Part shown: positions 1 to 64,000 of the stretch, piece after piece | Numbering within the stretch: position 1 is the first letter of the stretch | Layout: each line of letters starts with the position of its first letter | NCBI GenBank assembly: GCA_040388375.1 | Contig: JAZKBU010000006.1 | Coordinates: forward strand, 310,001-374,000 | Direction of reading: 5' to 3' | Length of the DNA stretch: 64,000 bases | Source of the DNA: Bacteroidota bacterium | Lineage (GTDB): Bacteria > Bacteroidota > Bacteroidia > UKL13-3 | Notes under the pieces: generated by a model | What the model saw: the letters and a program-made list of their open reading frames with translations, nothing else | Told to the model about the DNA's origin: nothing | Databases searched by the model: none | Program-made: the position numbers and the translations under genes

Positions 1-292
1 AATATTCCAAACTGAAAAACAGTTAAAAGAATATGGTGAAAAATTACCGGCTGATAAAAAAGAAGTAATTGAAAAAGGTTTAGAAGAATTAAAAGCTGCT
101 CACACAGCTAAAGATTTACCTAGAGTAGATGCTGCTTTGGAGGCTTTAAATGCTGCTTGGGCTGCTGCTAGCGAAGATTTGTACAAGGCTACTCAAAATG
201 CTGACGCTAACGGTGCAGAACCAAACGCTGAAGCCAGTAACGGTGCAAGCGATAGTAACACTCAAGACGCTACTTTTGAAGAAGTAAAATAA
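1..292 (+). CDS. dnaK: Chaperone DnaK (Hsp70), C-terminal end only
   Basis: Only the last 96 or so residues are present, because the gene enters from the left edge of the window (reading frame begins at base 2). What is seen is the end of the helical lid, then an Ala/Asn/Gly/Asp-rich disordered tail ending in the acidic DATFEEVK, which is close to the EEVK-type tail typical of bacterial DnaK. Family role: ATP-dependent cytoplasmic Hsp70 working with DnaJ and GrpE. The nucleotide-binding and substrate domains lie outside the window, so nothing can be said about catalytic residues. A strong hairpin terminator follows the stop codon directly, so dnaK ends its transcription unit here. Confidence 0.93.
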   Translation, partial: IFQTEKQLKEYGEKLPADKKEVIEKGLEELKAAHTAKDLPRVDAALEALNAAWAAASEDLYKATQNADANGAEPNAEASNGASDSNTQDATFEEVK

Positions 293-312
293 GAGTAGTT
301 CTTTTAAAATAT

Positions 313-342
313 AAAAGCCAAGCATTTTCATGCTTGGCTTTT
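313..342 (+). terminator. Rho-independent terminator after dnaK
   Basis: A 13-bp perfect stem (AAAAGCCAAGCAT at 313-325 with its complement at 330-342) closes a TTTC loop and runs into a T-rich tract. It starts about 20 bases after the dnaK stop. Confidence 0.85.
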
Positions 343-416
343 TTGTTGCTACTAAACCTGAGTTTAAATACCATACACAAACAATCGTTATTAAGCTATT
401 TCTCGTAAATTAGATT

Positions 417-1343
417 ATGCGTTATTGTTTACTATTGGTAGTTTTTGGGGTCACTCAGGTAGTTGCTCAGGACAAACTTGTTCGTTTTAATTACGACAAC
501 GACTATTTTAGTGCTACCGACAGGTATTATACGCAAGGGGTAAGATTGGAAATAATTGCTCCTGCTTTTCAAAAACTGTCTATTCCTTTTTTACTCATTA
601 AACAAAAAAACAGTACTTCATCTTTTGCAGGGATAGCTATTGAACGGGATGGATTTACCCCAACCGGTATTCGTATTGATTCTATCCCCATAGGAAACAG
701 GCCTTACGCTGCCACTATGTTTTTATCTAATTTCAGCATAGAGATGAATGAAGTAAAACATACCCGAATTACTTCGCAAATAGATATTGGTATAATGGGT
801 CCTGCGGTAGGTGGTAAAGAAGAGCAAAAGGGTATTCATTATGCTATTGGCGATTTACTGCCTTTAGGTTGGCAATACCAAATAGCAAATGACTTAATAC
901 TAAAATATACAGCTATTTACGAAAAAGGGTTGTTGAACAAAAATTATATAATGGCTACTGGTTTTACACAAGGCAGGCTTGGTACTTTGTATACTGATGC
1001 TTGCGTTGGAACTATGCTTAGAGTAGGTTTCATGAATAATTATTTTTCCAATCTTGGTATTACTAAACAAGCTAACACTAAAAAATTTCAATTATATGGT
1101 TTCGTAAAAGCCAGTGGTAAAGTAGTAGGCTATAACGCTACTATGCAAGGTGGTTTATTTTCTAACAGCATTTACACACTTCCTTCTTCTTCTATTAATC
1201 GTTTGGTAGGTCAGGCTTTTTTAGGCGTTGTAGTTGCTTACAAAAGATTTCAATTAGAATATACCAAAACTTATCTATCGCAAGAGTATAGCAATGGGCT
1301 TACACATGGTTGGGGGCATTGCAATATTTCTTTTTGCTTCTAG
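417..1343 (+). CDS. LpxR-like lipid A deacylase family outer-membrane protein (DUF2219)
   Basis: A 308-residue protein with a signal peptide ending near VVAQ (residues 1-18). The N-terminal NYDNDYFSATDRYYTQG block and the RPYA motif match the LpxR/DUF2219 family, whose Salmonella member is an outer-membrane barrel that removes the 3'-acyloxyacyl group from lipid A. The family's active-site Asn-Asp pair corresponds to N28-D29 here, and the catalytic His is probably H141 in the EEQKGIHYAIGD segment. The start ATG sits directly before a classical signal sequence. It is a single gene between dnaK and a histidine kinase; no other lipid A gene adjoins it, although lpxA, lpxB and lpxC-fabZ are elsewhere in the window. 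Substrate and regiospecificity are inferred from the family only. Confidence 0.75.
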   Translation: MRYCLLLVVFGVTQVVAQDKLVRFNYDNDYFSATDRYYTQGVRLEIIAPAFQKLSIPFLLIKQKNSTSSFAGIAIERDGFTPTGIRIDSIPIGNRPYAATMFLSNFSIEMNEVKHTRITSQIDIGIMGPAVGGKEEQKGIHYAIGDLLPLGWQYQIANDLILKYTAIYEKGLLNKNYIMATGFTQGRLGTLYTDACVGTMLRVGFMNNYFSNLGITKQANTKKFQLYGFVKASGKVVGYNATMQGGLFSNSIYTLPSSSINRLVGQAFLGVVVAYKRFQLEYTKTYLSQEYSNGLTHGWGHCNISFCF

Positions 1344-1509
1344 GCTTTCATTATAGTTTATAGGAACATCACATCTTTAAAATAAGTAATATTCATTGCT
1401 ATTGGATAAAATACAATAATTAATTATTGTTGAAGAAAGCTAGGCTATAACTATTTAACAATGAAAGTAACAGTATATGTAAGCTGTTAATAGCAAGCCT
1501 TTAAAATAT

Positions 1510-3447
1510 ATGAACAAACAACTATTCTATTTTTTATTTTTCTTTTTTATAAATGGATTATTGTATGCGCAAAAAACGGATAGTTTGTTGCAGCTATTAC
1601 CCAATACCAAAGACACACAAAGGGTGCAAGTGCTTAATGCCCTGTGTTCGGAATACACATACAACGACCCTAATAAAGGAAAACTATTTGCACTGGAAGC
1701 ATTGCAAGTAGCAGAACAAATTAATTATACACTTGGCAAAGCAAGAGCGCTGAATAGAATAGGGATTATTTATGATGTATCCGGTAATTACGATAGTGCT
1801 ATTGATTGTTATTTACAAGCTGGTATTGCTTTTTCACAGGCCAATAATATCAGAGGAAAAGGTGCTGCACTGAATAATATAGGAATGGTTTATTCTGTAA
1901 AAGGCAATTATAAAAAAGCACTTGTACACCATTTTGAAGCTTTAAAAATATTTGAATCAATAAATGATGAACCATATGCAGCCAGTGCATTAAACAATAT
2001 TGCCAATGTATATGCTGATTTAAGTAAATACAAATTGGCTTTTACTTATTACCTGAAAGCTTCTGTTATCAATAAAAAAACAGGCGATAACGATGCCTTA
2101 GCCTCTAACTATACCAATATTGCTTCTTCATTAAGGGAATGTAATCAACCGGACTCTGCTCTTTTTTACGTAAATAAGAGTTTAGATATTCAATTGGCTT
2201 CTAATAACCAATATGGGTTAGGTATATTGTATACTGTTGTAGGAAATATATATGGAGATAAGAATCAGCATAAGCAATCACTATACTATTTATTGAAATC
2301 GCTTCAAATAAGAAATGAGTTAAATGATGAAGCTGGGAAAGCATCTGTTTTAATTAATATTTCGGGTCAGTACACTTATTTAAACAATAAACCTTTGGCT
2401 GAAAAATATGCACTACAGGCTCACGAAATTGCTTTGCGTATTAATAGTTATAGAATGTTGCGCAAAACATCTATGCTTTTATTTAATTTATATACCAGAG
2501 CGGGAGAATACAAAAAAGCGGTACAATATGTTGATATAGCAATTATGGCCCGCGACTCTGCCATGAACGAAGAAAGCAACAAAAATATGGCGGAAATGGA
2601 GGCGAAATATGAAAGCGAAAAACAAATACTTGAGCTGGAAAAAAAAGATTTGGCTTTGAACAATGCTACACTTGAAATTGAACAAAAAAGAAGTACGATT
2701 ACGTTATTGGTTATAGCATGCTTATTTATTGTACTCCTTGGATTTGGAATTTATAATTTCACTCGTAACAAGCAACAAAGAGCATTGGACGCGCATTTAA
2801 TAGCACAGCAGGAACTGCGTAATAAAGCCATTATTGAAGCAGAAGAGAAAGAACGTGTACGCATTGCACGTGAGTTACACGATGGAATAGGCCAGCAACT
2901 GAGTGCTGCAAAAATGAATTTATCGGCTTTTGAAGCCACTATGCCTGAAGATAAGAAAGAAACTTTTCATTACCTGATGGAATTGGTAGATGATGCAGTA
3001 AAAGAAGTAAGAAGCATTTCGCATAACATGATTCCAAATGCATTGCTTCGCTCTGGATTAACAAGTGCTGTCAGAGAGTTTGTAAATAAGTTAACTATAT
3101 CAGGCGATTTAAAAATAGATTTACATATAGTTGGTATTGATACGAGATTGGATAATTCTATTGAAACTGTTTTGTACCGAGTAATCCAAGAATGTGTAAG
3201 CAATATTATAAAACATGCACAAGCATCGCATGTAAATATTCAATTGATTAAATACGATACGCACCTTAATCTGGTTATTGAAGACAATGGTGTAGGATTT
3301 GACACAAACAAGATTAACGACTTTGAAGGTATTGGTTTAAAAAACATTGTTTCGCGCGTGTTATACCTTAACGGAACAGTAGATTTTGATTCCATGTCGG
3401 GCCATGGAACCACCATTATAGTTGATGTGCCTACTAACAAAGTTTAG
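1510..3447 (+). CDS. TPR-containing sensor histidine kinase (HisKA_3/NarX type)
   Basis: A 645-residue membrane sensor kinase. It has a signal peptide (1-20, ending LLYAQ), a periplasmic array of about seven tetratricopeptide repeats (roughly 35-330, with repeated ALNNIGxVY segments), a short coiled coil (350-395), one transmembrane helix (about 395-417), then a HisKA_3 dimerisation domain with H457 in RIARELHDGIGQQ and a HATPase_c domain (N-box QECVSNIIKHA near 560, G-box IEDNGVGF near 590). Such Bacteroidota kinases usually partner a LuxR/NarL-type response regulator encoded next door. Here the next gene is a Crp-like regulator instead, so the partner is unknown. The periplasmic TPRs suggest sensing by protein-protein contact; the signal is not identifiable. 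Confidence 0.9.
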   Translation: MNKQLFYFLFFFFINGLLYAQKTDSLLQLLPNTKDTQRVQVLNALCSEYTYNDPNKGKLFALEALQVAEQINYTLGKARALNRIGIIYDVSGNYDSAIDCYLQAGIAFSQANNIRGKGAALNNIGMVYSVKGNYKKALVHHFEALKIFESINDEPYAASALNNIANVYADLSKYKLAFTYYLKASVINKKTGDNDALASNYTNIASSLRECNQPDSALFYVNKSLDIQLASNNQYGLGILYTVVGNIYGDKNQHKQSLYYLLKSLQIRNELNDEAGKASVLINISGQYTYLNNKPLAEKYALQAHEIALRINSYRMLRKTSMLLFNLYTRAGEYKKAVQYVDIAIMARDSAMNEESNKNMAEMEAKYESEKQILELEKKDLALNNATLEIEQKRSTITLLVIACLFIVLLGFGIYNFTRNKQQRALDAHLIAQQELRNKAIIEAEEKERVRIARELHDGIGQQLSAAKMNLSAFEATMPEDKKETFHYLMELVDDAVKEVRSISHNMIPNALLRSGLTSAVREFVNKLTISGDLKIDLHIVGIDTRLDNSIETVLYRVIQECVSNIIKHAQASHVNIQLIKYDTHLNLVIEDNGVGFDTNKINDFEGIGLKNIVSRVLYLNGTVDFDSMSGHGTTIIVDVPTNKV

Positions 3448-3473
3448 TCTTATTATAAACAACATTAAACACT

Positions 3474-4070
3474 ATGACAGAAATAGAAATACTTGCTTTT
3501 GCACTGCATCAATTTGCCGGCTTAACTGATGATGATTTTAAAATTTCTGCTCCATACTGGAAACATAAAACATATAAAAAAGGCGATTTTTATAACGAAC
3601 ATAAAAGTGTTTGCAAATATCTGGGCTTTATAACCGGTGGTGCTTTTCGCTCATTTGTTATTGATGAAAAAACAGATGAAGAAAAAAATATTTTCCTTTA
3701 TTCAACCAATGGATTTGTAGTAACCTTCAAAAGTTTTATTAACCAGATTCCATGCGATTACCATACACAAGCTATGACGGATGCTTCGGTTATTTATATT
3801 AGCATTGACGATTTACTTTCGTTATACCAACAATCGCATAAATGGGAAACCTTTGGCCGTTTACTGGCACAAGAAGCATTTAATATAGCGTTGGCAAGAA
3901 CAGAGAGTTTCTTATTTCAAACACCCGAAGAGCGTTATTTAAATTTAATAAAGCAGCATCCAGATATTTTCAATAACATTCCTCTTTACCACATTTCATC
4001 TTATTTAGGCATTAAAGGCCCTTCATTAAGCCGAATCAGAAAAAGAATTTCCGAAACACAACGATTTTAA
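3474..4070 (+). CDS. Crp/Fnr-family transcriptional regulator
   Basis: A 198-residue cytoplasmic protein. It has a cyclic-nucleotide-binding-like beta-roll (about 20-115, with KKGDFYNEHKSVCKYLGFITGG) followed by a long helix and a C-terminal helix-turn-helix (about 155-195, HISSYLGIKGPSLSRIRKRI). This short form is very common in Bacteroidota and often lacks the residues that bind cAMP. I do not see a canonical phosphate-binding cassette, so the ligand may be absent or different. It starts 26 bases after the histidine kinase on the same strand, so the two may be co-transcribed. The next gene downstream, an alpha/beta hydrolase, is a plausible target because such regulators often control an adjacent enzyme; that is inference. 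Confidence 0.85.
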   Translation: MTEIEILAFALHQFAGLTDDDFKISAPYWKHKTYKKGDFYNEHKSVCKYLGFITGGAFRSFVIDEKTDEEKNIFLYSTNGFVVTFKSFINQIPCDYHTQAMTDASVIYISIDDLLSLYQQSHKWETFGRLLAQEAFNIALARTESFLFQTPEERYLNLIKQHPDIFNNIPLYHISSYLGIKGPSLSRIRKRISETQRF

Positions 4071-4102
4071 CTTAGGTGAAAATTATTACCATTTCCGCCC
4101 AA

Positions 4103-4110
4103 TACCTTTG
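4103..4110 (+). promoter_or_regulatory. Candidate -7 promoter element (TACCTTTG)
   Basis: TACCTTTG matches the Bacteroidota -7 consensus TAnnTTTG exactly and lies 20 bases before the ATG of the alpha/beta hydrolase. No convincing TTG -33 element is found at the expected distance, so this is moderate evidence. Confidence 0.4.
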
Positions 4111-4130
4111 TTTCATCAAATCAGAAAATT

Positions 4131-4898
4131 ATGAAAACGAAAACAATTGTATTTATCCACGGATTATTTGTAAATGATTCAAGTTGGGCAGCATGGAAAA
4201 ATTATTTTGAAGCCAGAGGTTTTAACTGCTATACTCCGGCTAATCCGGGACACGAAGGAACACCTGAAAGTTTAAGAGCGAACATACACCCACAATTAAC
4301 CAAAACAGGTTTTGAAGATGTAGTGATGAATATTGTTAAACTAATAGACACACTACCTGAAAAGCCAATAGTAATAGGCCATTCATTAGCCGGATTGGTA
4401 GTACAAAAACTCATAGAAATGGACAAAGTGGTAGCAGGTATAAGTATAGATGGGGCACCTCCAAAAAATGTTTTTGCCCCATTGGCTACTATAAAAGTGG
4501 TATTACCTGTAGTAAATATATTTAAAGGCAACACTGCATTTTTAGGCAGTAAAGAATGGTATCATCATGCCTTTTTTAACAATTACTCCAAAGCAGAAAG
4601 TGACCAGCTTTTTGAAAACATAGCTGTACCTGAAAGCAGAAAAATAGCAAGAGATACTTTGTTAAAATCGTTTGCCAATATTGATTTTAAAAAACCACAT
4701 AATCCATTGCTTTTTATAGGTGGTTCTAAAGACAATATTTTCCCTTCGAGTTTTACCAAACGTATTGCCAACTCTTATAAAGATAAAAACAGCATTACTG
4801 ATTTTAAAGAGTTTGAAAACAGGAGTCACTTTATATGCGGAGAGAAAAACTGGGAAGAGGTAGCGGATTATGTATTGAATTGGATTGGTAAACAATAA
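4131..4898 (+). CDS. Alpha/beta hydrolase
   Basis: A 255-residue soluble alpha/beta-hydrolase. It shows the oxyanion-hole segment FIHGLF (residues 8-13), the nucleophile elbow GHSLAG with S85, an acidic residue after LLFIGGSKDN (near 200) and a C-terminal His in RSHFICGE (about H233), giving a complete Ser-Asp-His triad. There is no signal peptide, so it should act in the cytoplasm. The family includes esterases, lactonases and haloperoxidase-like enzymes, and the substrate cannot be told from sequence. It stands behind a Crp-type regulator gene and ahead of a bidirectional terminator. Confidence 0.88.
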   Translation: MKTKTIVFIHGLFVNDSSWAAWKNYFEARGFNCYTPANPGHEGTPESLRANIHPQLTKTGFEDVVMNIVKLIDTLPEKPIVIGHSLAGLVVQKLIEMDKVVAGISIDGAPPKNVFAPLATIKVVLPVVNIFKGNTAFLGSKEWYHHAFFNNYSKAESDQLFENIAVPESRKIARDTLLKSFANIDFKKPHNPLLFIGGSKDNIFPSSFTKRIANSYKDKNSITDFKEFENRSHFICGEKNWEEVADYVLNWIGKQ

Positions 4899-4922
4899 CG
4901 CGACTTGTTGTTAAAATAAATC

Positions 4923-4959
4923 AAAAGAGCCATTGAATAATCTGTTCAATGGCTCTTTT
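4923..4959. terminator. Bidirectional terminator between convergent genes
   Basis: A 15-bp perfect stem (AAAAGAGCCATTGAA at 4923-4937 with its complement at 4945-4959) closes a 7-base loop. A-runs on one side and T-runs on the other let it serve the hydrolase (+) and the Rossmann gene (-). Confidence 0.85.
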
Positions 4960-4981
4960 ACAATTATAAAGCAATAGAAAT

Positions 4982-5644
4982 TTATTTATTTCCTAACTCA
5001 TTAATATCTCGCACTTCTAAAATTTGTTTATCGCTACCAATAATAAGGCTATTAATCATAGCTTGACCAACTTGAGCTAATGTGCTGGCACTATTGGGAA
5101 ATATTGCTTTTAGTATGGGATACATCCAGCCAATATATTTATACAATGGCAATGCATTTTTTTGACCGGGAGTTAGTTTCATAAAACCTGGACGGAAATT
5201 ATAAACCTTTTTAAATGGCATCTGTGCCAAAGTATTTTCAGTTTTGCCTTTTACACGCGCCCACATCTGTCTACCTTTTTCTGTACTATCAGTACTTGCA
5301 CCACTTACATAAATAAATGTCATTTGCGGATTTTGTTGTAACAATACTTTGGCAAAATGAACAGTGGTATCAAAAGTAATACGATTATACTCTTCTTCTT
5401 TCATACCTATACTGCTTACACCTGCACAAAAGAAACAAGCATCGTAACCTCTTACATTTTCATCATCTATTTTCATGCTTAAAAAATCAGGTACTAAATA
5501 TTCTTTCAATTTAGGATGGGTCATACCATTTGATTTCCTGCTTACACTTAATACTTCTGAAACCTGAGGGTGTGCCAGACACTCAATTAATACTCCTTCG
5601 CCTACCATTCCGGTGGCCCCGGTAACAATTACTTTATAGCTCAT
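4982..5644 (-). CDS. NAD(P)-binding Rossmann-fold protein (epimerase/HTATIP2-like)
   Basis: A 220-residue protein beginning MSYKVIVTGATGMVG, a glycine-rich dinucleotide-binding motif (GATGMVG, residues 8-14). A short-chain dehydrogenase-like core follows, with FIYVSGASTDS near 110-120 and a KGKTE segment near 131-135. It resembles small atypical short-chain dehydrogenases (NAD-dependent epimerase/dehydratase-like, HTATIP2 type), many of which lack the classical YxxxK catalytic pair; I do not see one here. The substrate is unknown. It is a single gene, convergent with the hydrolase. Confidence 0.8.
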   Translation of the reverse strand: MSYKVIVTGATGMVGEGVLIECLAHPQVSEVLSVSRKSNGMTHPKLKEYLVPDFLSMKIDDENVRGYDACFFCAGVSSIGMKEEEYNRITFDTTVHFAKVLLQQNPQMTFIYVSGASTDSTEKGRQMWARVKGKTENTLAQMPFKKVYNFRPGFMKLTPGQKNALPLYKYIGWMYPILKAIFPNSASTLAQVGQAMINSLIIGSDKQILEVRDINELGNK

Positions 5645-5728
5645 TGGTAAATTTTAAGCAATAATACTTAATCGTTGATAATTTAATTAACTAAAACTAT
5701 TTTGCCCATATAATTGTAAAATACAAAC

Positions 5729-6283
5729 ATGACATTTAAAATATATACCAAAACCGGTGACTCTGGAGAAACTTCATTAATTGGAGGAGTAAGGGTGCCT
5801 AAATACCATTTAAGAATAGAAAGTTATGGTACTATTGATGAGTTAAACTCTTATATTGGTTTGATAAAAGATAGCGTACAGGACAAAGATGTATTGGATA
5901 CTTTAGCTGAAATACAAGACAGGCTTTTTACGGTTGGAAGTCTATTGGCCAGCCATCCTGAAAAAAGTAAAATGAAGGTACCTGATTTGCATGAAGCCGA
6001 TATTGAATTACTGGAGAAAAAAATGGATGAAATGGACCAGCATTTACCGGCACTCAAGAGTTTTGTTTTACCGGGTGGTAATATAACTGCTTCTCATTGC
6101 CATGTGGCTCGTTGTGTATGCCGCAGAGCGGAAAGATTGGTTGTTCATTTGGCAACGGAAACAGAAGTTGCCCCTATTGTACCTAAATATTTAAACCGCT
6201 TAAGTGATTATTTATTTATGTTATCGCGCAAAATTGTTATTGATGCAGGAGGAACGGAAGTAGCCTGGAAGCCTAGAATGTAA
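5729..6283 (+). CDS. Cob(I)alamin adenosyltransferase, PduO type
   Basis: A 184-residue cytoplasmic enzyme that transfers the adenosyl group of ATP to cob(I)alamin to make coenzyme B12. The ATP-binding N-terminus TKTGDSGETSLIGG (residues 7-20), SYGTIDELNSYIG (31-43), FVLPGGN and CRRAERLV (the helix that positions corrin and ATP) are all present, and the length is normal for the PduO/MMAB family. It is a lone gene here, but a cobalamin-binding-protein-like gene (7355-8155) lies about 1 kb further on, which hints at B12 scavenging and use by AdoCbl enzymes such as methylmalonyl-CoA mutase. Confidence 0.92.
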   Translation: MTFKIYTKTGDSGETSLIGGVRVPKYHLRIESYGTIDELNSYIGLIKDSVQDKDVLDTLAEIQDRLFTVGSLLASHPEKSKMKVPDLHEADIELLEKKMDEMDQHLPALKSFVLPGGNITASHCHVARCVCRRAERLVVHLATETEVAPIVPKYLNRLSDYLFMLSRKIVIDAGGTEVAWKPRM

Positions 6284-6303
6284 TGTCCTTAATTAATCGC
6301 TAC

Positions 6304-7269
6304 TTATACTACCTGCTGCTTGGTATTATCAAGCCAACTGATTAAAAAATACATATAACAAGTCCATATCATCCTGCCATCAGCTATGGTTGAAATGTAG
6401 GAAAAAGTATATAAACCAATGGCTATTATAATGCTTGCTGCACAAGCTTTTTGTAATGAGTTAAATGGCAACTTTCTTTTAATTAATTGCATGTTGTAAA
6501 TAGCATATAAAACAAACGGAATACCGAAACTGGCTATCATACTAAACCATGTATTAAATCGTGTAAAATTGTTTTTTACAGATACTAAACTGGAATGCCA
6601 AAACCAATTTTTATTGTGTAAGTCGCCAGCACTTACCGGTGCATAATGACGTATTAGATAAGCTTCAATAAGCAATAACACAAACAATGGCACAAACTGT
6701 ATAATCAGTTTACGCTCCACTTTTTTATAGTGGTATATAAAATAAAATGGCAAGCCTATCACTATTGTTTCCTTTACACAAAAACCAATTAAAATAGCAG
6801 TATAAAATAGTGCTAATTGATTGGTAATGGTTGCATAAATACTTAGTGCTATAAAAAAAAACAAGGAGGCATCCACATAGGCTATACTTGAGTAGTAGAA
6901 AGTAGGGAATGAACAAATAAATATCCAAGTAGCATACCAACGCTTATTGATGTCTACTTGCATTAAATGGAGTATTTTAAAGAAAATCACAATGCCTAAA
7001 GCTAGGAAAAATAAGTTTACAGTATTGATTGATGTCAATGCATCGAAGGGTAAATAGCTAGCCAGCAAGGGCACCCCAAAACGCCAATTGGTAGCCGGAC
7101 GTAAGGGAGCCGTTAAAACTTCTCCTCTAAAATACTCCACGTAAGCTTTAAAATACTTACTGTCGTAAGGTTGTTGTTTTACTATACTTTGGTTACCATT
7201 AAACCTTGGTAAAACCATAGCAGCAAACAACAAAACGGTAAATATTATTTTGGGTAGTTGCTTAATCAA
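6304..7269 (-). CDS. Polytopic membrane protein of unknown function (GT-C-like layout)
   Basis: A 321-residue, very hydrophobic protein with about eight or nine predicted transmembrane helices. After the first helix comes a soluble loop (about 25-60) containing QQPYDSKYF, and later a second loop near 205-225 (GDLHNKNWFWHSS). A first periplasmic loop with acidic residues between helices 1 and 2 is the layout of GT-C glycosyltransferases, so a lipid-linked sugar transferase is possible, but I recognise no diagnostic motif. Translation probably starts at TTG (7269), since an in-frame stop lies 6 codons upstream and no ATG is available. It is divergent from the BtuF-like gene. Confidence 0.6.
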   Translation of the reverse strand: MIKQLPKIIFTVLLFAAMVLPRFNGNQSIVKQQPYDSKYFKAYVEYFRGEVLTAPLRPATNWRFGVPLLASYLPFDALTSINTVNLFFLALGIVIFFKILHLMQVDINKRWYATWIFICSFPTFYYSSIAYVDASLFFFIALSIYATITNQLALFYTAILIGFCVKETIVIGLPFYFIYHYKKVERKLIIQFVPLFVLLLIEAYLIRHYAPVSAGDLHNKNWFWHSSLVSVKNNFTRFNTWFSMIASFGIPFVLYAIYNMQLIKRKLPFNSLQKACAASIIIAIGLYTFSYISTIADGRMIWTCYMYFLISWLDNTKQQVV

Positions 7270-7300
7270 ATTATTTAGTTCTATTTAAAAAATAAGCTGC

Positions 7301-7308
7301 TATTTTTG
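7301..7308 (+). promoter_or_regulatory. Candidate -7 promoter element (TATTTTTG)
   Basis: TATTTTTG matches TAnnTTTG exactly, 46 bases before the ATG of the BtuF-like gene. The -33 position carries TTC rather than TTG, so the match is partial. Confidence 0.5.
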
Positions 7309-7354
7309 AACTGCAATAAACAACAACTCCAGCCATTTTTTAAACAATAAAATA

Positions 7355-8155
7355 ATGACCTCAAAAACTTTTATTGATCAAATGGGGAATAAAGTAACTA
7401 TTCCTTTTCCTCCTAAGCGTATTATTTCATTGGTTCCATCGCAAACGGAGTTTTTATACGATTTGGGATTAAGTGATGAGGTAGTCGGGCAAACGTTATT
7501 TTGTATTCATCCCGATAAATACCACCAAACCAAACCACGTATTGGTGGTACCAAAAATTTTAAACTAGACCTAATTGCACAATTAAAGCCGGACTTAATT
7601 ATAGCCAATAAAGAGGAAAACGAACAAAAGCAAATTGAGTATTTACAAAGCCATTACCCGGTTTGGATAAGCGATATACAAACATTAGCCGATGCTTATA
7701 AAATGATGGAAGGTATTGGTGAAATAACGGATAAACAAAATGAAGCAAAGAAAATAGTACAAGCTATACAACAAAGTTTTATTGGATTGGACTCTTTACC
7801 TGCTTTAACCAATAATAAGGTAGCTTATTTTATATGGCGGAAACCTTATATGGTAGCGGGCAATCATACTTTTATTAATCACCTGTTGGAAAACATTCAT
7901 TTAAACAATGTTTTTAAAAATAAACCCTCCCGTTACCCTGAAATTACCGTTGATGAATTAATAGCGGCTCAACCTGAATATTTGCTACTTTCTAGCGAGC
8001 CATACCCTTTTAAACAAAAGCATATTGATGAGTTGCAGGCTATTTTACCACAATCGAAAATACTTTTGACTGACGGAGAGCTATTTAGTTGGTACGGAAG
8101 TCGATTACAACATAGTTATGCTTACTTTAAAACGCTATTAAGTAATCTGGCTTAA
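7355..8155 (+). CDS. BtuF-like helical-backbone metal/cobalamin receptor
   Basis: A 266-residue protein of the class III periplasmic-binding fold (BtuF/FhuD/TroA-like). It shows KRIISLVPSQTEFLYDLGL at residues 20-38, a GGTKNFKLDLIAQLKPDLIIA segment near 63-84 and the C-terminal GELFSWYGSRLQH typical of Bacteroidota members annotated as cobalamin-binding. Unusually there is no signal peptide or lipobox: the protein starts directly at MTSKTFIDQMGNKVTIPF, the first strand of the fold. No BtuCD permease or ATPase genes adjoin it. It may therefore be cytoplasmic, or work by a route that is not evident. The adenosyltransferase gene nearby supports a link to corrinoids, as inference. Confidence 0.75.
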   Translation: MTSKTFIDQMGNKVTIPFPPKRIISLVPSQTEFLYDLGLSDEVVGQTLFCIHPDKYHQTKPRIGGTKNFKLDLIAQLKPDLIIANKEENEQKQIEYLQSHYPVWISDIQTLADAYKMMEGIGEITDKQNEAKKIVQAIQQSFIGLDSLPALTNNKVAYFIWRKPYMVAGNHTFINHLLENIHLNNVFKNKPSRYPEITVDELIAAQPEYLLLSSEPYPFKQKHIDELQAILPQSKILLTDGELFSWYGSRLQHSYAYFKTLLSNLA

Positions 8156-8205
8156 TATATTTATTGAGAAGTTTACCACATCGGGTTTTTACATTGTTTT
8201 TTTTA

Positions 8206-8213
8206 TATTTTTG
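8206..8213 (+). promoter_or_regulatory. -7-like element abutting a start codon
   Basis: TATTTTTG at 8206-8213 is an exact TAnnTTTG match ending 6 bases before the ATG at 8220. No TTG is found 17-20 bases upstream. If it is used, the transcript would be nearly leaderless. Confidence 0.3.
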
Positions 8214-8219
8214 TGGCTT

Positions 8220-9149
8220 ATGGAAGACAATAAGCAAAAGTCAAATCGTATTGCCATACTTATTCCTTGGGCGTTAGTAGGAATTTTAACAATACTCAAT
8301 GGTTTTTTTATTTATAATTATTTTAAAACTGATAAAAAATTAGCTGATACCGAAGAAGTTTTATACTCTACCACGGAAGCTAAAAACTCGCTGGATTCAT
8401 TGTTGAATATTACCAACGATGAATTGGCTAGTTATAAAGGTCAAAATGCTTCGCTTGATAGTTTAGTAAGTCAGAAGGATAATGACTTAAAAATGTATGC
8501 GGAAAAAATCAAACGTTTGTTATCGCAAGACAGAGTGAGCAAAGCTGATTTAGAAAAAGCATTGGATGAAATAGATGAACTAAGATATTACAAGAAAAAA
8601 TATCTTTCGCAGATTGATTCTTTATCTGGTCAGATTGTAAATTTAAACAACGAAAACAGCCGTCTTAAAGGCAATATTGATAATCAAAAAAGAAGTAACG
8701 AAAACTTAAGTTTGGAAAATGCAGGTTTAAAAACCAAAGTAGCTATTGGAGCCAAACTAAGTACCAATGCCATTGCTGTTACAGGTGTGAAAATAAGAAA
8801 CAATGGTAAAGAAAAAGAAACCATGAAAGCTAAACAGGTTGAGCAATTAAAATTTACTTTTAAAATTGGCGAAAACTATGTAGCAGAACGAGGCAGTAAG
8901 GATATTTATTTAAAAATTTCATCGCTGGATGGAACAACACTTTATAACCAGGCTACAGGAACGGCTACTTTTAAATTCCAGGGAGAAGAATCGCTTTACA
9001 GCCAAAAGAAAACCATTGACTTTACACAAGAAGCACAGGATGTAATTATTTATTGGGCTAAAGGCTCTGAATTTGCATCGGGTAAATACAAAGCTGAATT
9101 ATTTGCAGAAGGATTTAAAATAGGTAGTGTTGACTTTGAACTAAAATAG
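8220..9149 (+). CDS. Membrane-anchored coiled-coil protein of unknown function
   Basis: A 309-residue protein. A short cytoplasmic N-terminus (MEDNKQKSNR) is followed by one transmembrane helix (about 12-33), then a long heptad-rich coiled coil (about 40-180) and a C-terminal beta-rich domain (about 185-309, KIGENYVAERGSKDIYLKI, ending SVDFELK). I prefer the ATG at 8220; an upstream TTG (8211) is in frame but overlaps a promoter-like TATTTTTG. The topology (N-in, coiled coil and beta domain outside) resembles envelope scaffold proteins of Bacteroidota. I recognise no named family. It is a single gene closed by a strong terminator. Confidence 0.75.
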   Translation: MEDNKQKSNRIAILIPWALVGILTILNGFFIYNYFKTDKKLADTEEVLYSTTEAKNSLDSLLNITNDELASYKGQNASLDSLVSQKDNDLKMYAEKIKRLLSQDRVSKADLEKALDEIDELRYYKKKYLSQIDSLSGQIVNLNNENSRLKGNIDNQKRSNENLSLENAGLKTKVAIGAKLSTNAIAVTGVKIRNNGKEKETMKAKQVEQLKFTFKIGENYVAERGSKDIYLKISSLDGTTLYNQATGTATFKFQGEESLYSQKKTIDFTQEAQDVIIYWAKGSEFASGKYKAELFAEGFKIGSVDFELK

Positions 9150-9170
9150 TTTAATTACTCAAAATGAAAT

Positions 9171-9207
9171 AAACAAAAGAGGCTGCCAGTGGCAGCCTCT
9201 TTTGTTT
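9171..9207. terminator. Bidirectional terminator between convergent genes
   Basis: A 17-bp perfect stem (9171-9187 with 9191-9207, GC core GAGGCTGCC) closes a 3-base AGT loop. It serves the coiled-coil gene (+) and the COG3014 gene (-). Confidence 0.9.
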
Positions 9208-9238
9208 TATAGTATTGTGTCTAAATATGCTGTAATAA

Positions 9239-10657
9239 TTATCTAACTACAATATTGCCATACCTATCTACTAAATTAGTAAACTGTAGGGTTTGAAAGG
9301 CTTGAAAATTGGTTTGTCCCTTTTTCATATCTACAAAAAATTCATTCTTTTCTAATGAATCTTTATTGCTTGTTTCTAAACGTATTTTCTGTGGCCCAAC
9401 TGGTAAAAACATTCGGGTATAATTAATAGAATATGGCAATAACTGCCAATTTCTGGTATCAGCCTGCTCTGTAAAAGTATTTAATAAATTAAGCGCCAAG
9501 CCCGCTCCTTCGTTTTGGTTACGTGCTACTTGCTCTGCAGCTTGTTTTAAAGCCAAGCGTAATACTGCTTCACCTATTTCTTTCAGCATCCTGTCATCTA
9601 AGCTTTTATAGGCTATGGCATTAATATCTTCAGCCAAACACAAATCGCTTCTGTTGTTTAAACTATCTACAATTTGTGCTTTGTTATAAAGTGGCACCCG
9701 CGTTAAATATTTAGGCCAAGCTACTCTCACAACTTTAAGTCTTGACAAGCTTTTTTTCTCGTCTTCACTACCTACGTAAAAAGGAAAATGCAATCCTAAG
9801 TCGGCATTTACAAAATCAACCCAACCGTTTTGTAAAGGTATTATGGCAAAGTTAATGGAGTTCTCATCTTTAACCGGACCTAAACCATTGTTCCAAAAGA
9901 AAACCAAAGGAGCGGTTCCTTCAGGCATTGGCTGCACTTTCATATTAAACTCACTTTCGTATTGGCTCACTTCTTCACTAAAATGAATTAGTCGGGCAGT
10001 ACGCAAAATATCTTTCTTTAATTGCAGAGGAATATCGGTGCCTAACTGGGTAACATAATCTTCTTTGTATATGTTATAAGCATTTCTATAAGCAATAAAA
10101 GCATTGTTATAATCTTGTTGTGCATCGTAAATCATACCCAATAAATTATGGGCAAAAGCATCGCGCCTGTACTTGTTTTTATTTTTATATAAATCGTTTA
10201 CGCGTTGGCTACTTTCTATCATTCTTTTGCAAGCAACCAAGGCATTATCATAATCTCCCAATTGCACAAAATTCATGGTTGAATAATAGTGTATGAGTAT
10301 TTGCTCAAATGTTTCTCCGTTATAGGTAGTAAAATTGGGATTGGTAAATAAACTTACAAAACTCTCTGCATAGTTTTTTCTAAAATCTTCTACAAAATAG
10401 TCCGCTTGCTTAAAGTACAGATTGCTTTCAGTATTTTTTCCATTCATCCAAAGTACAGTGCCTTTGTTTAAATAAAACAGCAAAAGATTGCGTTTAGGTT
10501 TTTGCCATTTTTTATCTTTCATCAAGGTTTCCGCTTGATTTAAGTTTCCATTATAAACAGCTTGCATTAAATCATAACTTTTCTGGTAGTAAGTGGTACA
10601 AGCACTTAACACCATAGTTATAACTATTGCTACTAATATGACTACTCTAGATTTGAT
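9239..10657 (-). CDS. COG3014-family lipoprotein (start codon unusual, probably ATC)
   Basis: A protein of about 470 residues. After a lipobox (VLSAC) comes an all-helical TPR-like region (about 30-220 of the mature part, with LLGMIYDAQQDYNNAFIAYRNAYNIY) and a beta-rich C-terminal region (PLVFFWNNGLGP onward). This is the COG3014 family, which is typically encoded with LpoB and YcfL and is linked to outer-membrane-side control of peptidoglycan synthases. The first ATG (10615) gives only MVLSAC, too short for a signal peptide. The frame stays open upstream and encodes a complete lipoprotein signal, K-S-R then VVILVAIVITMVLSAC, with no ATG, GTG or TTG before a stop. An ATC at 10655-10657 followed by AAA (Lys) is the best start. 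It lies downstream of lpoB, with a hairpin between them. Confidence 0.85.
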   Translation of the reverse strand: MKSRVVILVAIVITMVLSACTTYYQKSYDLMQAVYNGNLNQAETLMKDKKWQKPKRNLLLFYLNKGTVLWMNGKNTESNLYFKQADYFVEDFRKNYAESFVSLFTNPNFTTYNGETFEQILIHYYSTMNFVQLGDYDNALVACKRMIESSQRVNDLYKNKNKYRRDAFAHNLLGMIYDAQQDYNNAFIAYRNAYNIYKEDYVTQLGTDIPLQLKKDILRTARLIHFSEEVSQYESEFNMKVQPMPEGTAPLVFFWNNGLGPVKDENSINFAIIPLQNGWVDFVNADLGLHFPFYVGSEDEKKSLSRLKVVRVAWPKYLTRVPLYNKAQIVDSLNNRSDLCLAEDINAIAYKSLDDRMLKEIGEAVLRLALKQAAEQVARNQNEGAGLALNLLNTFTEQADTRNWQLLPYSINYTRMFLPVGPQKIRLETSNKDSLEKNEFFVDMKKGQTNFQAFQTLQFTNLVDRYGNIVVR

Positions 10658-10718
10658 GACTTTGTTATTTAAATGATGGAGATGATTATTTCCTTAAGCA
10701 ATACTATTTAAGCAAAAC

Positions 10719-10752
10719 AAACACCTTAAACCCAATGATTAATAAGGTGTTT
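10719..10752 (-). terminator. Palindromic terminator-like hairpin after lpoB (34-bp repeat copy 1)
   Basis: AAACACCTTA (10719-10728) pairs with TAAGGTGTTT (10743-10752), followed on the minus strand by GTTTTGCTTAAA, a weak T-tract. It lies between lpoB and the COG3014 gene. The same arms with the same spacing recur at 46861-46894 downstream of clpP. Confidence 0.6.
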
Positions 10753-10770
10753 GCTTAGGTCTTTTAATGA

Positions 10771-11355
10771 TTAGTTTTTAACTAATTTTTTAATTTGTTT
10801 TTGGCCAATCCAAACTTTTTCATTGCTTTCTAAGTCAGATAATTCAAGGTTTACTTGGTATGCCACTGATTTGCGATTTTTATATTCATCGGTAATTGAA
10901 GTAATAACACCGTTCATCATAAAATCAGCTCCTTTTTCTTTACCCCATTTCTTTTTGCTTTCTTCACTGGCAAATGTTTGTTGGTCGTTGCGTTCTTCAC
11001 GTAATTGATTACGCTCGTCAGCACTTTGCACTACGCTCACACGTCCTTCGTTTATAAAGGCTACTTCCATGTTTTTAATAAACATAGTTGCATCAATATA
11101 CTCGCTGGTTTTGTTACGGATACTACCTATAATAACAACAGGTTTGCGGTTATGTGTTTTTTCAAAATTAGCAATCCAAGCTCTGGTCAATACGTCTTTA
11201 GTCATTTCTTCTGCAACTAATTTACTATCCGTATCGTTCCATCTGCCGCTAATATCAGTTTGAGTATTAGGATCTACTCTTTCAATTTTTCTGTTTCCAC
11301 ATGATGAACTAACCAAAATTCCGGCAATGCTCATTACAATCAATAATTTTTTCAT
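10771..11355 (-). CDS. lpoB: Penicillin-binding protein activator LpoB-like lipoprotein
   Basis: A 194-residue outer-membrane lipoprotein. The signal peptide MKKLLIVMSIAGILVSSSC has its lipobox Cys at residue 19. The mature part shows SGRWNDTDSKLVAEEM (about 36-51) and PVVIIGSIRNKTSEYID, which match LpoB-like activators that reach through the periplasm to stimulate the bifunctional synthase PBP1b in proteobacteria. In Bacteroidota the partner synthase is not established from this window. The COG3014 lipoprotein gene follows on the same strand, as in other genomes carrying this pair, which supports the call. Confidence 0.85.
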   Translation of the reverse strand: MKKLLIVMSIAGILVSSSCGNRKIERVDPNTQTDISGRWNDTDSKLVAEEMTKDVLTRAWIANFEKTHNRKPVVIIGSIRNKTSEYIDATMFIKNMEVAFINEGRVSVVQSADERNQLREERNDQQTFASEESKKKWGKEKGADFMMNGVITSITDEYKNRKSVAYQVNLELSDLESNEKVWIGQKQIKKLVKN

Positions 11356-11451
11356 GATTACTTATTTTTAATTTTTCTTCAACATTACAAAATGCTTGCC
11401 AAAGTTACACAAACTTTTTGATGAAGAAATTTTCACCTAATTTTTTGGCAA

Positions 11452-11459
11452 TAATTTTG
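11452..11459 (+). promoter_or_regulatory. Candidate -7 promoter element (TAATTTTG)
   Basis: TAATTTTG matches TAnnTTTG exactly, 47 bases before the tlpA ATG. No well-spaced TTG -33 element is seen. Confidence 0.45.
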
Positions 11460-11506
11460 ATAAATGAATATTTAGCTATTATTTAGCCAAAGCAAATAAA
11501 ACTAAC

Positions 11507-12007
11507 ATGAAAAAATTAATTATCACACTATTAGCGGCTTTTTCGCTTACTTTCATATACGCACAAGAGCAAAAACAAACTTTACCTGATTTAAATTTAA
11601 AAGATGTAAACGGTAAAGTGGTAAATGTAAAAGATTATGCAAAAAAAGGCAAAATTGTAATTATTAGCTTTTGGGCTACTTGGTGTACTCCTTGCAAAAA
11701 AGAATTGAACAATATTAACGAACTGTATGACGAATGGAAAACCAAATACGATGTAATTGTGGTGGCTGTTTCTATTGACAATGCAAGAAATGTAATGAAA
11801 GTAAAACCATATATTGATGGTCAGGCTTGGCCTTTTGATGTATTGTTGGATGTAAACAGCGATATGATGAGAGCCATGAATGTAGTAAACCCTCCGCATA
11901 CCTTTTTATTGGATAAAGCGGGCAACGTAGTTTATAGCCATACAGGTTATTTGGAAGGCGATGAATTTGCTTTGGAAGAAAAAATAAAAGCAATCGTTAA
12001 CAAGTAA
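11507..12007 (+). CDS. TlpA-like periplasmic thioredoxin-fold protein
   Basis: A 166-residue exported protein. The signal peptide ends near IYAQ (residues 1-20), and a TlpA/ResA-type thioredoxin domain carries WATWCTPC with active-site cysteines C60 and C63, followed by a cis-Pro loop NPPHTFLLD (about 128-136). Family role: reducing disulphides in the periplasm, for example for cytochrome c maturation or as a general thiol reductase. No cytochrome biogenesis gene adjoins it, so the substrate is open. It is a single gene with its own -7 element and terminator. Confidence 0.9.
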   Translation: MKKLIITLLAAFSLTFIYAQEQKQTLPDLNLKDVNGKVVNVKDYAKKGKIVIISFWATWCTPCKKELNNINELYDEWKTKYDVIVVAVSIDNARNVMKVKPYIDGQAWPFDVLLDVNSDMMRAMNVVNPPHTFLLDKAGNVVYSHTGYLEGDEFALEEKIKAIVNK

Positions 12008-12024
12008 TTTTAAAAATATTTTGG

Positions 12025-12052
12025 AAACCAGCTTTTTAACGAAAGCTGGTTT
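12025..12052 (+). terminator. Rho-independent terminator after tlpA
   Basis: An 11-bp stem AAACCAGCTTT (12025-12035) with its complement (12042-12052) closes a 6-base loop and continues into a T-run to about 12056. Confidence 0.85.
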
Positions 12053-12110
12053 TTTATTTATATAGCCGGGAATGCAAAACTTAGCTTTTTAAAAAAATTG
12101 CCCACAGCTA

Positions 12111-12140
12111 TTTGATAGCAAGCTAAACCGATTATTTTTG
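12111..12140 (+). promoter_or_regulatory. Promoter of the pyruvate dehydrogenase beta gene
   Basis: TTTG (12111-12114), an 18-base spacer and TATTTTTG (12133-12140) form a full Bacteroidota-type -33/-7 promoter. The -7 box ends 22 bases before the ATG. Confidence 0.75.
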
Positions 12141-12162
12141 CAACACTTTTTATAAAACCATA

Positions 12163-13140
12163 ATGAGAGTAATACAATTTAGAGAAGCCCTGCGCGAAGC
12201 CATGAACGAGGAAATGCGTAGAGATAAAGACATATTTTTAATTGGCGAAGAGGTTGCTGAATACAACGGTGCCTACAAAGTGAGCCAAGGTATGCTTGAA
12301 GAGTTTGGCGAAAAAAGAATTATTGATACACCTATTGCCGAATTAGGTTTTGCAGGAATTGCTGTTGGTGCTGCCATGAATGGTTTGCGTCCAATTGTAG
12401 AGTTTATGACTTTCAACTTCTCATTAGTAGCTATTGACCAAGTAATTAACTCTGCTGCTAAAATGTACCAAATGAGTGGTGGGCAATTTAATATGCCTAT
12501 GGTTTTTAGAGGACCAACTGCCAGTGCAGGTCAATTAGGAGCACAACATAGCCAGGCTTTTGAAAACTGGTATGCTAACTGCCCGGGTTTAAAAGTAGTA
12601 GTCCCTTCTAATCCATACGATGCAAAAGGTTTATTAAAAACCGCCATCAGAGATAACGACCCGGTTATTTTTATGGAAAGCGAGCAAATGTATGGCGACA
12701 AAGGTGAAGTACCAGAAGAAGAATATTTAATCCCAATTGGCAAAGCTGTTACCAAACGTGAAGGAACTGATGTGACTATTGTTTCATTCGGTAAAATTAT
12801 AAAAGTAGCTTATGCTGCTGCTGAGGAATTAGCCAAAGACGGTATTAGCGCAGAGATAATTGATTTACGCACTGTACGCCCTATCGACTATGATGCCATT
12901 ATTGAATCGGTGAAAAAAACAAACAGATTGGTTATAGTAGAAGAAGCTTGGCCTTTGGCAAATATCAGTACTGAAATTACTTATATGGTTCAAAAAAATG
13001 CTTTCGATTATCTGGATGCACCGATTCGTAGAATCAATACCGCTGATACTCCGCTTGGTTACGCTCCAACTTTTGTAGAAGCCTTTTTACCAAGTGTAAA
13101 ACAAATAGTAACTGCGGTAAAAGATGTAATGTACAAATAG
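12163..13140 (+). CDS. pdhB: Pyruvate dehydrogenase E1 component, beta subunit
   Basis: A 325-residue protein, full length for the alpha2beta2-type E1 beta subunit. The N-terminal thiamine-diphosphate-contact region includes IFLIGEEVAEYNGAYKVS (about 24-41) and IIDTPIAELGFAGIAVGAA. A transketolase C-terminal domain follows (about 190-325, DGISAEIIDLRTVRPID). It works with E1 alpha, E2 and E3 to convert pyruvate to acetyl-CoA. The alpha gene is not adjacent, so subunit genes are scattered here. A branched-chain 2-oxoacid dehydrogenase beta subunit is the main alternative, but the motifs read better as pyruvate-type. It has its own strong promoter and terminator. Confidence 0.92.
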   Translation: MRVIQFREALREAMNEEMRRDKDIFLIGEEVAEYNGAYKVSQGMLEEFGEKRIIDTPIAELGFAGIAVGAAMNGLRPIVEFMTFNFSLVAIDQVINSAAKMYQMSGGQFNMPMVFRGPTASAGQLGAQHSQAFENWYANCPGLKVVVPSNPYDAKGLLKTAIRDNDPVIFMESEQMYGDKGEVPEEEYLIPIGKAVTKREGTDVTIVSFGKIIKVAYAAAEELAKDGISAEIIDLRTVRPIDYDAIIESVKKTNRLVIVEEAWPLANISTEITYMVQKNAFDYLDAPIRRINTADTPLGYAPTFVEAFLPSVKQIVTAVKDVMYK

Positions 13141-13184
13141 TTGTTGGTTGATAGACCATAGATACATCTTATCTTATAAAAATT

Positions 13185-13215
13185 AAAAAAGCTACTCATA
13201 TCGGGTAGCTTTTTT
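13185..13215. terminator. Terminator between pdhB and the cupin gene
   Basis: AAAAAAGCTAC (13185-13195) pairs with GTAGCTTTTTT (13205-13215) around a TCATATCGG loop. A-run and T-run flanks make it usable in both directions. A very similar hairpin lies in the lpxC leader (25639-25659). Confidence 0.85.
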
Positions 13216-13219
13216 AGTT

Positions 13220-13717
13220 TTAATAGGTCATTTCATCAATTAAGTTAGCTAGGTGCGGATGCTGATTTTGTAGAATTGATTTATTGGCTAGTTCAAAATC
13301 GGCAAAGTCAAAACCCGGGGCAACGGTGCAGCCTACTAAGCTAAAGCCGTTTGCAACTTCGCAACGTGAGCCAAACCAATTACCTGCTTTAATTACACAT
13401 TGAAAGGTTTCGCCTGCTTCTATATTTCGTCCAAGCTTATGGGTAATTAAGGTTCCATCGTTTTCTATTTCGTAGATGGTTAATGTATCGCCATCGTAAA
13501 AATGCCACATTTCATCACTGGCTATTTTATGAAAAGCAGAAAACTGTCCATACTCCAGTAAAAAATAAATACCTGTGCTGGCATTTTTATCACCCTTAAA
13601 GTTGGGTGTTAAAGCATTGTTTTCAATGATTAAATCAGCCCGATATGTTTCTTTAAAAGCCCCGCCTTCTACATGCTTTGTTAAGCCTAATTTATCTATA
13701 TAATATTTTGCATTCAT
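13220..13717 (-). CDS. Cupin-fold DUF985 protein
   Basis: A 165-residue cytoplasmic protein matching the DUF985 (cupin_5) family: EGGAFKETYR near residue 17, STGIYFLLEYGQFSAFHKIASDEMWHFYDG (about 47-76) and a VAPGFDFADFELA tail. These are single-domain beta-barrel cupins; some members are reported sugar or metal binders, but no reaction is assigned. It lies 5 bases after the GH53 gene on the same strand, so it is the last gene of the long minus-strand operon that begins with the TolC-like gene. A role in sugar handling fits the neighbours but is inference. Confidence 0.85.
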   Translation of the reverse strand: MNAKYYIDKLGLTKHVEGGAFKETYRADLIIENNALTPNFKGDKNASTGIYFLLEYGQFSAFHKIASDEMWHFYDGDTLTIYEIENDGTLITHKLGRNIEAGETFQCVIKAGNWFGSRCEVANGFSLVGCTVAPGFDFADFELANKSILQNQHPHLANLIDEMTY

Positions 13718-13722
13718 TTGTT

Positions 13723-14829
13723 TTATTGTATTACTAAACTATCCAAAGCGGGTAATGCTTTGTTTTTAAAATCGAACAAGGTGAGGTTTTCCCAAGGTGA
13801 ACCATCAGTAGCCATTGCACCTTTATAAGCTACCCATTCAGGAGCCCAATAACACATACCATAATTGGTATTCACTGATTGATTTTTTACAACTATTTTC
13901 TTTAACTCTCTTATAAAATTTGCCTGCCCGTTTACATCTGCTTTTAAACCTGCTATTAAATTGGTGGAGTCTCCCAAAACATTTGTTGTCCAGTCATTCC
14001 AAAGCATGGTAAATGGATAGGCTGTTTCTGCTATCACTATGGGTTTGTATAATGTACTTAAATAAGACAAGGCGATGTCTAAATCATTCCATTTATTGCC
14101 ATGCCACCACGGGTAATAGGAAATACCTACTATATCAAACTGCACATGGCTATTGATAAGCATTTGAAAATATTCGCGTGCCCCGGCATAGCCCGCATAA
14201 TGAATCATTATTTTGGTTTGTGGCAATTCTTCTTTGCAAGCTTTTATAGCTTCAATAAGCAGCTCTGCTAAATGCACATTATTACTATCAGCAAATGAAT
14301 TGATGCGACCTACCGGCCACAAAAAACCATTGTTAATTTCGTTTCCTACCTGAATATAATCGGGCGCTGCATTTTGTAATTTAAGTGCTCGTAGTGTACG
14401 TTTTGTGTATTGGTAAATACTATCTTTTAATAATAATAGCGGTAAGTTATTCCATGCTTTGGGCGTAGTTTGACTACCCGGATCCGCCCATATATCTGAA
14501 TAATGAAAATCGAGCCAGAACTGCATCCCTGCTACTTTTATACGTTTGGCAAAATCCATTACTTCCGGCAATGCAGATTGTGTATTGACGGGGTTATTCC
14601 ATAATCGCACCCTGATGGTATTAATACCTTTATTATGTACTAAATTTAAAATAGGAACCGCTGTCGAATCTTTATAATACAATACATTGTTTTGCTCCAT
14701 AAGCGGAGTAAAGGAAAGGTCTAATGCATTAATAATATTGGGCTTTTCGGAATTAATAGAAACAGTATTGCTTTCTTTATTGCAAGCAAATAATATAGGC
14801 CATATAAGCGCATATAGTAAGTTTCTCAT
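13723..14829 (-). CDS. Glycoside hydrolase family 53 lipoprotein (endo-beta-1,4-galactanase-like)
   Basis: A 368-residue protein with a short lipoprotein signal (lipobox LFAC, Cys16), so it is probably surface or outer-membrane attached. It carries the GH53 signature: WLDFHYSDIWADPGSQ (105-120), VGNEINNGFLWP with the acid/base E164, and IAETAYP with the nucleophile E268. The family cleaves beta-1,4-galactan side chains of pectin and arabinogalactan. Its place is odd: it lies inside a polysaccharide assembly operon rather than beside SusC/SusD genes. It may therefore trim the cell's own polymer. The start overlaps the end of the preceding OmdA-like gene by 4 bases (ATGA), implying translational coupling. 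Confidence 0.88.
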   Translation of the reverse strand: MRNLLYALIWPILFACNKESNTVSINSEKPNIINALDLSFTPLMEQNNVLYYKDSTAVPILNLVHNKGINTIRVRLWNNPVNTQSALPEVMDFAKRIKVAGMQFWLDFHYSDIWADPGSQTTPKAWNNLPLLLLKDSIYQYTKRTLRALKLQNAAPDYIQVGNEINNGFLWPVGRINSFADSNNVHLAELLIEAIKACKEELPQTKIMIHYAGYAGAREYFQMLINSHVQFDIVGISYYPWWHGNKWNDLDIALSYLSTLYKPIVIAETAYPFTMLWNDWTTNVLGDSTNLIAGLKADVNGQANFIRELKKIVVKNQSVNTNYGMCYWAPEWVAYKGAMATDGSPWENLTLFDFKNKALPALDSLVIQ

Positions 14830-15326
14830 TCTTCTTTACTTTTATGAATATGGAATGTACGTATTTTTATTTTTTCGGCTAATTCTAAAGCACGCTTTAT
14901 TCGGCTATCTATATTTTTTACGGTGGTTATATAGTGAACCAAACTTCTTTGGTAGCCTCTGGTATAAGCATAAAATATTTTACTGGCTTCTTCGTCTTGC
15001 TCTAATACGGAAAGTAACTCTTCGGGTATTTCTAATTCATCTGAATCAACCAAACTAAAAGATACTGCAATGGGTTGCGGGCCTACTTCTAATTTACAAG
15101 CTTTACGCAAAGGGCCGCTAATCATAAAATATTTACCGGCTTCTTTGGCACTTTGTATAGCTAAATTAAACGGGTATCCGTTTATAGTTCCTTTTACTCT
15201 TATTCTACCTTTTACAACCGGTAACTGACTTAACACATCAGGAGGAATAAAAATACCTTTATACGAAATACTTGACGATACATTTGACAAGACTCCTGCG
15301 AACGTATAAACTTTACTATAATCCAT
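14826..15326 (-). CDS. YdeI/OmpD-associated family protein (DUF1905 + OmdA)
   Basis: A 166-residue protein with two parts: an N-terminal DUF1905 beta-barrel domain (about 5-100, VKGTINGYPFNLAIQS) and a C-terminal helical OmdA/YdeI segment (about 105-160, FYAYTRGYQRSLVHYITTV). Members of this family have been linked in enterobacteria to resistance to bacteriocins and antimicrobial peptides; the biochemical function is unclear. There is no signal peptide. It sits 2 bases downstream of the flippase gene and overlaps the GH53 gene, so it is part of the polysaccharide operon, although its link to that pathway is unknown. Confidence 0.82.
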   Translation of the reverse strand: MDYSKVYTFAGVLSNVSSSISYKGIFIPPDVLSQLPVVKGRIRVKGTINGYPFNLAIQSAKEAGKYFMISGPLRKACKLEVGPQPIAVSFSLVDSDELEIPEELLSVLEQDEEASKIFYAYTRGYQRSLVHYITTVKNIDSRIKRALELAEKIKIRTFHIHKSKEE

Positions 15327-15328
15327 TT

Positions 15329-16651
15329 TTACATATTGATAGATATAACAAAGGCTACGAGCATTAATGTGGAGAATATATAGTACTCAATAACGGGAGT
15401 GTATTCTTTAAAACGAATGCCTTCCATTTTACAATAAATAACAAGCTGTATTTTTTCTACTAAAAATGAAATGGCTGTGGCATAAGCAATACCTGCAATA
15501 CCAATCCACTGCACAAACCAAATAGCCAATACTACATTTACTATAAGCACATTGGTTGAAACCAAATAAAAAGCGCGTGTTTTAATTAATCCTGTTAAAA
15601 CTGTTTGAGGAAATACAAGTCGGCTAATGATTAACAGTAATGATATATTGAATATTTTATACCCTTCTACGAAATTTACACTGTATAAATAAATGTATAA
15701 ATATTTGCTGGTAAATAACAATATGATAGCTAAAGGAAACATCCATAACATTAATTTCCGGCTACTTGCTTTTAAGCGACCCAAACCTTGTTTCAGTAAT
15801 CCTTCTTTGTTTAAATTAGCTATTTCACCACTGTAAATGTTACTTAACGAGTTGGCCATAATTAAAAATATAGGCAACTCTTTTGCTCCGTATCTAAATA
15901 CCGCAAACTCTGCTTCAGTAAAATTATGTTCTACTATAAAGCTATTGATGTATTCCATACTGCCACCAAGTAATATGGAAAACATAAAGGGCATTACCTT
16001 AACCATAAACTCTTGTATAAGTCTTGTGTTAATACTTATAGTGGAGTATTTCATTAATAAAATAATGGTATAATTAAACTTAAGTAGCGCTAATATTACC
16101 AATAAATTAACTGCCAGATTAAGTGTTTGACCAAAAAACAAAGGCAAACAAAGCATTAATACATGGGCTGTAAATGTTACTATACCCCATATAATTAAGG
16201 ATCGGAATTTCCCTTTTAAATAAAATATATAATCGACTATGTAGGTGGGTGTATTTAAAAAGACGACCAATGAAAACATCTGGTATAAATAAAAATCGCT
16301 TTTTTTATAAAGACCAAAACAAAGGGTAATGGCTCCTGCCACAAAAGCAAATACAACCATTAAAGCAAAAGCATTGAATAAAATTCTTCGCTGCCGATCT
16401 TCGTTACTCGCATTAAAAAAAGGTACAAGGGTATTACAAATGCTGGATACCCAAAAGAAAGTTAAACCCGAACTTACTACCATTAACAGCTCGTATCTGC
16501 TTATAATGCTAGTACCATAAACAGTACTGAACCTGTAAAAAGCAATTTTTGCTAAAAGGACTGAAATAAGAAAAAAGGTACCATACCGCAGAAACTGATA
16601 TAGTTGAAGTGAATTGTATTTGGTTAGTTTTAAGTTTTCCTTTTTTATCAC
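15329..16651 (-). CDS. Polysaccharide flippase (Wzx/MATE-like)
   Basis: A 440-residue polytopic inner-membrane protein with about 12 predicted helices, similar in layout to the polysaccharide biosynthesis/oligosaccharide flippase family (Wzx, MVF superfamily). Its expected role is to move undecaprenyl-linked repeat units across the inner membrane. It starts at GTG (16651), whose GTGA overlaps the TGA of the preceding ligase/polymerase gene; that coupling fixes the start. Its neighbours (ligase/polymerase, co-polymerase, TolC-like exporter) match a Wzy-type pathway. No glycosyltransferase gene lies in this operon, so sugar assembly must be encoded elsewhere. Confidence 0.85.
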   Translation of the reverse strand: MIKKENLKLTKYNSLQLYQFLRYGTFFLISVLLAKIAFYRFSTVYGTSIISRYELLMVVSSGLTFFWVSSICNTLVPFFNASNEDRQRRILFNAFALMVVFAFVAGAITLCFGLYKKSDFYLYQMFSLVVFLNTPTYIVDYIFYLKGKFRSLIIWGIVTFTAHVLMLCLPLFFGQTLNLAVNLLVILALLKFNYTIILLMKYSTISINTRLIQEFMVKVMPFMFSILLGGSMEYINSFIVEHNFTEAEFAVFRYGAKELPIFLIMANSLSNIYSGEIANLNKEGLLKQGLGRLKASSRKLMLWMFPLAIILLFTSKYLYIYLYSVNFVEGYKIFNISLLLIISRLVFPQTVLTGLIKTRAFYLVSTNVLIVNVVLAIWFVQWIGIAGIAYATAISFLVEKIQLVIYCKMEGIRFKEYTPVIEYYIFSTLMLVAFVISINM

Positions 16652-18105
16652 TCTTTATGCTCAGGTAAAATATTACCTTCTTTATCAACCCAGTTTTTAC
16701 ACGTAAACATATAAACCATACTAATGAACATGACTACTGCAGTTGGATTTTGACCCAAAATTTGATTACCATAGCTAGCAAACATAATACCAAAAAAACC
16801 TCCACATACGGCCATCATTTGGGAGCGTAATAAAGGATCTTTTATTTTATAAGTATTATACATACCAACGCCCAAACATATAAATAAATGGATTAAATGC
16901 AAAATTAAACCTACCACACCCATTTCAACCCAAATTCGTACATACCAACTATCAAGTGCTACTGAGCTTAACCAACGGCCCGGGTAAAAACGCTGCCCCC
17001 AGCTACCACCTGTTCCTATACCTGCGCCAATTGGCCGCGAAGCCAAATACCCTTTTAGCAGTTTTTGATTTTCAACCCTTACCATTAATGAAGGATCATT
17101 GGGGTCTAAACCGCTTCGCATACGCTGTATCTGGTAATTACTGCTACCTACTGAGGTAAACTTAAGTAAGCCAAAAAACATTCCGGCTATTATGCCCCCT
17201 ATTAAAAGTATTTTAAAATTACCTATCATTAAAAAGTAAATAAAAACACCACCAATAATAATAAATAACGGCCCCCTGCTGCCTGACAGGGCATAACCCC
17301 AAAATAGTATGGCAAATGAAACCCAATAAAAAATACGTTGCTTTTGGGTTATACCTTGTGACAAAGCCAGTAATAAACAAAACACGCATAAATGTGCCAT
17401 TCCGGAGCCAAATTGCCCTGCATCGGAGTAAAAGGACCAGATACGCATACGCCCTTGAATCAGGTGGGTTATTTTACCTCCTTCTTCTAACCACCTTACT
17501 TCGCCCGAGGTAATACCAATATAATGTTGTTTAAATCCATAAAATGCGGCAATAAGTGACCAGATAATAGCTATTTTTATCAACAAGGAAAGGTCTTTCC
17601 TGTCGGGCATTAGTATTAAGGTTAAGGGCACCTGCAATACCATATAAAGGCCTATGCCACGCATGGCATAAAACCAGGCTTCTTTGCTGGTAGCTTCCGG
17701 ATTTACCAATTCAAACATGATAAAACCCATCCACATTAAAGCGAGCCAAAACGACCAGTTATTAATTCTGCTGGCTTGCTCTTTGGTAATACTAAAAATA
17801 CAGGCTATAACGGTTATAATTAAAATACCATCAACCAATAAACCAAAAGGAATATCGGATGGTAAAAAACGGCCTAAGCCATTTACAAAAAAACAATAAT
17901 GATAAGCACTAAGTAAACCCATTCGCGGGTTTTTAAAAACCAAAACAAAATAAGCTATAACTGCAGGAATAGCAATAATGGCACCGGCAAATAAAAGGCC
18001 TAATTTAGCAACACAAACACCTAGAACCACAGCTACAGCAGCAACAACGAATGACCGCAAAATTTCAGAATTTTGAGGTGATTTATTTTGCCTGACTGTT
18101 AGCAT
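16648..18105 (-). CDS. O-antigen ligase/polymerase-like membrane protein (Wzy_C)
   Basis: A 485-residue inner-membrane protein with about 11-12 helices and a large periplasmic loop around 320-400 (GIGTGGSWGQRFYPGRW). The SGSRGPLF motif before it is typical of the Wzy_C family, which includes O-antigen ligases (WaaL) and polymerases (Wzy). Next to a Wzz/Wzc-like protein and a flippase, a polymerase role is at least as likely as a ligase role; sequence alone does not separate them. It is 1 base from the stop of the co-polymerase gene and overlaps the flippase gene. Confidence 0.85.
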   Translation of the reverse strand: MLTVRQNKSPQNSEILRSFVVAAVAVVLGVCVAKLGLLFAGAIIAIPAVIAYFVLVFKNPRMGLLSAYHYCFFVNGLGRFLPSDIPFGLLVDGILIITVIACIFSITKEQASRINNWSFWLALMWMGFIMFELVNPEATSKEAWFYAMRGIGLYMVLQVPLTLILMPDRKDLSLLIKIAIIWSLIAAFYGFKQHYIGITSGEVRWLEEGGKITHLIQGRMRIWSFYSDAGQFGSGMAHLCVFCLLLALSQGITQKQRIFYWVSFAILFWGYALSGSRGPLFIIIGGVFIYFLMIGNFKILLIGGIIAGMFFGLLKFTSVGSSNYQIQRMRSGLDPNDPSLMVRVENQKLLKGYLASRPIGAGIGTGGSWGQRFYPGRWLSSVALDSWYVRIWVEMGVVGLILHLIHLFICLGVGMYNTYKIKDPLLRSQMMAVCGGFFGIMFASYGNQILGQNPTAVVMFISMVYMFTCKNWVDKEGNILPEHKE

Positions 18106-18106
18106 A

Positions 18107-20317
18107 TTAGTATTTCGAGCCTCCGAAAATAATTTTTAGTCTTTTCCTTATTTTAGACCTTTGCTTAGGAATTTCTCCATAAATACCTTCCAGTAAATCG
18201 GGTATTACTCTGTTAAGAATAACTTTTACACCACCGGGTTTTACCTTTTCAAACTCTTTTAAAATTCTTTGGTCGCTGGCTGTCCAACTTTTGTGCGCAT
18301 GCACTATTAATAAGGATACATGGGATTTATCCAAAATTTCAATTGGTATAGGATATTTATTTAAACTGGGTAACTCAATAATGGTAAAACTGTGTTGCCC
18401 ATCTTCCAATGGTGTTTCGTTATTGGCTTCTATTAAATCGCTAATGTTGTTGGCATCAACTAATTTATCTAATACTTTGTATTCTTTTACTTGTAAATCG
18501 CTGGCTACTTTTTCCATAATCACATCGCTTTTTTTGCTCGATGTTTCCGGGTACAACAAAATAACATTGTTTTTTATTTGAGCCAGTTTAATAGCAAGCA
18601 GTTTTGCTATATAACTTTTTCCTTCGCCTGACTTGGTGCTTAATACCGTTATAACATGCCTGTCGTTGGCATAGTTTGATTGTTTTAATTCAATAAAAAT
18701 GGAGTTGATAATACGCTGTACCAATGCATTATTCATTTCATTGATATCAATTAACTTGCCGGGTAATTCTAAATCGGGTAAAGCATTCAATAATGGTAAG
18801 CCTATTTGTTTTTCTACTCTTTCAGGGCTTTTGATGGCACTATTCATGAGCTCCTGAGCAATGTAGTAAGCCAATAAAATAATAAAGCCCGCAACGAAAG
18901 AAACAATAATTAACAAGCCCCTTTTTGATGGCAATGGGCTAATAGGAAAAATAGGATTATCGACTATTTCTAAGCTACTGCTCATTTCAATATTTTGTTG
19001 TCGCAGTTTGGCTAAATTTAAACCATGTAAAATAGATAAGTATTCTTTTTCATTGATACTTATTTCCCTGTCCAACATATTCATGGTTGAGCCTAAAGGT
19101 GCAAACTTGGAGTAGATACCATCAAACTGTTTAATGCGCGCATCAAACACTTGTAACCTTCCCCTACTCTCTTCCAACTCCACTAATTTACTTAACCATT
19201 CGTCCAATAAATTTTGTTGTGGAATCCATTCTATGTTATTGTTAAAGTTATAAAAATCGCGTGCTTTTTCTTTTATTTTAAGCTTTAAATTATCCAATTC
19301 ATTTTCCATATTCTGGATTTGAGTGGTATTCATTTTATATGCTTTTGCATTGGCAATATTTACATTCAACTGTGCTATTTCCTGTCGAATCTTTATCATA
19401 TCCTCGTTGTTTTTCAACACATCAGTATATTTCGACATTTTCTCTTCTATGCGGTTAATGGCTGAATTAGCCGCTTCAAACCGCATTTTTTCTTTGTAAT
19501 AATCGGTTGTTAAATCTTCTTTGCTTTCCGCAACAAACTTTGATTGTTCGTTGTAATTAATAATTTTATTATCAATACCAAAGTCGCGTAGTTTGTTTTC
19601 TGAGTTTTGTAGTGTATTGAATGATTTATCCAACTGCTGCTCAAAGTACTTTACTACGTTTATAGTTTCTGCGTTTTTTATTCCTTTAAACCTTATACTG
19701 AACGATTCAATAACAAAGTTTAAAGCATTTAAAGCAACCCCGGGGTCCGTTGTTTTATAGCTCAACTCCACCATATCGGAACTGGCCTTACGATTTGCCG
19801 TTAACGAATTTAAAATGACCTCGGTGTTATAAAACAAACCGGGTGTATTTAATAAATACCTGACTATATTGGTATTGGTACTGTCTTTTATTTTTTCTAA
19901 ACGTTCAAAAGTTTTAGTAAAACTGCCCGGCACTATTAGTCGTTTCTTTTCGTTTTCAGGAATTAAATCCTTAAACTTTTCAAATGCGCGTTCACCCAAT
20001 ACATCTTTTGTAGGAGCTGCTAATAATAAATGTTGCGCCAGTAATTTCAAACCAACTTCTTCAATGGTTTCTCTGCTCTTAATGGTGGTAATTAAATTAT
20101 CAAAAGCATTGTTAACAGCAAAAAAATCAACTTTACTTTCACCATTGTCCGTAATGCTATAACCGGAAACCAAACCTGTGTAAATGGTGGCATTTGTCTG
20201 GTATTCCCTTACTTGTTTGCTTGTTAACAGGAATACGGTAACCGACATTAACAAAGGAAACAACAATAACCATTTCCATTTATTCAATACAATTCTTATA
20301 AAAGTTATTAAGGTCAT
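18107..20317 (-). CDS. Wzc/GumC-like polysaccharide co-polymerase with a degenerate tyrosine-kinase domain
   Basis: A 736-residue protein. An N-terminal Wzz domain has a first transmembrane helix (about 13-32) and a long periplasmic coiled-coil region, then a second helix (about 460-482). A cytoplasmic P-loop domain follows (about 540-736) with Walker A VLSTKSGEGKS near 555-566. The other signatures of BY-kinases are damaged: the Walker A' strand reads VILLYPETSS instead of a LLIDADLR-like sequence, Walker B reads FTIIELPSL with Glu for the usual Asp, and there is no C-terminal tyrosine cluster. I infer an ATP-binding or structural role without normal autophosphorylation. It controls chain length and assembly of the export machine, and lies between the TolC-like and ligase genes. 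Confidence 0.85.
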   Translation of the reverse strand: MTLITFIRIVLNKWKWLLLFPLLMSVTVFLLTSKQVREYQTNATIYTGLVSGYSITDNGESKVDFFAVNNAFDNLITTIKSRETIEEVGLKLLAQHLLLAAPTKDVLGERAFEKFKDLIPENEKKRLIVPGSFTKTFERLEKIKDSTNTNIVRYLLNTPGLFYNTEVILNSLTANRKASSDMVELSYKTTDPGVALNALNFVIESFSIRFKGIKNAETINVVKYFEQQLDKSFNTLQNSENKLRDFGIDNKIINYNEQSKFVAESKEDLTTDYYKEKMRFEAANSAINRIEEKMSKYTDVLKNNEDMIKIRQEIAQLNVNIANAKAYKMNTTQIQNMENELDNLKLKIKEKARDFYNFNNNIEWIPQQNLLDEWLSKLVELEESRGRLQVFDARIKQFDGIYSKFAPLGSTMNMLDREISINEKEYLSILHGLNLAKLRQQNIEMSSSLEIVDNPIFPISPLPSKRGLLIIVSFVAGFIILLAYYIAQELMNSAIKSPERVEKQIGLPLLNALPDLELPGKLIDINEMNNALVQRIINSIFIELKQSNYANDRHVITVLSTKSGEGKSYIAKLLAIKLAQIKNNVILLYPETSSKKSDVIMEKVASDLQVKEYKVLDKLVDANNISDLIEANNETPLEDGQHSFTIIELPSLNKYPIPIEILDKSHVSLLIVHAHKSWTASDQRILKEFEKVKPGGVKVILNRVIPDLLEGIYGEIPKQRSKIRKRLKIIFGGSKY

Positions 20318-20319
20318 AA

Positions 20320-21159
20320 CTATTTATTTGACCCTTTCCTTTTATAGGTAATTAACGGCACACCAAGTGTTGTTTCCAACTTATAAAATGAAGCCATAAA
20401 ATCGCGTTTAGCTTGTTCAAAACCAGCTTCGGCTATAGCCATAATATTACGCAGTCTGCTTAACTCAGCAGGTGGAATTTTTCCTCTTTTCATTTCAATC
20501 AAAGCCAATTCAGCCGTAATCCTGCTCGATTCCAAATCCTGACTTTTTACCCACAACATTTTTTGAAATGAAATTAAATTAAAATAATCGTCAATAATCT
20601 GGCGCTTGTAAGCTCTTTTCACATCGTCCTGTTTGTGCTTCGCCATTTCGGTTTCGTAGTACAACGATTTCATTCTGGCTTTACGCCCCGCTATATCACC
20701 CAAAGGCAACACTATATTTATACCTACCCTGTACCCAATACCTAAACTTTGTGTTGATACATCAGTAGTAACATTACTGGCAACTACCTGGTTAACTTGA
20801 TTGCCATAAGCGTAGTTATAAAACAATTGGATAGAGTTTAACCATATCCATTTAATATAATCACGGTTGTATTTAAATTTATTGGTTTCGGCAATGGCCA
20901 TTTTTAAAGGTGCCGAATTTTCTGTTACGGTTATTAAAATAGAATCAAGCGGTATTAACTGGTCGCCTAAATCTTCATTCATGTCAAAAATGTTAGTATC
21001 AATTTCTGTAATGGCCACATTTACTTTGCCATTATTTTCCAGCAACCTGTTATTCAAGCTATCTATTTTTTCTCCTATTTGGGCATGGCTCAAAAACCTT
21101 AGCTGCATGAATGCAACTAACAATAACAGGGAAATAATATTTGATTTAAATGTTTTGAT
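20320..21159 (-). CDS. Short TolC-family outer-membrane protein (start probably ATC)
   Basis: About 279 residues. A signal peptide ends at FLSHAQ. After a linker comes one TolC/OEP-type repeat, with beta-strand segments around IGYRVGINIVLPLGD and long helices (MAKHKQDDVKRAYKRQIIDDYF, split by MKRGKIPPAEL). Full TolC proteins have two such repeats (about 430-480 residues), so this is half-size and probably assembles from more subunits. The first TTG (21123) would leave a truncated signal peptide, whereas the open frame upstream supplies K-T-F-K-S-N and the rest of the hydrophobic core, starting at an in-frame ATC (21157-21159) just after a stop; there is no ATG or GTG. It is the first gene of the polysaccharide operon, and no Wza-like gene is present. 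Confidence 0.75.
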   Translation of the reverse strand: MKTFKSNIISLLLLVAFMQLRFLSHAQIGEKIDSLNNRLLENNGKVNVAITEIDTNIFDMNEDLGDQLIPLDSILITVTENSAPLKMAIAETNKFKYNRDYIKWIWLNSIQLFYNYAYGNQVNQVVASNVTTDVSTQSLGIGYRVGINIVLPLGDIAGRKARMKSLYYETEMAKHKQDDVKRAYKRQIIDDYFNLISFQKMLWVKSQDLESSRITAELALIEMKRGKIPPAELSRLRNIMAIAEAGFEQAKRDFMASFYKLETTLGVPLITYKRKGSNK

Positions 21160-21284
21160 AAAGCTTGATTTTTAAACAGTTCTTTCAAAATTCGAAATAA
21201 CACTAATTAATTGTGTATAGCCCAATTGATAAGTGAATGTTACAAACACGAAGATGTGAATTGAAAATTTTATGTATAGTTTTA

Positions 21285-21312
21285 TTGTTTTTTAAACCTT
21301 TTGTTATTTTTG
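21285..21312 (+). promoter_or_regulatory. Promoter of the Spy/LTXXQ-like gene
   Basis: TTG (21285-21287), a 17-base spacer and TATTTTTG (21305-21312). The -7 box ends 44 bases before the ATG. Confidence 0.65.
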
Positions 21313-21356
21313 GCATCATACACCAAATTTTTAAACCATTTAAACTATAAAAAACC

Positions 21357-21788
21357 ATGAAAAATATCGTTAAAAGTATTGCCGTACTGCTATTATTTGT
21401 AAGCACAAGTGCCACATTGTTCGCACAAAGACAACAAGGAAGTAAAATGGAAATGGTAATGTCTAAACTAACAGAAAAACTGAGTTTAACTCCCGACCAA
21501 CAAAGTAAAGTAAAAGCTATTTTCTCTACTCATTTTGACCAGATGAAAGCATTGAAAGAACAAGTAAAAAATGCAAGCCCTGAAGACAAAAAAACAGCTT
21601 TAAGAGCACAATGGAAAAAAACAGATGATGCTATGTTAGCGGTATTGGACACTACACAAAAAACAAAATACCAAGAAGCAAAAAAGGAAATGCGTAAAAA
21701 CAGAAAAACCAGAAATGCTGAAGGGAGACACAAAGGAAAAGAAGCACAACAAGATGTACAAGAATTATTAGATGACAGTGCATACTAA
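21357..21788 (+). CDS. Small periplasmic helical protein, Spy/CpxP (LTXXQ)-like
   Basis: A 143-residue protein. The signal peptide MKNIVKSIAVLLLF ends near TLFAQ (about residue 23), and the rest is a highly charged all-helical region with LSLTPDQQSKVKAIF, the LTxxQ-type motif of Spy/CpxP-related chaperones and of Bacteroidota DUF4890-like proteins. It is rich in Lys, Gln and Arg. A periplasmic chaperone or stress-sensing role is inferred from the family. It is a single gene with its own promoter and a strong terminator, divergent from the TolC-like operon. Confidence 0.75.
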   Translation: MKNIVKSIAVLLLFVSTSATLFAQRQQGSKMEMVMSKLTEKLSLTPDQQSKVKAIFSTHFDQMKALKEQVKNASPEDKKTALRAQWKKTDDAMLAVLDTTQKTKYQEAKKEMRKNRKTRNAEGRHKGKEAQQDVQELLDDSAY

Positions 21789-21799
21789 TAGGTGCTAAT

Positions 21800-21837
21800 A
21801 AAAAAAGAAGCTGTCTAAATGGACAGCTTCTTTTTTT
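21800..21837. terminator. Bidirectional terminator
   Basis: A 16-bp stem (21800-21815 with 21822-21837, core GAAGCTGTC) closes a 6-base loop, with A-run and T-run arms. It lies between the Spy-like gene (+) and ctlX (-). Confidence 0.9.
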
Positions 21838-21855
21838 ATGTTGTATTAGCAATTA

Positions 21856-22776
21856 CTAAGCTTTCTCTTTAGCCGTTCGCTCCTTTAAAAAAATTTCAGC
21901 CATCATACAACGAGCACTACCTCCTCCATTGTTTTCTATGGTATAAAGCGGAGTATATAAAATACTGCAAAGGCTTTCTATCATTTCAATCTGGCTTGGA
22001 GTTAGTGCTTTATAAGCCTGCTCACTCATCACCAAATACTTTTTATTTTCAGCACCCAAAACTTCTAAAACATTACCTGCAAACTGATTTAATTGGGCTA
22101 AGTTAATTTCAATAATTTGTTTGGTAGTACTTTGTTTAATTTTATTTCGTTCCGTTTCACTCGGTATACACTCCCAACAAACAATTAAAAAATCGGTTGT
22201 TACACTCATAACCACATTGGTATGGTAAATAGGTTTTTTGTCAGCATCTAAAGCTACAAAATGCACCAATTGGTAATTAAACGCTGCACAAAATTGTTGC
22301 AATAAATCAATATGCGTACGTGGCGATATGCAGGCATAACAAATTTGATGATCCCTATCCAATACCATACTACCCGTGCCTTCCAAAAACTTATCTTCCT
22401 TTTCAGAGTCTGTATAATCAACAATTTCTTCCAGTAAAAAGTCTTTGCTCAAAGTTTCTAAAATATCAGCACGCCTTTCTGTTCTTCTATTCTCGGCCTG
22501 CATGGGATATACGCCAATCCAATTGTTTTCATGAAAACTTATCCAGTTATTAGGGAAAATAGAATCGGGGGTATGTGGTTCTAAAGTATCTTCAATAACA
22601 TGTACTTTTACCCCTGCCTCCGTTAATTTATTTACAAATGCATCAAATTCATTTAATGCATTTTGTTGTGTATTTAAAGTATTATTGGCTTTTTGAAATG
22701 AATTGCTGGTAGCTGTTTGCGTATTAAAAGTAAAGGCTACAGGCCTTATCATTAAAATATGGTTTGTTGATTGCAT
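21856..22776 (-). CDS. ctlX: CtlX-type guanidino-group hydrolase (COG4874)
   Basis: A 306-residue cytoplasmic enzyme of the amidinotransferase/arginine deiminase fold. Motifs in order are PDSIFPNNWISFH (about 70-82), FLEGTGSMVLDR (about 130-141), PIYHTNVVMSV (about 183-193) and the C-terminal NGGGSARCMMAE with the nucleophile about C290. NCBI naming for this group is citrulline utilization hydrolase CtlX; the reaction is known mainly from gene context, so the substrate is uncertain. All the catalytic elements of the fold (Asp/Glu, His, Cys) look intact. It is a single gene; arginine-metabolism genes are not adjacent. Confidence 0.87.
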   Translation of the reverse strand: MQSTNHILMIRPVAFTFNTQTATSNSFQKANNTLNTQQNALNEFDAFVNKLTEAGVKVHVIEDTLEPHTPDSIFPNNWISFHENNWIGVYPMQAENRRTERRADILETLSKDFLLEEIVDYTDSEKEDKFLEGTGSMVLDRDHQICYACISPRTHIDLLQQFCAAFNYQLVHFVALDADKKPIYHTNVVMSVTTDFLIVCWECIPSETERNKIKQSTTKQIIEINLAQLNQFAGNVLEVLGAENKKYLVMSEQAYKALTPSQIEMIESLCSILYTPLYTIENNGGGSARCMMAEIFLKERTAKEKA

Positions 22777-22866
22777 AAGGTTTCAAATAAAATACAATAA
22801 TTCTACAATTTAAGTTAGTTTTTTATCTATTGAATTTGATTAATTTGCCACCTATTATCTATTTAA

Positions 22867-24324
22867 ATGAGTAAATTAAAACTAGTTGTAAGTTATGTAT
22901 TCTTTATTTTTTCCATGGCATTATTTGCACAGAAAAACAGTACTACGATATACCAACCTGCCGAGATGCAAAGTGATTTTGATTACTTAAATACCAGCTT
23001 ACAACTAAATCACCCGGGCTTTTACCGTTATACCAATGCCAAGGAATGGCAAGCGCTTTTTGAAAAGACAAAAAGCCAGTTAACAGAACCTTTAAGCGAT
23101 ATAGCTTTCAGAATGATTTTACGGAATTACATAGCCCATGTAAAATGCGGCCATACACAAATATTTCCCAGCGTTAAAACTCAAAAATTATTTGCTAAAA
23201 AGAAACACTTTTTTCCTCCCTTTAGAGTAATTTTTACCGATTCAAAAATATTAGTTACTAAAAATGAAAGCAACGATTCTGATTTAGTATGTGGCTCACA
23301 AATATTGAGCATTAATAACCATTCATCGGCAGAAATTATTGATAAAATAGAAGAAGTACAAAATGCCGATGCCGGTTTAAACAGCATGAAAAACTATTAT
23401 GGCGCATCGCAATTCCAGTCATTTTATGTAGCTTTTTTTGGCGAAGATTCCATCTATAATGTAACCTTATTGTCGTTAAAAAACGATACTTTAAAACTTA
23501 GCTTACAAGAAGAAAAAGAAGAAAATAACACAAAAGCCAAACCCACTGCCAAAACACCGCGGAACCAAAGTGTTTTACTTAATCAGGAATTCGCTTCATT
23601 TAGAATTTGCAAAGGCGATACACAAACAGCCATTATGAAAATAAAAGGCTTTCAGCTAAGCAATGCCAATAAGTTTTTTGAACGCGCTTTTACCCAAATA
23701 GAACAAAACGATATAAAATATTTAATTGTTGATTTACGAGGTAATGGCGGTGGCAGTATAGGGCAAGCAACTGAGATGTTAAAATATTTAAGTAAAGATA
23801 CGTTCAGCTATAGTTTTATAAGAGGTAAACAAGGGCTCACCTATAGAAAATATGCTAAGCAAAAATTCACTTATTACTTAACTCGTTTTTCATTAGGGCT
23901 CATTAGTGCCAAAACAGAAACAGAAAACACCTATCAATACCAGTTTACTATAACGCAAAAAGAAATGAGTAGCTTACCTCGTTTTACTGGAGCTATATTT
24001 TGCCTCGTTGATAATGGCTCGTTTAGTGCAGCCAGTTTTGAAGCTGCGTATTTAAAACACAAAGCCAATGCTATTGTTATTGGACAAGAAACAGCAGGCA
24101 CCGAGTCCGGATGTTTTGCTGTAAATACTCCTTTTTTAGAATTACCCAAAACAGGTAATTTTGTGCGTATACCACACTATAAGTTCCAACATCATTTACC
24201 CGTTGCCGATTCAGAAAGAGGTGTTTTGCCTAGTATTGAGACAACCATAACTTCACAAACAATTAATTCGAAAAATGATGAGGATTTAGATTTAATTTGG
24301 AACCTTATATTTGAAAAAAATTAA
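22867..24324 (+). CDS. S41-family peptidase (tail-specific protease-like)
   Basis: A 485-residue exported protein with a signal peptide ending near ALFAQ (residues 1-22). A helical N-terminal part (SDFDYLNTSLQLNHPGFYRYT) precedes a possible degenerate PDZ region (about 120-170) and a TSPc core with YLIVDLRGNGGGSIGQA (about 288-304) and LVDNGSFSAASFEAA, where the catalytic Ser of S41 proteases lies (about 382-388), then IGQETAGTESG. This is the common Bacteroidota secreted S41 type, with unknown substrate. The gene is 18 bases upstream of a lipoprotein gene and probably co-transcribed with it. Confidence 0.85.
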   Translation: MSKLKLVVSYVFFIFSMALFAQKNSTTIYQPAEMQSDFDYLNTSLQLNHPGFYRYTNAKEWQALFEKTKSQLTEPLSDIAFRMILRNYIAHVKCGHTQIFPSVKTQKLFAKKKHFFPPFRVIFTDSKILVTKNESNDSDLVCGSQILSINNHSSAEIIDKIEEVQNADAGLNSMKNYYGASQFQSFYVAFFGEDSIYNVTLLSLKNDTLKLSLQEEKEENNTKAKPTAKTPRNQSVLLNQEFASFRICKGDTQTAIMKIKGFQLSNANKFFERAFTQIEQNDIKYLIVDLRGNGGGSIGQATEMLKYLSKDTFSYSFIRGKQGLTYRKYAKQKFTYYLTRFSLGLISAKTETENTYQYQFTITQKEMSSLPRFTGAIFCLVDNGSFSAASFEAAYLKHKANAIVIGQETAGTESGCFAVNTPFLELPKTGNFVRIPHYKFQHHLPVADSERGVLPSIETTITSQTINSKNDEDLDLIWNLIFEKN

Positions 24325-24342
24325 CGACTGATTATTTTAAGA

Positions 24343-25002
24343 ATGAGAAAAGGTTTTTACGCAATTGCTTTTTTACTGGTAACATTACAAGCTTGCGATA
24401 ACGATGAAATAAGTAGAGATGCCGCAGGAGACAGTGTTTGGAAACACGAAGAAAAGGCAGCTAAAGATACATCCCTCCATTACAAGGGAATGAGTTACGA
24501 TGAAATGAAGCGCTTTGCCAAAGACGACACGGCTGCTGATTTTAAAAAAGTAAACATTCAGCGTGCGCTGAAACATAAATTCTCAAATCCCAACAGTAAA
24601 GATGAATTTAAAGTAAAAATTATTGGCGATAAAATATACAATGCCAATATTGATTTTACCATTACAAACGAAGCAGGTGAAGAAATTTTTCACGATTATT
24701 TCCACGCCAACAATGTATTGGAAAATGCATTTGACGGTGGAGGCCAATATGCTACCGATATAGAAAAAGAAGAGTACTTGCGTAAATGGATTTTTGAGTT
24801 TTTACATTTAAATAAATTCAATGCGCCTGCTATTCATCCGGAAAGAGAATTTATTGCCGAACACAGCGACAAAACAGCTTGGGACGCTATTATTGCTGAC
24901 CAAAGTGCCGTAGCGTTTGTGTATAGTAAACAAAAAAGCAGTCAAACCGAAATAGCATTTGATAAAGCAGCAAATAAAGTAGTAAAGTTTTACGAGTATT
25001 AA
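24343..25002 (+). CDS. Lipoprotein of unknown function
   Basis: A 219-residue protein with a lipoprotein signal (lipobox LQAC, Cys18) followed by an acidic linker. A mixed alpha/beta domain follows, with segments such as YDEMKRFAKDDTA, VKIIGDKIYNANIDFTITN and a C-terminal QTEIAFDKAANKVVKFYEY. I recognise no family. It is between the S41 protease (18-base gap) and an EVE-domain gene (10-base gap) on the same strand, so the three probably form an operon. The outer-membrane lipid anchor suggests it works outside the cytoplasm, possibly with the protease; that is inference. Confidence 0.7.
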   Translation: MRKGFYAIAFLLVTLQACDNDEISRDAAGDSVWKHEEKAAKDTSLHYKGMSYDEMKRFAKDDTAADFKKVNIQRALKHKFSNPNSKDEFKVKIIGDKIYNANIDFTITNEAGEEIFHDYFHANNVLENAFDGGGQYATDIEKEEYLRKWIFEFLHLNKFNAPAIHPEREFIAEHSDKTAWDAIIADQSAVAFVYSKQKSSQTEIAFDKAANKVVKFYEY

Positions 25003-25012
25003 GCACACACAC

Positions 25013-25417
25013 ATGAAACATTGGTTAGTAAAATCAGAGCCATTTAAATACAGTTGGGAACAATTTGAAAAAGATGGAAAAACATTTTGGGATGGTGTAA
25101 GGAATTACCAGGCACGCAACAATCTCAGAACCATGAAAAAAGGTGATTTAGTGTTTTGGTACCATAGCAACGAAGGCAAAGAAATAGTAGGTATAGCCAA
25201 GGTAGTAAAAGAACATTACCAAGACCCGACCACTGACGATAAAAATTGGGTAGTGGTGGATTTAGCTCCGTTTAAAAAACTAAAAAAACCAGTAACGCTG
25301 GAGCAAATTAAAGCTGATGAAAAGTTACAAAATATTGGCTTGGTAAGACAAGGCAGGCTCTCCGTAATGGAAATACAAAAAGAAGAGTTTGACTATATAC
25401 TACTGTTGGCTAAATAA
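25013..25417 (+). CDS. EVE-domain protein
   Basis: A 134-residue single EVE domain: MKHWLVKSEPFKYSWEQFE, WDGVRNYQARNNLRTMKKGDLVFWYHS (about 30-57) and GLVRQGRLSVMEI. EVE domains share the PUA-like fold and bind modified bases in nucleic acids; THYN1-type relatives are widespread in bacteria. The bound base for this subgroup is not known from sequence. It is the last gene of a three-gene set with the S41 protease and a lipoprotein, with which it has no evident functional link. Confidence 0.9.
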   Translation: MKHWLVKSEPFKYSWEQFEKDGKTFWDGVRNYQARNNLRTMKKGDLVFWYHSNEGKEIVGIAKVVKEHYQDPTTDDKNWVVVDLAPFKKLKKPVTLEQIKADEKLQNIGLVRQGRLSVMEIQKEEFDYILLLAK

Positions 25418-25460
25418 TTAAACGCCCTTTATCGCTTTACATTTATTCGTTTTCTGCCCG

Positions 25461-25567
25461 TGGTTGGTGTCCTCCCCAACCCACACACACATGCTATCAC
25501 TTTTACCCTTGGGTTACCGCCTCTAGTGCACAAACTAAAGCTTATCAGGACACTACCGTTAAGCTAT
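25461..25567. other. Structured, C-rich intergenic segment upstream of lpxC
   Basis: This part of the EVE-lpxC gap stands out from the AT-rich surroundings and holds nested complementary segments. GTGTCCT (25467-25473) pairs with AGGACAC (25547-25553), and AACCCA (25478-25483) pairs with TGGGTT (25510-25515). A competing pair is AGCTTA (25539-25544) with TAAGCT (25560-25565). A CA-dinucleotide tract lies at 25482-25491. No ORF or known RNA family is recognised; it lies upstream of the lpxC promoter, so it is not part of that leader. Confidence 0.4.
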
Positions 25568-25590
25568 CCACATTCCTCTTAAAAATACTT

Positions 25591-25620
25591 TTGACCAACC
25601 GAGGCTAAATACTATATTTG
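25591..25620 (+). promoter_or_regulatory. Promoter of lpxC-fabZ
   Basis: TTG (25591-25593), a 19-base spacer and TATATTTG (25613-25620) form a textbook Bacteroidota promoter. It places transcription start at about 25627, which rules out the upstream TTG at 25618 as start codon and supports the ATG at 25675. Confidence 0.8.
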
Positions 25621-25638
25621 AGCCCTAATTTTAAAAAA

Positions 25639-25659
25639 AGCTACCCTATCGGAGTAGCT
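25639..25659 (+). promoter_or_regulatory. Hairpin in the lpxC 5' leader
   Basis: AGCTAC (25639-25644) pairs with GTAGCT (25654-25659) around a CCTATCGGA loop, within the predicted leader 16 bases before the ATG. It has an A-run before it but no T-run after it, so it is not a terminator. The sequence closely resembles the terminator at 13185-13215. Confidence 0.45.
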
Positions 25660-25674
25660 GAAAATCAGCAAAGA

Positions 25675-27060
25675 ATGAAACAAACAACCATAAAAAGTGC
25701 GGTAAGTTTAAGTGGTGTAGGACTACATACAGGTCAGGAGGTTACCATGACTTTTAATCCGGCTCCGGAAAACTACGGTATTAAATTTCAACGAATTGAT
25801 TTACCAAACAAACCAATAATTGATGCCGATGTTGACAACGTAACTGATTTAAGCAGAGGTACCACATTAGAACAAAATGGAGGTAAAGTAAACACAGTAG
25901 AGCATGTAATGGCTTCGTTAGCTGGTTTAGAAATAGACAACTGTTTAGTACATATTGATGCAGACGAAACACCCATTATGGATGGTAGTTCGCAATACTT
26001 TATTAAAGCACTTAAAGAAGTAGGTATATTAGAACAAAATGCAGAACGCGAATATTTCACCCTGCCATCTAATATTTATTATACCGAAGAAGACAGACAA
26101 GTAGAAATGATAGCCATGCCTTTAGACGATTATCGCCTGACAGTAATGGTTGATTACAACTCACCGGTATTAGGTAGCCAGCATGCTTCAATTACCAGCT
26201 TAAAAGAGTTTGAATCAGAAATATCATCGTGTCGTACTTTCTGCTTTTTACACGAGTTAGAAATGCTATACAACAACAACTTAATCAGAGGTGGCGATTT
26301 AAACAACGCCATTGTAATTGTTGATAGAATAATACAAGACGATGAACTGGAACATTTGGCTAAAATGTTTAACAAGCCAAAAGTAGAAGTAAAAAAAGAA
26401 GGCATTTTAAACAATGTTGATTTACGTTTTCACAATGAGCCTGCTCGTCATAAACTATTGGATTTAGTTGGCGATTTGGCTTTAATCGGTACACCCATTA
26501 AAGCACAGATTATGGCAGCTCGCCCCGGGCATGCAGCCAATATAGCTTTTGGTAAAAAAATAAAAGCATTAATTAAAAAAACACGTAGTCAGGTAAACGT
26601 TCCTAAATACGATCCAAATAAAATACCTTTATACAACACACAGGATATTGCAAAAATGCTTCCACATAGAAGTCCGTTTTTGCTGGTAGACAAAGTGCTT
26701 GAAATGGGTAAAAGCTATTTAACAGCAGTAAAAAATGTAACCTTTAACGAGCCGTTTTTCCCTGGCCATTTTCCTGGCAACCCGGTTATGCCTGGTGTAT
26801 TAATTATTGAAGCTATGGCACAAGCAGGTGGCGTTTTGGTTCTATCGCAAGTAGAAGACCCTGAAAACTACAACACCTACTTTATGAAAATAGACAATGC
26901 TAAGTTTAAAGATAAAGTAGTACCGGGAGATACTTTGGTATTCAGGTTAGACTTAATTGCTCCGGTAAGAAGAGGTGTATGTGTAATGAAGGCATCAGCG
27001 TTTGTAGGAGAAAAGCTAGTGTGCGAGGCAGAATTGATGGCACAGGTAATAAAAAAATAA
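25675..27060 (+). CDS. lpxC-fabZ: Fused LpxC deacetylase / FabZ dehydratase
   Basis: A 461-residue bifunctional protein. Residues 1 to about 300 are LpxC, the zinc enzyme that deacetylates UDP-3-O-acyl-GlcNAc, the committed step of lipid A synthesis: [13 protein letters not shown] with zinc ligand H77, TPIMDGSS, and [14 protein letters not shown] with the remaining ligands. Residues from about 325 are FabZ, (3R)-hydroxyacyl-ACP dehydratase: [11 protein letters not shown] (H331) and [14 protein letters not shown] (H365) with EAMAQAGG. The fusion is characteristic of Bacteroidota. I start at ATG 25675, because upstream codons from TTG 25618 overlap the promoter and add residues absent from LpxC. 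It is followed 76 bases later by lpxA. Confidence 0.96.
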
Positions 27061-27136
27061 AATAAACAGAAACAAAATTTAGAAGGGCAAAAGACTATCT
27101 CCTCACACCAGAAAGCCAATAGCCATTAGCTTATAT

Positions 27137-27922
27137 ATGATATCAAACCTAGCACAAATAGACACCAGAGCCAAAATTGGCGCTAACGTAGTAATAGGCC
27201 CTTTTACTACCATTTACGATAATGTGGAAATAGGCGAGGGAACCGAAATAGGAACCAACGTAACCATATATCCGGGTGCACGCATAGGCAAAAATTGTAA
27301 AATATTTCCGGGTGCCGTTATTAGTGCAGTACCACAAGATTTAAAATTTGTAGGTGAAGAAACCTTTGCCATTATTGGCGACAATACAACTATCAGAGAA
27401 TGTGTAACCATAAACCGTGGTACAAAAGATAAATTTAAAACAGAAGTAGGCAGCAATTGCTTATTAATGGCTTATGTGCATTTAGCACACGATTGTATTA
27501 TAGGCAGCAACGTAATTATAGCCAATGGCGTGCAAGTAGCGGGCCATGTAAACATTGCCGACTTTGCTCGTATTGGCGGACTTTCAGCCATACACCAGTT
27601 TGTAAAAATAGGACGTAACGTAATGATTGAAGGTGGTAGTATGGTTACTAAAGATATTCCACCTTATGTAATTGCAGGTCGTTACCCGGTAAGTTACGAA
27701 GGCGTTAACTCAATAGGTTTAAAACGAAATGGCTTTACTCAGGAAGAAGTAAATACCATACAAGATACTTATAGAATTATTTTTATTCATAACAACAACG
27801 TAAGCAAAGGTATTAACCAAGTAGAAGATGCAATTAAACCATCCGTATTACGTGATGAAATTTTAGAGTTTATCAGAACCTCAGAAAGAGGTGTAATGAA
27901 AGGCTTTAACAAAGGTAAATAA
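27137..27922 (+). CDS. lpxA: Acyl-ACP--UDP-N-acetylglucosamine O-acyltransferase
   Basis: A 261-residue left-handed beta-helix protein, the first enzyme of lipid A synthesis. Hexapeptide repeats run from residue 8 to about 185 (IGANVVIGPFTTIYDNVEIG and onward). HLAHDCIIGSNVIIANGVQVAGH carries the catalytic His (about H118 region) and IHQFVKIGRNVMIEGGSMV follows. The C-terminal helical domain is present (VNTIQDTYRIIF). Length is normal. It is directly downstream of lpxC-fabZ without a separate promoter that I can see, so the two form an operon ended by a strong terminator. Confidence 0.96.
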   Translation: MISNLAQIDTRAKIGANVVIGPFTTIYDNVEIGEGTEIGTNVTIYPGARIGKNCKIFPGAVISAVPQDLKFVGEETFAIIGDNTTIRECVTINRGTKDKFKTEVGSNCLLMAYVHLAHDCIIGSNVIIANGVQVAGHVNIADFARIGGLSAIHQFVKIGRNVMIEGGSMVTKDIPPYVIAGRYPVSYEGVNSIGLKRNGFTQEEVNTIQDTYRIIFIHNNNVSKGINQVEDAIKPSVLRDEILEFIRTSERGVMKGFNKGK

Positions 27923-27945
27923 GCCCATTCATTATCATATTATCA

Positions 27946-27977
27946 AAAAAAGAGGTGCTGCATAGCACCTCTTTTTT
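27946..27977. terminator. Bidirectional terminator between lpxA and uvrB
   Basis: A 14-bp stem (27946-27959 with 27964-27977, core GAGGTGCT) with a GCAT loop, and A-run and T-run arms. Confidence 0.9.
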
Positions 27978-28005
27978 GTTTTAGCAGTGTTGCTTAAAAA
28001 CATTA

Positions 28006-30039
28006 TTAAGCAAGTTCTTCTAATCTTTTTTGTAAAGCAAACATTTCATCGCGCAAGCGGGCTGCTTCCATAAAGTCCATGTCTTTGGCTGCCTTTTGCA
28101 TACGTTTTTGCGTTTCTGCAGCCATTTTCTCTAATTTAGGCTTACTTAAATATTCTACAATTGGATCGGCTGCTATATTAAACTCTTCAGGCTCTACATA
28201 AGCTTTTGGCTCCGGAGCTAAAATAGTTCGCGCATCTGCCAATTCTGTTTGTTTTAATATTTCCTCACGCGAACGTTTAATCGTTCTAGGTGTAATCCCA
28301 TGTAAAGTATTATAAGCTATTTGCTTTTCCCTTCTTCTATCCGTTTCGTTAATAGTACGCTGCATACTATCCGTCATTTTATCAGCATACATAATTACCT
28401 TACCCCTATCGTTACGTGCTGCCCTACCAATGGTTTGAGTCAATGATTTATCGTTGCGTAAAAACCCTTCCTTATCCGCATCCATAATGGCCACCAAACT
28501 TACTTCAGGTAAATCCAATCCTTCGCGCAATAAGTTTACGCCAATTAATACATCAAATACACCTAAACGCAAATCGCGGAGTATTTCTACCCTGTCTAAC
28601 GTTTTTATTTCACTATGAATATAACGGCATTTTATATTAAGCTTACTCATGTACTTACTTAATTCTTCAGCCATACGTTTGGTTAAAGTAGTAACCAAAA
28701 TTCTATCGCCCATTTTTATGCGTTCATCAATTTCATCCAATAAATCATCTACCTGATTTAAACACGGGCGCACTTCAATGGTTGGATCCAATAAACCTGT
28801 TGGGCGAATAATCTGTTCTACCACTACTCCTTCTGCCTGACGTATTTCATACTCTGCAGGAGTTGCACTTACATAAACCGTTTGGCCTATCATACTTTCA
28901 AATTCATTAAACTGCAATGGTCTGTTATCCATAGCCGATGGCAATCTAAAACCATATTCTACCAGATTTTGTTTCCTGCTTCTATCGCCACCGTACATTG
29001 CTCGTACCTGCGGAATACTCACATGGCTTTCATCCACCATTAAAACAAAATCTTTCGGAAAATAATCTAAAATACAAAAAGGTCTATCACCAGGCTTACG
29101 CTTATCCATATACCTGCTGTAATTTTCTATACCACTACAATAACCCAGTTCACGCATCATTTCTAAATCAAAATTGGTACGTTCTTCCAAACGTTTTGCT
29201 TCCAAATGTTTTCCTATCGATTTAAAATATTCAATCTGCGCGACCAAATCATCTTGGATTTCGTACATGGCTTCATGCAACTGCTCTTTGGGCGTTACAT
29301 AAATATTAGCTGGGAAAATAGCAATATCAGTCATTGACTCTTGTTTTTTTCCGCTAACAGGGTCTATTACATCAATACTTTCAATTTCATTTCCAAAAAA
29401 CGAAATACGAAAAGCAAAATCAGCATAAGCCGGATATACATCTAAAATATCACCTTTAACCCTAAAATTTCCCCTGTTAAAATCTGCTGTTGTGCGGCTA
29501 TACAATGAATCAACTAAAGCATACAATACCGTATTGCGTACTATTTTTTGCCCCACATGCAAACGCACTATACTACTTTCATAATCCTTTGGATTACCGG
29601 CACCATAAATACAACTAACCGAAGCTACCACCAATACATCTCTCCTGCCGGAAAGTAAAGCCGAAGTAGTAGAAAGACGCATCTTTTCTATTTCTTCATT
29701 AATAGCTAAATCCTTTTCAATATAAGTATTACTTGAAGGGATAAAAGCCTCAGGTTGATAATAATCGTAATACGAAACAAAATACTCAATTCTGTTTTCA
29801 GGAAAAAACTGTTTAAACTCGCTATACAATTGAGCAACCAATGTTTTATTATGGCTCAATATTAAAGTAGGTCGTTGTATTTGTGCTATTACATTGGCCA
29901 TGGTAAATGTTTTACCACTACCAGTAACACCCAATAAAACCTGGCTTTTATCGCCACGATTCAACCCCTCTACCAATGATTTGATAGCGCTTGGCTGGTC
30001 GCCAGTTGGCAAATATTCGCTTGTTAACTTAAATTCCAC
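28006..30039 (-). CDS. uvrB: Excinuclease ABC subunit B
   Basis: A 677-residue DNA-repair helicase-like protein. Walker A GVTGSGKTFT (about 38-47), YYDYYQPEAFIPSSNTYIEKD (the beta-hairpin that probes the damaged strand), Walker B DESH, helicase motif V/VI segments (VLIGVNLLREGLDLPEVSL, QTIGRAARN) and a C-terminal UVR motif (MDFMEAARLRDEMFALQKRL) are all seen. With UvrA it verifies lesions and then loads UvrC. It starts at GTG (30039): GTG-GAA-TTT, immediately ahead of the conserved FKLTSEYLPTGDQP. It is a single gene. Confidence 0.97.
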   Translation of the reverse strand: MEFKLTSEYLPTGDQPSAIKSLVEGLNRGDKSQVLLGVTGSGKTFTMANVIAQIQRPTLILSHNKTLVAQLYSEFKQFFPENRIEYFVSYYDYYQPEAFIPSSNTYIEKDLAINEEIEKMRLSTTSALLSGRRDVLVVASVSCIYGAGNPKDYESSIVRLHVGQKIVRNTVLYALVDSLYSRTTADFNRGNFRVKGDILDVYPAYADFAFRISFFGNEIESIDVIDPVSGKKQESMTDIAIFPANIYVTPKEQLHEAMYEIQDDLVAQIEYFKSIGKHLEAKRLEERTNFDLEMMRELGYCSGIENYSRYMDKRKPGDRPFCILDYFPKDFVLMVDESHVSIPQVRAMYGGDRSRKQNLVEYGFRLPSAMDNRPLQFNEFESMIGQTVYVSATPAEYEIRQAEGVVVEQIIRPTGLLDPTIEVRPCLNQVDDLLDEIDERIKMGDRILVTTLTKRMAEELSKYMSKLNIKCRYIHSEIKTLDRVEILRDLRLGVFDVLIGVNLLREGLDLPEVSLVAIMDADKEGFLRNDKSLTQTIGRAARNDRGKVIMYADKMTDSMQRTINETDRRREKQIAYNTLHGITPRTIKRSREEILKQTELADARTILAPEPKAYVEPEEFNIAADPIVEYLSKPKLEKMAAETQKRMQKAAKDMDFMEAARLRDEMFALQKRLEELA

Positions 30040-30302
30040 GTTACAAATTTATAGTATTTTAATGTTTGTGGGAGAAATAGATTTTGTAAAAAATAGTTCC
30101 TCCATTTATAGCTATCAAATACAATTTACAATAGCCTTTTAACAAAGTGAAATATTGTAAATAATTATTATAAAGGCTTCAAGCGCATGAATAGCTTTAC
30201 TTTCTATAAAACTAAACTGGTAACATACCCATGTGCTTAAATTAAACAATTGTAGTATTCATAAGTTTACTTTCTTTGTGCTATTAAAAAATTATTAGTT
30301 TT

Positions 30303-30809
30303 ATGAGAGTAGCCTATTTATTAATTTTAGCTGTTTTATTAGTTGCGGCTTGTAAATCGCCAAGAGAGAAAAAAATAGATTATATAAACAGTTTAGAAGC
30401 CAGTGACAGTGCTTACAATTTAAACCAGATGACAGAATTGTATTGGAATTACATTGATTATGCCGATAAATATCCGGACGATTTAAGAACACCTGAATAC
30501 CTAATTAAAGCCGCTCAAAGAAGCAGTTCATTAAATAAAGCAGAAGAAGGTATTCGTTTACTGGAAAGACTATTAAAAACCTACCCAAGCTCTAAATTTT
30601 GTGAACAGGCTCTATTTACCATGGCCTTTAGTTACGAGAACAACTTAAACGACTTTGATAAAGCACGCAAATATTATACAGAGTTTTTGCAGAAATATCC
30701 TAAAAGTGAACTGGCTGAAGATGCTAAACTATCGCTTGATGCGTTGGGGAAATCACCGGAAGAGTTTTTAGAATCTATTCAAAAAGACAGCACCTTTGAT
30801 AAAAACTAG
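30303..30809 (+). CDS. TPR lipoprotein (BamD/YbgF-like repeat)
   Basis: A 168-residue lipoprotein (lipobox VAAC, about Cys17) with helical TPR-like repeats: TPEYLIKAAQRSSSLNKAEEGIRLLERLLKTYPSS and the second unit ALFTMAFSYENNLNDFDKARKYYTEFLQKYPKS, each ending in the YP-x-S of YbgF/BamD-type tetratricopeptides. It is too short for BamD. It may be a scaffold in the outer-membrane inner leaflet; the partner is unknown. Its last 4 bases overlap the end of the convergent cdaA gene. Confidence 0.8.
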   Translation: MRVAYLLILAVLLVAACKSPREKKIDYINSLEASDSAYNLNQMTELYWNYIDYADKYPDDLRTPEYLIKAAQRSSSLNKAEEGIRLLERLLKTYPSSKFCEQALFTMAFSYENNLNDFDKARKYYTEFLQKYPKSELAEDAKLSLDALGKSPEEFLESIQKDSTFDKN

Positions 30810-31600
30810 TGAGATGGCTGCAACTCGATATTCAACAAATCAATGAGTTGTTCCCTATCAATAGCCTCTTTTATTTTACCCTCTTTAACAAAACTGATAT
30901 ACCCCCTTTCCTCGCTTATAACTAAGCAAATAGCATCCGTTTGCTCCGTTATACCAATGGCTGAAAGGTGGCGCAATCCATATTTGTTAATCATATCAGG
31001 ATTATCACTAACAGGTAAAACACAATTAACAGCCTTTATTCTTCCTTTAGCTATAATCATAGCGCCATCATGCAAAGGACTATTTTTATTAAAAATACTC
31101 AATATTAACCTACGGCTCAAATGAGCATCAATAGCTTCGCCACTGGCAGCCAAAAACCTCATTTCACTTGTTTTAGGAAATATAATAATAGCGCCCGTAT
31201 GCGTCTCGGCCAACGCCTGACAAGCATCTACAATGTCCGCAAAATCAACAGTTATGTTTTCATCTAATTTCCATTTCCATGGAAAAATATGCCACCAGCG
31301 TTTATTCTCACCCAAAAAGGAACGCCTGCCTATAATCAATAAAAATTTTCTGATTTCCTGTTGAAATACAATCAATACCGCCACTACACCAAACTGTGCA
31401 AAACCACCTAAAATGGTTTCTAACAAAGGCATTTCAAAATATTTAACTACCCACCAAAATGCATACAGTGTGAGCAGGCCAATCATAATATTAAACGCCA
31501 AACTTCCTTTCAGCCTTACAAACAATTGCCAGCTAAATAATAGCACCAGCAATATATCCACTAGGTTAATCCAACTAAATTTATAGCTTAAAATATCCAT
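30806..31600 (-). CDS. cdaA: Diadenylate cyclase (CdaA type)
   Basis: A 264-residue membrane enzyme that makes c-di-AMP from two ATP. Three N-terminal transmembrane helices (about 12-85) are followed by a DAC domain (about 100-250) with HTGAIIIF, the DGA motif in LHDGAMII (about 175-182) and RHLSAIGI, the variant of the RHR motif (about 206-213). In Bacteroidota the gene usually lies with folP, as here (folP is 59 bases upstream on the same strand), and they are probably co-transcribed. c-di-AMP generally controls potassium and osmotic balance. No receptor gene is visible in the window. Confidence 0.93.
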   Translation of the reverse strand: MDILSYKFSWINLVDILLVLLFSWQLFVRLKGSLAFNIMIGLLTLYAFWWVVKYFEMPLLETILGGFAQFGVVAVLIVFQQEIRKFLLIIGRRSFLGENKRWWHIFPWKWKLDENITVDFADIVDACQALAETHTGAIIIFPKTSEMRFLAASGEAIDAHLSRRLILSIFNKNSPLHDGAMIIAKGRIKAVNCVLPVSDNPDMINKYGLRHLSAIGITEQTDAICLVISEERGYISFVKEGKIKEAIDREQLIDLLNIELQPSH

Positions 31601-31659
31601 GTCGCAACTGCGATTATATTACTTTTTTTACTTTTTCCCGCAAATAAGCCTTTATACAA

Positions 31660-32517
31660 CTAGTTATCAGCTTCTTGCCCCATCAATCGGTTGTAAATAT
31701 TAACACATTCCATGGCTTCCTTCACATCATGTACCCTTAAAATATTGGCTCCATGCATCAAAGCAATTGTATTCGCTACTGTTGTTCCATTCAAAGCATT
31801 TGCAGCCTCCTCATTAATTACCTTTTGAATCATTTTTTTGCGCGACATACCTGCCAATATTGGCAAACCCAATATTTCAAATTGCTTGAGTTTGTTTAAC
31901 AATTCGTAGTTATGAGCTAGATTCTTGCCAAAACCAAAACCCGAATCAACAATTAAATCAGCCACACCTTGTTGTCTTAAATAATTAATTTTAGGGACAA
32001 AATAGTCAATAATATCAAGCACTACATTGCTGTAAGTTGGTTTTAACTGCATGGTTTTACTATTGCCTTGCTTATGCATCATTATATAAGGTACCTTACA
32101 TTCCACCACTACATTAAACATATCAACATCATCATCTCCGGCCGACACATCATTAATAATACTCACTCCGGCTAAAACAGCTTGTTTAGCCACTTGTGCA
32201 TGAAAAGTATCAATAGAAAAAACTGCTTGAGGAAACTGTTTAACCAATGCTTCAATAATAGGAATAGCTACAGCTAATTCTTTCTCTGCCTCAATTATAT
32301 CAGCACCCGGCCTTGTTGATTGCGCTCCGATATCAATAATAGTAGCCCCTTCCTGTAGCATTTTTTCAGTTTGAAAAATAGCCGCATCTAACCTATTATG
32401 TTTACCTCCATCAAAAAAACTATCCGCTGTAATGTTTAAAATTCCCATTACAATTGGTTTTTCAATGCTTATAAGCCTTCCCTTACAATTAATATATTTT
32501 TTAGTTTGCAATGTCAA
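31660..32517 (-). CDS. folP: Dihydropteroate synthase
   Basis: A 285-residue TIM-barrel enzyme that joins p-aminobenzoate to dihydropterin pyrophosphate in folate synthesis. Diagnostic segments are MGILNITADSFFDGGK (about 24-39), IDIGAQSTRPGA, SIDTFHAQVAKQAV, INDVSAGDDD, IVDSGFGFGKN, GMSRKKMIQ and the C-terminal RVHDVKEAMECV. All expected pterin and pABA contact motifs appear. The start is TTG (32517), since no ATG or GTG lies between an upstream stop and the conserved region. It is divergent from the DUF1599 gene and just upstream of cdaA. Confidence 0.96.
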   Translation of the reverse strand: MTLQTKKYINCKGRLISIEKPIVMGILNITADSFFDGGKHNRLDAAIFQTEKMLQEGATIIDIGAQSTRPGADIIEAEKELAVAIPIIEALVKQFPQAVFSIDTFHAQVAKQAVLAGVSIINDVSAGDDDVDMFNVVVECKVPYIMMHKQGNSKTMQLKPTYSNVVLDIIDYFVPKINYLRQQGVADLIVDSGFGFGKNLAHNYELLNKLKQFEILGLPILAGMSRKKMIQKVINEEAANALNGTTVANTIALMHGANILRVHDVKEAMECVNIYNRLMGQEADN

Positions 32518-32637
32518 TACCCTGTTTATTTTTGTGCAATATTAAGTAGGTTTAGCTTATTAGTGATAAGTAATTTATAATATACCATTCTATCACACCA
32601 AAAAGGTATAAGCATAACTGAAACTGTAAAACATTAT

Positions 32638-33198
32638 ATGAGCAAAACAGCTATCCAATACGATTCAGTTATAAAAAATTGCAGAACCGTTTTTATCAAT
32701 AAAAACCATGACTATGGAACTTCATGGCGCATTATGCGCATTAGCAGTATCATTGATCAGATATATATTAAAGCAACACGCATCCGGACCATTGAAGAAA
32801 AAGGCACCATGAAAGTAGATGAGGGTATAGAACCTGAATTTATGGGTATTATTAACTACTGTGTAATGGGTTTAATTCAACTGGATTTGGTTAACGATAA
32901 AAATATGGATTTAGAAAGTTCATTTTTAACCAATTTATATGACAAGCATATAGCCAATACAAAAGCTTTAATGGAAGAAAAAAACCACGATTATGGCGAA
33001 GTATGGCGCGACATGTTAGTTACCACTTTTACTGATATGTTGCTTATGCGTATACAGCGCATGAAACAAATACTGGAAAACAAAGGAAAAACGATAGCCA
33101 GTGAAGGCATAGAAAGCAACTTGCAAGACATGATCAATTATTCTGTTTTTGCTTTAATACAATTATCAGAACAGAATAATTCAAGTAGTAAAAACTAA
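32638..33198 (+). CDS. DUF1599 (nucleotide-modification-associated) protein with an internal duplication
   Basis: A 186-residue protein built from two copies of the same module. Copy 1 has NKNHDYGTSWR (21-31) and INYCVMGLIQL (72-82); copy 2 has EKNHDYGEVWR (114-124) and INYSVFALIQL (166-176). The spacing between the two motifs is nearly equal in each copy. This matches Pfam DUF1599, described as nucleotide modification-associated domain 1; no enzymatic role is established to my knowledge. It is adjacent to folP (divergent) and a DoxX-like gene, a neighbourhood often seen in Bacteroidota. Confidence 0.87.
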   Translation: MSKTAIQYDSVIKNCRTVFINKNHDYGTSWRIMRISSIIDQIYIKATRIRTIEEKGTMKVDEGIEPEFMGIINYCVMGLIQLDLVNDKNMDLESSFLTNLYDKHIANTKALMEEKNHDYGEVWRDMLVTTFTDMLLMRIQRMKQILENKGKTIASEGIESNLQDMINYSVFALIQLSEQNNSSSKN

Positions 33199-33230
33199 TT
33201 CATCCATACAATTAAAAACAATACAATAGC

Positions 33231-34343
33231 ATGAAAATTATAACACAAATAAGTCGAATTTTTGTAGGCGTACTATTTATTATTTCAGGCTTAATAAAAG
33301 CCAACGATACACTGGGGTTTAGTTACAAACTGGAAGAATACTTTGAAGTATTCAACATGACCTTTTTTGTACCTTATGCAGTTGGTTTGGCTATGTTCAT
33401 TTGCATTTTCGAAATTATATGTGGTATAGCCCTTTTATTAGGCGCTTACACCAAATTAAATGCATGGTTGCTGTTGCTCATGATAGTGTTTTTTACTCTA
33501 CTCACAGGCTACTCTGCCATTACCCACAAAGTAACCGACTGTGGCTGCTTTGGCGATGCCGTTAAGTTAAAACCTATCGAATCCTTCTATAAAGATTTGA
33601 TACTTTTAGCACTCATCCTAATTATATTTTTAGGACAAAAACATATTCAACCTTTAATGAAAAAAACATTGCAAAATTTAGCCATGTCCGTTTCATTATT
33701 AGTGGTAAGCTTTTTTACTTTTTACACCTATATGTTTTTACCCGTTAAAGATTTTTTACCTTATAAAATTGGAAACAATATCAAAGAAAAAATGGTATGC
33801 CCTCCGGGCTCACCTGTTGACTCTATTGTAATGATGTTTGTATATGAAAAAAATGGCGTTAAAGAAGAATTTGACATGAACCATATTCCATCAGATACCA
33901 ACTATAAATTTGTTGACAGAAAAGATGTAGTAGTGAGAGAAGGATGTAAACCACCTATCCATGATTTTAACTTAACAGGTGAAAACGATATTAACTATAC
34001 CGATAGTTTATTTGCCAGTCAGGGATATAAATTAGTACTCGTTCAAAAATCAATTGATGAAGGAAGAAAAGGCTTAGAAAAACAAATAGCACAATTGGCT
34101 GCTGATTGTATCAACGATAAAAAAGAATTTTGGGCTTTAACCTCTACTTCTGCTGATAGAACAGAAAAATACAGGCACGAAAATCAAATGGCATTTAAAT
34201 ACTATATGGTTGATGTGGTTCCACTTAAATCAATGGTTCGTTCAAACCCAGGCCTTATATTAATGAAAGGAAGCACCGTTGTAAAAAAATGGAGCGCTTA
34301 TAACTTCCCTACTTATGATATAGTGGTGAAATACATGCAATAA
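33231..34343 (+). CDS. DoxX-like membrane protein of the BT_3928 type
   Basis: A 370-residue inner-membrane protein. The N-terminal four-helix DoxX-like unit (about 1-140, RIFVGVLFIISGLIKANDTLGFSYKLEEYF) carries the pair of Cys in DCGCFGDA (about 102-109) that is typical of MauE/DoxX relatives. A fifth helix follows (about 148-170), then a periplasmic domain (about 180-370) with CPPGSP and a thioredoxin-like layout (EFWALTSTSADRTEKYRHENQMAF, PGLILMKGSTVVKKW). The Cys pair and thioredoxin-like C-terminus suggest thiol-redox chemistry, but no canonical CxxC is seen in the C-terminal domain. It is 32 bases after the DUF1599 gene. Confidence 0.82.
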   Translation: MKIITQISRIFVGVLFIISGLIKANDTLGFSYKLEEYFEVFNMTFFVPYAVGLAMFICIFEIICGIALLLGAYTKLNAWLLLLMIVFFTLLTGYSAITHKVTDCGCFGDAVKLKPIESFYKDLILLALILIIFLGQKHIQPLMKKTLQNLAMSVSLLVVSFFTFYTYMFLPVKDFLPYKIGNNIKEKMVCPPGSPVDSIVMMFVYEKNGVKEEFDMNHIPSDTNYKFVDRKDVVVREGCKPPIHDFNLTGENDINYTDSLFASQGYKLVLVQKSIDEGRKGLEKQIAQLAADCINDKKEFWALTSTSADRTEKYRHENQMAFKYYMVDVVPLKSMVRSNPGLILMKGSTVVKKWSAYNFPTYDIVVKYMQ

Positions 34344-34402
34344 AGAGTTCATTGCTTAAGTAAATACACTCCTTATCCATTCATTGTTTAGTTTTATCAA
34401 TC

Positions 34403-34918
34403 ATCGAAAAATCCATTACATATATTGTTGGTATGCCGGGCAGTGGTAAATCATCATGGGGCAAACAATTAGCCAAACGGGTTAATTATGCATTCGTTGA
34501 TTTAGATGATTTAATTGAACAAGAAGAAAAGCAAAGTATCATCACCATTTTCCAAACCCAGGGCGAAGCCTTTTTTCGTGAATTAGAACATAAATATTTA
34601 CTCCGTACAACGAGGTTAATAAAAACCATAGTTAGTTGTGGAGGAGGCACTGCAAGTCATTATAATAATATGGAATTAATGAACAAGCATGGAAAAACTA
34701 TTTATTTAAATGCATCAAAAGGCTTATTGGCTGATAGAATTTTTAACGCTAAGAAGCCCAGACCTATGTTTAAAGACCTTTCAAAGGAAGAAATTGAAAA
34801 AAAAATCGACCTCCTTCTATCTGAAAGAGAATCGTTTTTCAAACTCGCTCAATATACCTTTAGTGTTCCTCAAGAAAGCCTGCAAAGCTTTGTCAATAAA
34901 GCATCTTGGCTTATTTAA
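34403..34918 (+). CDS. aroK: Shikimate kinase (start codon unusual, probably ATC)
   Basis: About 171 residues. The P-loop GMPGSGKSSWGK lies at the very N-terminus, followed by the shikimate-binding VDLDDLIE, FRELEHK and VSCGGGTA motifs and the lid RPMF. The first ATG (34433) would start inside the P-loop and delete the first beta-strand that every P-loop kinase needs. The frame continues upstream as E-K-S-I-T-Y-I-V-G, exactly a first strand, and reaches a stop without any ATG, GTG or TTG; tandem ATC codons at 34400-34405 are the natural start. It phosphorylates shikimate for aromatic amino acid synthesis. It is a single gene between the DoxX-like gene and HU. Confidence 0.9.
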   Translation: MEKSITYIVGMPGSGKSSWGKQLAKRVNYAFVDLDDLIEQEEKQSIITIFQTQGEAFFRELEHKYLLRTTRLIKTIVSCGGGTASHYNNMELMNKHGKTIYLNASKGLLADRIFNAKKPRPMFKDLSKEEIEKKIDLLLSERESFFKLAQYTFSVPQESLQSFVNKASWLI

Positions 34919-35018
34919 CGTTAGACTTAGAAAGACAAAAAAGCCGCAGACATGCGAATCTGTTGATAATGTGTGAAAATTTTGTTTTATTTTTTTTCTA
35001 AAAAAAATATGGCAACAC

Positions 35019-35048
35019 TTGATTTTTTGAATACTATAGCTACTTTCG
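35019..35048 (+). promoter_or_regulatory. Promoter of the HU gene
   Basis: TTG (35019-35021), a 19-base spacer and TACTTTCG (35041-35048), which differs from TAnnTTTG at one base. It lies 28 bases before the ATG. Confidence 0.55.
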
Positions 35049-35076
35049 TTTTGTAAATTTTAAAAACTATATAAAT

Positions 35077-35352
35077 ATGGCTAACAAATCAGACTTAATC
35101 GATTCAATTGCAAAAGCTGCAGGTATTACTAAAGTTCAAGCAACAGCTGCACTAGATGCATTCATGTCAACTACTCAAACTGCTTTGAAGAAAAACGACA
35201 AAGTAATCTTAGTTGGTTTTGGAACTTTCTCAGTAACTAAACGTGCTGCTCGTAAAGGACGTAACCCTCAAACAGGTAAAGAAATTAACATTCCAGCTAA
35301 AAAAGTTGTTAAATTCAAAGCTGGAGCAAACTTACAAGCTAAAGTTAAATAG
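35077..35352 (+). CDS. HU-type DNA-binding protein
   Basis: A 91-residue histone-like nucleoid protein: MANKSDLIDSIAKAAGITKVQA, the beta-arm ARKGRNPQTGKEINIPAKKVVKF with the tip Pro that intercalates in DNA, and a short Lys-rich tail. Length and sequence match HU rather than IHF alpha or beta, and the generic HU name is safest. It is abundant and cytoplasmic, bending and compacting DNA. It has its own promoter and terminator. Confidence 0.95.
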   Translation: MANKSDLIDSIAKAAGITKVQATAALDAFMSTTQTALKKNDKVILVGFGTFSVTKRAARKGRNPQTGKEINIPAKKVVKFKAGANLQAKVK

Positions 35353-35371
35353 TTTATTTAACCTCAGTTTA

Positions 35372-35409
35372 AAAAAAATGCTTCTAATTGTTATTAGAAG
35401 CATTTTTTT
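35372..35409. terminator. Bidirectional terminator between HU and the phosphoribosyltransferase gene
   Basis: A 17-bp stem (35372-35388 with 35393-35409, core TGCTTCTAAT), with long A and T arms. Confidence 0.9.
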
Positions 35410-35431
35410 ATGCAATCAACTTTTTTGCGCC

Positions 35432-35929
35432 TTAGGCAATAAATACTTCAAACTGTTTTTGCTTATTCAGTTCTACACTTACATGTTCCTGAAAAGTAGT
35501 GTTTAATTGTATACCAATATAATTAGCAGCTACCGGAAACATTTTATGGTTCCTGTCCACCAAAACTACCACCTGAAGTTTATTAATTTTTAAATTTAAA
35601 AAAGGTAATGCCGCATATACCAAAGTTCTGCCTGTATTTAAAACATCATCAACTATAATTACAGTGCCTTTTACCTGAAATGGCACAGGCTTTATAATAG
35701 TTCCTGCAGGTGTTGGCTGCTCTTTATCCATAGTTACTTCTAACAAACTACTTTTAAGAGGGCTGATAGTATCTAATTCAGCCTGAAGTAACTTGGCAAT
35801 TTCATAGCCTTTTGATTTAATACCTACTAAAGTTATTTGTTTATCGCCAAAATTATTTTCATAAATCTGGTAAGCCATTCTTTTAATTATCTTTTCAATA
35901 TCAGGATGGTTAAGTACTTTCGTTTTCAC
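35432..35929 (-). CDS. PyrR-like phosphoribosyltransferase
   Basis: A 165-residue type I phosphoribosyltransferase with the PRPP-binding motif VIIVDDVLNTGRTLVYA (about 98-114) and a PyrR-like N-terminus (NHPDIEKIIKRMAYQIYENN). PyrR proteins combine uracil phosphoribosyltransferase activity with regulation of pyrimidine mRNAs in Gram-positive bacteria. In Bacteroidota the regulatory part is unproven, and no pyrimidine gene adjoins it. Translation begins at GTG (35929): GTG-AAA-ACG-AAA. It is a single gene convergent with HU. Confidence 0.82.
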   Translation of the reverse strand: MKTKVLNHPDIEKIIKRMAYQIYENNFGDKQITLVGIKSKGYEIAKLLQAELDTISPLKSSLLEVTMDKEQPTPAGTIIKPVPFQVKGTVIIVDDVLNTGRTLVYAALPFLNLKINKLQVVVLVDRNHKMFPVAANYIGIQLNTTFQEHVSVELNKQKQFEVFIA

Positions 35930-36007
35930 TTTTGATAATTTTTAAGTAATAAATATAAAAGCCAAAATTAGTGTTTTATCTAATACAAATTTTTTTTCAA
36001 TAAAATA

Positions 36008-36038
36008 TTTGCATTTATTTTAAAAATACATACTTTTG
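36008..36038 (+). promoter_or_regulatory. Promoter of rpmE2
   Basis: TTTG (36008-36011), a 19-base spacer and TACTTTTG (36031-36038), an exact -33/-7 match. The -7 box ends 23 bases before the ATG. Confidence 0.8.
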
Positions 36039-36061
36039 CCCTCCCAAAAAGTATATAAATT

Positions 36062-36313
36062 ATGAAAACAGGAATTCATCCGGAAAATTATAGAAAAGTT
36101 GTATTTAAAGATATGAGTAATGGTTACACCTTTGTAACTGGTTCAGCTGTAGATACAAAAGAAACAATAACTTGGGAAGATGGAAACGAATATCCACTTT
36201 TCAAATTAGAGATTTCTCACAAATCACATCCTTTCTTTACAGGCCAAAGCATGTTAATTGACACTGCGGGTCGTATTGACAAGTTCAAAAAACGTTACGG
36301 TGCAAAAAAATAA
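36062..36313 (+). CDS. rpmE2: 50S ribosomal protein L31, type B
   Basis: An 83-residue ribosomal protein: [51 protein letters not shown] and the C-terminal [10 protein letters not shown]. It lacks the CxxC zinc-binding cysteines of type A L31, so it is the zinc-independent C-minus form. Many bacteria switch between the two types under zinc limitation; whether this genome has a zinc-binding copy cannot be told. It has its own strong promoter and terminator. Confidence 0.96.
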
Positions 36314-36335
36314 TTTTGCGCACACATTCATATTT

Positions 36336-36366
36336 AAAGCCTTCCAATTTGGAGGGCTTTTTTATT
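36336..36366 (+). terminator. Rho-independent terminator after rpmE2
   Basis: AAAGCCTTCC (36336-36345) pairs with GGAGGGCTTT (36351-36360), with one G-U pair, followed by a T-run. Confidence 0.85.
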
Positions 36367-36405
36367 TTTAGCTAATTGCAGTTCAAAAGTTTCAAATTTT
36401 AAAGC

Positions 36406-37602
36406 ATGAATTATATTTTATTTGATAACCAACAAGACCGAGAAAACTTACTTCCATTTACCTTTACTAGGCCGGTAGCTGCCATTAGAATAGGAATACT
36501 GACTATAGCTGAGAAATGGGGAAAATTACTGCTTAGCCCTGTTTCTTATCTCACCCAAGACTATTTACAAGAAAAATTCGCCATTAAGCTGAGCAACAAC
36601 AATATTTTCATTAATGGGAGTATTTGCCCTAATCAGTTGCTGGTAGATGAAATAAATAAGCTAAAAGAAGGCGAAGCATTGGTTAAAGGAAATACCATTA
36701 TTGCTTTTTACAATCAACTTTTTGTAGAAAACGACAATATATCAGAGACCTTTAAATTAATAGAAACAAAAGCTGACGAGTTTTTGCATATTCAATTTCC
36801 TCATCACATTTTTTCGCAGAATGGGGCAGCTATTCAAAACGACTTTCAACTTATTACCGCCAATAGAAAATCGCAACCTATTTCAGCCACAAATCAGGTA
36901 ATTGCACCTGAAAATGTTTTTATTGAAGAAGGAGCTAAAGTAGAATGCAGCATTTTAAATGCAAGTACAGGTCCTATTTATATTGGTAAAGATGCTGAAA
37001 TTATGGAAGGCTGTAAAGTAAGAGGGCCATTCTCACTTGGTGAACATGCTGGCTTAAAAATGGATGCTAAAATTTATGGCCCAACTACCGTAGGACCACA
37101 CTGTAAAGTAGGCGGAGAAGTAAATAATGTCGTATTCTTTGGTTATAGCAATAAAGGGCATGACGGATTTGTTGGCAATGCCGTAATTGGCGAATGGGTA
37201 AATATGGGCGCTGATACCAATAACTCCAATTTAAAAAACACCTATGATGAAGTAAAGCTATGGAGTTACCCTTCACAAAAATTTGAAAAAACAGGACTAA
37301 CCTTTTGCGGCTTAATGATGGCAGATCATGCTAAATGTGGTATTAACACCATGTTTAATACTGGAACCGTAGTGGGTGTTGGAGCCAATTTATTTGGGGC
37401 AGGGTTTCCAAGAAATTATATACCTGATTTTGCTTGGGGTGGAGCCCAGGGTTTTGAAACATTTGTATTATCAAAATTTTTTAAAACAGCAGAAGCTGTT
37501 TATAAAAGACGCAATATGGAGCTGAACGATATTGACAGGAAAATATTAACGTACATATTTAACGAAACCAAGCAATACAGGTTTTGGGAGAATAAACAAT
37601 AA
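36406..37602 (+). CDS. GlmU-family sugar nucleotidyltransferase-like protein
   Basis: A 398-residue protein. The N-terminus MNYILFDNQQDRENLLPFTFTRPVAAIRIGILTIAEKW corresponds to the Bacteroidota GlmU family, in which the nucleotidyltransferase-like half is short and atypical. The C-terminal half (about 165-370) is a left-handed beta-helix with hexapeptide repeats (IEEGAKVECSILNASTGPIYIGKDAEIM and onward) and GEWVNMGADTNNSNLKNTY. The classical nucleotidyltransferase loop GxGTRM is absent, so uridylyl transfer is doubtful. It could be an acetyltransferase or a divergent sugar-1-phosphate nucleotidyltransferase. It is a single gene ended by a terminator. Confidence 0.8.
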   Translation: MNYILFDNQQDRENLLPFTFTRPVAAIRIGILTIAEKWGKLLLSPVSYLTQDYLQEKFAIKLSNNNIFINGSICPNQLLVDEINKLKEGEALVKGNTIIAFYNQLFVENDNISETFKLIETKADEFLHIQFPHHIFSQNGAAIQNDFQLITANRKSQPISATNQVIAPENVFIEEGAKVECSILNASTGPIYIGKDAEIMEGCKVRGPFSLGEHAGLKMDAKIYGPTTVGPHCKVGGEVNNVVFFGYSNKGHDGFVGNAVIGEWVNMGADTNNSNLKNTYDEVKLWSYPSQKFEKTGLTFCGLMMADHAKCGINTMFNTGTVVGVGANLFGAGFPRNYIPDFAWGGAQGFETFVLSKFFKTAEAVYKRRNMELNDIDRKILTYIFNETKQYRFWENKQ

Positions 37603-37620
37603 ACTCAAATGAGAGAAAAC

Positions 37621-37655
37621 AAAAAAGGTGAGCATTTTAAATGTTCACCTTTTTT
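37621..37655. terminator. Bidirectional terminator
   Basis: Left arm 37621-37637 and right arm 37639-37655 pair, with one G-U in the core GGTGAGCAT. A- and T-rich arms. It lies between the GlmU-like gene (+) and the ABC-F gene (-). Confidence 0.85.
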
Positions 37656-37678
37656 AGTTAAATAAAATACGGTTAAAA

Positions 37679-39310
<1,632 letters not shown>

Positions 39311-39390
39311 TTATTACTTATTTATTTGGGGCGCAAAGGTATAACAATAGCACCTAACTTACATTATAAAAGAGAGATTGGTATAAATAA

Positions 39391-39414
39391 AAAAGCCACT
39401 ATAAAGTGGCTTTT
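39391..39414 (-). terminator. Terminator after the PID-CTERM gene
   Basis: AAAAGCCACT (39391-39400) pairs with AGTGGCTTTT (39405-39414). On the minus strand it ends in a run of T followed by ATTT. It lies 20 bases after the stop of the small gene. Confidence 0.8.
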
Positions 39415-39433
39415 CTTATAAATTCATCTTAAA

Positions 39434-39643
39434 TTATTTCTTTTTATTGAATGCTTTTTTGGCACCATAGATACCGGCAGCAGCAACTAATAATGATATA
39501 CCCCCATCAATTGGACCATTATCATCTGGCTCATCACCAAAGCCTCCTCCGCCTCCTCCACCACCGCCTGGTTGAGCACTTACTATATTCATTGAAAGTA
39601 TTAAAACTAACAATATAAAAATACTTTTTATTGACACTTTCAT
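39434..39643 (-). CDS. Small PID-CTERM-type sorting-signal protein
   Basis: A 69-residue protein in three parts: an N-terminal signal peptide ending near VSAQ (about residue 24), a short Gly-rich stretch (P followed by nine Gly) with an acidic DEPDDN, and a C-terminal PIDGGISLLVAAAGIYGAKK followed by basic KKK. This matches the Bacteroidota PID-CTERM protein-sorting pattern: conserved motif, hydrophobic helix, basic tail. There is almost no cargo between the two signals. The sorting enzyme is not in the window. It has a strong promoter and its own terminator. Confidence 0.8.
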   Translation of the reverse strand: MKVSIKSIFILLVLILSMNIVSAQPGGGGGGGGGFGDEPDDNGPIDGGISLLVAAAGIYGAKKAFNKKK

Positions 39644-39672
39644 TTGGTTAATAAATCCTTTTCACTTTGACA

Positions 39673-39702
39673 CAAAAGTAATCCATTAAAATTGAATTTC
39701 AA
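39673..39702 (-). promoter_or_regulatory. Promoter of the PID-CTERM gene
   Basis: On the minus strand: TTG (39702-39700), a 19-base spacer and TACTTTTG (39680-39673), an exact match, 29 bases before the ATG. Confidence 0.8.
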
Positions 39703-39848
39703 GCATTAAATATAAAAAATTACATTAAATAGCTATATCAGTGTATTTTCTATGTAAGTTAATGTTAAACTATTGCCAATGGTATTGGGGAGTCAATTCT
39801 CAGTACTTTTAAAACCAAATTATAATTTTAAACCACTAAGGCCTTTAT

Positions 39849-39856
39849 TAATTTTG
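39849..39856 (+). promoter_or_regulatory. Candidate -7 element upstream of lpxB
   Basis: TAATTTTG matches TAnnTTTG exactly, 30 bases before the lpxB ATG. A TTG at the -33 position is not seen. Confidence 0.5.
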
Positions 39857-39886
39857 CTATTATTGCCTTTTATTTAAAATAACTTT

Positions 39887-40987
39887 ATGAAGTATTTTAT
39901 AGTAGCTGGAGAGGCTAGTGGCGATTTGCATGGAGCCAATTTAATAAAGGCCATTAAAGAAAAGGATGCCACTGCCGAATTCCGGTTTTGGGGTGGTGAT
40001 TTAATGAGTAAACAGGCAAACGGCTTACTAATGCATTATAAAAATACTTCTATTATGGGTTTTATTGAAGTAATATTAAAAATCAGAACTATTCTTAACT
40101 TTATATCCCTTTGCAAAAAACAAATTGACTTTTTTAATCCTGACAAGGTAATTTTAATTGATTATCCGGGTTTTAATTTACGTATAGCTGAATATGCAAA
40201 AAACAAGGGTTATGAAGTAACCTATTACATAGCTCCGAAAGTTTGGGCATGGAAAGAAAACCGAGCTAAAAAACTAGAACTTTTTGTAGATAAACTGCTC
40301 CTTATTTTCCCATTTGAAGTAGATTACTTTAAAAAATGGAAAGTAAATGCTACCTATATTGGCAATCCTTTACTTGATGAAATAAATGCTTTTAAACCTA
40401 ATCCCACTTTTAAAAAAGAGAATCATTTAGACGAAAGCAAACCCATTATTGCATTATTGCCGGGAAGCAGAAAACAGGAAATCAGCACCACTTTACCTAA
40501 CATGATGTTATTAGCTTCAAAATACCATCAGTTTGAATTTGTTATTTGTGCGGCTCCTGCTATTCCAGAAGAGTTCTATCAAAAGTTTATTGGCCCTAAC
40601 ACTAAAATAATTTATAACCAGACATACGAGGTATTAGCCTTGGCTAAAGCGGCTGTAGTATGCAGCGGGACGGCCACTTTAGAAACCGCCTTGTTTAATG
40701 TACCACAGGTTTGTGGTTATGTAGCCAACAGTATTTCTTATTTAATCGCTAAGCAATTTGTTAAAATAAAATACATTTCACTGGTTAATTTAAACCTAGA
40801 CAAAAACGCCATTGTTGAATTGATTCAACATGACTATAACTTACAAAATTTGCAAACAGCTTTTGAAGCCATTTTACCTGAAGGTAAAAATTATCAAGCA
40901 CTAATGAATGATTACAAAAACCTGCAACACATTTTAAATAAACAAGGAGCTAGTAAAAATGCGGCTGATATTATTATTGGCAGTTAG
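39887..40987 (+). CDS. lpxB: Lipid A disaccharide synthase
   Basis: A 366-residue GT-B glycosyltransferase (family GT19) that joins UDP-diacylglucosamine and lipid X. Seen are MKYFIVAGEASGDLHGANL (1-19), FWGGDLM, IDYPGFNLRIAEYAK, YYIAPKVWAWKENRA, LPGSRKQEI and the C-terminal ATLETALFNVPQVCGY. Length is normal. It is a peripheral inner-membrane enzyme. fmt follows 30 bases later on the same strand and is probably co-transcribed. Confidence 0.96.
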   Translation: MKYFIVAGEASGDLHGANLIKAIKEKDATAEFRFWGGDLMSKQANGLLMHYKNTSIMGFIEVILKIRTILNFISLCKKQIDFFNPDKVILIDYPGFNLRIAEYAKNKGYEVTYYIAPKVWAWKENRAKKLELFVDKLLLIFPFEVDYFKKWKVNATYIGNPLLDEINAFKPNPTFKKENHLDESKPIIALLPGSRKQEISTTLPNMMLLASKYHQFEFVICAAPAIPEEFYQKFIGPNTKIIYNQTYEVLALAKAAVVCSGTATLETALFNVPQVCGYVANSISYLIAKQFVKIKYISLVNLNLDKNAIVELIQHDYNLQNLQTAFEAILPEGKNYQALMNDYKNLQHILNKQGASKNAADIIIGS

Positions 40988-41017
40988 TTTTTCCTTCTTT
41001 TGATTGAATAACCATTT

Positions 41018-41926
41018 ATGAAAATAGTTTTTTTAGGAACACCTGATTTTTCAGTACCGGCATTGGATGCTATAATTAAAGCCGGGCACCAGGTAGTTGG
41101 TGTAGTTACCATGCCCGACAAACCTGCTGGAAGGGGTATGCAAATGCAACAAAGTGCTGTAAAAAAATATGCAGTTGAAAACAATATAAAGGTATTGCAA
41201 CCTGTTAAATTAAAAGACCCTGCTTTCATTGAAGAATTAAAAAGCCTTGACGCAGATATGCAAGTAGTAATTGCGTTTAGAATGTTACCTGAAATAGTTT
41301 GGCAAATGCCAAAATACGGAACATTAAACTTACATGCATCTCTTTTACCTGATTATAGAGGAGCGGCTCCTATTAATTGGGCCATTATAAATGGAGAAAC
41401 TAAAAGTGGAGTAAGTACTTTTTTTCTAAAACATGAAATTGATACGGGCGATGTACTATTAAAAACGGAAGTTGATATAACTCCAACCATGAATGCAGGT
41501 GAGCTGCATGACTTATTGATGCATATTGGTGCAGAAACAGTTGTTAAGTCGCTAGCACTAGTTGAAAGTGGCAATACCAAAGGTTCTCCACAAGGAAGTG
41601 GAAGCAATAAAACAGCACCAAAAATATTTAAAGAAAATTGCCTGATTCACTGGGATAATAAAGCTGAAGATATTTACAATTTAATTAGGGGATTAAGCCC
41701 ATACCCTGCTGCATTTACTCATTTTGAAAACAAAATATTAAAAGTATTTGAGGCTGAAGCTGAATTAACTAAGCATACGGAACCTATTGGTAAGTTTATA
41801 AGTGATAATAAAACCTACTTAAAGGTAAGTTGTCAAAATGGTTTTATTCATTTACTAAGTATTCAATTGGAAGGAAAAAAACGCATGAGTGTAGTTGAGT
41901 TTTTAAGAGGAACCAAGATTAATTAA
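41018..41926 (+). CDS. fmt: Methionyl-tRNA formyltransferase
   Basis: A 302-residue enzyme that formylates initiator Met-tRNA. N-terminal MKIVFLGTPDFSVPALDAI, the folate-site segment LNLHASLLPDYRGAAPINWAIINGE (about 107-131) with the catalytic Asn, His and Asp triad, DTGDVLLKTEV, and a C-terminal OB-like domain (about 205-302). No peptide deformylase gene adjoins it; here it pairs with lpxB instead. Confidence 0.96.
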   Translation: MKIVFLGTPDFSVPALDAIIKAGHQVVGVVTMPDKPAGRGMQMQQSAVKKYAVENNIKVLQPVKLKDPAFIEELKSLDADMQVVIAFRMLPEIVWQMPKYGTLNLHASLLPDYRGAAPINWAIINGETKSGVSTFFLKHEIDTGDVLLKTEVDITPTMNAGELHDLLMHIGAETVVKSLALVESGNTKGSPQGSGSNKTAPKIFKENCLIHWDNKAEDIYNLIRGLSPYPAAFTHFENKILKVFEAEAELTKHTEPIGKFISDNKTYLKVSCQNGFIHLLSIQLEGKKRMSVVEFLRGTKIN

Positions 41927-41950
41927 TAGTTGTTTATTGACAGACATTAT

Positions 41951-43429
41951 CTAAAACTGAAAATAAATAAAAGGTTGTATTTCGGCTGATTTCACCTGTA
42001 TAAAAATAATAATAACTACAAGCATACACGCTACTTTAACAGTTAACGGGGTTTGTGTAAACCAATTCAGGATTAATGTTTCGTATTGTTTAGGTACAAA
42101 ATGCAAAGCATAACCCAATAACATCAACAATACTATTTTGTAATACGATGTAATGAATGTAAATACAATAGCTGCATTAAACGCTGTGAAAATTTGATGC
42201 AATAGTTGTTTAGCAATTACAAAATTGGGGGCTCTGAAAAGTATCCAGCAAAAACAAACAAAATGAAATGTTACCAAAGTAGCTATCCATTTATGGTCGA
42301 AAAAACTAGTAAACGATTTGGACAGTTTGCCTTTTATTTCCAGATAATATTTGTGGACAGCTAAACCACTTCCATGCATAGCACCCCAAAATATAAAATT
42401 AAAACTTGCACCATGCCACAAGCCTCCTAATAGCATGGTGACAAATAAATTAAAATAAGTTCTCCATTTACCCAGCCTGTTTCCTCCCAAAGAAATATAT
42501 AAATAATCGCGGAGCCAGCTACTTAATGACATATGCCATTTACGCCAAAACTCTGTTATACTCTTTGACTGGTAAGGTGAGTCAAAATTTAAACAAAACT
42601 CAAACCCAAGTAATAAGGCTATGCCTATTGCCATATCGCTATAACCGCTAAAATCACAATAAATTTGTAATGCATAAGCATATACGCCCATTAGGTTTTC
42701 AAAGCCACTGTATAAGGTTGGATTATCAAAAATCCTGTCAATAAAATTAACGCTGATATAATCGCTGATAACTGCTTTTTTAAACAACCCACAGGCTATT
42801 AGAAACAATCCTCTGCCAAACATTTCTTTACTTACAAAAGTGGGCTTATATAGCTGCGGAATAAAATCGTGAGCACGTACAATAGGGCCCGCTACAAGCT
42901 GTGGAAAGAACGAAACAAAGAAGGCATAATCGAAAATATTTTTAACTGGCTTTAAGGTTCCTCTATAAATATCTAAAGTATAGCTTAAGGATTGAAATGT
43001 AAAAAAAGAAACCCCAACAGGTAAGAATATATCAAGTGGTTCAAACTCTTTATTAGCTATGTTATAAAATATATCCAATACAAAATTGGTGTACTTAAAA
43101 TAACCTAATAAACCTAAGTTTACTATCAGGCTTATTACTAACCATACCTTTTTAGTATAACTGGTTTTGCTTTGGTAAATAAAATTGGCCAATGTATAAT
43201 CAACAACTGTAGAGGCAATAAGTATTAGAAAATAGATACCGCTTGATTTATAATAAAAGTACAAAGAAAATAAGGTTACAAAAGTAATTTTAGCTCTATG
43301 GGTTTTATGCAATAATGCATAAACGCCAATAAATGCTGTAAACAAAAACATAAAGAAACCTGTATTGAATAAAATAGGTTCTTGTGGATTATACAGAAAC
43401 TGTTCCTTTATTTTTGAAAAGTCTATCAC
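41951..43429 (-). CDS. MBOAT-family membrane O-acyltransferase (AlgI-like)
   Basis: A 492-residue polytopic inner-membrane acyltransferase. Signature segments are FFPQLVAGPIVR (about 170-181), SITEFWRKWHMSLSSWLRDYLYISLGGNRLG (about 295-325) and GGLWHGASFNFIFWGAMHG, with the catalytic His near 339 and a second His near 351. Family role: passing acyl groups, usually acetyl, through the membrane to a polysaccharide. It starts at GTG (43429). Two SGNH-domain genes precede it on the same strand, forming an AlgI/AlgJ-AlgX-like or PatA/PatB-like O-acetylation set. Confidence 0.92.
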   Translation of the reverse strand: MIDFSKIKEQFLYNPQEPILFNTGFFMFLFTAFIGVYALLHKTHRAKITFVTLFSLYFYYKSSGIYFLILIASTVVDYTLANFIYQSKTSYTKKVWLVISLIVNLGLLGYFKYTNFVLDIFYNIANKEFEPLDIFLPVGVSFFTFQSLSYTLDIYRGTLKPVKNIFDYAFFVSFFPQLVAGPIVRAHDFIPQLYKPTFVSKEMFGRGLFLIACGLFKKAVISDYISVNFIDRIFDNPTLYSGFENLMGVYAYALQIYCDFSGYSDMAIGIALLLGFEFCLNFDSPYQSKSITEFWRKWHMSLSSWLRDYLYISLGGNRLGKWRTYFNLFVTMLLGGLWHGASFNFIFWGAMHGSGLAVHKYYLEIKGKLSKSFTSFFDHKWIATLVTFHFVCFCWILFRAPNFVIAKQLLHQIFTAFNAAIVFTFITSYYKIVLLMLLGYALHFVPKQYETLILNWFTQTPLTVKVACMLVVIIIFIQVKSAEIQPFIYFQF

Positions 43430-43453
43430 TGCTTATTTGTTTAACTTTTATAC

Positions 43454-44632
43454 TTACTTACTATTTATAATGGCCTGATACAATAATTCTGCCTGTAATT
43501 GGTAACCACGCACATTGTAGTGCAAATTATCTTTGGCAAACAATTGGTATTTTTTCCAAAACCTTGCTGACTTATAGCCACCACTAATGTTGTACAAATC
43601 CCAACATGCAATATTGTTGTCTTTGCAATAGTTAACAATGGTTTGGCTCACCCGCTTCATAATCGGGTTAAATTGTTTTTTTCTTCTGTAACTATCAGCG
43701 GGAGTAGTTAAAAGTATAAGAGCATTAGGATTAAAATTTTGCAAATCGTTTACTAGATTTTGTATCTGGTTATAAAAATTAGCTTCCTCAAATTTTGTAT
43801 TGGCTGCTTCATTGGTACCTAATGATAAAATAATCAAATCGGGTGCTAATGATTGTGTTTGCTCAGCAAAAAATTTGGCATCGTTATAATGCCTGTACTC
43901 TGCACCATTTACCCCTAAACTGCTATAAATTACACCTGCTTCGTTATTGCATACATATATACCATAAATAATACTTTGCCATTGTGCATAGCTGTTTTTT
44001 CTGTTTTGTATAATAACGGAATAAATGGTTTGGTTAGCCCTAAATACAGTTTCATATGGCAACTTATTGTCTTTAAAATCCTGTTGTTTTAGTTCATTTC
44101 CATTTTCGTCTGTTACTACTAAATCAAAAGCCGTTTCATCGTTTTGATGAAATATTTTTATACTGTTAAAGCCTATATTATCTTTTACTTCTAATACTAT
44201 CGAAGCTGTATCGTCAAAAGTTTGAACAGTGATGCCTCCAATACCTATTGGCAAATCGCTATCCGTTTTTACTGCTCTTCGGCTTTGCCATGTACTATAG
44301 GTTTTGGTTTTATACATCCTGCTTTCGTTTGTTTTTGCAACACGGCAAGGCACTATTAGTCCTCTACCAGCTTTCGATTCGAATAAATCGCGCATGCGTT
44401 GTGTTAAAAAATCGGCTTGCAAATGAGAGTCGCCTATATGCAAAATATTTATTTGAAACTGGCTATCTTTTAACAAGGCTAGCTTAGTATAAAACGGCTG
44501 TAAATATTCTTTACTGCTTATTATATTTCTTTCATCTTTTACAAAAGGAACAATGCTTTGAGCCTTTAAACACAAAGTACTTATCATAATCAATAACAAA
44601 CTTATTATTCCCTTATTTTTTCTTTTTAGCAT
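43454..44632 (-). CDS. SGNH/GDSL-family O-acetylation partner protein (second of the pair)
   Basis: A 392-residue exported protein with a signal peptide ending near LKAQ (about residue 25). The SGNH hydrolase fold has block I HIGDSHLQADF with the nucleophile Ser near 68, block III LSLGTNEAANT (about 268-278) and block V KDNLHYNVRGYQ with the catalytic Asp/His pair near 366-369. An inserted beta domain lies at about 120-220. Together with the MBOAT protein it probably completes O-acetylation of a surface polysaccharide in the periplasm. It overlaps the upstream SGNH gene by 20 bases and is 24 bases from the MBOAT gene. Confidence 0.87.
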   Translation of the reverse strand: MLKRKNKGIISLLLIMISTLCLKAQSIVPFVKDERNIISSKEYLQPFYTKLALLKDSQFQINILHIGDSHLQADFLTQRMRDLFESKAGRGLIVPCRVAKTNESRMYKTKTYSTWQSRRAVKTDSDLPIGIGGITVQTFDDTASIVLEVKDNIGFNSIKIFHQNDETAFDLVVTDENGNELKQQDFKDNKLPYETVFRANQTIYSVIIQNRKNSYAQWQSIIYGIYVCNNEAGVIYSSLGVNGAEYRHYNDAKFFAEQTQSLAPDLIILSLGTNEAANTKFEEANFYNQIQNLVNDLQNFNPNALILLTTPADSYRRKKQFNPIMKRVSQTIVNYCKDNNIACWDLYNISGGYKSARFWKKYQLFAKDNLHYNVRGYQLQAELLYQAIINSK

Positions 44633-45953
44633 AATGGTTTAATTCGTTTGAAAGTGATTTATAAAACAGGGTTGCTAATTGCTTTCCGCCTCTAAAAGTT
44701 AAATGGGTAAAATCTTTATTGGCCAATGGTTTTTTAGCTTGTGCCCATTTAGCCATTGTACTCTCGCCCCCCATGGCTTCAAACATGTTCCAAAACATTA
44801 TTTTATTTTGCATAGCCAAGCTGCGTTGTGTATTTACAAAATTATATATACTCGGTATGGTTACATATTTCCCATTTACTTTAGTGCTTCTATCGCTTAC
44901 ACTTAAAAGCAATATGGAAGCATCAGGAAAGCTTTGTTTTATTCTTTTTATTACATTGTTCATGCTCTTGGCATACCACAAAGTATTGGTATCTTTCTCG
45001 CTCATGGCATTTAAACCATACTGTAAAACTATTAATTTGTATTGGCGTAAATGCTGAAACTCTTTATAGGTATTTTCTGCTATATAACCCAAACCAACAC
45101 CAGAGTTACCACGCATACCAAAGTTATCGAGGTATATGCCTGTATTGTTTTCAAAGCTTACACCAAATAGTTGTAATGCAGGTGAAACGGGAAAAGTAAA
45201 TTTTAGTCTTCGTGCTGCTTTGCTTTTTATATTAATAACGTGAAGTCCATTATCCCTTTCTAACTTAACGGCATGGTTTGAATCGTTGATGTTATAGTGT
45301 ATTTGCAAAGTATCATTGCTCTTGTTTTGGTAAAATAATTGCGCTGTACTAAAGGAACTATACACTTTATTTCTATATGGAATTACATAATTCAATGTGT
45401 TATCAGCCAAAGGAATATCGCAGGTTCCTGCTATACCTAAACTGATACCCAGTGCGCGCTTGGTTACTATGGAGTATGATTCAAAGTTTTTAAATTCATG
45501 TAATATGGTACTTCTAAAACCAGCAACCGGTGATGTAATGGGGACAAAACCAACACCGCTTCCGCCAAATATGTATTGCAAGGTGTCTCTTATATCGCTG
45601 GTAAGCATATCTCCTTCAATAAAGGAGTCGCCAAAAAAAGCTATGCGTATTTTTGTTTTATCCTTTTGCATATCTTTCAATGCTTCTGCAAATATTTTTA
45701 AACCTTGCTTATCTTCAGTAAAATCTTCAAAAGGTACTATTTCTTGTATTTGCCCACTGGCATCTTTTACTTTTTGTTTTTTTACTTTCACTACTTTTTT
45801 AGTAGTTGTGTCTTTTCTTACATCAGCTAAAATGTCTACCTTTTTTAAGCCCAGCTTTTCGGTATTGCAGTTTTTAAACTGGCTTAAACAGAGCAAACAC
45901 AACAGTAAGCTTATGCTTATAAAAAAAACTTTATATATATAATTTGATTGCAA
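44613..45953 (-). CDS. SGNH/GDSL-family O-acetylation partner protein (first of the pair)
   Basis: A 446-residue protein with an N-terminal signal anchor or signal peptide (about 8-25, VFFISISLLLCLLCLSQF) and a Lys-rich linker (about 45-70). The SGNH domain has FFGDSFIEGDML (Ser near 108), LQYGLNAMSEKD (block III-like) and DFTHLTFRGG (Asp/His near 411-415). It is paralogous in layout to the next gene, so this locus has two such proteins for one MBOAT. Its start is TTG (45953), since an in-frame stop lies two codons upstream. It is the first gene of the three-gene set. Confidence 0.85.
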   Translation of the reverse strand: MQSNYIYKVFFISISLLLCLLCLSQFKNCNTEKLGLKKVDILADVRKDTTTKKVVKVKKQKVKDASGQIQEIVPFEDFTEDKQGLKIFAEALKDMQKDKTKIRIAFFGDSFIEGDMLTSDIRDTLQYIFGGSGVGFVPITSPVAGFRSTILHEFKNFESYSIVTKRALGISLGIAGTCDIPLADNTLNYVIPYRNKVYSSFSTAQLFYQNKSNDTLQIHYNINDSNHAVKLERDNGLHVINIKSKAARRLKFTFPVSPALQLFGVSFENNTGIYLDNFGMRGNSGVGLGYIAENTYKEFQHLRQYKLIVLQYGLNAMSEKDTNTLWYAKSMNNVIKRIKQSFPDASILLLSVSDRSTKVNGKYVTIPSIYNFVNTQRSLAMQNKIMFWNMFEAMGGESTMAKWAQAKKPLANKDFTHLTFRGGKQLATLFYKSLSNELNHYAKKKK

Positions 45954-45968
45954 TGATTATGATGATAA

Positions 45969-46697
45969 TTAGGCTAAAACTTCCATTAATACTTTATGCG
46001 ATTTCAACTCTCTAAATTCGCTTATATGAAACTTATAATACTCCATGGCATGTGTTAACAGTATTTGTCTGTTTTTTTTATTGATATCTATTTGACTAAA
46101 GTCTTCGAAATTGGCTGCACATAACTCAGCCCATTGAACAGCCTGCGCTGTTTCCACTACATGTATATCGCCAAAAATGGTTGACTTAAAAACACCTTCT
46201 TCTAAATCAAAACTATCGTTTACTTCACTGTAGTTCATTTTTGGACCAAAGCCTAAATATTGGCTCAACTGTAACATAAAATACACCGGAAAATTGGCTA
46301 AATTTTGTTCCGCTACATCAAGGTATTGTATAACGGTATATAAAAAATCGAACAGGTTTTTGTCTGCTTGATTTTCGGCTTGTACTGTTTTATTTAAAAT
46401 TTCGCTGATAAAAATACCTATGCTGCTTTTAATTAAATCGTAATGCAACGATTTTAAAATAGGTTGGCATTTTAATTCTTTGATGCGTTGCAGATTCTTA
46501 TTTAATTGATGATAAACATCTAAGTCCAATAAATTTAGTGGCATTAAATGAGAAGGTTTGATAACTCCCCGTTTATTTTTAACGCCATTAATAAGATAGG
46601 TCTGCAAACCAAATTGCTCTGTAAAACACTTAACAATAACGCTGTTTTCGCTATAATCAATGGTTTTTATAACAATGGCCTTGGTTTTTAAAAGCAT
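45969..46697 (-). CDS. recO: DNA repair protein RecO
   Basis: A 242-residue recombination mediator that loads RecA with RecF and RecR. The N-terminal OB fold MLLKTKAIVIKTIDYSENSVIVKCFTEQFG (1-30) and INGVKNKRG are typical, followed by a helical domain. It lacks the four-cysteine zinc finger found in many RecO proteins: only scattered Cys at about 24, 97 and 214. It lies 15 bases upstream of the SGNH/MBOAT set on the same strand, so that set may be co-transcribed with it. Confidence 0.92.
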   Translation of the reverse strand: MLLKTKAIVIKTIDYSENSVIVKCFTEQFGLQTYLINGVKNKRGVIKPSHLMPLNLLDLDVYHQLNKNLQRIKELKCQPILKSLHYDLIKSSIGIFISEILNKTVQAENQADKNLFDFLYTVIQYLDVAEQNLANFPVYFMLQLSQYLGFGPKMNYSEVNDSFDLEEGVFKSTIFGDIHVVETAQAVQWAELCAANFEDFSQIDINKKNRQILLTHAMEYYKFHISEFRELKSHKVLMEVLA

Positions 46698-46860
46698 ATT
46701 AATTTTGTAAGGCGCTTAAATAGGCCTATCCACACTCTTTTTCTTGATTGCTGCAAATTAATAATTGGTTTAGTATAATCAATACCTATTTTTTAATTGT
46801 ATACATTTTATTCATTTAGCCTGTTTACCTGCAAAAATCAGCCCATTACAAAGCATAAAA

Positions 46861-46894
46861 AAACACCTTAACAAATTTGATTATTAAGGTGTTT
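46861..46894 (-). terminator. Palindromic terminator after clpP (34-bp repeat copy 2)
   Basis: AAACACCTTAA (46861-46871) pairs with TTAAGGTGTTT (46884-46894). On the minus strand it runs into a T-rich tract (complement of the A-run at 46857-46863). Its arms and 34-base length match the hairpin at 10719-10752. Confidence 0.75.
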
Positions 46895-46941
46895 ACTATT
46901 TTTAAATGATACCGATTGTATCTATTCAAAACAATCAGCAA

Positions 46942-47634
46942 TTATTTTGTTGCTTCTTCTTTTTTAGGTTTAATCAATACATCGTCTAACATACCGTAAG
47001 CTTTAGCTTCTTCTGCAATCATCCAGTAATCGCGGTCGCTATCTGCTTCTACTTTTTCAAATGGTTGGCCACTGTGGTGTGAAATAATCTCGTACAATTC
47101 TTTTTTCAATTTTTGAATTTCACGGGCTGTTATTTCTATATCGCTAGCCTGGCCTTGTGCACCTCCCAATGGCTGGTGAATCATAATACGTGCATGACGC
47201 AAAGCAGTACGTTTACCTTTAGCTCCTGCACATTGTAAAACAGCACCCATTGATGCCGCTAAACCTGTACAAATGGTTGCTACATCTGGTTGTATCCATT
47301 GCATGGTGTCATATATACCTAAACCGGCATACACTGAACCACCCGGGCTATTGATGTACATTTGAATATCTCTACGCGCATCCATCGACTCTAAAAACAA
47401 CAACTGTGCTTGTACAATATTGGCTATATAATCATCAATTGCAGTTCCTAAAAACAATATTCTATCAGCCATTAAACGAGAGAAAACGTCAATTTCTCTA
47501 AAGTTCATTGGACGTTCTTCAATTACCGTACGAGTCATATTTTGCGGAATGCTTTCCATATATGCATCCACTTTTAAACTGCTTATGCCTTGGTGTTTGA
47601 TGGCATATTTTCTAAATTCTTTTCCTACATCCAT
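46942..47634 (-). CDS. clpP: ATP-dependent Clp protease proteolytic subunit
   Basis: A 230-residue serine protease, slightly longer than the 190-210 common elsewhere because of an N-terminal extension (1-35). Catalytic S128 lies in [11 protein letters not shown]153 in IMIHQPLGG, and an Asp in VEADSDRD (about 198). The substrate-groove [14 protein letters not shown] is present. It forms the double-heptamer chamber fed by ClpX or ClpA/C. Neither clpX nor tig is adjacent, unlike the tig-clpP-clpX order seen in many bacteria. It has a perfect promoter and terminator of its own. Confidence 0.96.
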
Positions 47635-47662
47635 ATTATAATTATTTAGTTTTTGTTTTTTT

Positions 47663-47692
47663 CAAATATATATTCAGTACCAACATTGTCAA
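47663..47692 (-). promoter_or_regulatory. Promoter of clpP
   Basis: On the minus strand: TTG (47692-47690), a 19-base spacer and TATATTTG (47670-47663), an exact match ending 28 bases before the ATG. Confidence 0.8.
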
Positions 47693-47883
47693 GTGCGATG
47701 CCATTTATTTTTGCTGACAAAAAGGCTTTATTATTTGTTTACAAGATACAACACAAAATATAGGCTACTGTTTTGGCTTATATCCATTTTTAAATGCATC
47801 ATTTTAATACACTACTATTTATGCGTGGAAAAATTTCTCATACAACACTCCTAAACTTCTATAATAAATAATAAACTTGCAGC

Positions 47884-48537
47884 ATGGAGATACTCGAAAT
47901 TTTAAAAGAATTACTGACCAACACTAAAGGCTTTTTAGAAGCTTTTGTTTCTAATCACGGCCTTTGGGTTTATGGCTTGTTGTTTTTAATCGTGTTTTGC
48001 GAAACAGGCTTGGTTGTTTTACCGCTTTTACCTGGCGACTCTCTTTTGTTTGCGACAGGTGTATTAGCAGGTAATACTTCTAATAACTTGGATGTAATAT
48101 TGATTATTTTACTATTAATTGTAGCCGCATTACTGGGCGATAATACAAACTATTTTATAGGAAAATTTTTAGCTAAAAAAGGCGAAGGAGCCAAACTGTT
48201 TGGTTTGTTTACTATTAAAAAAGAATATATTCAAAAAACGGAAACTTTTTATACTAAACACGGTTCGGCAGCTATTATAGTAGCACGCTTTGTCCCAATA
48301 GTTAGAACTTTTGCACCTTTTGTAGCCGGTATTGGTAGCATGAATTACCCTCGTTATATTACATTCTGCTTTATTGGCGCTGTACTTTGGGTATCATCAA
48401 TTACCCTTGCCGGGTATTTTTTAGGAAGCAATGAGTGGGTGCAACATAATTTTGAAAAAGTTGTGCTTGGCATAGTTTTCGTATCTGTATTACCAATCGC
48501 TTTTGGAGTGATTAAAAGTCAATTTGCTAAAAAATAA
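47884..48537 (+). CDS. DedA-family membrane protein
   Basis: A 217-residue inner-membrane protein. ETGLVVLPLLPGDSLLFATGVLA (about 41-63) and the family signature RFVPIVRTFAPFVAGIGSMNYPRYITF (about 138-164) match DedA (SNARE-associated) proteins, recently implicated in recycling undecaprenyl phosphate and other lipid carriers. About five hydrophobic segments. The ending overlaps the start of the next ORF by 14 bases. A role in lipid-carrier recycling would fit the nearby polysaccharide genes; that is inference. Confidence 0.9.
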   Translation: MEILEILKELLTNTKGFLEAFVSNHGLWVYGLLFLIVFCETGLVVLPLLPGDSLLFATGVLAGNTSNNLDVILIILLLIVAALLGDNTNYFIGKFLAKKGEGAKLFGLFTIKKEYIQKTETFYTKHGSAAIIVARFVPIVRTFAPFVAGIGSMNYPRYITFCFIGAVLWVSSITLAGYFLGSNEWVQHNFEKVVLGIVFVSVLPIAFGVIKSQFAKK

Positions 48538-49309
48538 TTTTCATACAAAACGCTTATTTAAAAGACTCGCTGTATTAATCTATAGCGGTCTTTTTGCTTT
48601 TATTATATTGGCAAATAGCTCTGTTAAAGCAGAAAACACCTATGGCTATTGCAATATAAAAGATAAAAAAGGGGGTACTGATATATTCACCCTTTTGGGC
48701 AATACTGCTTTTAATTGTGTGCCTGTTGACCAAAATTGGCAACAAATTTTAGTAAAAGTATTGGTGTTGAAACAAAAAGTTTACGATGACCAGCAAATAC
48801 TATCTCAAGCCAAGCTATTCAACGAAAACAGGAAACAAATTGGTTTGTCATTAATTGATTTTACCCCTTATAAATTTATAGCGGAACTTGACTCCTACTA
48901 TGTTTTTGAATTAAGTGGCTTAATGCAGCAGGCTTGTATTAATACCAATTCAATACCGGAATTGGATGTAAATAAAATCTTATCGACTGCAAAACAAAAT
49001 GCTGAATTTGAACTGTTTGAAAAGCACTTAAAAGCATTTAATTATAGAAGCGTTGATTCAAATGGTAAATACCAATCGTTTGTCCTCAATGAATACAATT
49101 TTACAAAACACGCATATAGCCCACGTATTCTGATTGTTTTTTACAAAAACGAACTCATTGCCATATTTTATTCGAGAGAAATTATTGCCAAACTATATGA
49201 CAGCATTGAAATGGGAAGTCAATATAAACTCATTTATAACTCCAAGTTTACAGAAAACACTAAAACTGAAATGATGGATATTTATAAAAAGCAGATGCAT
49301 TTGAATTAA
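48524..49309 (+). CDS. Exported protein of unknown function
   Basis: A 261-residue protein that starts at TTG (48524) inside the 3' end of the DedA gene. The N-terminus is basic (KRLFKRL) with a hydrophobic core and a likely signal peptidase site near SVKAEN (about residue 37). The rest is mixed alpha/beta with no motif I recognise; segments include DIFTLLGNTAFNCVPVDQNW and SPRILIVFYKNELIAIFYSR. The overlap with DedA implies translational coupling. Function unknown. Confidence 0.65.
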   Translation: MLKNNFHTKRLFKRLAVLIYSGLFAFIILANSSVKAENTYGYCNIKDKKGGTDIFTLLGNTAFNCVPVDQNWQQILVKVLVLKQKVYDDQQILSQAKLFNENRKQIGLSLIDFTPYKFIAELDSYYVFELSGLMQQACINTNSIPELDVNKILSTAKQNAEFELFEKHLKAFNYRSVDSNGKYQSFVLNEYNFTKHAYSPRILIVFYKNELIAIFYSREIIAKLYDSIEMGSQYKLIYNSKFTENTKTEMMDIYKKQMHLN

Positions 49310-49373
49310 TTTTTTATATTTAAGCAAACTTATTTTTTCTTATCATTGCCCTTTATTTTAAGACTATTATTAA

Positions 49374-50513
49374 ATGAAAACAGCCCTTATTACAGGTATA
49401 ACAGGACAGGACGGAGCTTATTTAGCAGAATTTTTATTAGCAAAAGGCTATAAAGTACATGGTATAAAACGCAGAAGTTCTTTATTTAATACAGACAGAA
49501 TTGATCACTTATACCAGGATCCACACGAAAAACATGTTAATTTAACCTTGCATTATGGCGACTTAACTGATAGCACCAACTTGATTAGAATTATTCAGGA
49601 AACACAACCTGACGAAATTTATAATTTAGCGGCTATGAGTCATGTGCATGTTAGTTTTGAAACACCTGAATATACCGCTAATGCTGATGGAATTGGCACT
49701 TTGCGTATATTGGAAGCATTACGTATTTGTGGCTTAACAAATAAAACAAGAGTATACCAAGCCTCCACTTCAGAGTTGTACGGATTGGTACAAGCTGTTC
49801 CTCAATCAGAAACTACACCTTTTTACCCGCGTTCACCTTACGCAGTGGCTAAATTATATGCTTACTGGATAACTGTAAATTATCGCGAAGCTTACAATAT
49901 GTTTGCTTGTAATGGTATTTTATTTAACCATGAAAGCCCGGTACGAGGCGAAACTTTTGTTACGCGTAAAATTACCCGTGCAGCAAGTAAAATTGTAATG
50001 GGCTTACAGGACAAATTGTTTCTAGGTAACTTAAACGCACAACGCGACTGGGGCCATGCCAAAGATTACGTAGAAGCCATGTGGTTAATTTTACAACAAG
50101 ATACGGCTGAAGATTTTGTAATTGCTACAGGTATAACTACCACCATCCGCGATTTTATAAAAATGGCTTTTACTGATGTAGGAATAACAGTAGGTTTTAA
50201 AGGCGAAAACGAAAATGAAATAGGTTTTGTAGCAGCCATTGACCAAAGCCGATTGGAGTTTTTAGATATTGCCAAAGACTGTAAACTACAAATTGGTGAC
50301 GAAATAGTAGCCGTTGACCCTCGTTATTTCAGACCAACTGAAGTAGAGTTGTTAATTGGAGATGCTACAAAATCGCAAACCAAATTGGGTTGGAAACCTA
50401 AATACAATTTACAAGCACTTGTAAACGATATGATGAAAAACGATTTAAAATTAATGAAAAAAGAGCGTTTTTTAAAAGAGAATGGTTACAACACTTTGAA
50501 CTATTTTGAATAG
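49374..50513 (+). CDS. gmd: GDP-mannose 4,6-dehydratase
   Basis: A 379-residue extended short-chain dehydrogenase that converts GDP-mannose to GDP-4-keto-6-deoxymannose. The NADP site is [16 protein letters not shown] (about 6-21); [15 protein letters not shown], the catalytic Thr/Glu region ASTSELYG, and YAVAKLYAY (YxxxK) are present, as is [17 protein letters not shown]. Length is normal. Followed 42 bases later by fcl, together giving GDP-L-fucose. Confidence 0.97.
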
Positions 50514-50555
50514 TTTAAATACATTATTTATTGCTACTATTAACTAGTATTTGCA

Positions 50556-51491
50556 TTGAACAAAACAGATAAAATATTTATTGCCGGCTACAGAGGTATG
50601 GTTGGCTCTGCTGTTTACAGAAAATTAATAGCAGAAGGATACACCAATGTATTTGGCATTTCATCGTCAGAATTAGACTTAACCAATCAATTAGCTGTAG
50701 CTGATTTTTTTGCTAAGCATAAACCTGATTATGTTTTTATGGCTGCGGCTAAAGTAGGTGGTATTGTAGCCAATAATACTTACCGTGCACAGTTTATATA
50801 CGAAAACCTGATGATTCAGAACAATGTGATTCATCAATGTTACGTACACAATGTAAAAAAAATGATGTTCTTTGGCTCTAGTTGTATTTACCCAAAAATG
50901 GCTCCTCAGCCGTTAAAAGAAGAATACTTATTAACTGACACCTTAGAACAAACCAATGAACCGTATGCCATAGCAAAAATTGCCGGCATAAAAATGTGTG
51001 AGGCATACCGGGCACAATATGGCTGTAATTTTATTGCTGTTATGCCAACCAATTTATATGGGTATAACGATAATTATCATCCGCAAAATAGCCACGTTTT
51101 ACCCGCTCTTATCAGACGCATTCATGAAGCAAAAGAGCAAAACCTCCCTTTTATAGACGTTTGGGGAACAGGCACTCCATTGCGTGAGTTTTTGTTTGTA
51201 GATGATTTGGCTGAAGCAGCTTATATGCTCATGCTCAATTATAACGAAGCTCAGTTCTTAAATATTGGTTCTGGAACCGATATATCAATTAAAGAATTGG
51301 CTCTTACTATAAAAGACATTATTGGTTATCAGGGAGATATCCATTTTGATACTACGAAACCAGATGGAACTCCACGCAAACTAATGGATGTTGCTAAAAT
51401 TAATGCCTTGGGCTGGAAAGCTACAACCACTCTTGAAAAAGGAATAGCACTGGCTTACAACGATTTCCTAAAAAAACACATCGAAAGATAA
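50556..51491 (+). CDS. fcl: GDP-L-fucose synthase
   Basis: A 311-residue epimerase/reductase that turns GDP-4-keto-6-deoxymannose into GDP-L-fucose. N-terminal KIFIAGYRGMVGSAV (NADP site), FFGSSCIYPKMAPQPLKEEYLLT, YAIAKIAGIKMCEAY (Tyr-Lys pair) and MPTNLYGYNDNYHP match the family. The start is TTG (50556), the only candidate ahead of the first beta-strand. It forms an operon with gmd. GDP-fucose is needed for fucosylated capsule or O-antigen, in line with the sugar transferase gene 2 kb downstream. Confidence 0.96.
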   Translation: MNKTDKIFIAGYRGMVGSAVYRKLIAEGYTNVFGISSSELDLTNQLAVADFFAKHKPDYVFMAAAKVGGIVANNTYRAQFIYENLMIQNNVIHQCYVHNVKKMMFFGSSCIYPKMAPQPLKEEYLLTDTLEQTNEPYAIAKIAGIKMCEAYRAQYGCNFIAVMPTNLYGYNDNYHPQNSHVLPALIRRIHEAKEQNLPFIDVWGTGTPLREFLFVDDLAEAAYMLMLNYNEAQFLNIGSGTDISIKELALTIKDIIGYQGDIHFDTTKPDGTPRKLMDVAKINALGWKATTTLEKGIALAYNDFLKKHIER

Positions 51492-51550
51492 TTTTTTATT
51501 ATCAGGCCTTATTCCCATTTTATTACTTTGTTTCATAACAGAAATAAATG

Positions 51551-51558
51551 TTAATTTG
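51551..51558 (+). promoter_or_regulatory. Weak -7-like element before the sigma-54 regulator
   Basis: TTAATTTG differs from TAnnTTTG at one base and ends 6 bases before the ATG. It is weak evidence for a separate promoter of the three-gene signalling operon. Confidence 0.25.
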
Positions 51559-51564
51559 CGATAG

Positions 51565-52932
51565 ATGGCTTATTCGAAAGATTCATACAAAGTTTTTGTT
51601 GTCGAAGATGACAAATGGTATAACAACTTTTTAAAGTACACAGTCTCTTTAAATCCTGAATACACAGTCGAAACATTTTTTAATGCACAAGACGCATTAT
51701 TGAAATTACATGAAAAGCCCGACTTAATTACTGTTGACTATTCTATGCCAGATATGAATGGCGAGGATTTAATCAGAAAAATAAAAGACCAAAACCCCGA
51801 AATTCAAATTATAGTTATATCAGGGCAGGAAGATGTACAAACAGCCGTTCAGTTACTTAAGCTTGGCGTTTACGATTATATTTTAAAAGATGAAGACACT
51901 AAAAACAGGCTTCTAAATACCATTCAAAATGCACGAAACAATACTTCATTAAAACAGGAAATTGTTTCGCTTAGAGAAGAAGTTGCCAAGAAATACGATT
52001 TTAGTAATACCATTATTGGAAACTCTGATTCCATCAAAAAAACCTTTTCGCTAATTGAAAAAGCGGCTTCCAGCAAAATAGTAGTAAGCGTTACAGGCGA
52101 AACCGGTACAGGTAAAGAATTAGTAGCTAAGGCCATTCATTATCATAGTGAACGTAAACGCTTACCCTTTGTAGCTGTAAACGTAGCAGCTATTCCCAAA
52201 GATTTAATAGAATCAGAATTATTCGGACACGAAAAAGGTGCCTTTACAGGTGCAGATGCCAGACGTATTGGTAAGTTTGAGCAAGCCAATAAGGGAACTA
52301 TATTTTTAGATGAAATTGGCGAAATGGATTTAAATATTCAAGCCAAACTTTTAAGGGTATTGCAGGAAAAAGAAGTAACACGTGTAGGTGGCAACCAAAC
52401 CATTCCGCTTGATGTGAGAGTAATAGTAGCGACCCATAAAAACTTATTAAAAGAAATTCAGGAAGGTAGATTCCGGGAAGATTTATACTATCGTTTATTG
52501 GGCTTACCCATCGCCTTACCACCACTCAGGGAAAGAGGCAATGACATTATTTTAATTAGTAAACATTTTATTGATGATTACTGCAAGGAAAACAAAATAA
52601 AGAAAATTAACCTAAGTCCTGAAGCACATAAAAAAATATTAAGCTACCATTTTCCCGGAAATATTAGGGAGCTAAAAGCTATTATAGAGTTGGCATGTGT
52701 AATGTGTGACGATTATGTAATTACTGAAAACAACTTAACCTTTAATACAGAAAAATCATTAAACAGCTTACTGATGCAGGAAATGACCTTAGATGACTAT
52801 AATAATTTAATTATAAAAAGTTATTTGGAGCGCTACAGCGACAATGTTTTAGCCGTAGCACGCAAACTCAATATTGGAAAGTCGACCATCTATAGAATTT
52901 TAAAATCTGACTCATTCCAAAAAATAAAATAA
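51565..52932 (+). CDS. NtrC-family sigma-54-dependent response regulator
   Basis: A 455-residue regulator with three domains. The receiver (1-120) has acidic pocket E14/D15/D16, phosphoacceptor D58, S86 and K108, all intact. The AAA+ domain (about 148-380) has Walker A GETGTGKE (179-186), the sigma-54 contact loop GAFTGA (226-231) and Walker B FLDE (248-251). A Fis-type helix-turn-helix ends the protein (SDNVLAVARKLNIGKSTIYRILK). It should activate RpoN promoters. No cognate histidine kinase gene adjoins it. It is the first gene of a set with a lone receiver (23-base gap) and a receiver-fused sugar transferase, directly after gmd-fcl. Confidence 0.93.
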   Translation: MAYSKDSYKVFVVEDDKWYNNFLKYTVSLNPEYTVETFFNAQDALLKLHEKPDLITVDYSMPDMNGEDLIRKIKDQNPEIQIIVISGQEDVQTAVQLLKLGVYDYILKDEDTKNRLLNTIQNARNNTSLKQEIVSLREEVAKKYDFSNTIIGNSDSIKKTFSLIEKAASSKIVVSVTGETGTGKELVAKAIHYHSERKRLPFVAVNVAAIPKDLIESELFGHEKGAFTGADARRIGKFEQANKGTIFLDEIGEMDLNIQAKLLRVLQEKEVTRVGGNQTIPLDVRVIVATHKNLLKEIQEGRFREDLYYRLLGLPIALPPLRERGNDIILISKHFIDDYCKENKIKKINLSPEAHKKILSYHFPGNIRELKAIIELACVMCDDYVITENNLTFNTEKSLNSLLMQEMTLDDYNNLIIKSYLERYSDNVLAVARKLNIGKSTIYRILKSDSFQKIK

Positions 52933-52955
52933 TTCACCCCAACACTTCAAAGATT

Positions 52956-53339
52956 ATGACTAAAAATACAATACTGGCTTTAGATGATGAATTAAGTATT
53001 CTAAAAATACTTGATTTCTACTTTGGAAAAAACTACAATGTTGTATCAAAAAGCAATGGAAAAGTGGCTTTAGAGTGGATGCAACAAGGTCAGTTACCAG
53101 ATATTATTATTGCTGATGTAAACATGCCTGACATGAATGGGCTAGAGTTTATTGCGCAAATAAGAGCAAGTGGTTTTTTTAGAGATATTCCGCTTATTAT
53201 GCTTAGTGGTAATGAGGGTACTGCTGATAAAATTAAATGTTTAAAAGCAGGAGCAGATGATTATTTGGTAAAACCATTTAACCCGGAAGAACTGGAAGCT
53301 CGAATTGAGAACATATTACGTAGAATTAGAAAAAACTAA
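52956..53339 (+). CDS. Stand-alone receiver (CheY-like) response regulator
   Basis: A 127-residue single receiver domain with every functional residue: D10/D11 acidic pocket, phosphoacceptor D54 in IIADVNMPDMNG, S84 and K106 in DDYLVKPF. There is no output domain, so it must act by protein contact or as a phosphorelay intermediate. It lies between the sigma-54 regulator and the sugar transferase (8-base gap), whose N-terminal domain is a receiver that has lost the same residues. A direct interaction between the two is an attractive inference. Confidence 0.93.
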   Translation: MTKNTILALDDELSILKILDFYFGKNYNVVSKSNGKVALEWMQQGQLPDIIIADVNMPDMNGLEFIAQIRASGFFRDIPLIMLSGNEGTADKIKCLKAGADDYLVKPFNPEELEARIENILRRIRKN

Positions 53340-53347
53340 ATTAACTG

Positions 53348-54556
53348 ATGAACGCAAAGAAACCCGCTATAGCGTTAATAGATGAAAATCCTGAGTTAAT
53401 TGTTGATTTCTCACATCAATTCAGAGATAATTTTGAAATTTTTAGTTTCGAAAATGTTTTTCAATTTATACAATGGACCAATAAAAACCCTCCCGTAAAA
53501 CTGATTATTTCTGGTAATGATTTACTAGGTGTTAAAGGGATGACATTACGAAAAAACTGTAAAAACATTCCCAAAACAGCCAATGTTCCATTTATTACCT
53601 TAGTACCCAAAATAACCGAACGCAATAAAAGCGTAGCATTACACGAAGAGTTTGCAGATATTTTTGATTTGCCCATCAATAAAAATGATTTTTTAATAAG
53701 GGCTAATTATTTAATAGATAATCCTCCACGTTACCACCAGTCAATTTTAAATGCACGTAATGAGTTTGCTGATTACTCAATGCCGTTTATGAAACGATTG
53801 TTTGATATTTTGGTTTCAGGAATTGCGCTGCTTTGCTTATCACCGGTATTTTTACTCATAGCTCTTTTAATCAGATTAGAAAGCAAAGGCAAAGTATTTT
53901 ACTTTAGTAAACGTGTAGGCACAGGTTATAATGTATTTAAGTTTTATAAGTTTAGAAGTATGCGTACAGGTGCTGACAGTATGCTTAAAGACCTAAAACA
54001 TTTAAACCAATACACCAATACCAAAGCGACTGCAACAAACGAAAATGCCAATCAAACATTTGACTTAAAAGTATATTTATGTGACGATTGTAAAAGCAAA
54101 AACATATCATGCCAGGCATCGCTTTTTATGGATGGTATTCAAATTTGTGAAAAAGCGTATATTGAAAAACGCAAAACCAATGCAGGCTCTACCTTTATTA
54201 AAATAGAGAATGACCCGCGTATTACAAGGGTTGGGCGCTTTATAAGAAATACCAGTATTGATGAATTACCACAACTTTGGAATGTATTAATTGGCGATAT
54301 GAGTATTGTAGGAAACAGGCCTTTGCCTCTTTACGAAGCTGAAAAAATCACAACAGACCAGTTCTCGATGCGCTTTATTGCACCTGCAGGTATTACCGGT
54401 TTATGGCAGGTAACCAAACGCGGAAAAGGCGGCCCGATGAGCGAAGAAGAACGCATGGAATTAGATAATGAATATGCTAAAACATACTCGTTTTGGAATG
54501 ATATAAAGTTAATCCTTAAAACCATTCCTGCTTTGTTTCAAAAGGAAAACGTTTAG
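53348..54556 (+). CDS. Sugar-phosphate transferase with an N-terminal pseudo-receiver domain
   Basis: A 402-residue fusion. Residues 1 to about 125 read as a response-regulator receiver, but the phosphoacceptor position is G56, the Ser/Thr position is V86 and the Lys position is L108. Residues about 148-402 are a monotopic phosphoglycosyl transferase (PF02397-type): the re-entrant membrane helix (152-176), FKFYKFRSMRTGAD (197-210), the catalytic pair D305-E306 in TSIDELPQLWNV, GDMSIVGNRP and GITGLWQV. An insertion (about 215-283) carries four cysteines C245, C248, C255, C267. Expected reaction: moving a sugar-1-phosphate from a nucleotide sugar to undecaprenyl phosphate, the first membrane step of polysaccharide assembly. 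It lacks the usual N-terminal transmembrane bundle of WcaJ/WbaP. Confidence 0.88.
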   Translation: MNAKKPAIALIDENPELIVDFSHQFRDNFEIFSFENVFQFIQWTNKNPPVKLIISGNDLLGVKGMTLRKNCKNIPKTANVPFITLVPKITERNKSVALHEEFADIFDLPINKNDFLIRANYLIDNPPRYHQSILNARNEFADYSMPFMKRLFDILVSGIALLCLSPVFLLIALLIRLESKGKVFYFSKRVGTGYNVFKFYKFRSMRTGADSMLKDLKHLNQYTNTKATATNENANQTFDLKVYLCDDCKSKNISCQASLFMDGIQICEKAYIEKRKTNAGSTFIKIENDPRITRVGRFIRNTSIDELPQLWNVLIGDMSIVGNRPLPLYEAEKITTDQFSMRFIAPAGITGLWQVTKRGKGGPMSEEERMELDNEYAKTYSFWNDIKLILKTIPALFQKENV

Positions 54557-54567
54557 TAAACCAATAC

Positions 54568-54927
54568 TTAAAACTGTCCAGTTCTCAGTAAAACCAAAGT
54601 ACAAGCCTCTAAAGCTTCAATTCCTTTTTCTCTTAACGTTTTTTCAAATTCCGTGTTTTCTGTTCCCGGATTAAATATAACACGCTTAGGTTTTAAGGCA
54701 ATAATTTTATCTGTATATTCCTTTTGATTCTGCTTGTTTAGATACAATGTTACCGTATCAAAGTCCGTTTCCGTAGGCCAAGCCGTTTTAATTGTAACAT
54801 TTTCAATTGCTCCTTCCTTTAAACCAAACGGATATACCTCATGTTTATATTCACCCAACATAACAGTGGCTATATAAGCATATCTGTCAGGTTTTGCGCT
54901 TGCTCCTATAACTAAAGTTTTTTTCAT
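54568..54927 (-). CDS. CoA-binding-domain protein (YccU-like)
   Basis: A 119-residue Rossmann-like protein: MKKTLVIGASAKPDRYAYIA (1-20), HEVYPFGLKEG (about 29-39) and the C-terminal RVIFNPGTENTEFEKTLREKGIEALEACTLVLL. This is the short CoA_binding family (YccU/YneT). Members bind CoA in structural studies, but no reaction is known. It is a single gene, convergent with the sugar transferase. Confidence 0.87.
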   Translation of the reverse strand: MKKTLVIGASAKPDRYAYIATVMLGEYKHEVYPFGLKEGAIENVTIKTAWPTETDFDTVTLYLNKQNQKEYTDKIIALKPKRVIFNPGTENTEFEKTLREKGIEALEACTLVLLRTGQF

Positions 54928-55009
54928 ATTTCAAAATTAACAATCCGCATTGGTATTTTATTATTTTCGCACTTTAATTTACAAATACCCATAAAGGTAA
55001 TTTTACGCA

Positions 55010-57436
55010 ATGAAAATAAGTTATAACTGGTTAAAAGATTTAATAAATATAGATTCAAATGCCCAAGAAATTGGCAAGTTACTTACGGGAACCGGACTTG
55101 AAGTAGAAAGCATAGAAACATTTCAGAATATAAAAGGTGGTTTAGAGGGAATTGTAGTAGGATTTGTAAAAGAAAGAGTAAAACATCCCAATGCAGATAA
55201 ACTAAGCGTTTGCAAAGTAGATATAGGCATTGGTGAAGACAAACAAATAGTATGTGGTGCACCCAATGTAGATGCCGGGCAAAAAGTATTGGTAGCAACT
55301 GTTGGCGCCACTGTTTATCCAACAAAAGGCGAACCATTTAAAATAAGCAAATCGAAAATACGTGGCGAAGTAAGTGAAGGGATGATTTGCGCAGAAGATG
55401 AATTAAGTTTAGGCGAAAGCCATGATGGTATTTTAGTTTTACCGGAGCACTATGAAATTGGAAAACCTGCTGCCCATTATTTTGACATTTATTCTGACAG
55501 TATATTTGAAATAGGTTTAACCGCCAACAGGGGCGATGCAGCCAGCCATTTAGGAGTAGCAAGAGATTTAAGAGCAGTTACCGGACAAGAATTAAAAACG
55601 GTTCAATACCAGCTACCAGCCATCAATGAAAAAAATACTATTGAAGTTATAATAGAAGACTTGGAAAGCTGTAAAAGGTATTCAGGCCTTAGTATTTCTA
55701 ATATCAGCGTAAAACAATCGCCAGAATGGATACAGAACAAACTAAAAGCAATAGGTATTAATCCCATCAACAATATTGTTGATGCTACCAATTATGTTTT
55801 ACATGAATTGGGTCAACCAATTCATGCTTTTGATGCTGATAAAATGGAAGGCAATAAAATAATTGTTAAAAAAGCCGTAGCCAATAGTAAATTTACTACG
55901 CTCGACAAAGTAGAGCGTACTTTAAATGGCCATGAATGTTTAATTTGTGATACCCAAAAACCATTGGCTATAGCCGGTGTGTTTGGCGGATTAGATTCTG
56001 GCATTACTACTCAAACCAAAAATATATTTTTAGAGAGTGCTTATTTTGATGCTGTAAGTATTCGTAAGACAGCCAAAGCACACACCTTAAGTACTGATGC
56101 AAGTTTCAGGTATGAAAGAGGAACAGATCCTAACATAACCATTGATGCTTTAATTAGATTAGCCAACTTAATAATAGAAATAGCAGACGGAGAAATAACA
56201 TCTGACATTATTGATATTTATCCAAGCAAAATAGAAAAGATAGTTATTGATTTCTCCTTGAGCAAAGCCAACCAACTTATTGGAAAAGACATTGAAAAAG
56301 AAAGAGTTTTAACCATTTTTAAAGCTTTGGATATTGAAGTACTGGCCGACAAAAACGATATACTCAATATAGCCATACCAGCTTACCGTTCTGATGTAAC
56401 ACGTCAAGCTGATGTTACTGAAGAAATTTTACGCATATACGGTTTAAACAGTATTGAAATAGGCAACGATATTAAATCGACCATAGCGTACAACAGCACT
56501 GAACAAAAAGTAAAAATAAAAAATAATTTAGCCAATTACTTAAGTGCAAACGGATTTAATGAAATAGCCACCAACACCTTAACAAAATCTGCTTACTACC
56601 CCGAAGCAGCATTGGTAAATGCAGTAAAAATTTTGAATCCACTTAGCAATGATTTGGATATTATGCGTATGGATATGGTTCAAAACATGCTGGAAGCCAT
56701 GCAATATAACCGCAACAGAAAACTACACGACCTGCGTTTTTTTGAATTTGGAAAAACTTACCACAAAGGTATCAATGCCGAAGACAAACAAGTACTGGAA
56801 GGTTATTCTGAAAAATCGCACTTGGTGATTGGCTTATGCGGACGCAAAGAAGCTGAAAGCTGGAATGCATCCAACCAAACTGTTAACTATTTTACCATAA
56901 AAGGTATAGTGCTTTCTTTATTAGCAAAAAGTAAGTTAAAAAACGTTGAAATTCAACAGGAACAAAAAGAAAATTTTGAGTTTGTTACCAGTGTACTGTT
57001 TAAACAAAAAGAAATAGCCGTTTTCGGTCAGTTAAAAACTGAATTAGCAGGTAAATTTGATATTGATTTGCCCGTTTATTATGCCAGTATAAACTTTGAT
57101 TTATTATATGCTTTAAACGCCAATGAAACCACAGTTATTAAACCTGTTTCTATTTTCCCTGCTGTTAAACGCGATTTAGCTTTATTGATTGATGATGCCA
57201 TTAATTACGCACAACTAGAGAAAATTGCTGTTAAAACAGACAATAAACTAATTAAAGCCATTAATGTATTTGACGTTTACAAAGGCGATAAAATTGAAAG
57301 TGGTAAAAAAAGCTATGCGTTGAGTTTTATTTTACAAGATGAAACAAAAACATTAACGGACCAGGAAATTGATGCTGTAATGAACAAATTGATTAAAAAC
57401 TACGAAAAAGAAATTGGAGCTACCCTGAGAGCCTAG
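55010..57436 (+). CDS. pheT: Phenylalanyl-tRNA synthetase, beta subunit
   Basis: An 808-residue subunit in the normal order: N-terminal domain MKISYNWLKDLINI, tRNA-binding OB domain (about 40-150, VGFVKERVKHPNADKLSVCKVDIG), B3/B4 editing domain (about 205-380, FRYERGTDPN following), B5 (about 400-475), a catalytic-like core (about 480-690, ILNPLSNDLDIMRMDMVQNML) and the ferredoxin-fold anticodon-binding domain (about 715-808, SIFPAVKRDLALLIDD). It pairs with PheS, encoded elsewhere. The coiled-coil gene starts 4 bases after its stop codon. Confidence 0.97.
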   Translation: MKISYNWLKDLINIDSNAQEIGKLLTGTGLEVESIETFQNIKGGLEGIVVGFVKERVKHPNADKLSVCKVDIGIGEDKQIVCGAPNVDAGQKVLVATVGATVYPTKGEPFKISKSKIRGEVSEGMICAEDELSLGESHDGILVLPEHYEIGKPAAHYFDIYSDSIFEIGLTANRGDAASHLGVARDLRAVTGQELKTVQYQLPAINEKNTIEVIIEDLESCKRYSGLSISNISVKQSPEWIQNKLKAIGINPINNIVDATNYVLHELGQPIHAFDADKMEGNKIIVKKAVANSKFTTLDKVERTLNGHECLICDTQKPLAIAGVFGGLDSGITTQTKNIFLESAYFDAVSIRKTAKAHTLSTDASFRYERGTDPNITIDALIRLANLIIEIADGEITSDIIDIYPSKIEKIVIDFSLSKANQLIGKDIEKERVLTIFKALDIEVLADKNDILNIAIPAYRSDVTRQADVTEEILRIYGLNSIEIGNDIKSTIAYNSTEQKVKIKNNLANYLSANGFNEIATNTLTKSAYYPEAALVNAVKILNPLSNDLDIMRMDMVQNMLEAMQYNRNRKLHDLRFFEFGKTYHKGINAEDKQVLEGYSEKSHLVIGLCGRKEAESWNASNQTVNYFTIKGIVLSLLAKSKLKNVEIQQEQKENFEFVTSVLFKQKEIAVFGQLKTELAGKFDIDLPVYYASINFDLLYALNANETTVIKPVSIFPAVKRDLALLIDDAINYAQLEKIAVKTDNKLIKAINVFDVYKGDKIESGKKSYALSFILQDETKTLTDQEIDAVMNKLIKNYEKEIGATLRA

Positions 57437-57439
57437 ATT

Positions 57440-57730
57440 ATGAATAGCAATTTGTTTTTAAGTACCGAGATTAAACTAAGGGTTGTTAAACTCCTGAATC
57501 AAAATAAAAATTTGATGGCTAGTAACTTGGAACTTGAAAATAAAATAAATGAACTCAACAAAATAGTTGAAAAACAAAAAAACTTATTGCAAGAGATAGA
57601 AGATAACAATAAAATTATTAAACTTGCGAGAGAAATACATTTATCAACCAAAGAAAAGCAGGAATTGAAATTGGAGTTGAAGGAAAAAATTAAGTTGATT
57701 GATGAATGTATAAAAATGTTAAGCCAGTAA
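57440..57730 (+). CDS. Small coiled-coil protein upstream of zapA
   Basis: A 96-residue protein, almost entirely an alpha-helical coiled coil (about 22-90; repeating ELENKINELNKIVEKQKNLL), with no signal peptide or membrane segment. Size and heptads resemble ZapB-like or FtsL-like small coiled coils. Its position 4 bases after pheT and 13 bases before zapA suggests a cell-division partner of ZapA; that is inference from place and fold, not sequence identity. Confidence 0.75.
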   Translation: MNSNLFLSTEIKLRVVKLLNQNKNLMASNLELENKINELNKIVEKQKNLLQEIEDNNKIIKLAREIHLSTKEKQELKLELKEKIKLIDECIKMLSQ

Positions 57731-57742
57731 TATTCTTAACAG

Positions 57743-58030
57743 TTGAACGAAATATCAATTAATATCAATATAGCCGGGCGCAATTACCCGCTTACCATTG
57801 CACCAGCCGATGAGGAAGCAGTGAGAACAGCCGGTAAAATGATAAATGACAAATTGAACGTGTATAGCGAACAATTTTCACTAAAAGATAAACAAGATGC
57901 TTTAGCCATGTTTGCTTTAGAAATAAGCATGGAGCATCAGAAACAAAAGGCATTGGCAAAAACCAATGACGAATTAATAGCTACAGAATTAAATTCAATT
58001 AAGCAGCTATTAGCCCCTGTTCAGCTTTAA
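57743..58030 (+). CDS. zapA: Cell division protein ZapA
   Basis: A 95-residue protein: SINIAGRNYPLTIAPADEEAVRTAGKMINDKL (about 7-38) is the ZapA head domain, followed by a coiled-coil tail. It bundles FtsZ filaments at the division ring. The start is TTG (57743), the only start before the conserved strand. It lies within the pheT - coiled-coil - zapA - rny operon. Confidence 0.92.
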   Translation: MNEISININIAGRNYPLTIAPADEEAVRTAGKMINDKLNVYSEQFSLKDKQDALAMFALEISMEHQKQKALAKTNDELIATELNSIKQLLAPVQL

Positions 58031-58088
58031 ATTAAGACCCTCTTACTGTGTTTAACTAAGTTTTACTAATTTATTAAACCACAAACAA

Positions 58089-59630
58089 ATGAACATTTTT
58101 TTAATAGTAATTATTGCCATGGTAACATTTGGAGCAGGTGCTACCATTATGTTTTTCATAAACAATAATTTACTTAAAAGTAAAGCAGAAAATGTAATGA
58201 AGGATGCCGAAGCGCAAGCCGAAATTACCAAGAAGAAAAGAGAGTTAGAAGCCAAAGAAAAATTTATACAATTAAAGGCTGAACACGAAAAAGAAGTTCA
58301 ACAACGCAATAATCAAGTAGCACAAAATGAAAACAGGCTAAAACAAGTTGAAAACTCTTTAAAACAAAAAACAGAGCAAGCCACCAAAAAGGATAACGAG
58401 CTTGAACAGATAAAACAGACTTTAACTAAACAGCAGGAAGTAGTTAAACAAAAGCAAGCAGATGCGGAAAAAGCACTAGCCAATCAACAAAAACAATTAG
58501 AAAAAATAGCTGGTCTTTCTGCTGACGAAGCAAAAAAACAATTGGTTGAAACTTTAACCGAAGAAGCCCGCACAGAAGCTTTAAGCCGCGTAAAAGATAT
58601 TGTTGATGAAGCAAAATTAACTGCCAACAAAGAAGCTAAAAAAATAATTTTAGGAACTATCCAACGTACCGCAGCTGAACATGCTATAGAAAATGCCGTT
58701 TCTATTTTCAATATTGACAGTGACGAGATGAAAGGTAGAATTATTGGAAGAGAAGGACGTAATATCAGAGCATTAGAAGCAGCAACAGGTGTTGAATTTA
58801 TAGTTGATGATACACCGGAAGCTATTATCCTTTCTTGCTTCGATCCTATCAGAAGAGAAATTGCACGCCTATCTATTCACAGGTTAGTGACAGACGGACG
58901 TATACATCCTGCCCGTATTGAAGAAGTTGTTGCCAAAACAAAAAAACAAATTGAGGACGAGATTGTAGAAACAGGAGAGCGTACTTGTATTGATTTAGGT
59001 ATACATGGCTTACACCCAGAACTAATCAGAATGGTTGGCCGTATGCGTTTCCGCTCAAGTTACGGACAAAATTTATTAATGCATAGCCGTGAAGTAGCCA
59101 ACTTATGTGCTACCATGGCAGCAGAATTAGGCTTAAACGTTAAATTAGCTAAACGTGCCGGCTTATTACACGATATAGGTAAAGTGCCAGATGACGATGC
59201 AGAAACTCCGCATGCTTTATTAGGAATGAAACTGGCTGAAAAATACAAAGAGCATCCGGAAGTAATTAATGCCATTGGAGCGCATCATGACGAAATAGAA
59301 ATGACCAGCATGCTTTCACCTATAGTACAGGCTTGCGATGCTATTAGCGGAGCCCGCCCTGGAGCTCGTAGAGAAGATACCGAAAACTATATGAAACGCT
59401 TAAAAACCTTAGAAGATATGGCTTTAAGCTTTAAAGGTGTAGAGAAAGCATTTGCTATACAAGCAGGCCGTGAATTACGTGTAATGGTTGAAAGCGAAAA
59501 AGTAACTGATGAAGAAGCAGAAATGATTTCATTAAACTTATCGAACAGGATACAAACCGAAATGACCTATCCTGGTCAGATAAAAGTAACCGTAATCAGA
59601 GAACGTAGAGCTGTTAACTATGCTAAATAA
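58089..59630 (+). CDS. rny: Ribonuclease Y
   Basis: A 513-residue membrane-anchored endoribonuclease: an N-terminal transmembrane helix (about 3-24), a long coiled coil (30-180), a KH domain (about 205-265, [19 protein letters not shown]) and an HD domain (about 330-425) with [26 protein letters not shown] and AHHDE metal-binding residues. It initiates mRNA decay at the membrane. It is 58 bases after zapA. The next ORF overlaps its end by 11 bases, and a terminator-like hairpin lies in that overlap region. Confidence 0.96.
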
Positions 59631-60378
59631 AAAGCATAATAAAACTTTATTTAAAAACTGTAACCGACTCCAATTGGTTACAGTTTTTTTCATTTTAGCT
59701 TTGCTCAGTTTTAAAACGGCTAACGAAAATTTTGAACGTATTAGCTTAACCATGCAAAGCAAAAAGGTTATCAATGGCAAATTAGTCATTACCAATGCCG
59801 ATGTGTTTTATGCGGCTGATGGCAAAATGGTAACCCATATATTATCGCCAATTGAAACAGTAGTTATTAATAACACAAAAGGCGATTTAAACATTTACAA
59901 CCCCAGGGAAAATGAAGTTTACAAAGAATTTAATTATAACCAAGGGACAGAAAGCACTTCATTGTATTATTTTTTAAAAGACAGAAACAATGAATTGGGT
60001 TTACGCAGTTTAGGCTTTAAATTAAATAACTCGAAAGTAGAAAATGGATATATAGTTACAAGCTGGGTACCACCTGCTCAGTATATGAAAATGTTTAATT
60101 CAGTAGAGCTTGTTTACCAGCAAGGCAAGCCTGTTTTCCTTAAATTTATCAATAATAAAAACAAAGCTATTAAGAAGAGTTATTATTATAATTATACCAA
60201 AGTATTGAACTTAAATTTTCCTTTAGCCATTACACATATCAGTTATTTTGATAATGGTGATTCGACTGTTGAAAAAACCATATACTCCAACATAAAAGTA
60301 AATAATGCCAGCAACAACTCTTATTTTGATTTTAATATACCGGCCAATGCCAAACTAAAAAGTAGCGGCAACAAATGA
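59620..60378 (+). CDS. Exported LolA-like protein
   Basis: A 252-residue protein starting at ATG 59620 inside the end of rny. Residues about 17-34 ([18 protein letters not shown]) form a signal sequence. The mature part is beta-rich with features of LolA-like folds ([40 protein letters not shown], a C-terminal [12 protein letters not shown]), which bind lipoprotein acyl chains. The identity to LolA is weak. The hydrophobic core is encoded by the T-rich arm of a terminator-like hairpin (59653-59688). Its end overlaps yidD by ATGA. Confidence 0.6.
59653..59688 (+). terminator. Terminator-like hairpin inside the LolA-like signal-peptide coding region
   Basis: AAAAACTGTAACC (59653-59665) pairs perfectly with GGTTACAGTTTTT (59676-59688) around a 10-base loop, followed by TTT. 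It is 22 bases after the rny stop, yet lies in codons 12-23 of the downstream ORF. Confidence 0.7.
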
Positions 60379-60815
60379 GAGCAATTATTTTTATAATCAT
60401 ACTAAGTACTTTTACTCATTCTGTGCATGCACAAATTGACAGCATTGATATTGCCCTAATAAAACAGAAAGAAACAACGTTTAAACCACAAACCCCCATA
60501 AGACCTTATACTCATTTACACAAAAGCAAATGGCAAACTTATAACCCAATCAATTTAACCTTTTCGGGCTTGATGTTCTTCTATCAAAATATTATTTCCT
60601 CGCAAATAAATGCCAGTTGCTTATACTCTCCTTCATGTAGCGAATATGCCAAAGATTGTATAAAAAAATATGGCTTAATAAAAGGTATGTTTTTAGCAGC
60701 CGACCGAGTACAAAAGTGTAACAGAATTACATTGTTAGGTTTAGACTTAAAGAAACTAAATAAACACAATCGTTTCAACGATTCGGCTGACGATTATAGT
60801 TGTAAGCATAATTAA
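60375..60815 (+). CDS. yidD: YidD-family membrane insertion factor with an N-terminal signal peptide
   Basis: A 146-residue protein. The YidD core is clear (about 60-120): FFYQNIISSQINASCLYSPSCSEYAKDCIKKYG, then FLAADRVQKCNRITLLGLD, with the conserved cysteines. YidD proteins help YidC insert inner-membrane proteins and are normally about 70-85 residues and cytoplasmic-side. Here a signal peptide ([20 protein letters not shown], 1-20) and about 35 further residues precede the core, so the protein may be exported. It overlaps the previous gene (ATGA), and the next ATG follows immediately after its stop. Confidence 0.88.
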   Translation: MRAIIFIIILSTFTHSVHAQIDSIDIALIKQKETTFKPQTPIRPYTHLHKSKWQTYNPINLTFSGLMFFYQNIISSQINASCLYSPSCSEYAKDCIKKYGLIKGMFLAADRVQKCNRITLLGLDLKKLNKHNRFNDSADDYSCKHN

Positions 60816-61676
60816 ATGAAGAAATTTACTTTATTCTTTTTGTTATTAGGCATTCAACTGCTTTTTAAATTACAAGCGCAGCAGGTATTTAATTATTCAT
60901 TTTACAAAAGCTTAATCAATCAAAAAGAAAATGATGTAGCCTTATTATACCTTTATAATTGCAGCCAAATAACAAGCAATCCACAAGTATTGGATAGCTT
61001 ATTGTTCTTTAGCGGCAAATTACATTTTGATAAAAAGGATTTTACATCTGCTGTAAATGCATTGAATAAAGTAAGTACCAACTCACTTTTTTTACAACAA
61101 GCCAGACTATATGAAGTAATTGGTTTAGCCTATCTCGACAGTTCGGAGCAATATATCATCAGCAGGTTTCCTGCTAATAATCCTTCAGATAGTGTATTCA
61201 ATCAAATAGTAAATATTTCGCATGCAGCTATTGCTTTAATAAAAAATAATATTCAACAATACGATAGTTTACAGCGCACCATAAACGACTCCTTATATTA
61301 TTATCAAAGTTTAAAGGCAACTTTAAACAAATGGAGGGTTAACAGTGAAAAGCATAAAAAAAGTCCGCTTGTAGCTGCAGGTCTTTCAGCCATAGTACCT
61401 GGCTTGGGGAAAGTATACGCCAATAAGCCATACGATGGTTTGAGTACCTTTTTAACCCATATACCACTAGCACTTATATTAATTGAAAGTCAAAGTAAAG
61501 CGGGCGTAAACTCTCCACGGTTTATTACCTTTTCAGCCATTGCTTCTTTATTCTATATTGGTAATATATGGAGTAGTTATTTTTATATTTTAAAGAACAG
61601 AAAGGAGGTTAATTTTGACAGGAAGAATGAGATTTTATTACAGTGTAATGTTATGCTTAGGAGCTATTATAACTAA
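60816..61676 (+). CDS. Exported TPR protein with a TM2-like C-terminal membrane hairpin (first)
   Basis: A 286-residue protein: a signal peptide ending near LQAQ (about 21), TPR-like helices (about 25-125), a charged linker (about 165-190), then SPLVAAGLSAIVPGLGKVYANKPYDGLSTFL (about 187-217) and a second hydrophobic stretch. The PGLGxxY-NKPYDG turn resembles TM2/DUF5683 proteins. The stop of yidD directly precedes the ATG. It resembles the next gene in layout, and the two overlap by 62 bases. Function unknown; perhaps a membrane-insertion or envelope partner of YidD. Confidence 0.7.
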   Translation: MKKFTLFFLLLGIQLLFKLQAQQVFNYSFYKSLINQKENDVALLYLYNCSQITSNPQVLDSLLFFSGKLHFDKKDFTSAVNALNKVSTNSLFLQQARLYEVIGLAYLDSSEQYIISRFPANNPSDSVFNQIVNISHAAIALIKNNIQQYDSLQRTINDSLYYYQSLKATLNKWRVNSEKHKKSPLVAAGLSAIVPGLGKVYANKPYDGLSTFLTHIPLALILIESQSKAGVNSPRFITFSAIASLFYIGNIWSSYFYILKNRKEVNFDRKNEILLQCNVMLRSYYN

Positions 61677-62463
61677 TGCTCAAATAGTAAAACTACCTGA
61701 TAGCTTATATAAAAGCAACAACTCCTTACATGCAGAAATAGCCTATGAACAGGCTATTTATAACAATACTGATAATGTAACCAATCAATATAAAATACTA
61801 TTTGAAAAAGCCCGCTATTTAAAAACAATAAAAAACTATCCTAAAGCCATTGAAACACTGGTAAGAATAAATGAAAACGAATTGGATGACAGCATTAAAT
61901 TCAGTTATTATTATCAATTGGCCATATTGAATTATTTAACCGATAACAATGCTGAGGTAGATTTAAACCTAACTAAAATAAAGTACTTTATAAATGATAC
62001 TTCATATAATAGGGAAAGAATAGTATTGCTCGATATTTTAAATTTAAACAGAAGCCAGAAATGGGAAGAAGCCAAGCAATTGCTTATTCAATTAAACAAA
62101 GGCAAAATGGATTCTAACAGCATTCATCAATTGTATAAAAATGCTTTACATTTTAAACCTAAGTCAACCAAAACTGCACAGGCTCTACAAACTTTTTTAC
62201 CGGGAACCGGGCATATGTATGTAGGAAAAACAACGCATGGCATTATCAATGCAACGCTTATTTTATCAGGATTAGCATGGGGCGCTTATAATGTTTTTAA
62301 TGGCTATTATGTTACAGGTGTATTCAGCGGCTTCTTTATATCATATGCCTTTTATGGCGGAGGAATAAACTATGCTGTTAGTAATGCCATTCAGTATAAC
62401 CAAGTAAAGGTAGATGCTATCAATAAAGAACTAAACAATTCCATTATAACTACATTTAATTAA
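61615..62463 (+). CDS. Exported TPR protein with a TM2-like C-terminal membrane hairpin (second)
   Basis: A 282-residue protein: a signal peptide ending near TNAQ (about 23), TPR-like helices (about 30-170), then TAQALQTFLPGTGHMYVGKTTHG (about 189-211) and further hydrophobic helices (about 213-260). The PGTGxxYxGKxxHG turn parallels PGLGxxYANKPYDG of the preceding gene. The start may be TTG 61615, which has an AGGAGG 5-7 bases upstream, or the ATG at 61627, which gives a cleaner signal peptide. It is the last gene of the pheT-rny-yidD run. Confidence 0.7.
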   Translation: MTGRMRFYYSVMLCLGAIITNAQIVKLPDSLYKSNNSLHAEIAYEQAIYNNTDNVTNQYKILFEKARYLKTIKNYPKAIETLVRINENELDDSIKFSYYYQLAILNYLTDNNAEVDLNLTKIKYFINDTSYNRERIVLLDILNLNRSQKWEEAKQLLIQLNKGKMDSNSIHQLYKNALHFKPKSTKTAQALQTFLPGTGHMYVGKTTHGIINATLILSGLAWGAYNVFNGYYVTGVFSGFFISYAFYGGGINYAVSNAIQYNQVKVDAINKELNNSIITTFN

Positions 62464-62471
62464 ATGGCAAA

Positions 62472-62508
62472 AAAAATCCCGGATATATCAATTATATCCG
62501 GGATTTTT
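62472..62508. terminator. Bidirectional terminator
   Basis: A 16-bp stem (62472-62487 with 62493-62508, core ATCCCGGATATA) with a 5-base loop, and A and T arms. It lies between the second TPR gene (+) and the TM2 gene (-). Confidence 0.9.
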
Positions 62509-62527
62509 CATTTTAATAATTTAGTGA

Positions 62528-62950
62528 TTACCACATGAAGAATTTAGTATTGTCTTCGTATTTGTTAATGTCTTTCTCAATTGCTCCTACTAAAAGAACA
62601 ATCCAGTCAACAAAAGGAACAATACCAAAAATACCACCACATGTTAAAATGTAACCAATACCGGTTAAGGTAGCAGTTCCTAAATAAAAACGGTGAATAC
62701 CTAAACCACCAACAATAAACGCCAACGCAAAAGCAACCCATGCATTTTTACCGCCTGTTACTTTAGCTTGTTCTGTTGGAATAGTTGGAGCAGCGTTGAT
62801 ATAATCAACACTTACCGGAGCAGCAACAGCCGCTGCAAAAACAGCTTCTACTGCATCATCATTAATTACGTAACTTTCAGCCTTAGCTGAACTTGTACCG
62901 GCAATAACCATTACTGCCAATACACTTACAATGGATAGAATTTTTTTCAT
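62528..62950 (-). CDS. TM2-domain protein
   Basis: A 140-residue exported or membrane protein. The signal peptide MKKILSIVSVLAVMVIAG ends near SAKAES (about 25). A linker (about 30-65) follows, then a TM2 domain (about 68-130): WVAFALAFIVGGLGIHRFYLGTATLTGIGYIL and IFGIVPFVDWIVLLVGAI. The HRFYLG motif is typical. Function of bacterial TM2 proteins is unknown. It is the third neighbour carrying a TM2 or TM2-like hairpin. A TTATTTTG (one mismatch to the -7 box) lies on the minus strand just upstream. Confidence 0.85.
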   Translation of the reverse strand: MKKILSIVSVLAVMVIAGTSSAKAESYVINDDAVEAVFAAAVAAPVSVDYINAAPTIPTEQAKVTGGKNAWVAFALAFIVGGLGIHRFYLGTATLTGIGYILTCGGIFGIVPFVDWIVLLVGAIEKDINKYEDNTKFFMW

Positions 62951-63023
62951 TGGTTGTAGTTTTTAAATATGTGAGCAAAATAATGATTACACTTCTCTTT
63001 ACAAATATTTTTATTCCAATGCA

Positions 63024-63059
63024 AAAAGGCTCGAAGCCATTGCTGGTTTCGAGCCTTTT
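63024..63059 (-). terminator. Rho-independent terminator after groEL
   Basis: AAAAGGCTCGAA (63024-63035) pairs with TTCGAGCCTTTT (63048-63059). On the minus strand it ends in a T-run. It starts about 45 bases beyond the groEL stop. Confidence 0.85.
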
Positions 63060-63104
63060 ATATTTGATAATCAACAACTATTAATAAATAGTTATTTGAT
63101 TATT

Positions 63105-64000
63105 TTAGTACATACCATCCATACCGCCTGGCATTCCACCCGGCATAGCAGGAGCAGCAGCTTCTTTTTCTTCTACTAAAGCACATTCAGTAGTCAAAAT
63201 CATAGCGGCAGCACTTGCAGCATTTTGTAATGCAACACGGCTCACTTTAGTAGGGTCTATTACACCGGCAGCAATCAGGTTTTCGTAAACTTCAGTACGT
63301 GCATTGTAACCAAAGTCGTCTTTACCTTCACGCACTTTATTTACAACTACTGAACCTTCACCACCAGCATTGGCAACAATTGTACGCAATGGTTCTTCTA
63401 AAGCTCTGCGTATAATTTGAATACCTGTATTCTCATCTTCATTAGCTCCTTTTAAGTTAGTTAATGAATCAATAGCTCTGATAAAGGCAACTCCACCACC
63501 TGCTACAATACCTTCTTCAACTGCAGCACGTGTAGCATGTAAAGCATCGTCAACACGGTCTTTTTTCTCTTTCATTTCTACTTCGGTAGCTGCACCAATA
63601 TAAAGTACTGCAACACCACCGGCTAATTTAGCCAAGCGTTCTTGTAATTTTTCTTTATCGTAATCGCTTGTAGTATTTTCTATTTGTGCTTTAATCTGGC
63701 CAACACGTGAAGCAATATCTTCTTTGCTTCCGGCACCATTGATAATAGTAGTATTGTCTTTATCAATGTTTACTTTTTCTGCTCTACCCATCATGGCTAA
63801 ATCAGCGTTTTCTAATTTAAATCCACGCTCTTCACTTATAACAGTTCCACCAGTTAAGATAGCAATATCTTCTAACATGGCTTTTCTTCTGTCACCAAAA
63901 CCAGGAGCTTTAACAGCAGCAATTTTTAAAGAACCGCGAATTTTATTTACTACCAAAGTAGCCAATGCTTCGCCTTCTAAATCTTCAGCAATAATTAAAA
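63105..64000 (-). CDS. groEL: Chaperonin GroEL, C-terminal half only
   Basis: The gene enters from the right edge on the minus strand and ends at 63105, so about 298 residues are visible. They include [23 protein letters not shown], the hinge segment and the equatorial return [16 protein letters not shown], with [18 protein letters not shown] at the C-terminus, the Gly-Met tail found in most GroEL proteins. Family role: ATP-driven folding cage with GroES. The upstream part, the promoter and groES lie outside the window. Confidence 0.96.

Follow-up and report, generated by a model that had tools for sequence, protein, structure and literature searches.

A conserved AUC codon as the predicted start of shikimate kinase in a genus of Bacteroidota

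In one genus of Bacteroidota, the shikimate kinase gene (aroK) is very probably translated from a conserved AUC codon, replaced by AUU in one species, in a manner independent of a Shine-Dalgarno (SD) sequence. The codon lies at positions 34403-34405 of the forward strand of the window, i.e., the whole 64,000-nucleotide stretch of DNA that was analysed. The initial annotation of the window had proposed that the gene starts at ATC instead of ATG, and this is the best explanation of the data, since the aligned codon is ATC in nine of the ten genomes of the genus and ATT in the remaining one. ATC is among the start codons listed in genetic code table 11.

The aroK frame is open from 34364 to 34918 (+), between a stop at 34361-34363 and its terminal stop at 34916-34918. 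The absence of any in-frame ATG, GTG or TTG, noted in the initial annotation, was confirmed from the preceding stop up to the ATG at 34433-34435, which is the first canonical codon and encodes the second residue of the P-loop (GMPGSGKS, 34430-34453). Two ATC codons stand in tandem before it (34400-34402 and 34403-34405). Read from the second one, the gene (34403-34918, +) has 171 codons and a stop. The locus has a similar organisation across the genus: a MauE/DoxX-like gene (33231-34343, +) occupies the same upstream position in all ten genomes, separated from the start by a leader of 59 nt in the window (34344-34402) and of 59-236 nt across the genus, and a small gene encoding a presumably HU-like protein (35077-35352, +) lies downstream in nine genomes, the contig of the tenth ending before it.

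Conservation of the start region

We compared the window genome (G000) with nine relatives of the same genus (G001-G009), whose AroK proteins are 54-58% identical to that of the window. In all ten genomes, the 20 codons preceding the P-loop lack a canonical start; 34 codons upstream, an in-frame TTG is present in G001 and G002. The initial annotation had asked whether ATG replaces ATC in close relatives, and the alignment shows that it does not. Nor is sequencing error a tenable source of the missing ATG, because ten assemblies agree on the lack of a canonical codon near the P-loop. The ten genomes share kinship, and the counts across them are therefore not independent. Starts of the AUH kind can be recognised by two features: several species have no canonical start where one is expected, and an AUH codon is conserved where coding conservation begins. 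The former is observed in ten genomes out of ten, the latter as nine ATC and one ATT.

Canonical starts are the rule outside the genus. We could parse 102 of 110 loci, giving 89 rows from outside the genus (with at least one locus present twice). In 86 of these, a canonical codon precedes the P-loop by 4-20 codons; in the other three, an ATG precedes it by 21-30 codons. In a survey of the family, 58 of the 61 genomes searched gave a match, and a canonical codon is present between the stop and the P-loop in each of the 49 matches that come from other genera. In the AroK protein tree (57 rows, with the family rows G079 and G064 left out, one further locus unparsed, and 'ATG' meaning any ATG 5-30 codons upstream), the lack of a canonical start is explained by one change on the branch leading to the genus, with high support (99/97). 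Genes with only GTG or TTG make up 18 of 47 aroK loci outside the genus versus 9 of 75 other loci taken without a check of family membership (p 0.0014, the rows being related). Predicted weak starts thus recur among the aroK genes of the family.

Sequence conservation locates the start within the tandem. When sequences from different clades of the genus are compared in blocks of 15 nt, mean DNA identity stays at 0.27-0.32 from -75 to -16, rises to 0.48 at -15 to -1, and reaches 0.80 with the block starting at 34403. This leap at the second ATC implies that the start is 34403 and not 34400. The proposal that the tandem as a whole is the natural start was accordingly retained for the second codon, where conservation sets in, and judged less likely for the first, where the nine relatives carry ATT or GTT in place of the ATC of the window genome. 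A start one codon upstream, or at another nearby non-canonical codon, is improbable, even if it has some points in its favour: the 15 nt before 34403 are partly conserved (0.48 versus around 0.3 in the leader), and the preceding codon is always ATC, ATT or GTT. However, GTT is found there in four of the ten genomes and would require two mismatches with the initiator, whereas at 34403 all ten genomes have ATC or ATT.

The codon at 34403 is itself unusual for this genus, where ATC accounts for 7.2% (G000) and 6.9% (G006) of the Ile codons in sampled genes. In aroK, it represents 9 of the 153 Ile codons found outside codon 1 in the ten genomes versus nine of ten at the start (Fisher test of codon conservation, 2.6e-9, a value that overstates the case because the rows are related). 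The conservation extends to the following codons. In G001-G008, the columns with an invariant amino acid also have an invariant codon in 7 out of 7 cases within the first eight codons, versus 33 out of 75 later in the gene. Second positions are variable in three of the nine codons from 2 to 10, and since this stretch is short, the coding signal that it provides is modest.

The predicted product and the P-loop ATG

The aroK product matches the Pfam profile SKI (1.6e-35). Its closest solved relative, searched with a profile of the genus, is the enzyme of Bacteroides thetaiotaomicron (3vaa, 1.2e-40), which is also the best fold match of the structural model (E 6.1e-11, TM 0.75). The protein therefore has the SKI domain, the P-loop and the fold by which shikimate kinases are recognised. 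The window genome contains no other SKI match, and chorismate synthase is present in all ten genomes of the genus. The product is a predicted shikimate kinase, an enzyme needed for aromatic amino acids.

The AlphaFold2 model of the protein read from ATC has a mean pLDDT of 79.1, which falls to 61 over residues 1-10 and below 50 for residues 1-3. At this weakly modelled end, strand 1 comprises residues 7-10, just ahead of the first ATG (residue 11). This agrees with the initial annotation, which had placed the first ATG inside the P-loop and predicted that a start there would remove the strand: with the same reservation on the model, having strand 1 before the P-loop requires residues encoded upstream of that ATG.

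It is very unlikely that the protein begins at the P-loop ATG (34433). This is the first canonical codon and the one that a gene finder would choose, and Pfam SKI gives the protein cut at this position 123.4 bits, as good as the 123.1 bits of the full one. Yet the equality arises because the Pfam model starts after strand 1, and a misannotation would therefore stay invisible to it. A start at 34433 would deprive the enzyme of strand 1 and of the first glycine of the GxxxxGKS motif, the conservation begins ten codons earlier, and G008 carries a TTG at this place. Furthermore, the methionine is also present in relatives that have their own upstream start, and is thus best regarded as a residue of the fold.

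Leaders, initiation and other candidate ATC starts

We searched the 25 nt upstream of the aroK start for six SD-like motifs and found none in any of the ten genomes. The gene thus lacks the strong or extended SD seen in the Staphylococcus aureus cases and in sigR (see below), which is a trait of those known cases and not of AUH starts as such. The nucleotide at -3 is A in six genomes and G in four, and the A positions reported as favourable in Flavobacterium (-6, -12/-13) are only partly present in the aroK leaders. Among 303 control starts, 51-97% are at least as structured as those of aroK. Four leaders, all from one clade (G001, G002, G007, and G008), have no G in 60 nt; such leaders were found for 0 of 154 sampled genes in G000 and 2 of 149 in G006. 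We also observed that the leaders of several relatives (L002, L003, L005, L006, and L010) are made up of low-complexity repeats that contain little G and many CTTCATAC-like units; with the counting pattern applied, few arrays of this sort (0, 1 and 5) were recorded elsewhere in the samples. The leader of G003 (L008) has a short palindrome-like insert, CCTGAGCGTAGTCGAAGG, which is missing from the other nine.

The leaders also bear on the idea that the N-terminus arises by programmed frameshifting from a start in another frame, or by read-through from the DoxX-like gene. The constant presence of this gene upstream of aroK and an out-of-frame TTG at -19 in the window genome would fit such a scenario. 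However, in the other nine genomes the 54 nt upstream are free of ATG, GTG and TTG in all frames, which disfavours frameshifting, and the leaders are dissimilar in sequence and variable in length. We regard this explanation as highly implausible.

Translation from 34403 would probably rely on the standard initiator tRNA. We could read the anticodon of 31 of the 32 tRNA genes of the window genome. Three are CAU, and one of these tRNAs (C1:390931-391002) is of the initiator type, judging by its features; no initiator tRNA with another anticodon was found among the 31. Ordinary genes start with GTG or TTG in 28 of 154 cases in G000 and in 16 of 149 in G006. Since only a CAU initiator was found, no SD motif was detected and Bacteroidota initiate without SD pairing (PMC6847099), AUC would most likely pair by two bases with the ordinary initiator, and do so inefficiently. 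The protein would then probably begin with formyl-methionine, in spite of the third-position mismatch. If translation does begin at 34403, initiation would be weak, limited by IF3 and free of any SD sequence, and it may have been retained because a low output of AroK is tolerated or favoured. A more specific scenario, which we put forward tentatively, is that AUC, and not AUU or AUA, was fixed as an IF3-limited throttle on the flow toward chorismate in the sole shikimate kinase, with the ATC and the first eight codons being selected together as an SD-free element that few genes of the genus share.

The initial annotation mentioned, without naming them, two other genes of the window with an ATC start. 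By scanning the window we found two candidates, of which one is well supported at the sequence level and the other just plausible. The first encodes a lipoprotein with TPR repeats (9239-10657, -; TPR matches), with a putative ATC start at 10657-10655; its first ATG falls inside the lipoprotein signal. In three of the ten genomes (the window genome, G005, and G009), the hydrophobic core is preceded by ATC AAA alone, with no canonical codon. The sequence is TTG ATC AAA in G001, G002, G007, and G008, and there is a TTG elsewhere in G003, G004, and G006. The second encodes an outer membrane efflux protein (20320-21159, -; OEP, 3e-16) and may begin with the ATC at 21159-21157. A TTG within a hydrophobic stretch is the first canonical codon of this gene. 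A clear orthologue was recognised in four relatives (G003, G004, G006, and G009), all of which have ATG.

Other such genes are rare in the window genome. In an 838-kb sample of G000, we identified 659 ORFs of 110 aa or more; in 86, the first canonical codon lies at least 14 codons in. We read only these 86 by eye, and three seemed headless: aroK, the TPR lipoprotein gene, and the efflux protein gene. No further ATC-start case was recognised by eye among the 659 sampled ORFs. All three headless genes of the 838-kb sample lie in one 64-kb window, and in each of them ATC is followed by AAA or GAA. This clustering may be due to chance or to the limits of reading by eye.

We then turned to orthologous pairs (161 between G000 and G006, 42 between G000 and G004; G004 and G006, at around 93% DNA identity, are too near for an informative comparison) and inspected the flagged rows. 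Only aroK was judged headless in both genomes. Among the other genes flagged for conserved sequence before their canonical codon, two form a divergent gene pair, and in a third, presumably atpB-like, the conserved sequence is an overlap with the upstream ORF. One additional locus, L149 (G000:C6:304898), whose product we take to be deoxynucleoside-kinase-like, shares with its G006 orthologue (contig C7) a conserved stretch, with six of seven residues in frame, directly before the aligned GTG/TTG start; no overlapping ORF accounting for this stretch was found at G000:C6:304898.

A habit of using AUC throughout the genus is thus supported neither by the orthologous pairs nor by the reading of ORFs. 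The same holds for a genus-wide change of the machinery, such as an altered initiator tRNA or a relaxed IF3, which would make AUC an ordinary start. The three genes of the window that seem to use ATC before AAA or GAA are what such a change would produce, but ATC was never found opposite the start of an ATG-start orthologue (311 alignments in both directions, from 181 pairs). With no further case in the 659 ORFs and no non-CAU initiator among the tRNA genes read, we give this explanation very little credit.

Relation to known non-canonical starts

Conserved non-canonical starts have been described in a few genes. The start of infC is AUU (ATT) in Escherichia coli and ATC in Streptomyces (PMC5472188). 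In S. aureus, AUA or AUU starts have been described for infC (AUA), ccpN (AUA), cvfC1 (AUU), and citZ, with AUH starts giving around 10% of the output of AUG in poor medium and ccpN up to 30% in rich medium; infC, ccpN, and cvfC1 carry extended SD motifs (PMC13009471). The GTC start of sigR is conserved in the genus Streptomyces and has been reported to act through IF3 to reduce output (PMC5472188). In Flavobacterium johnsoniae, start choice is associated with weak structure, upstream adenines and the scarcity of other AUGs (PMC6847099).

The aroK start resembles each of these systems in part. Like infC, it would be a conserved AUH start, and ATC itself is on record for the infC of Streptomyces (PMC5472188; PMC13009471). 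Unlike the infC of S. aureus, which has an extended SD (PMC13009471), no such motif was found at aroK. Direct autoregulation is unexpected, because the product of aroK, unlike that of infC, is not an initiation factor; regulation of the infC type was thus ruled out, as the product is not IF3. In the three infC loci of the genus that we read (L284 in G000, L285 in G007, and L290 in G006), TTG comes first among the canonical codons, in contrast to the AUU, AUC or AUA known from other bacteria.

As in sigR, the non-canonical start is kept across one genus, but sigR encodes a sigma factor, has a strong ribosome-binding site (AGGAGGTG), and uses another codon, GTC (PMC5472188). The ccpN (AUA) and cvfC1 (AUU) genes of S. 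aureus also have conserved AUH starts, but they rely on extended SD pairing (PMC13009471), whereas aroK has AUC and no SD-like motif. The likeness to F. johnsoniae lies in SD-independent start choice and in upstream adenines, such as the A found at -3 in six of ten genomes; it differs in that the favourable A at -6 and -12/-13 are only partly present in aroK and in that AUC starts are not mentioned in the available part of that study (PMC6847099). In the open-access literature searched, no report of this case was found, either for shikimate kinase or aroK with non-canonical starts, or for AUC/ATC starts (those on ATC being mostly mitochondrial) and non-canonical starts in Bacteroidetes. The kind of start is known from infC, sigR, and ccpN; its occurrence in this gene, in this lineage and without an SD appears to be new.

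These results have consequences for annotation. The aroK gene is likely annotated from inside the P-loop in this genus, gene finders would shorten the protein, and other starts may be similarly hidden. They also matter for our understanding of initiation. In the known conserved cases (infC, cvfC1, and ccpN of S. aureus and sigR of Streptomyces), the strong or extended SD is thought to aid the weak codon (PMC13009471; PMC5472188). This raises the question of how the ribosomes of this genus find so weak a start. If the AUC of aroK is indeed the start, its conservation without an SD would show SD-independent initiation to be tolerant of a codon mismatch, and the gene would offer a natural case in which to test the fidelity of IF3 in Bacteroidota.
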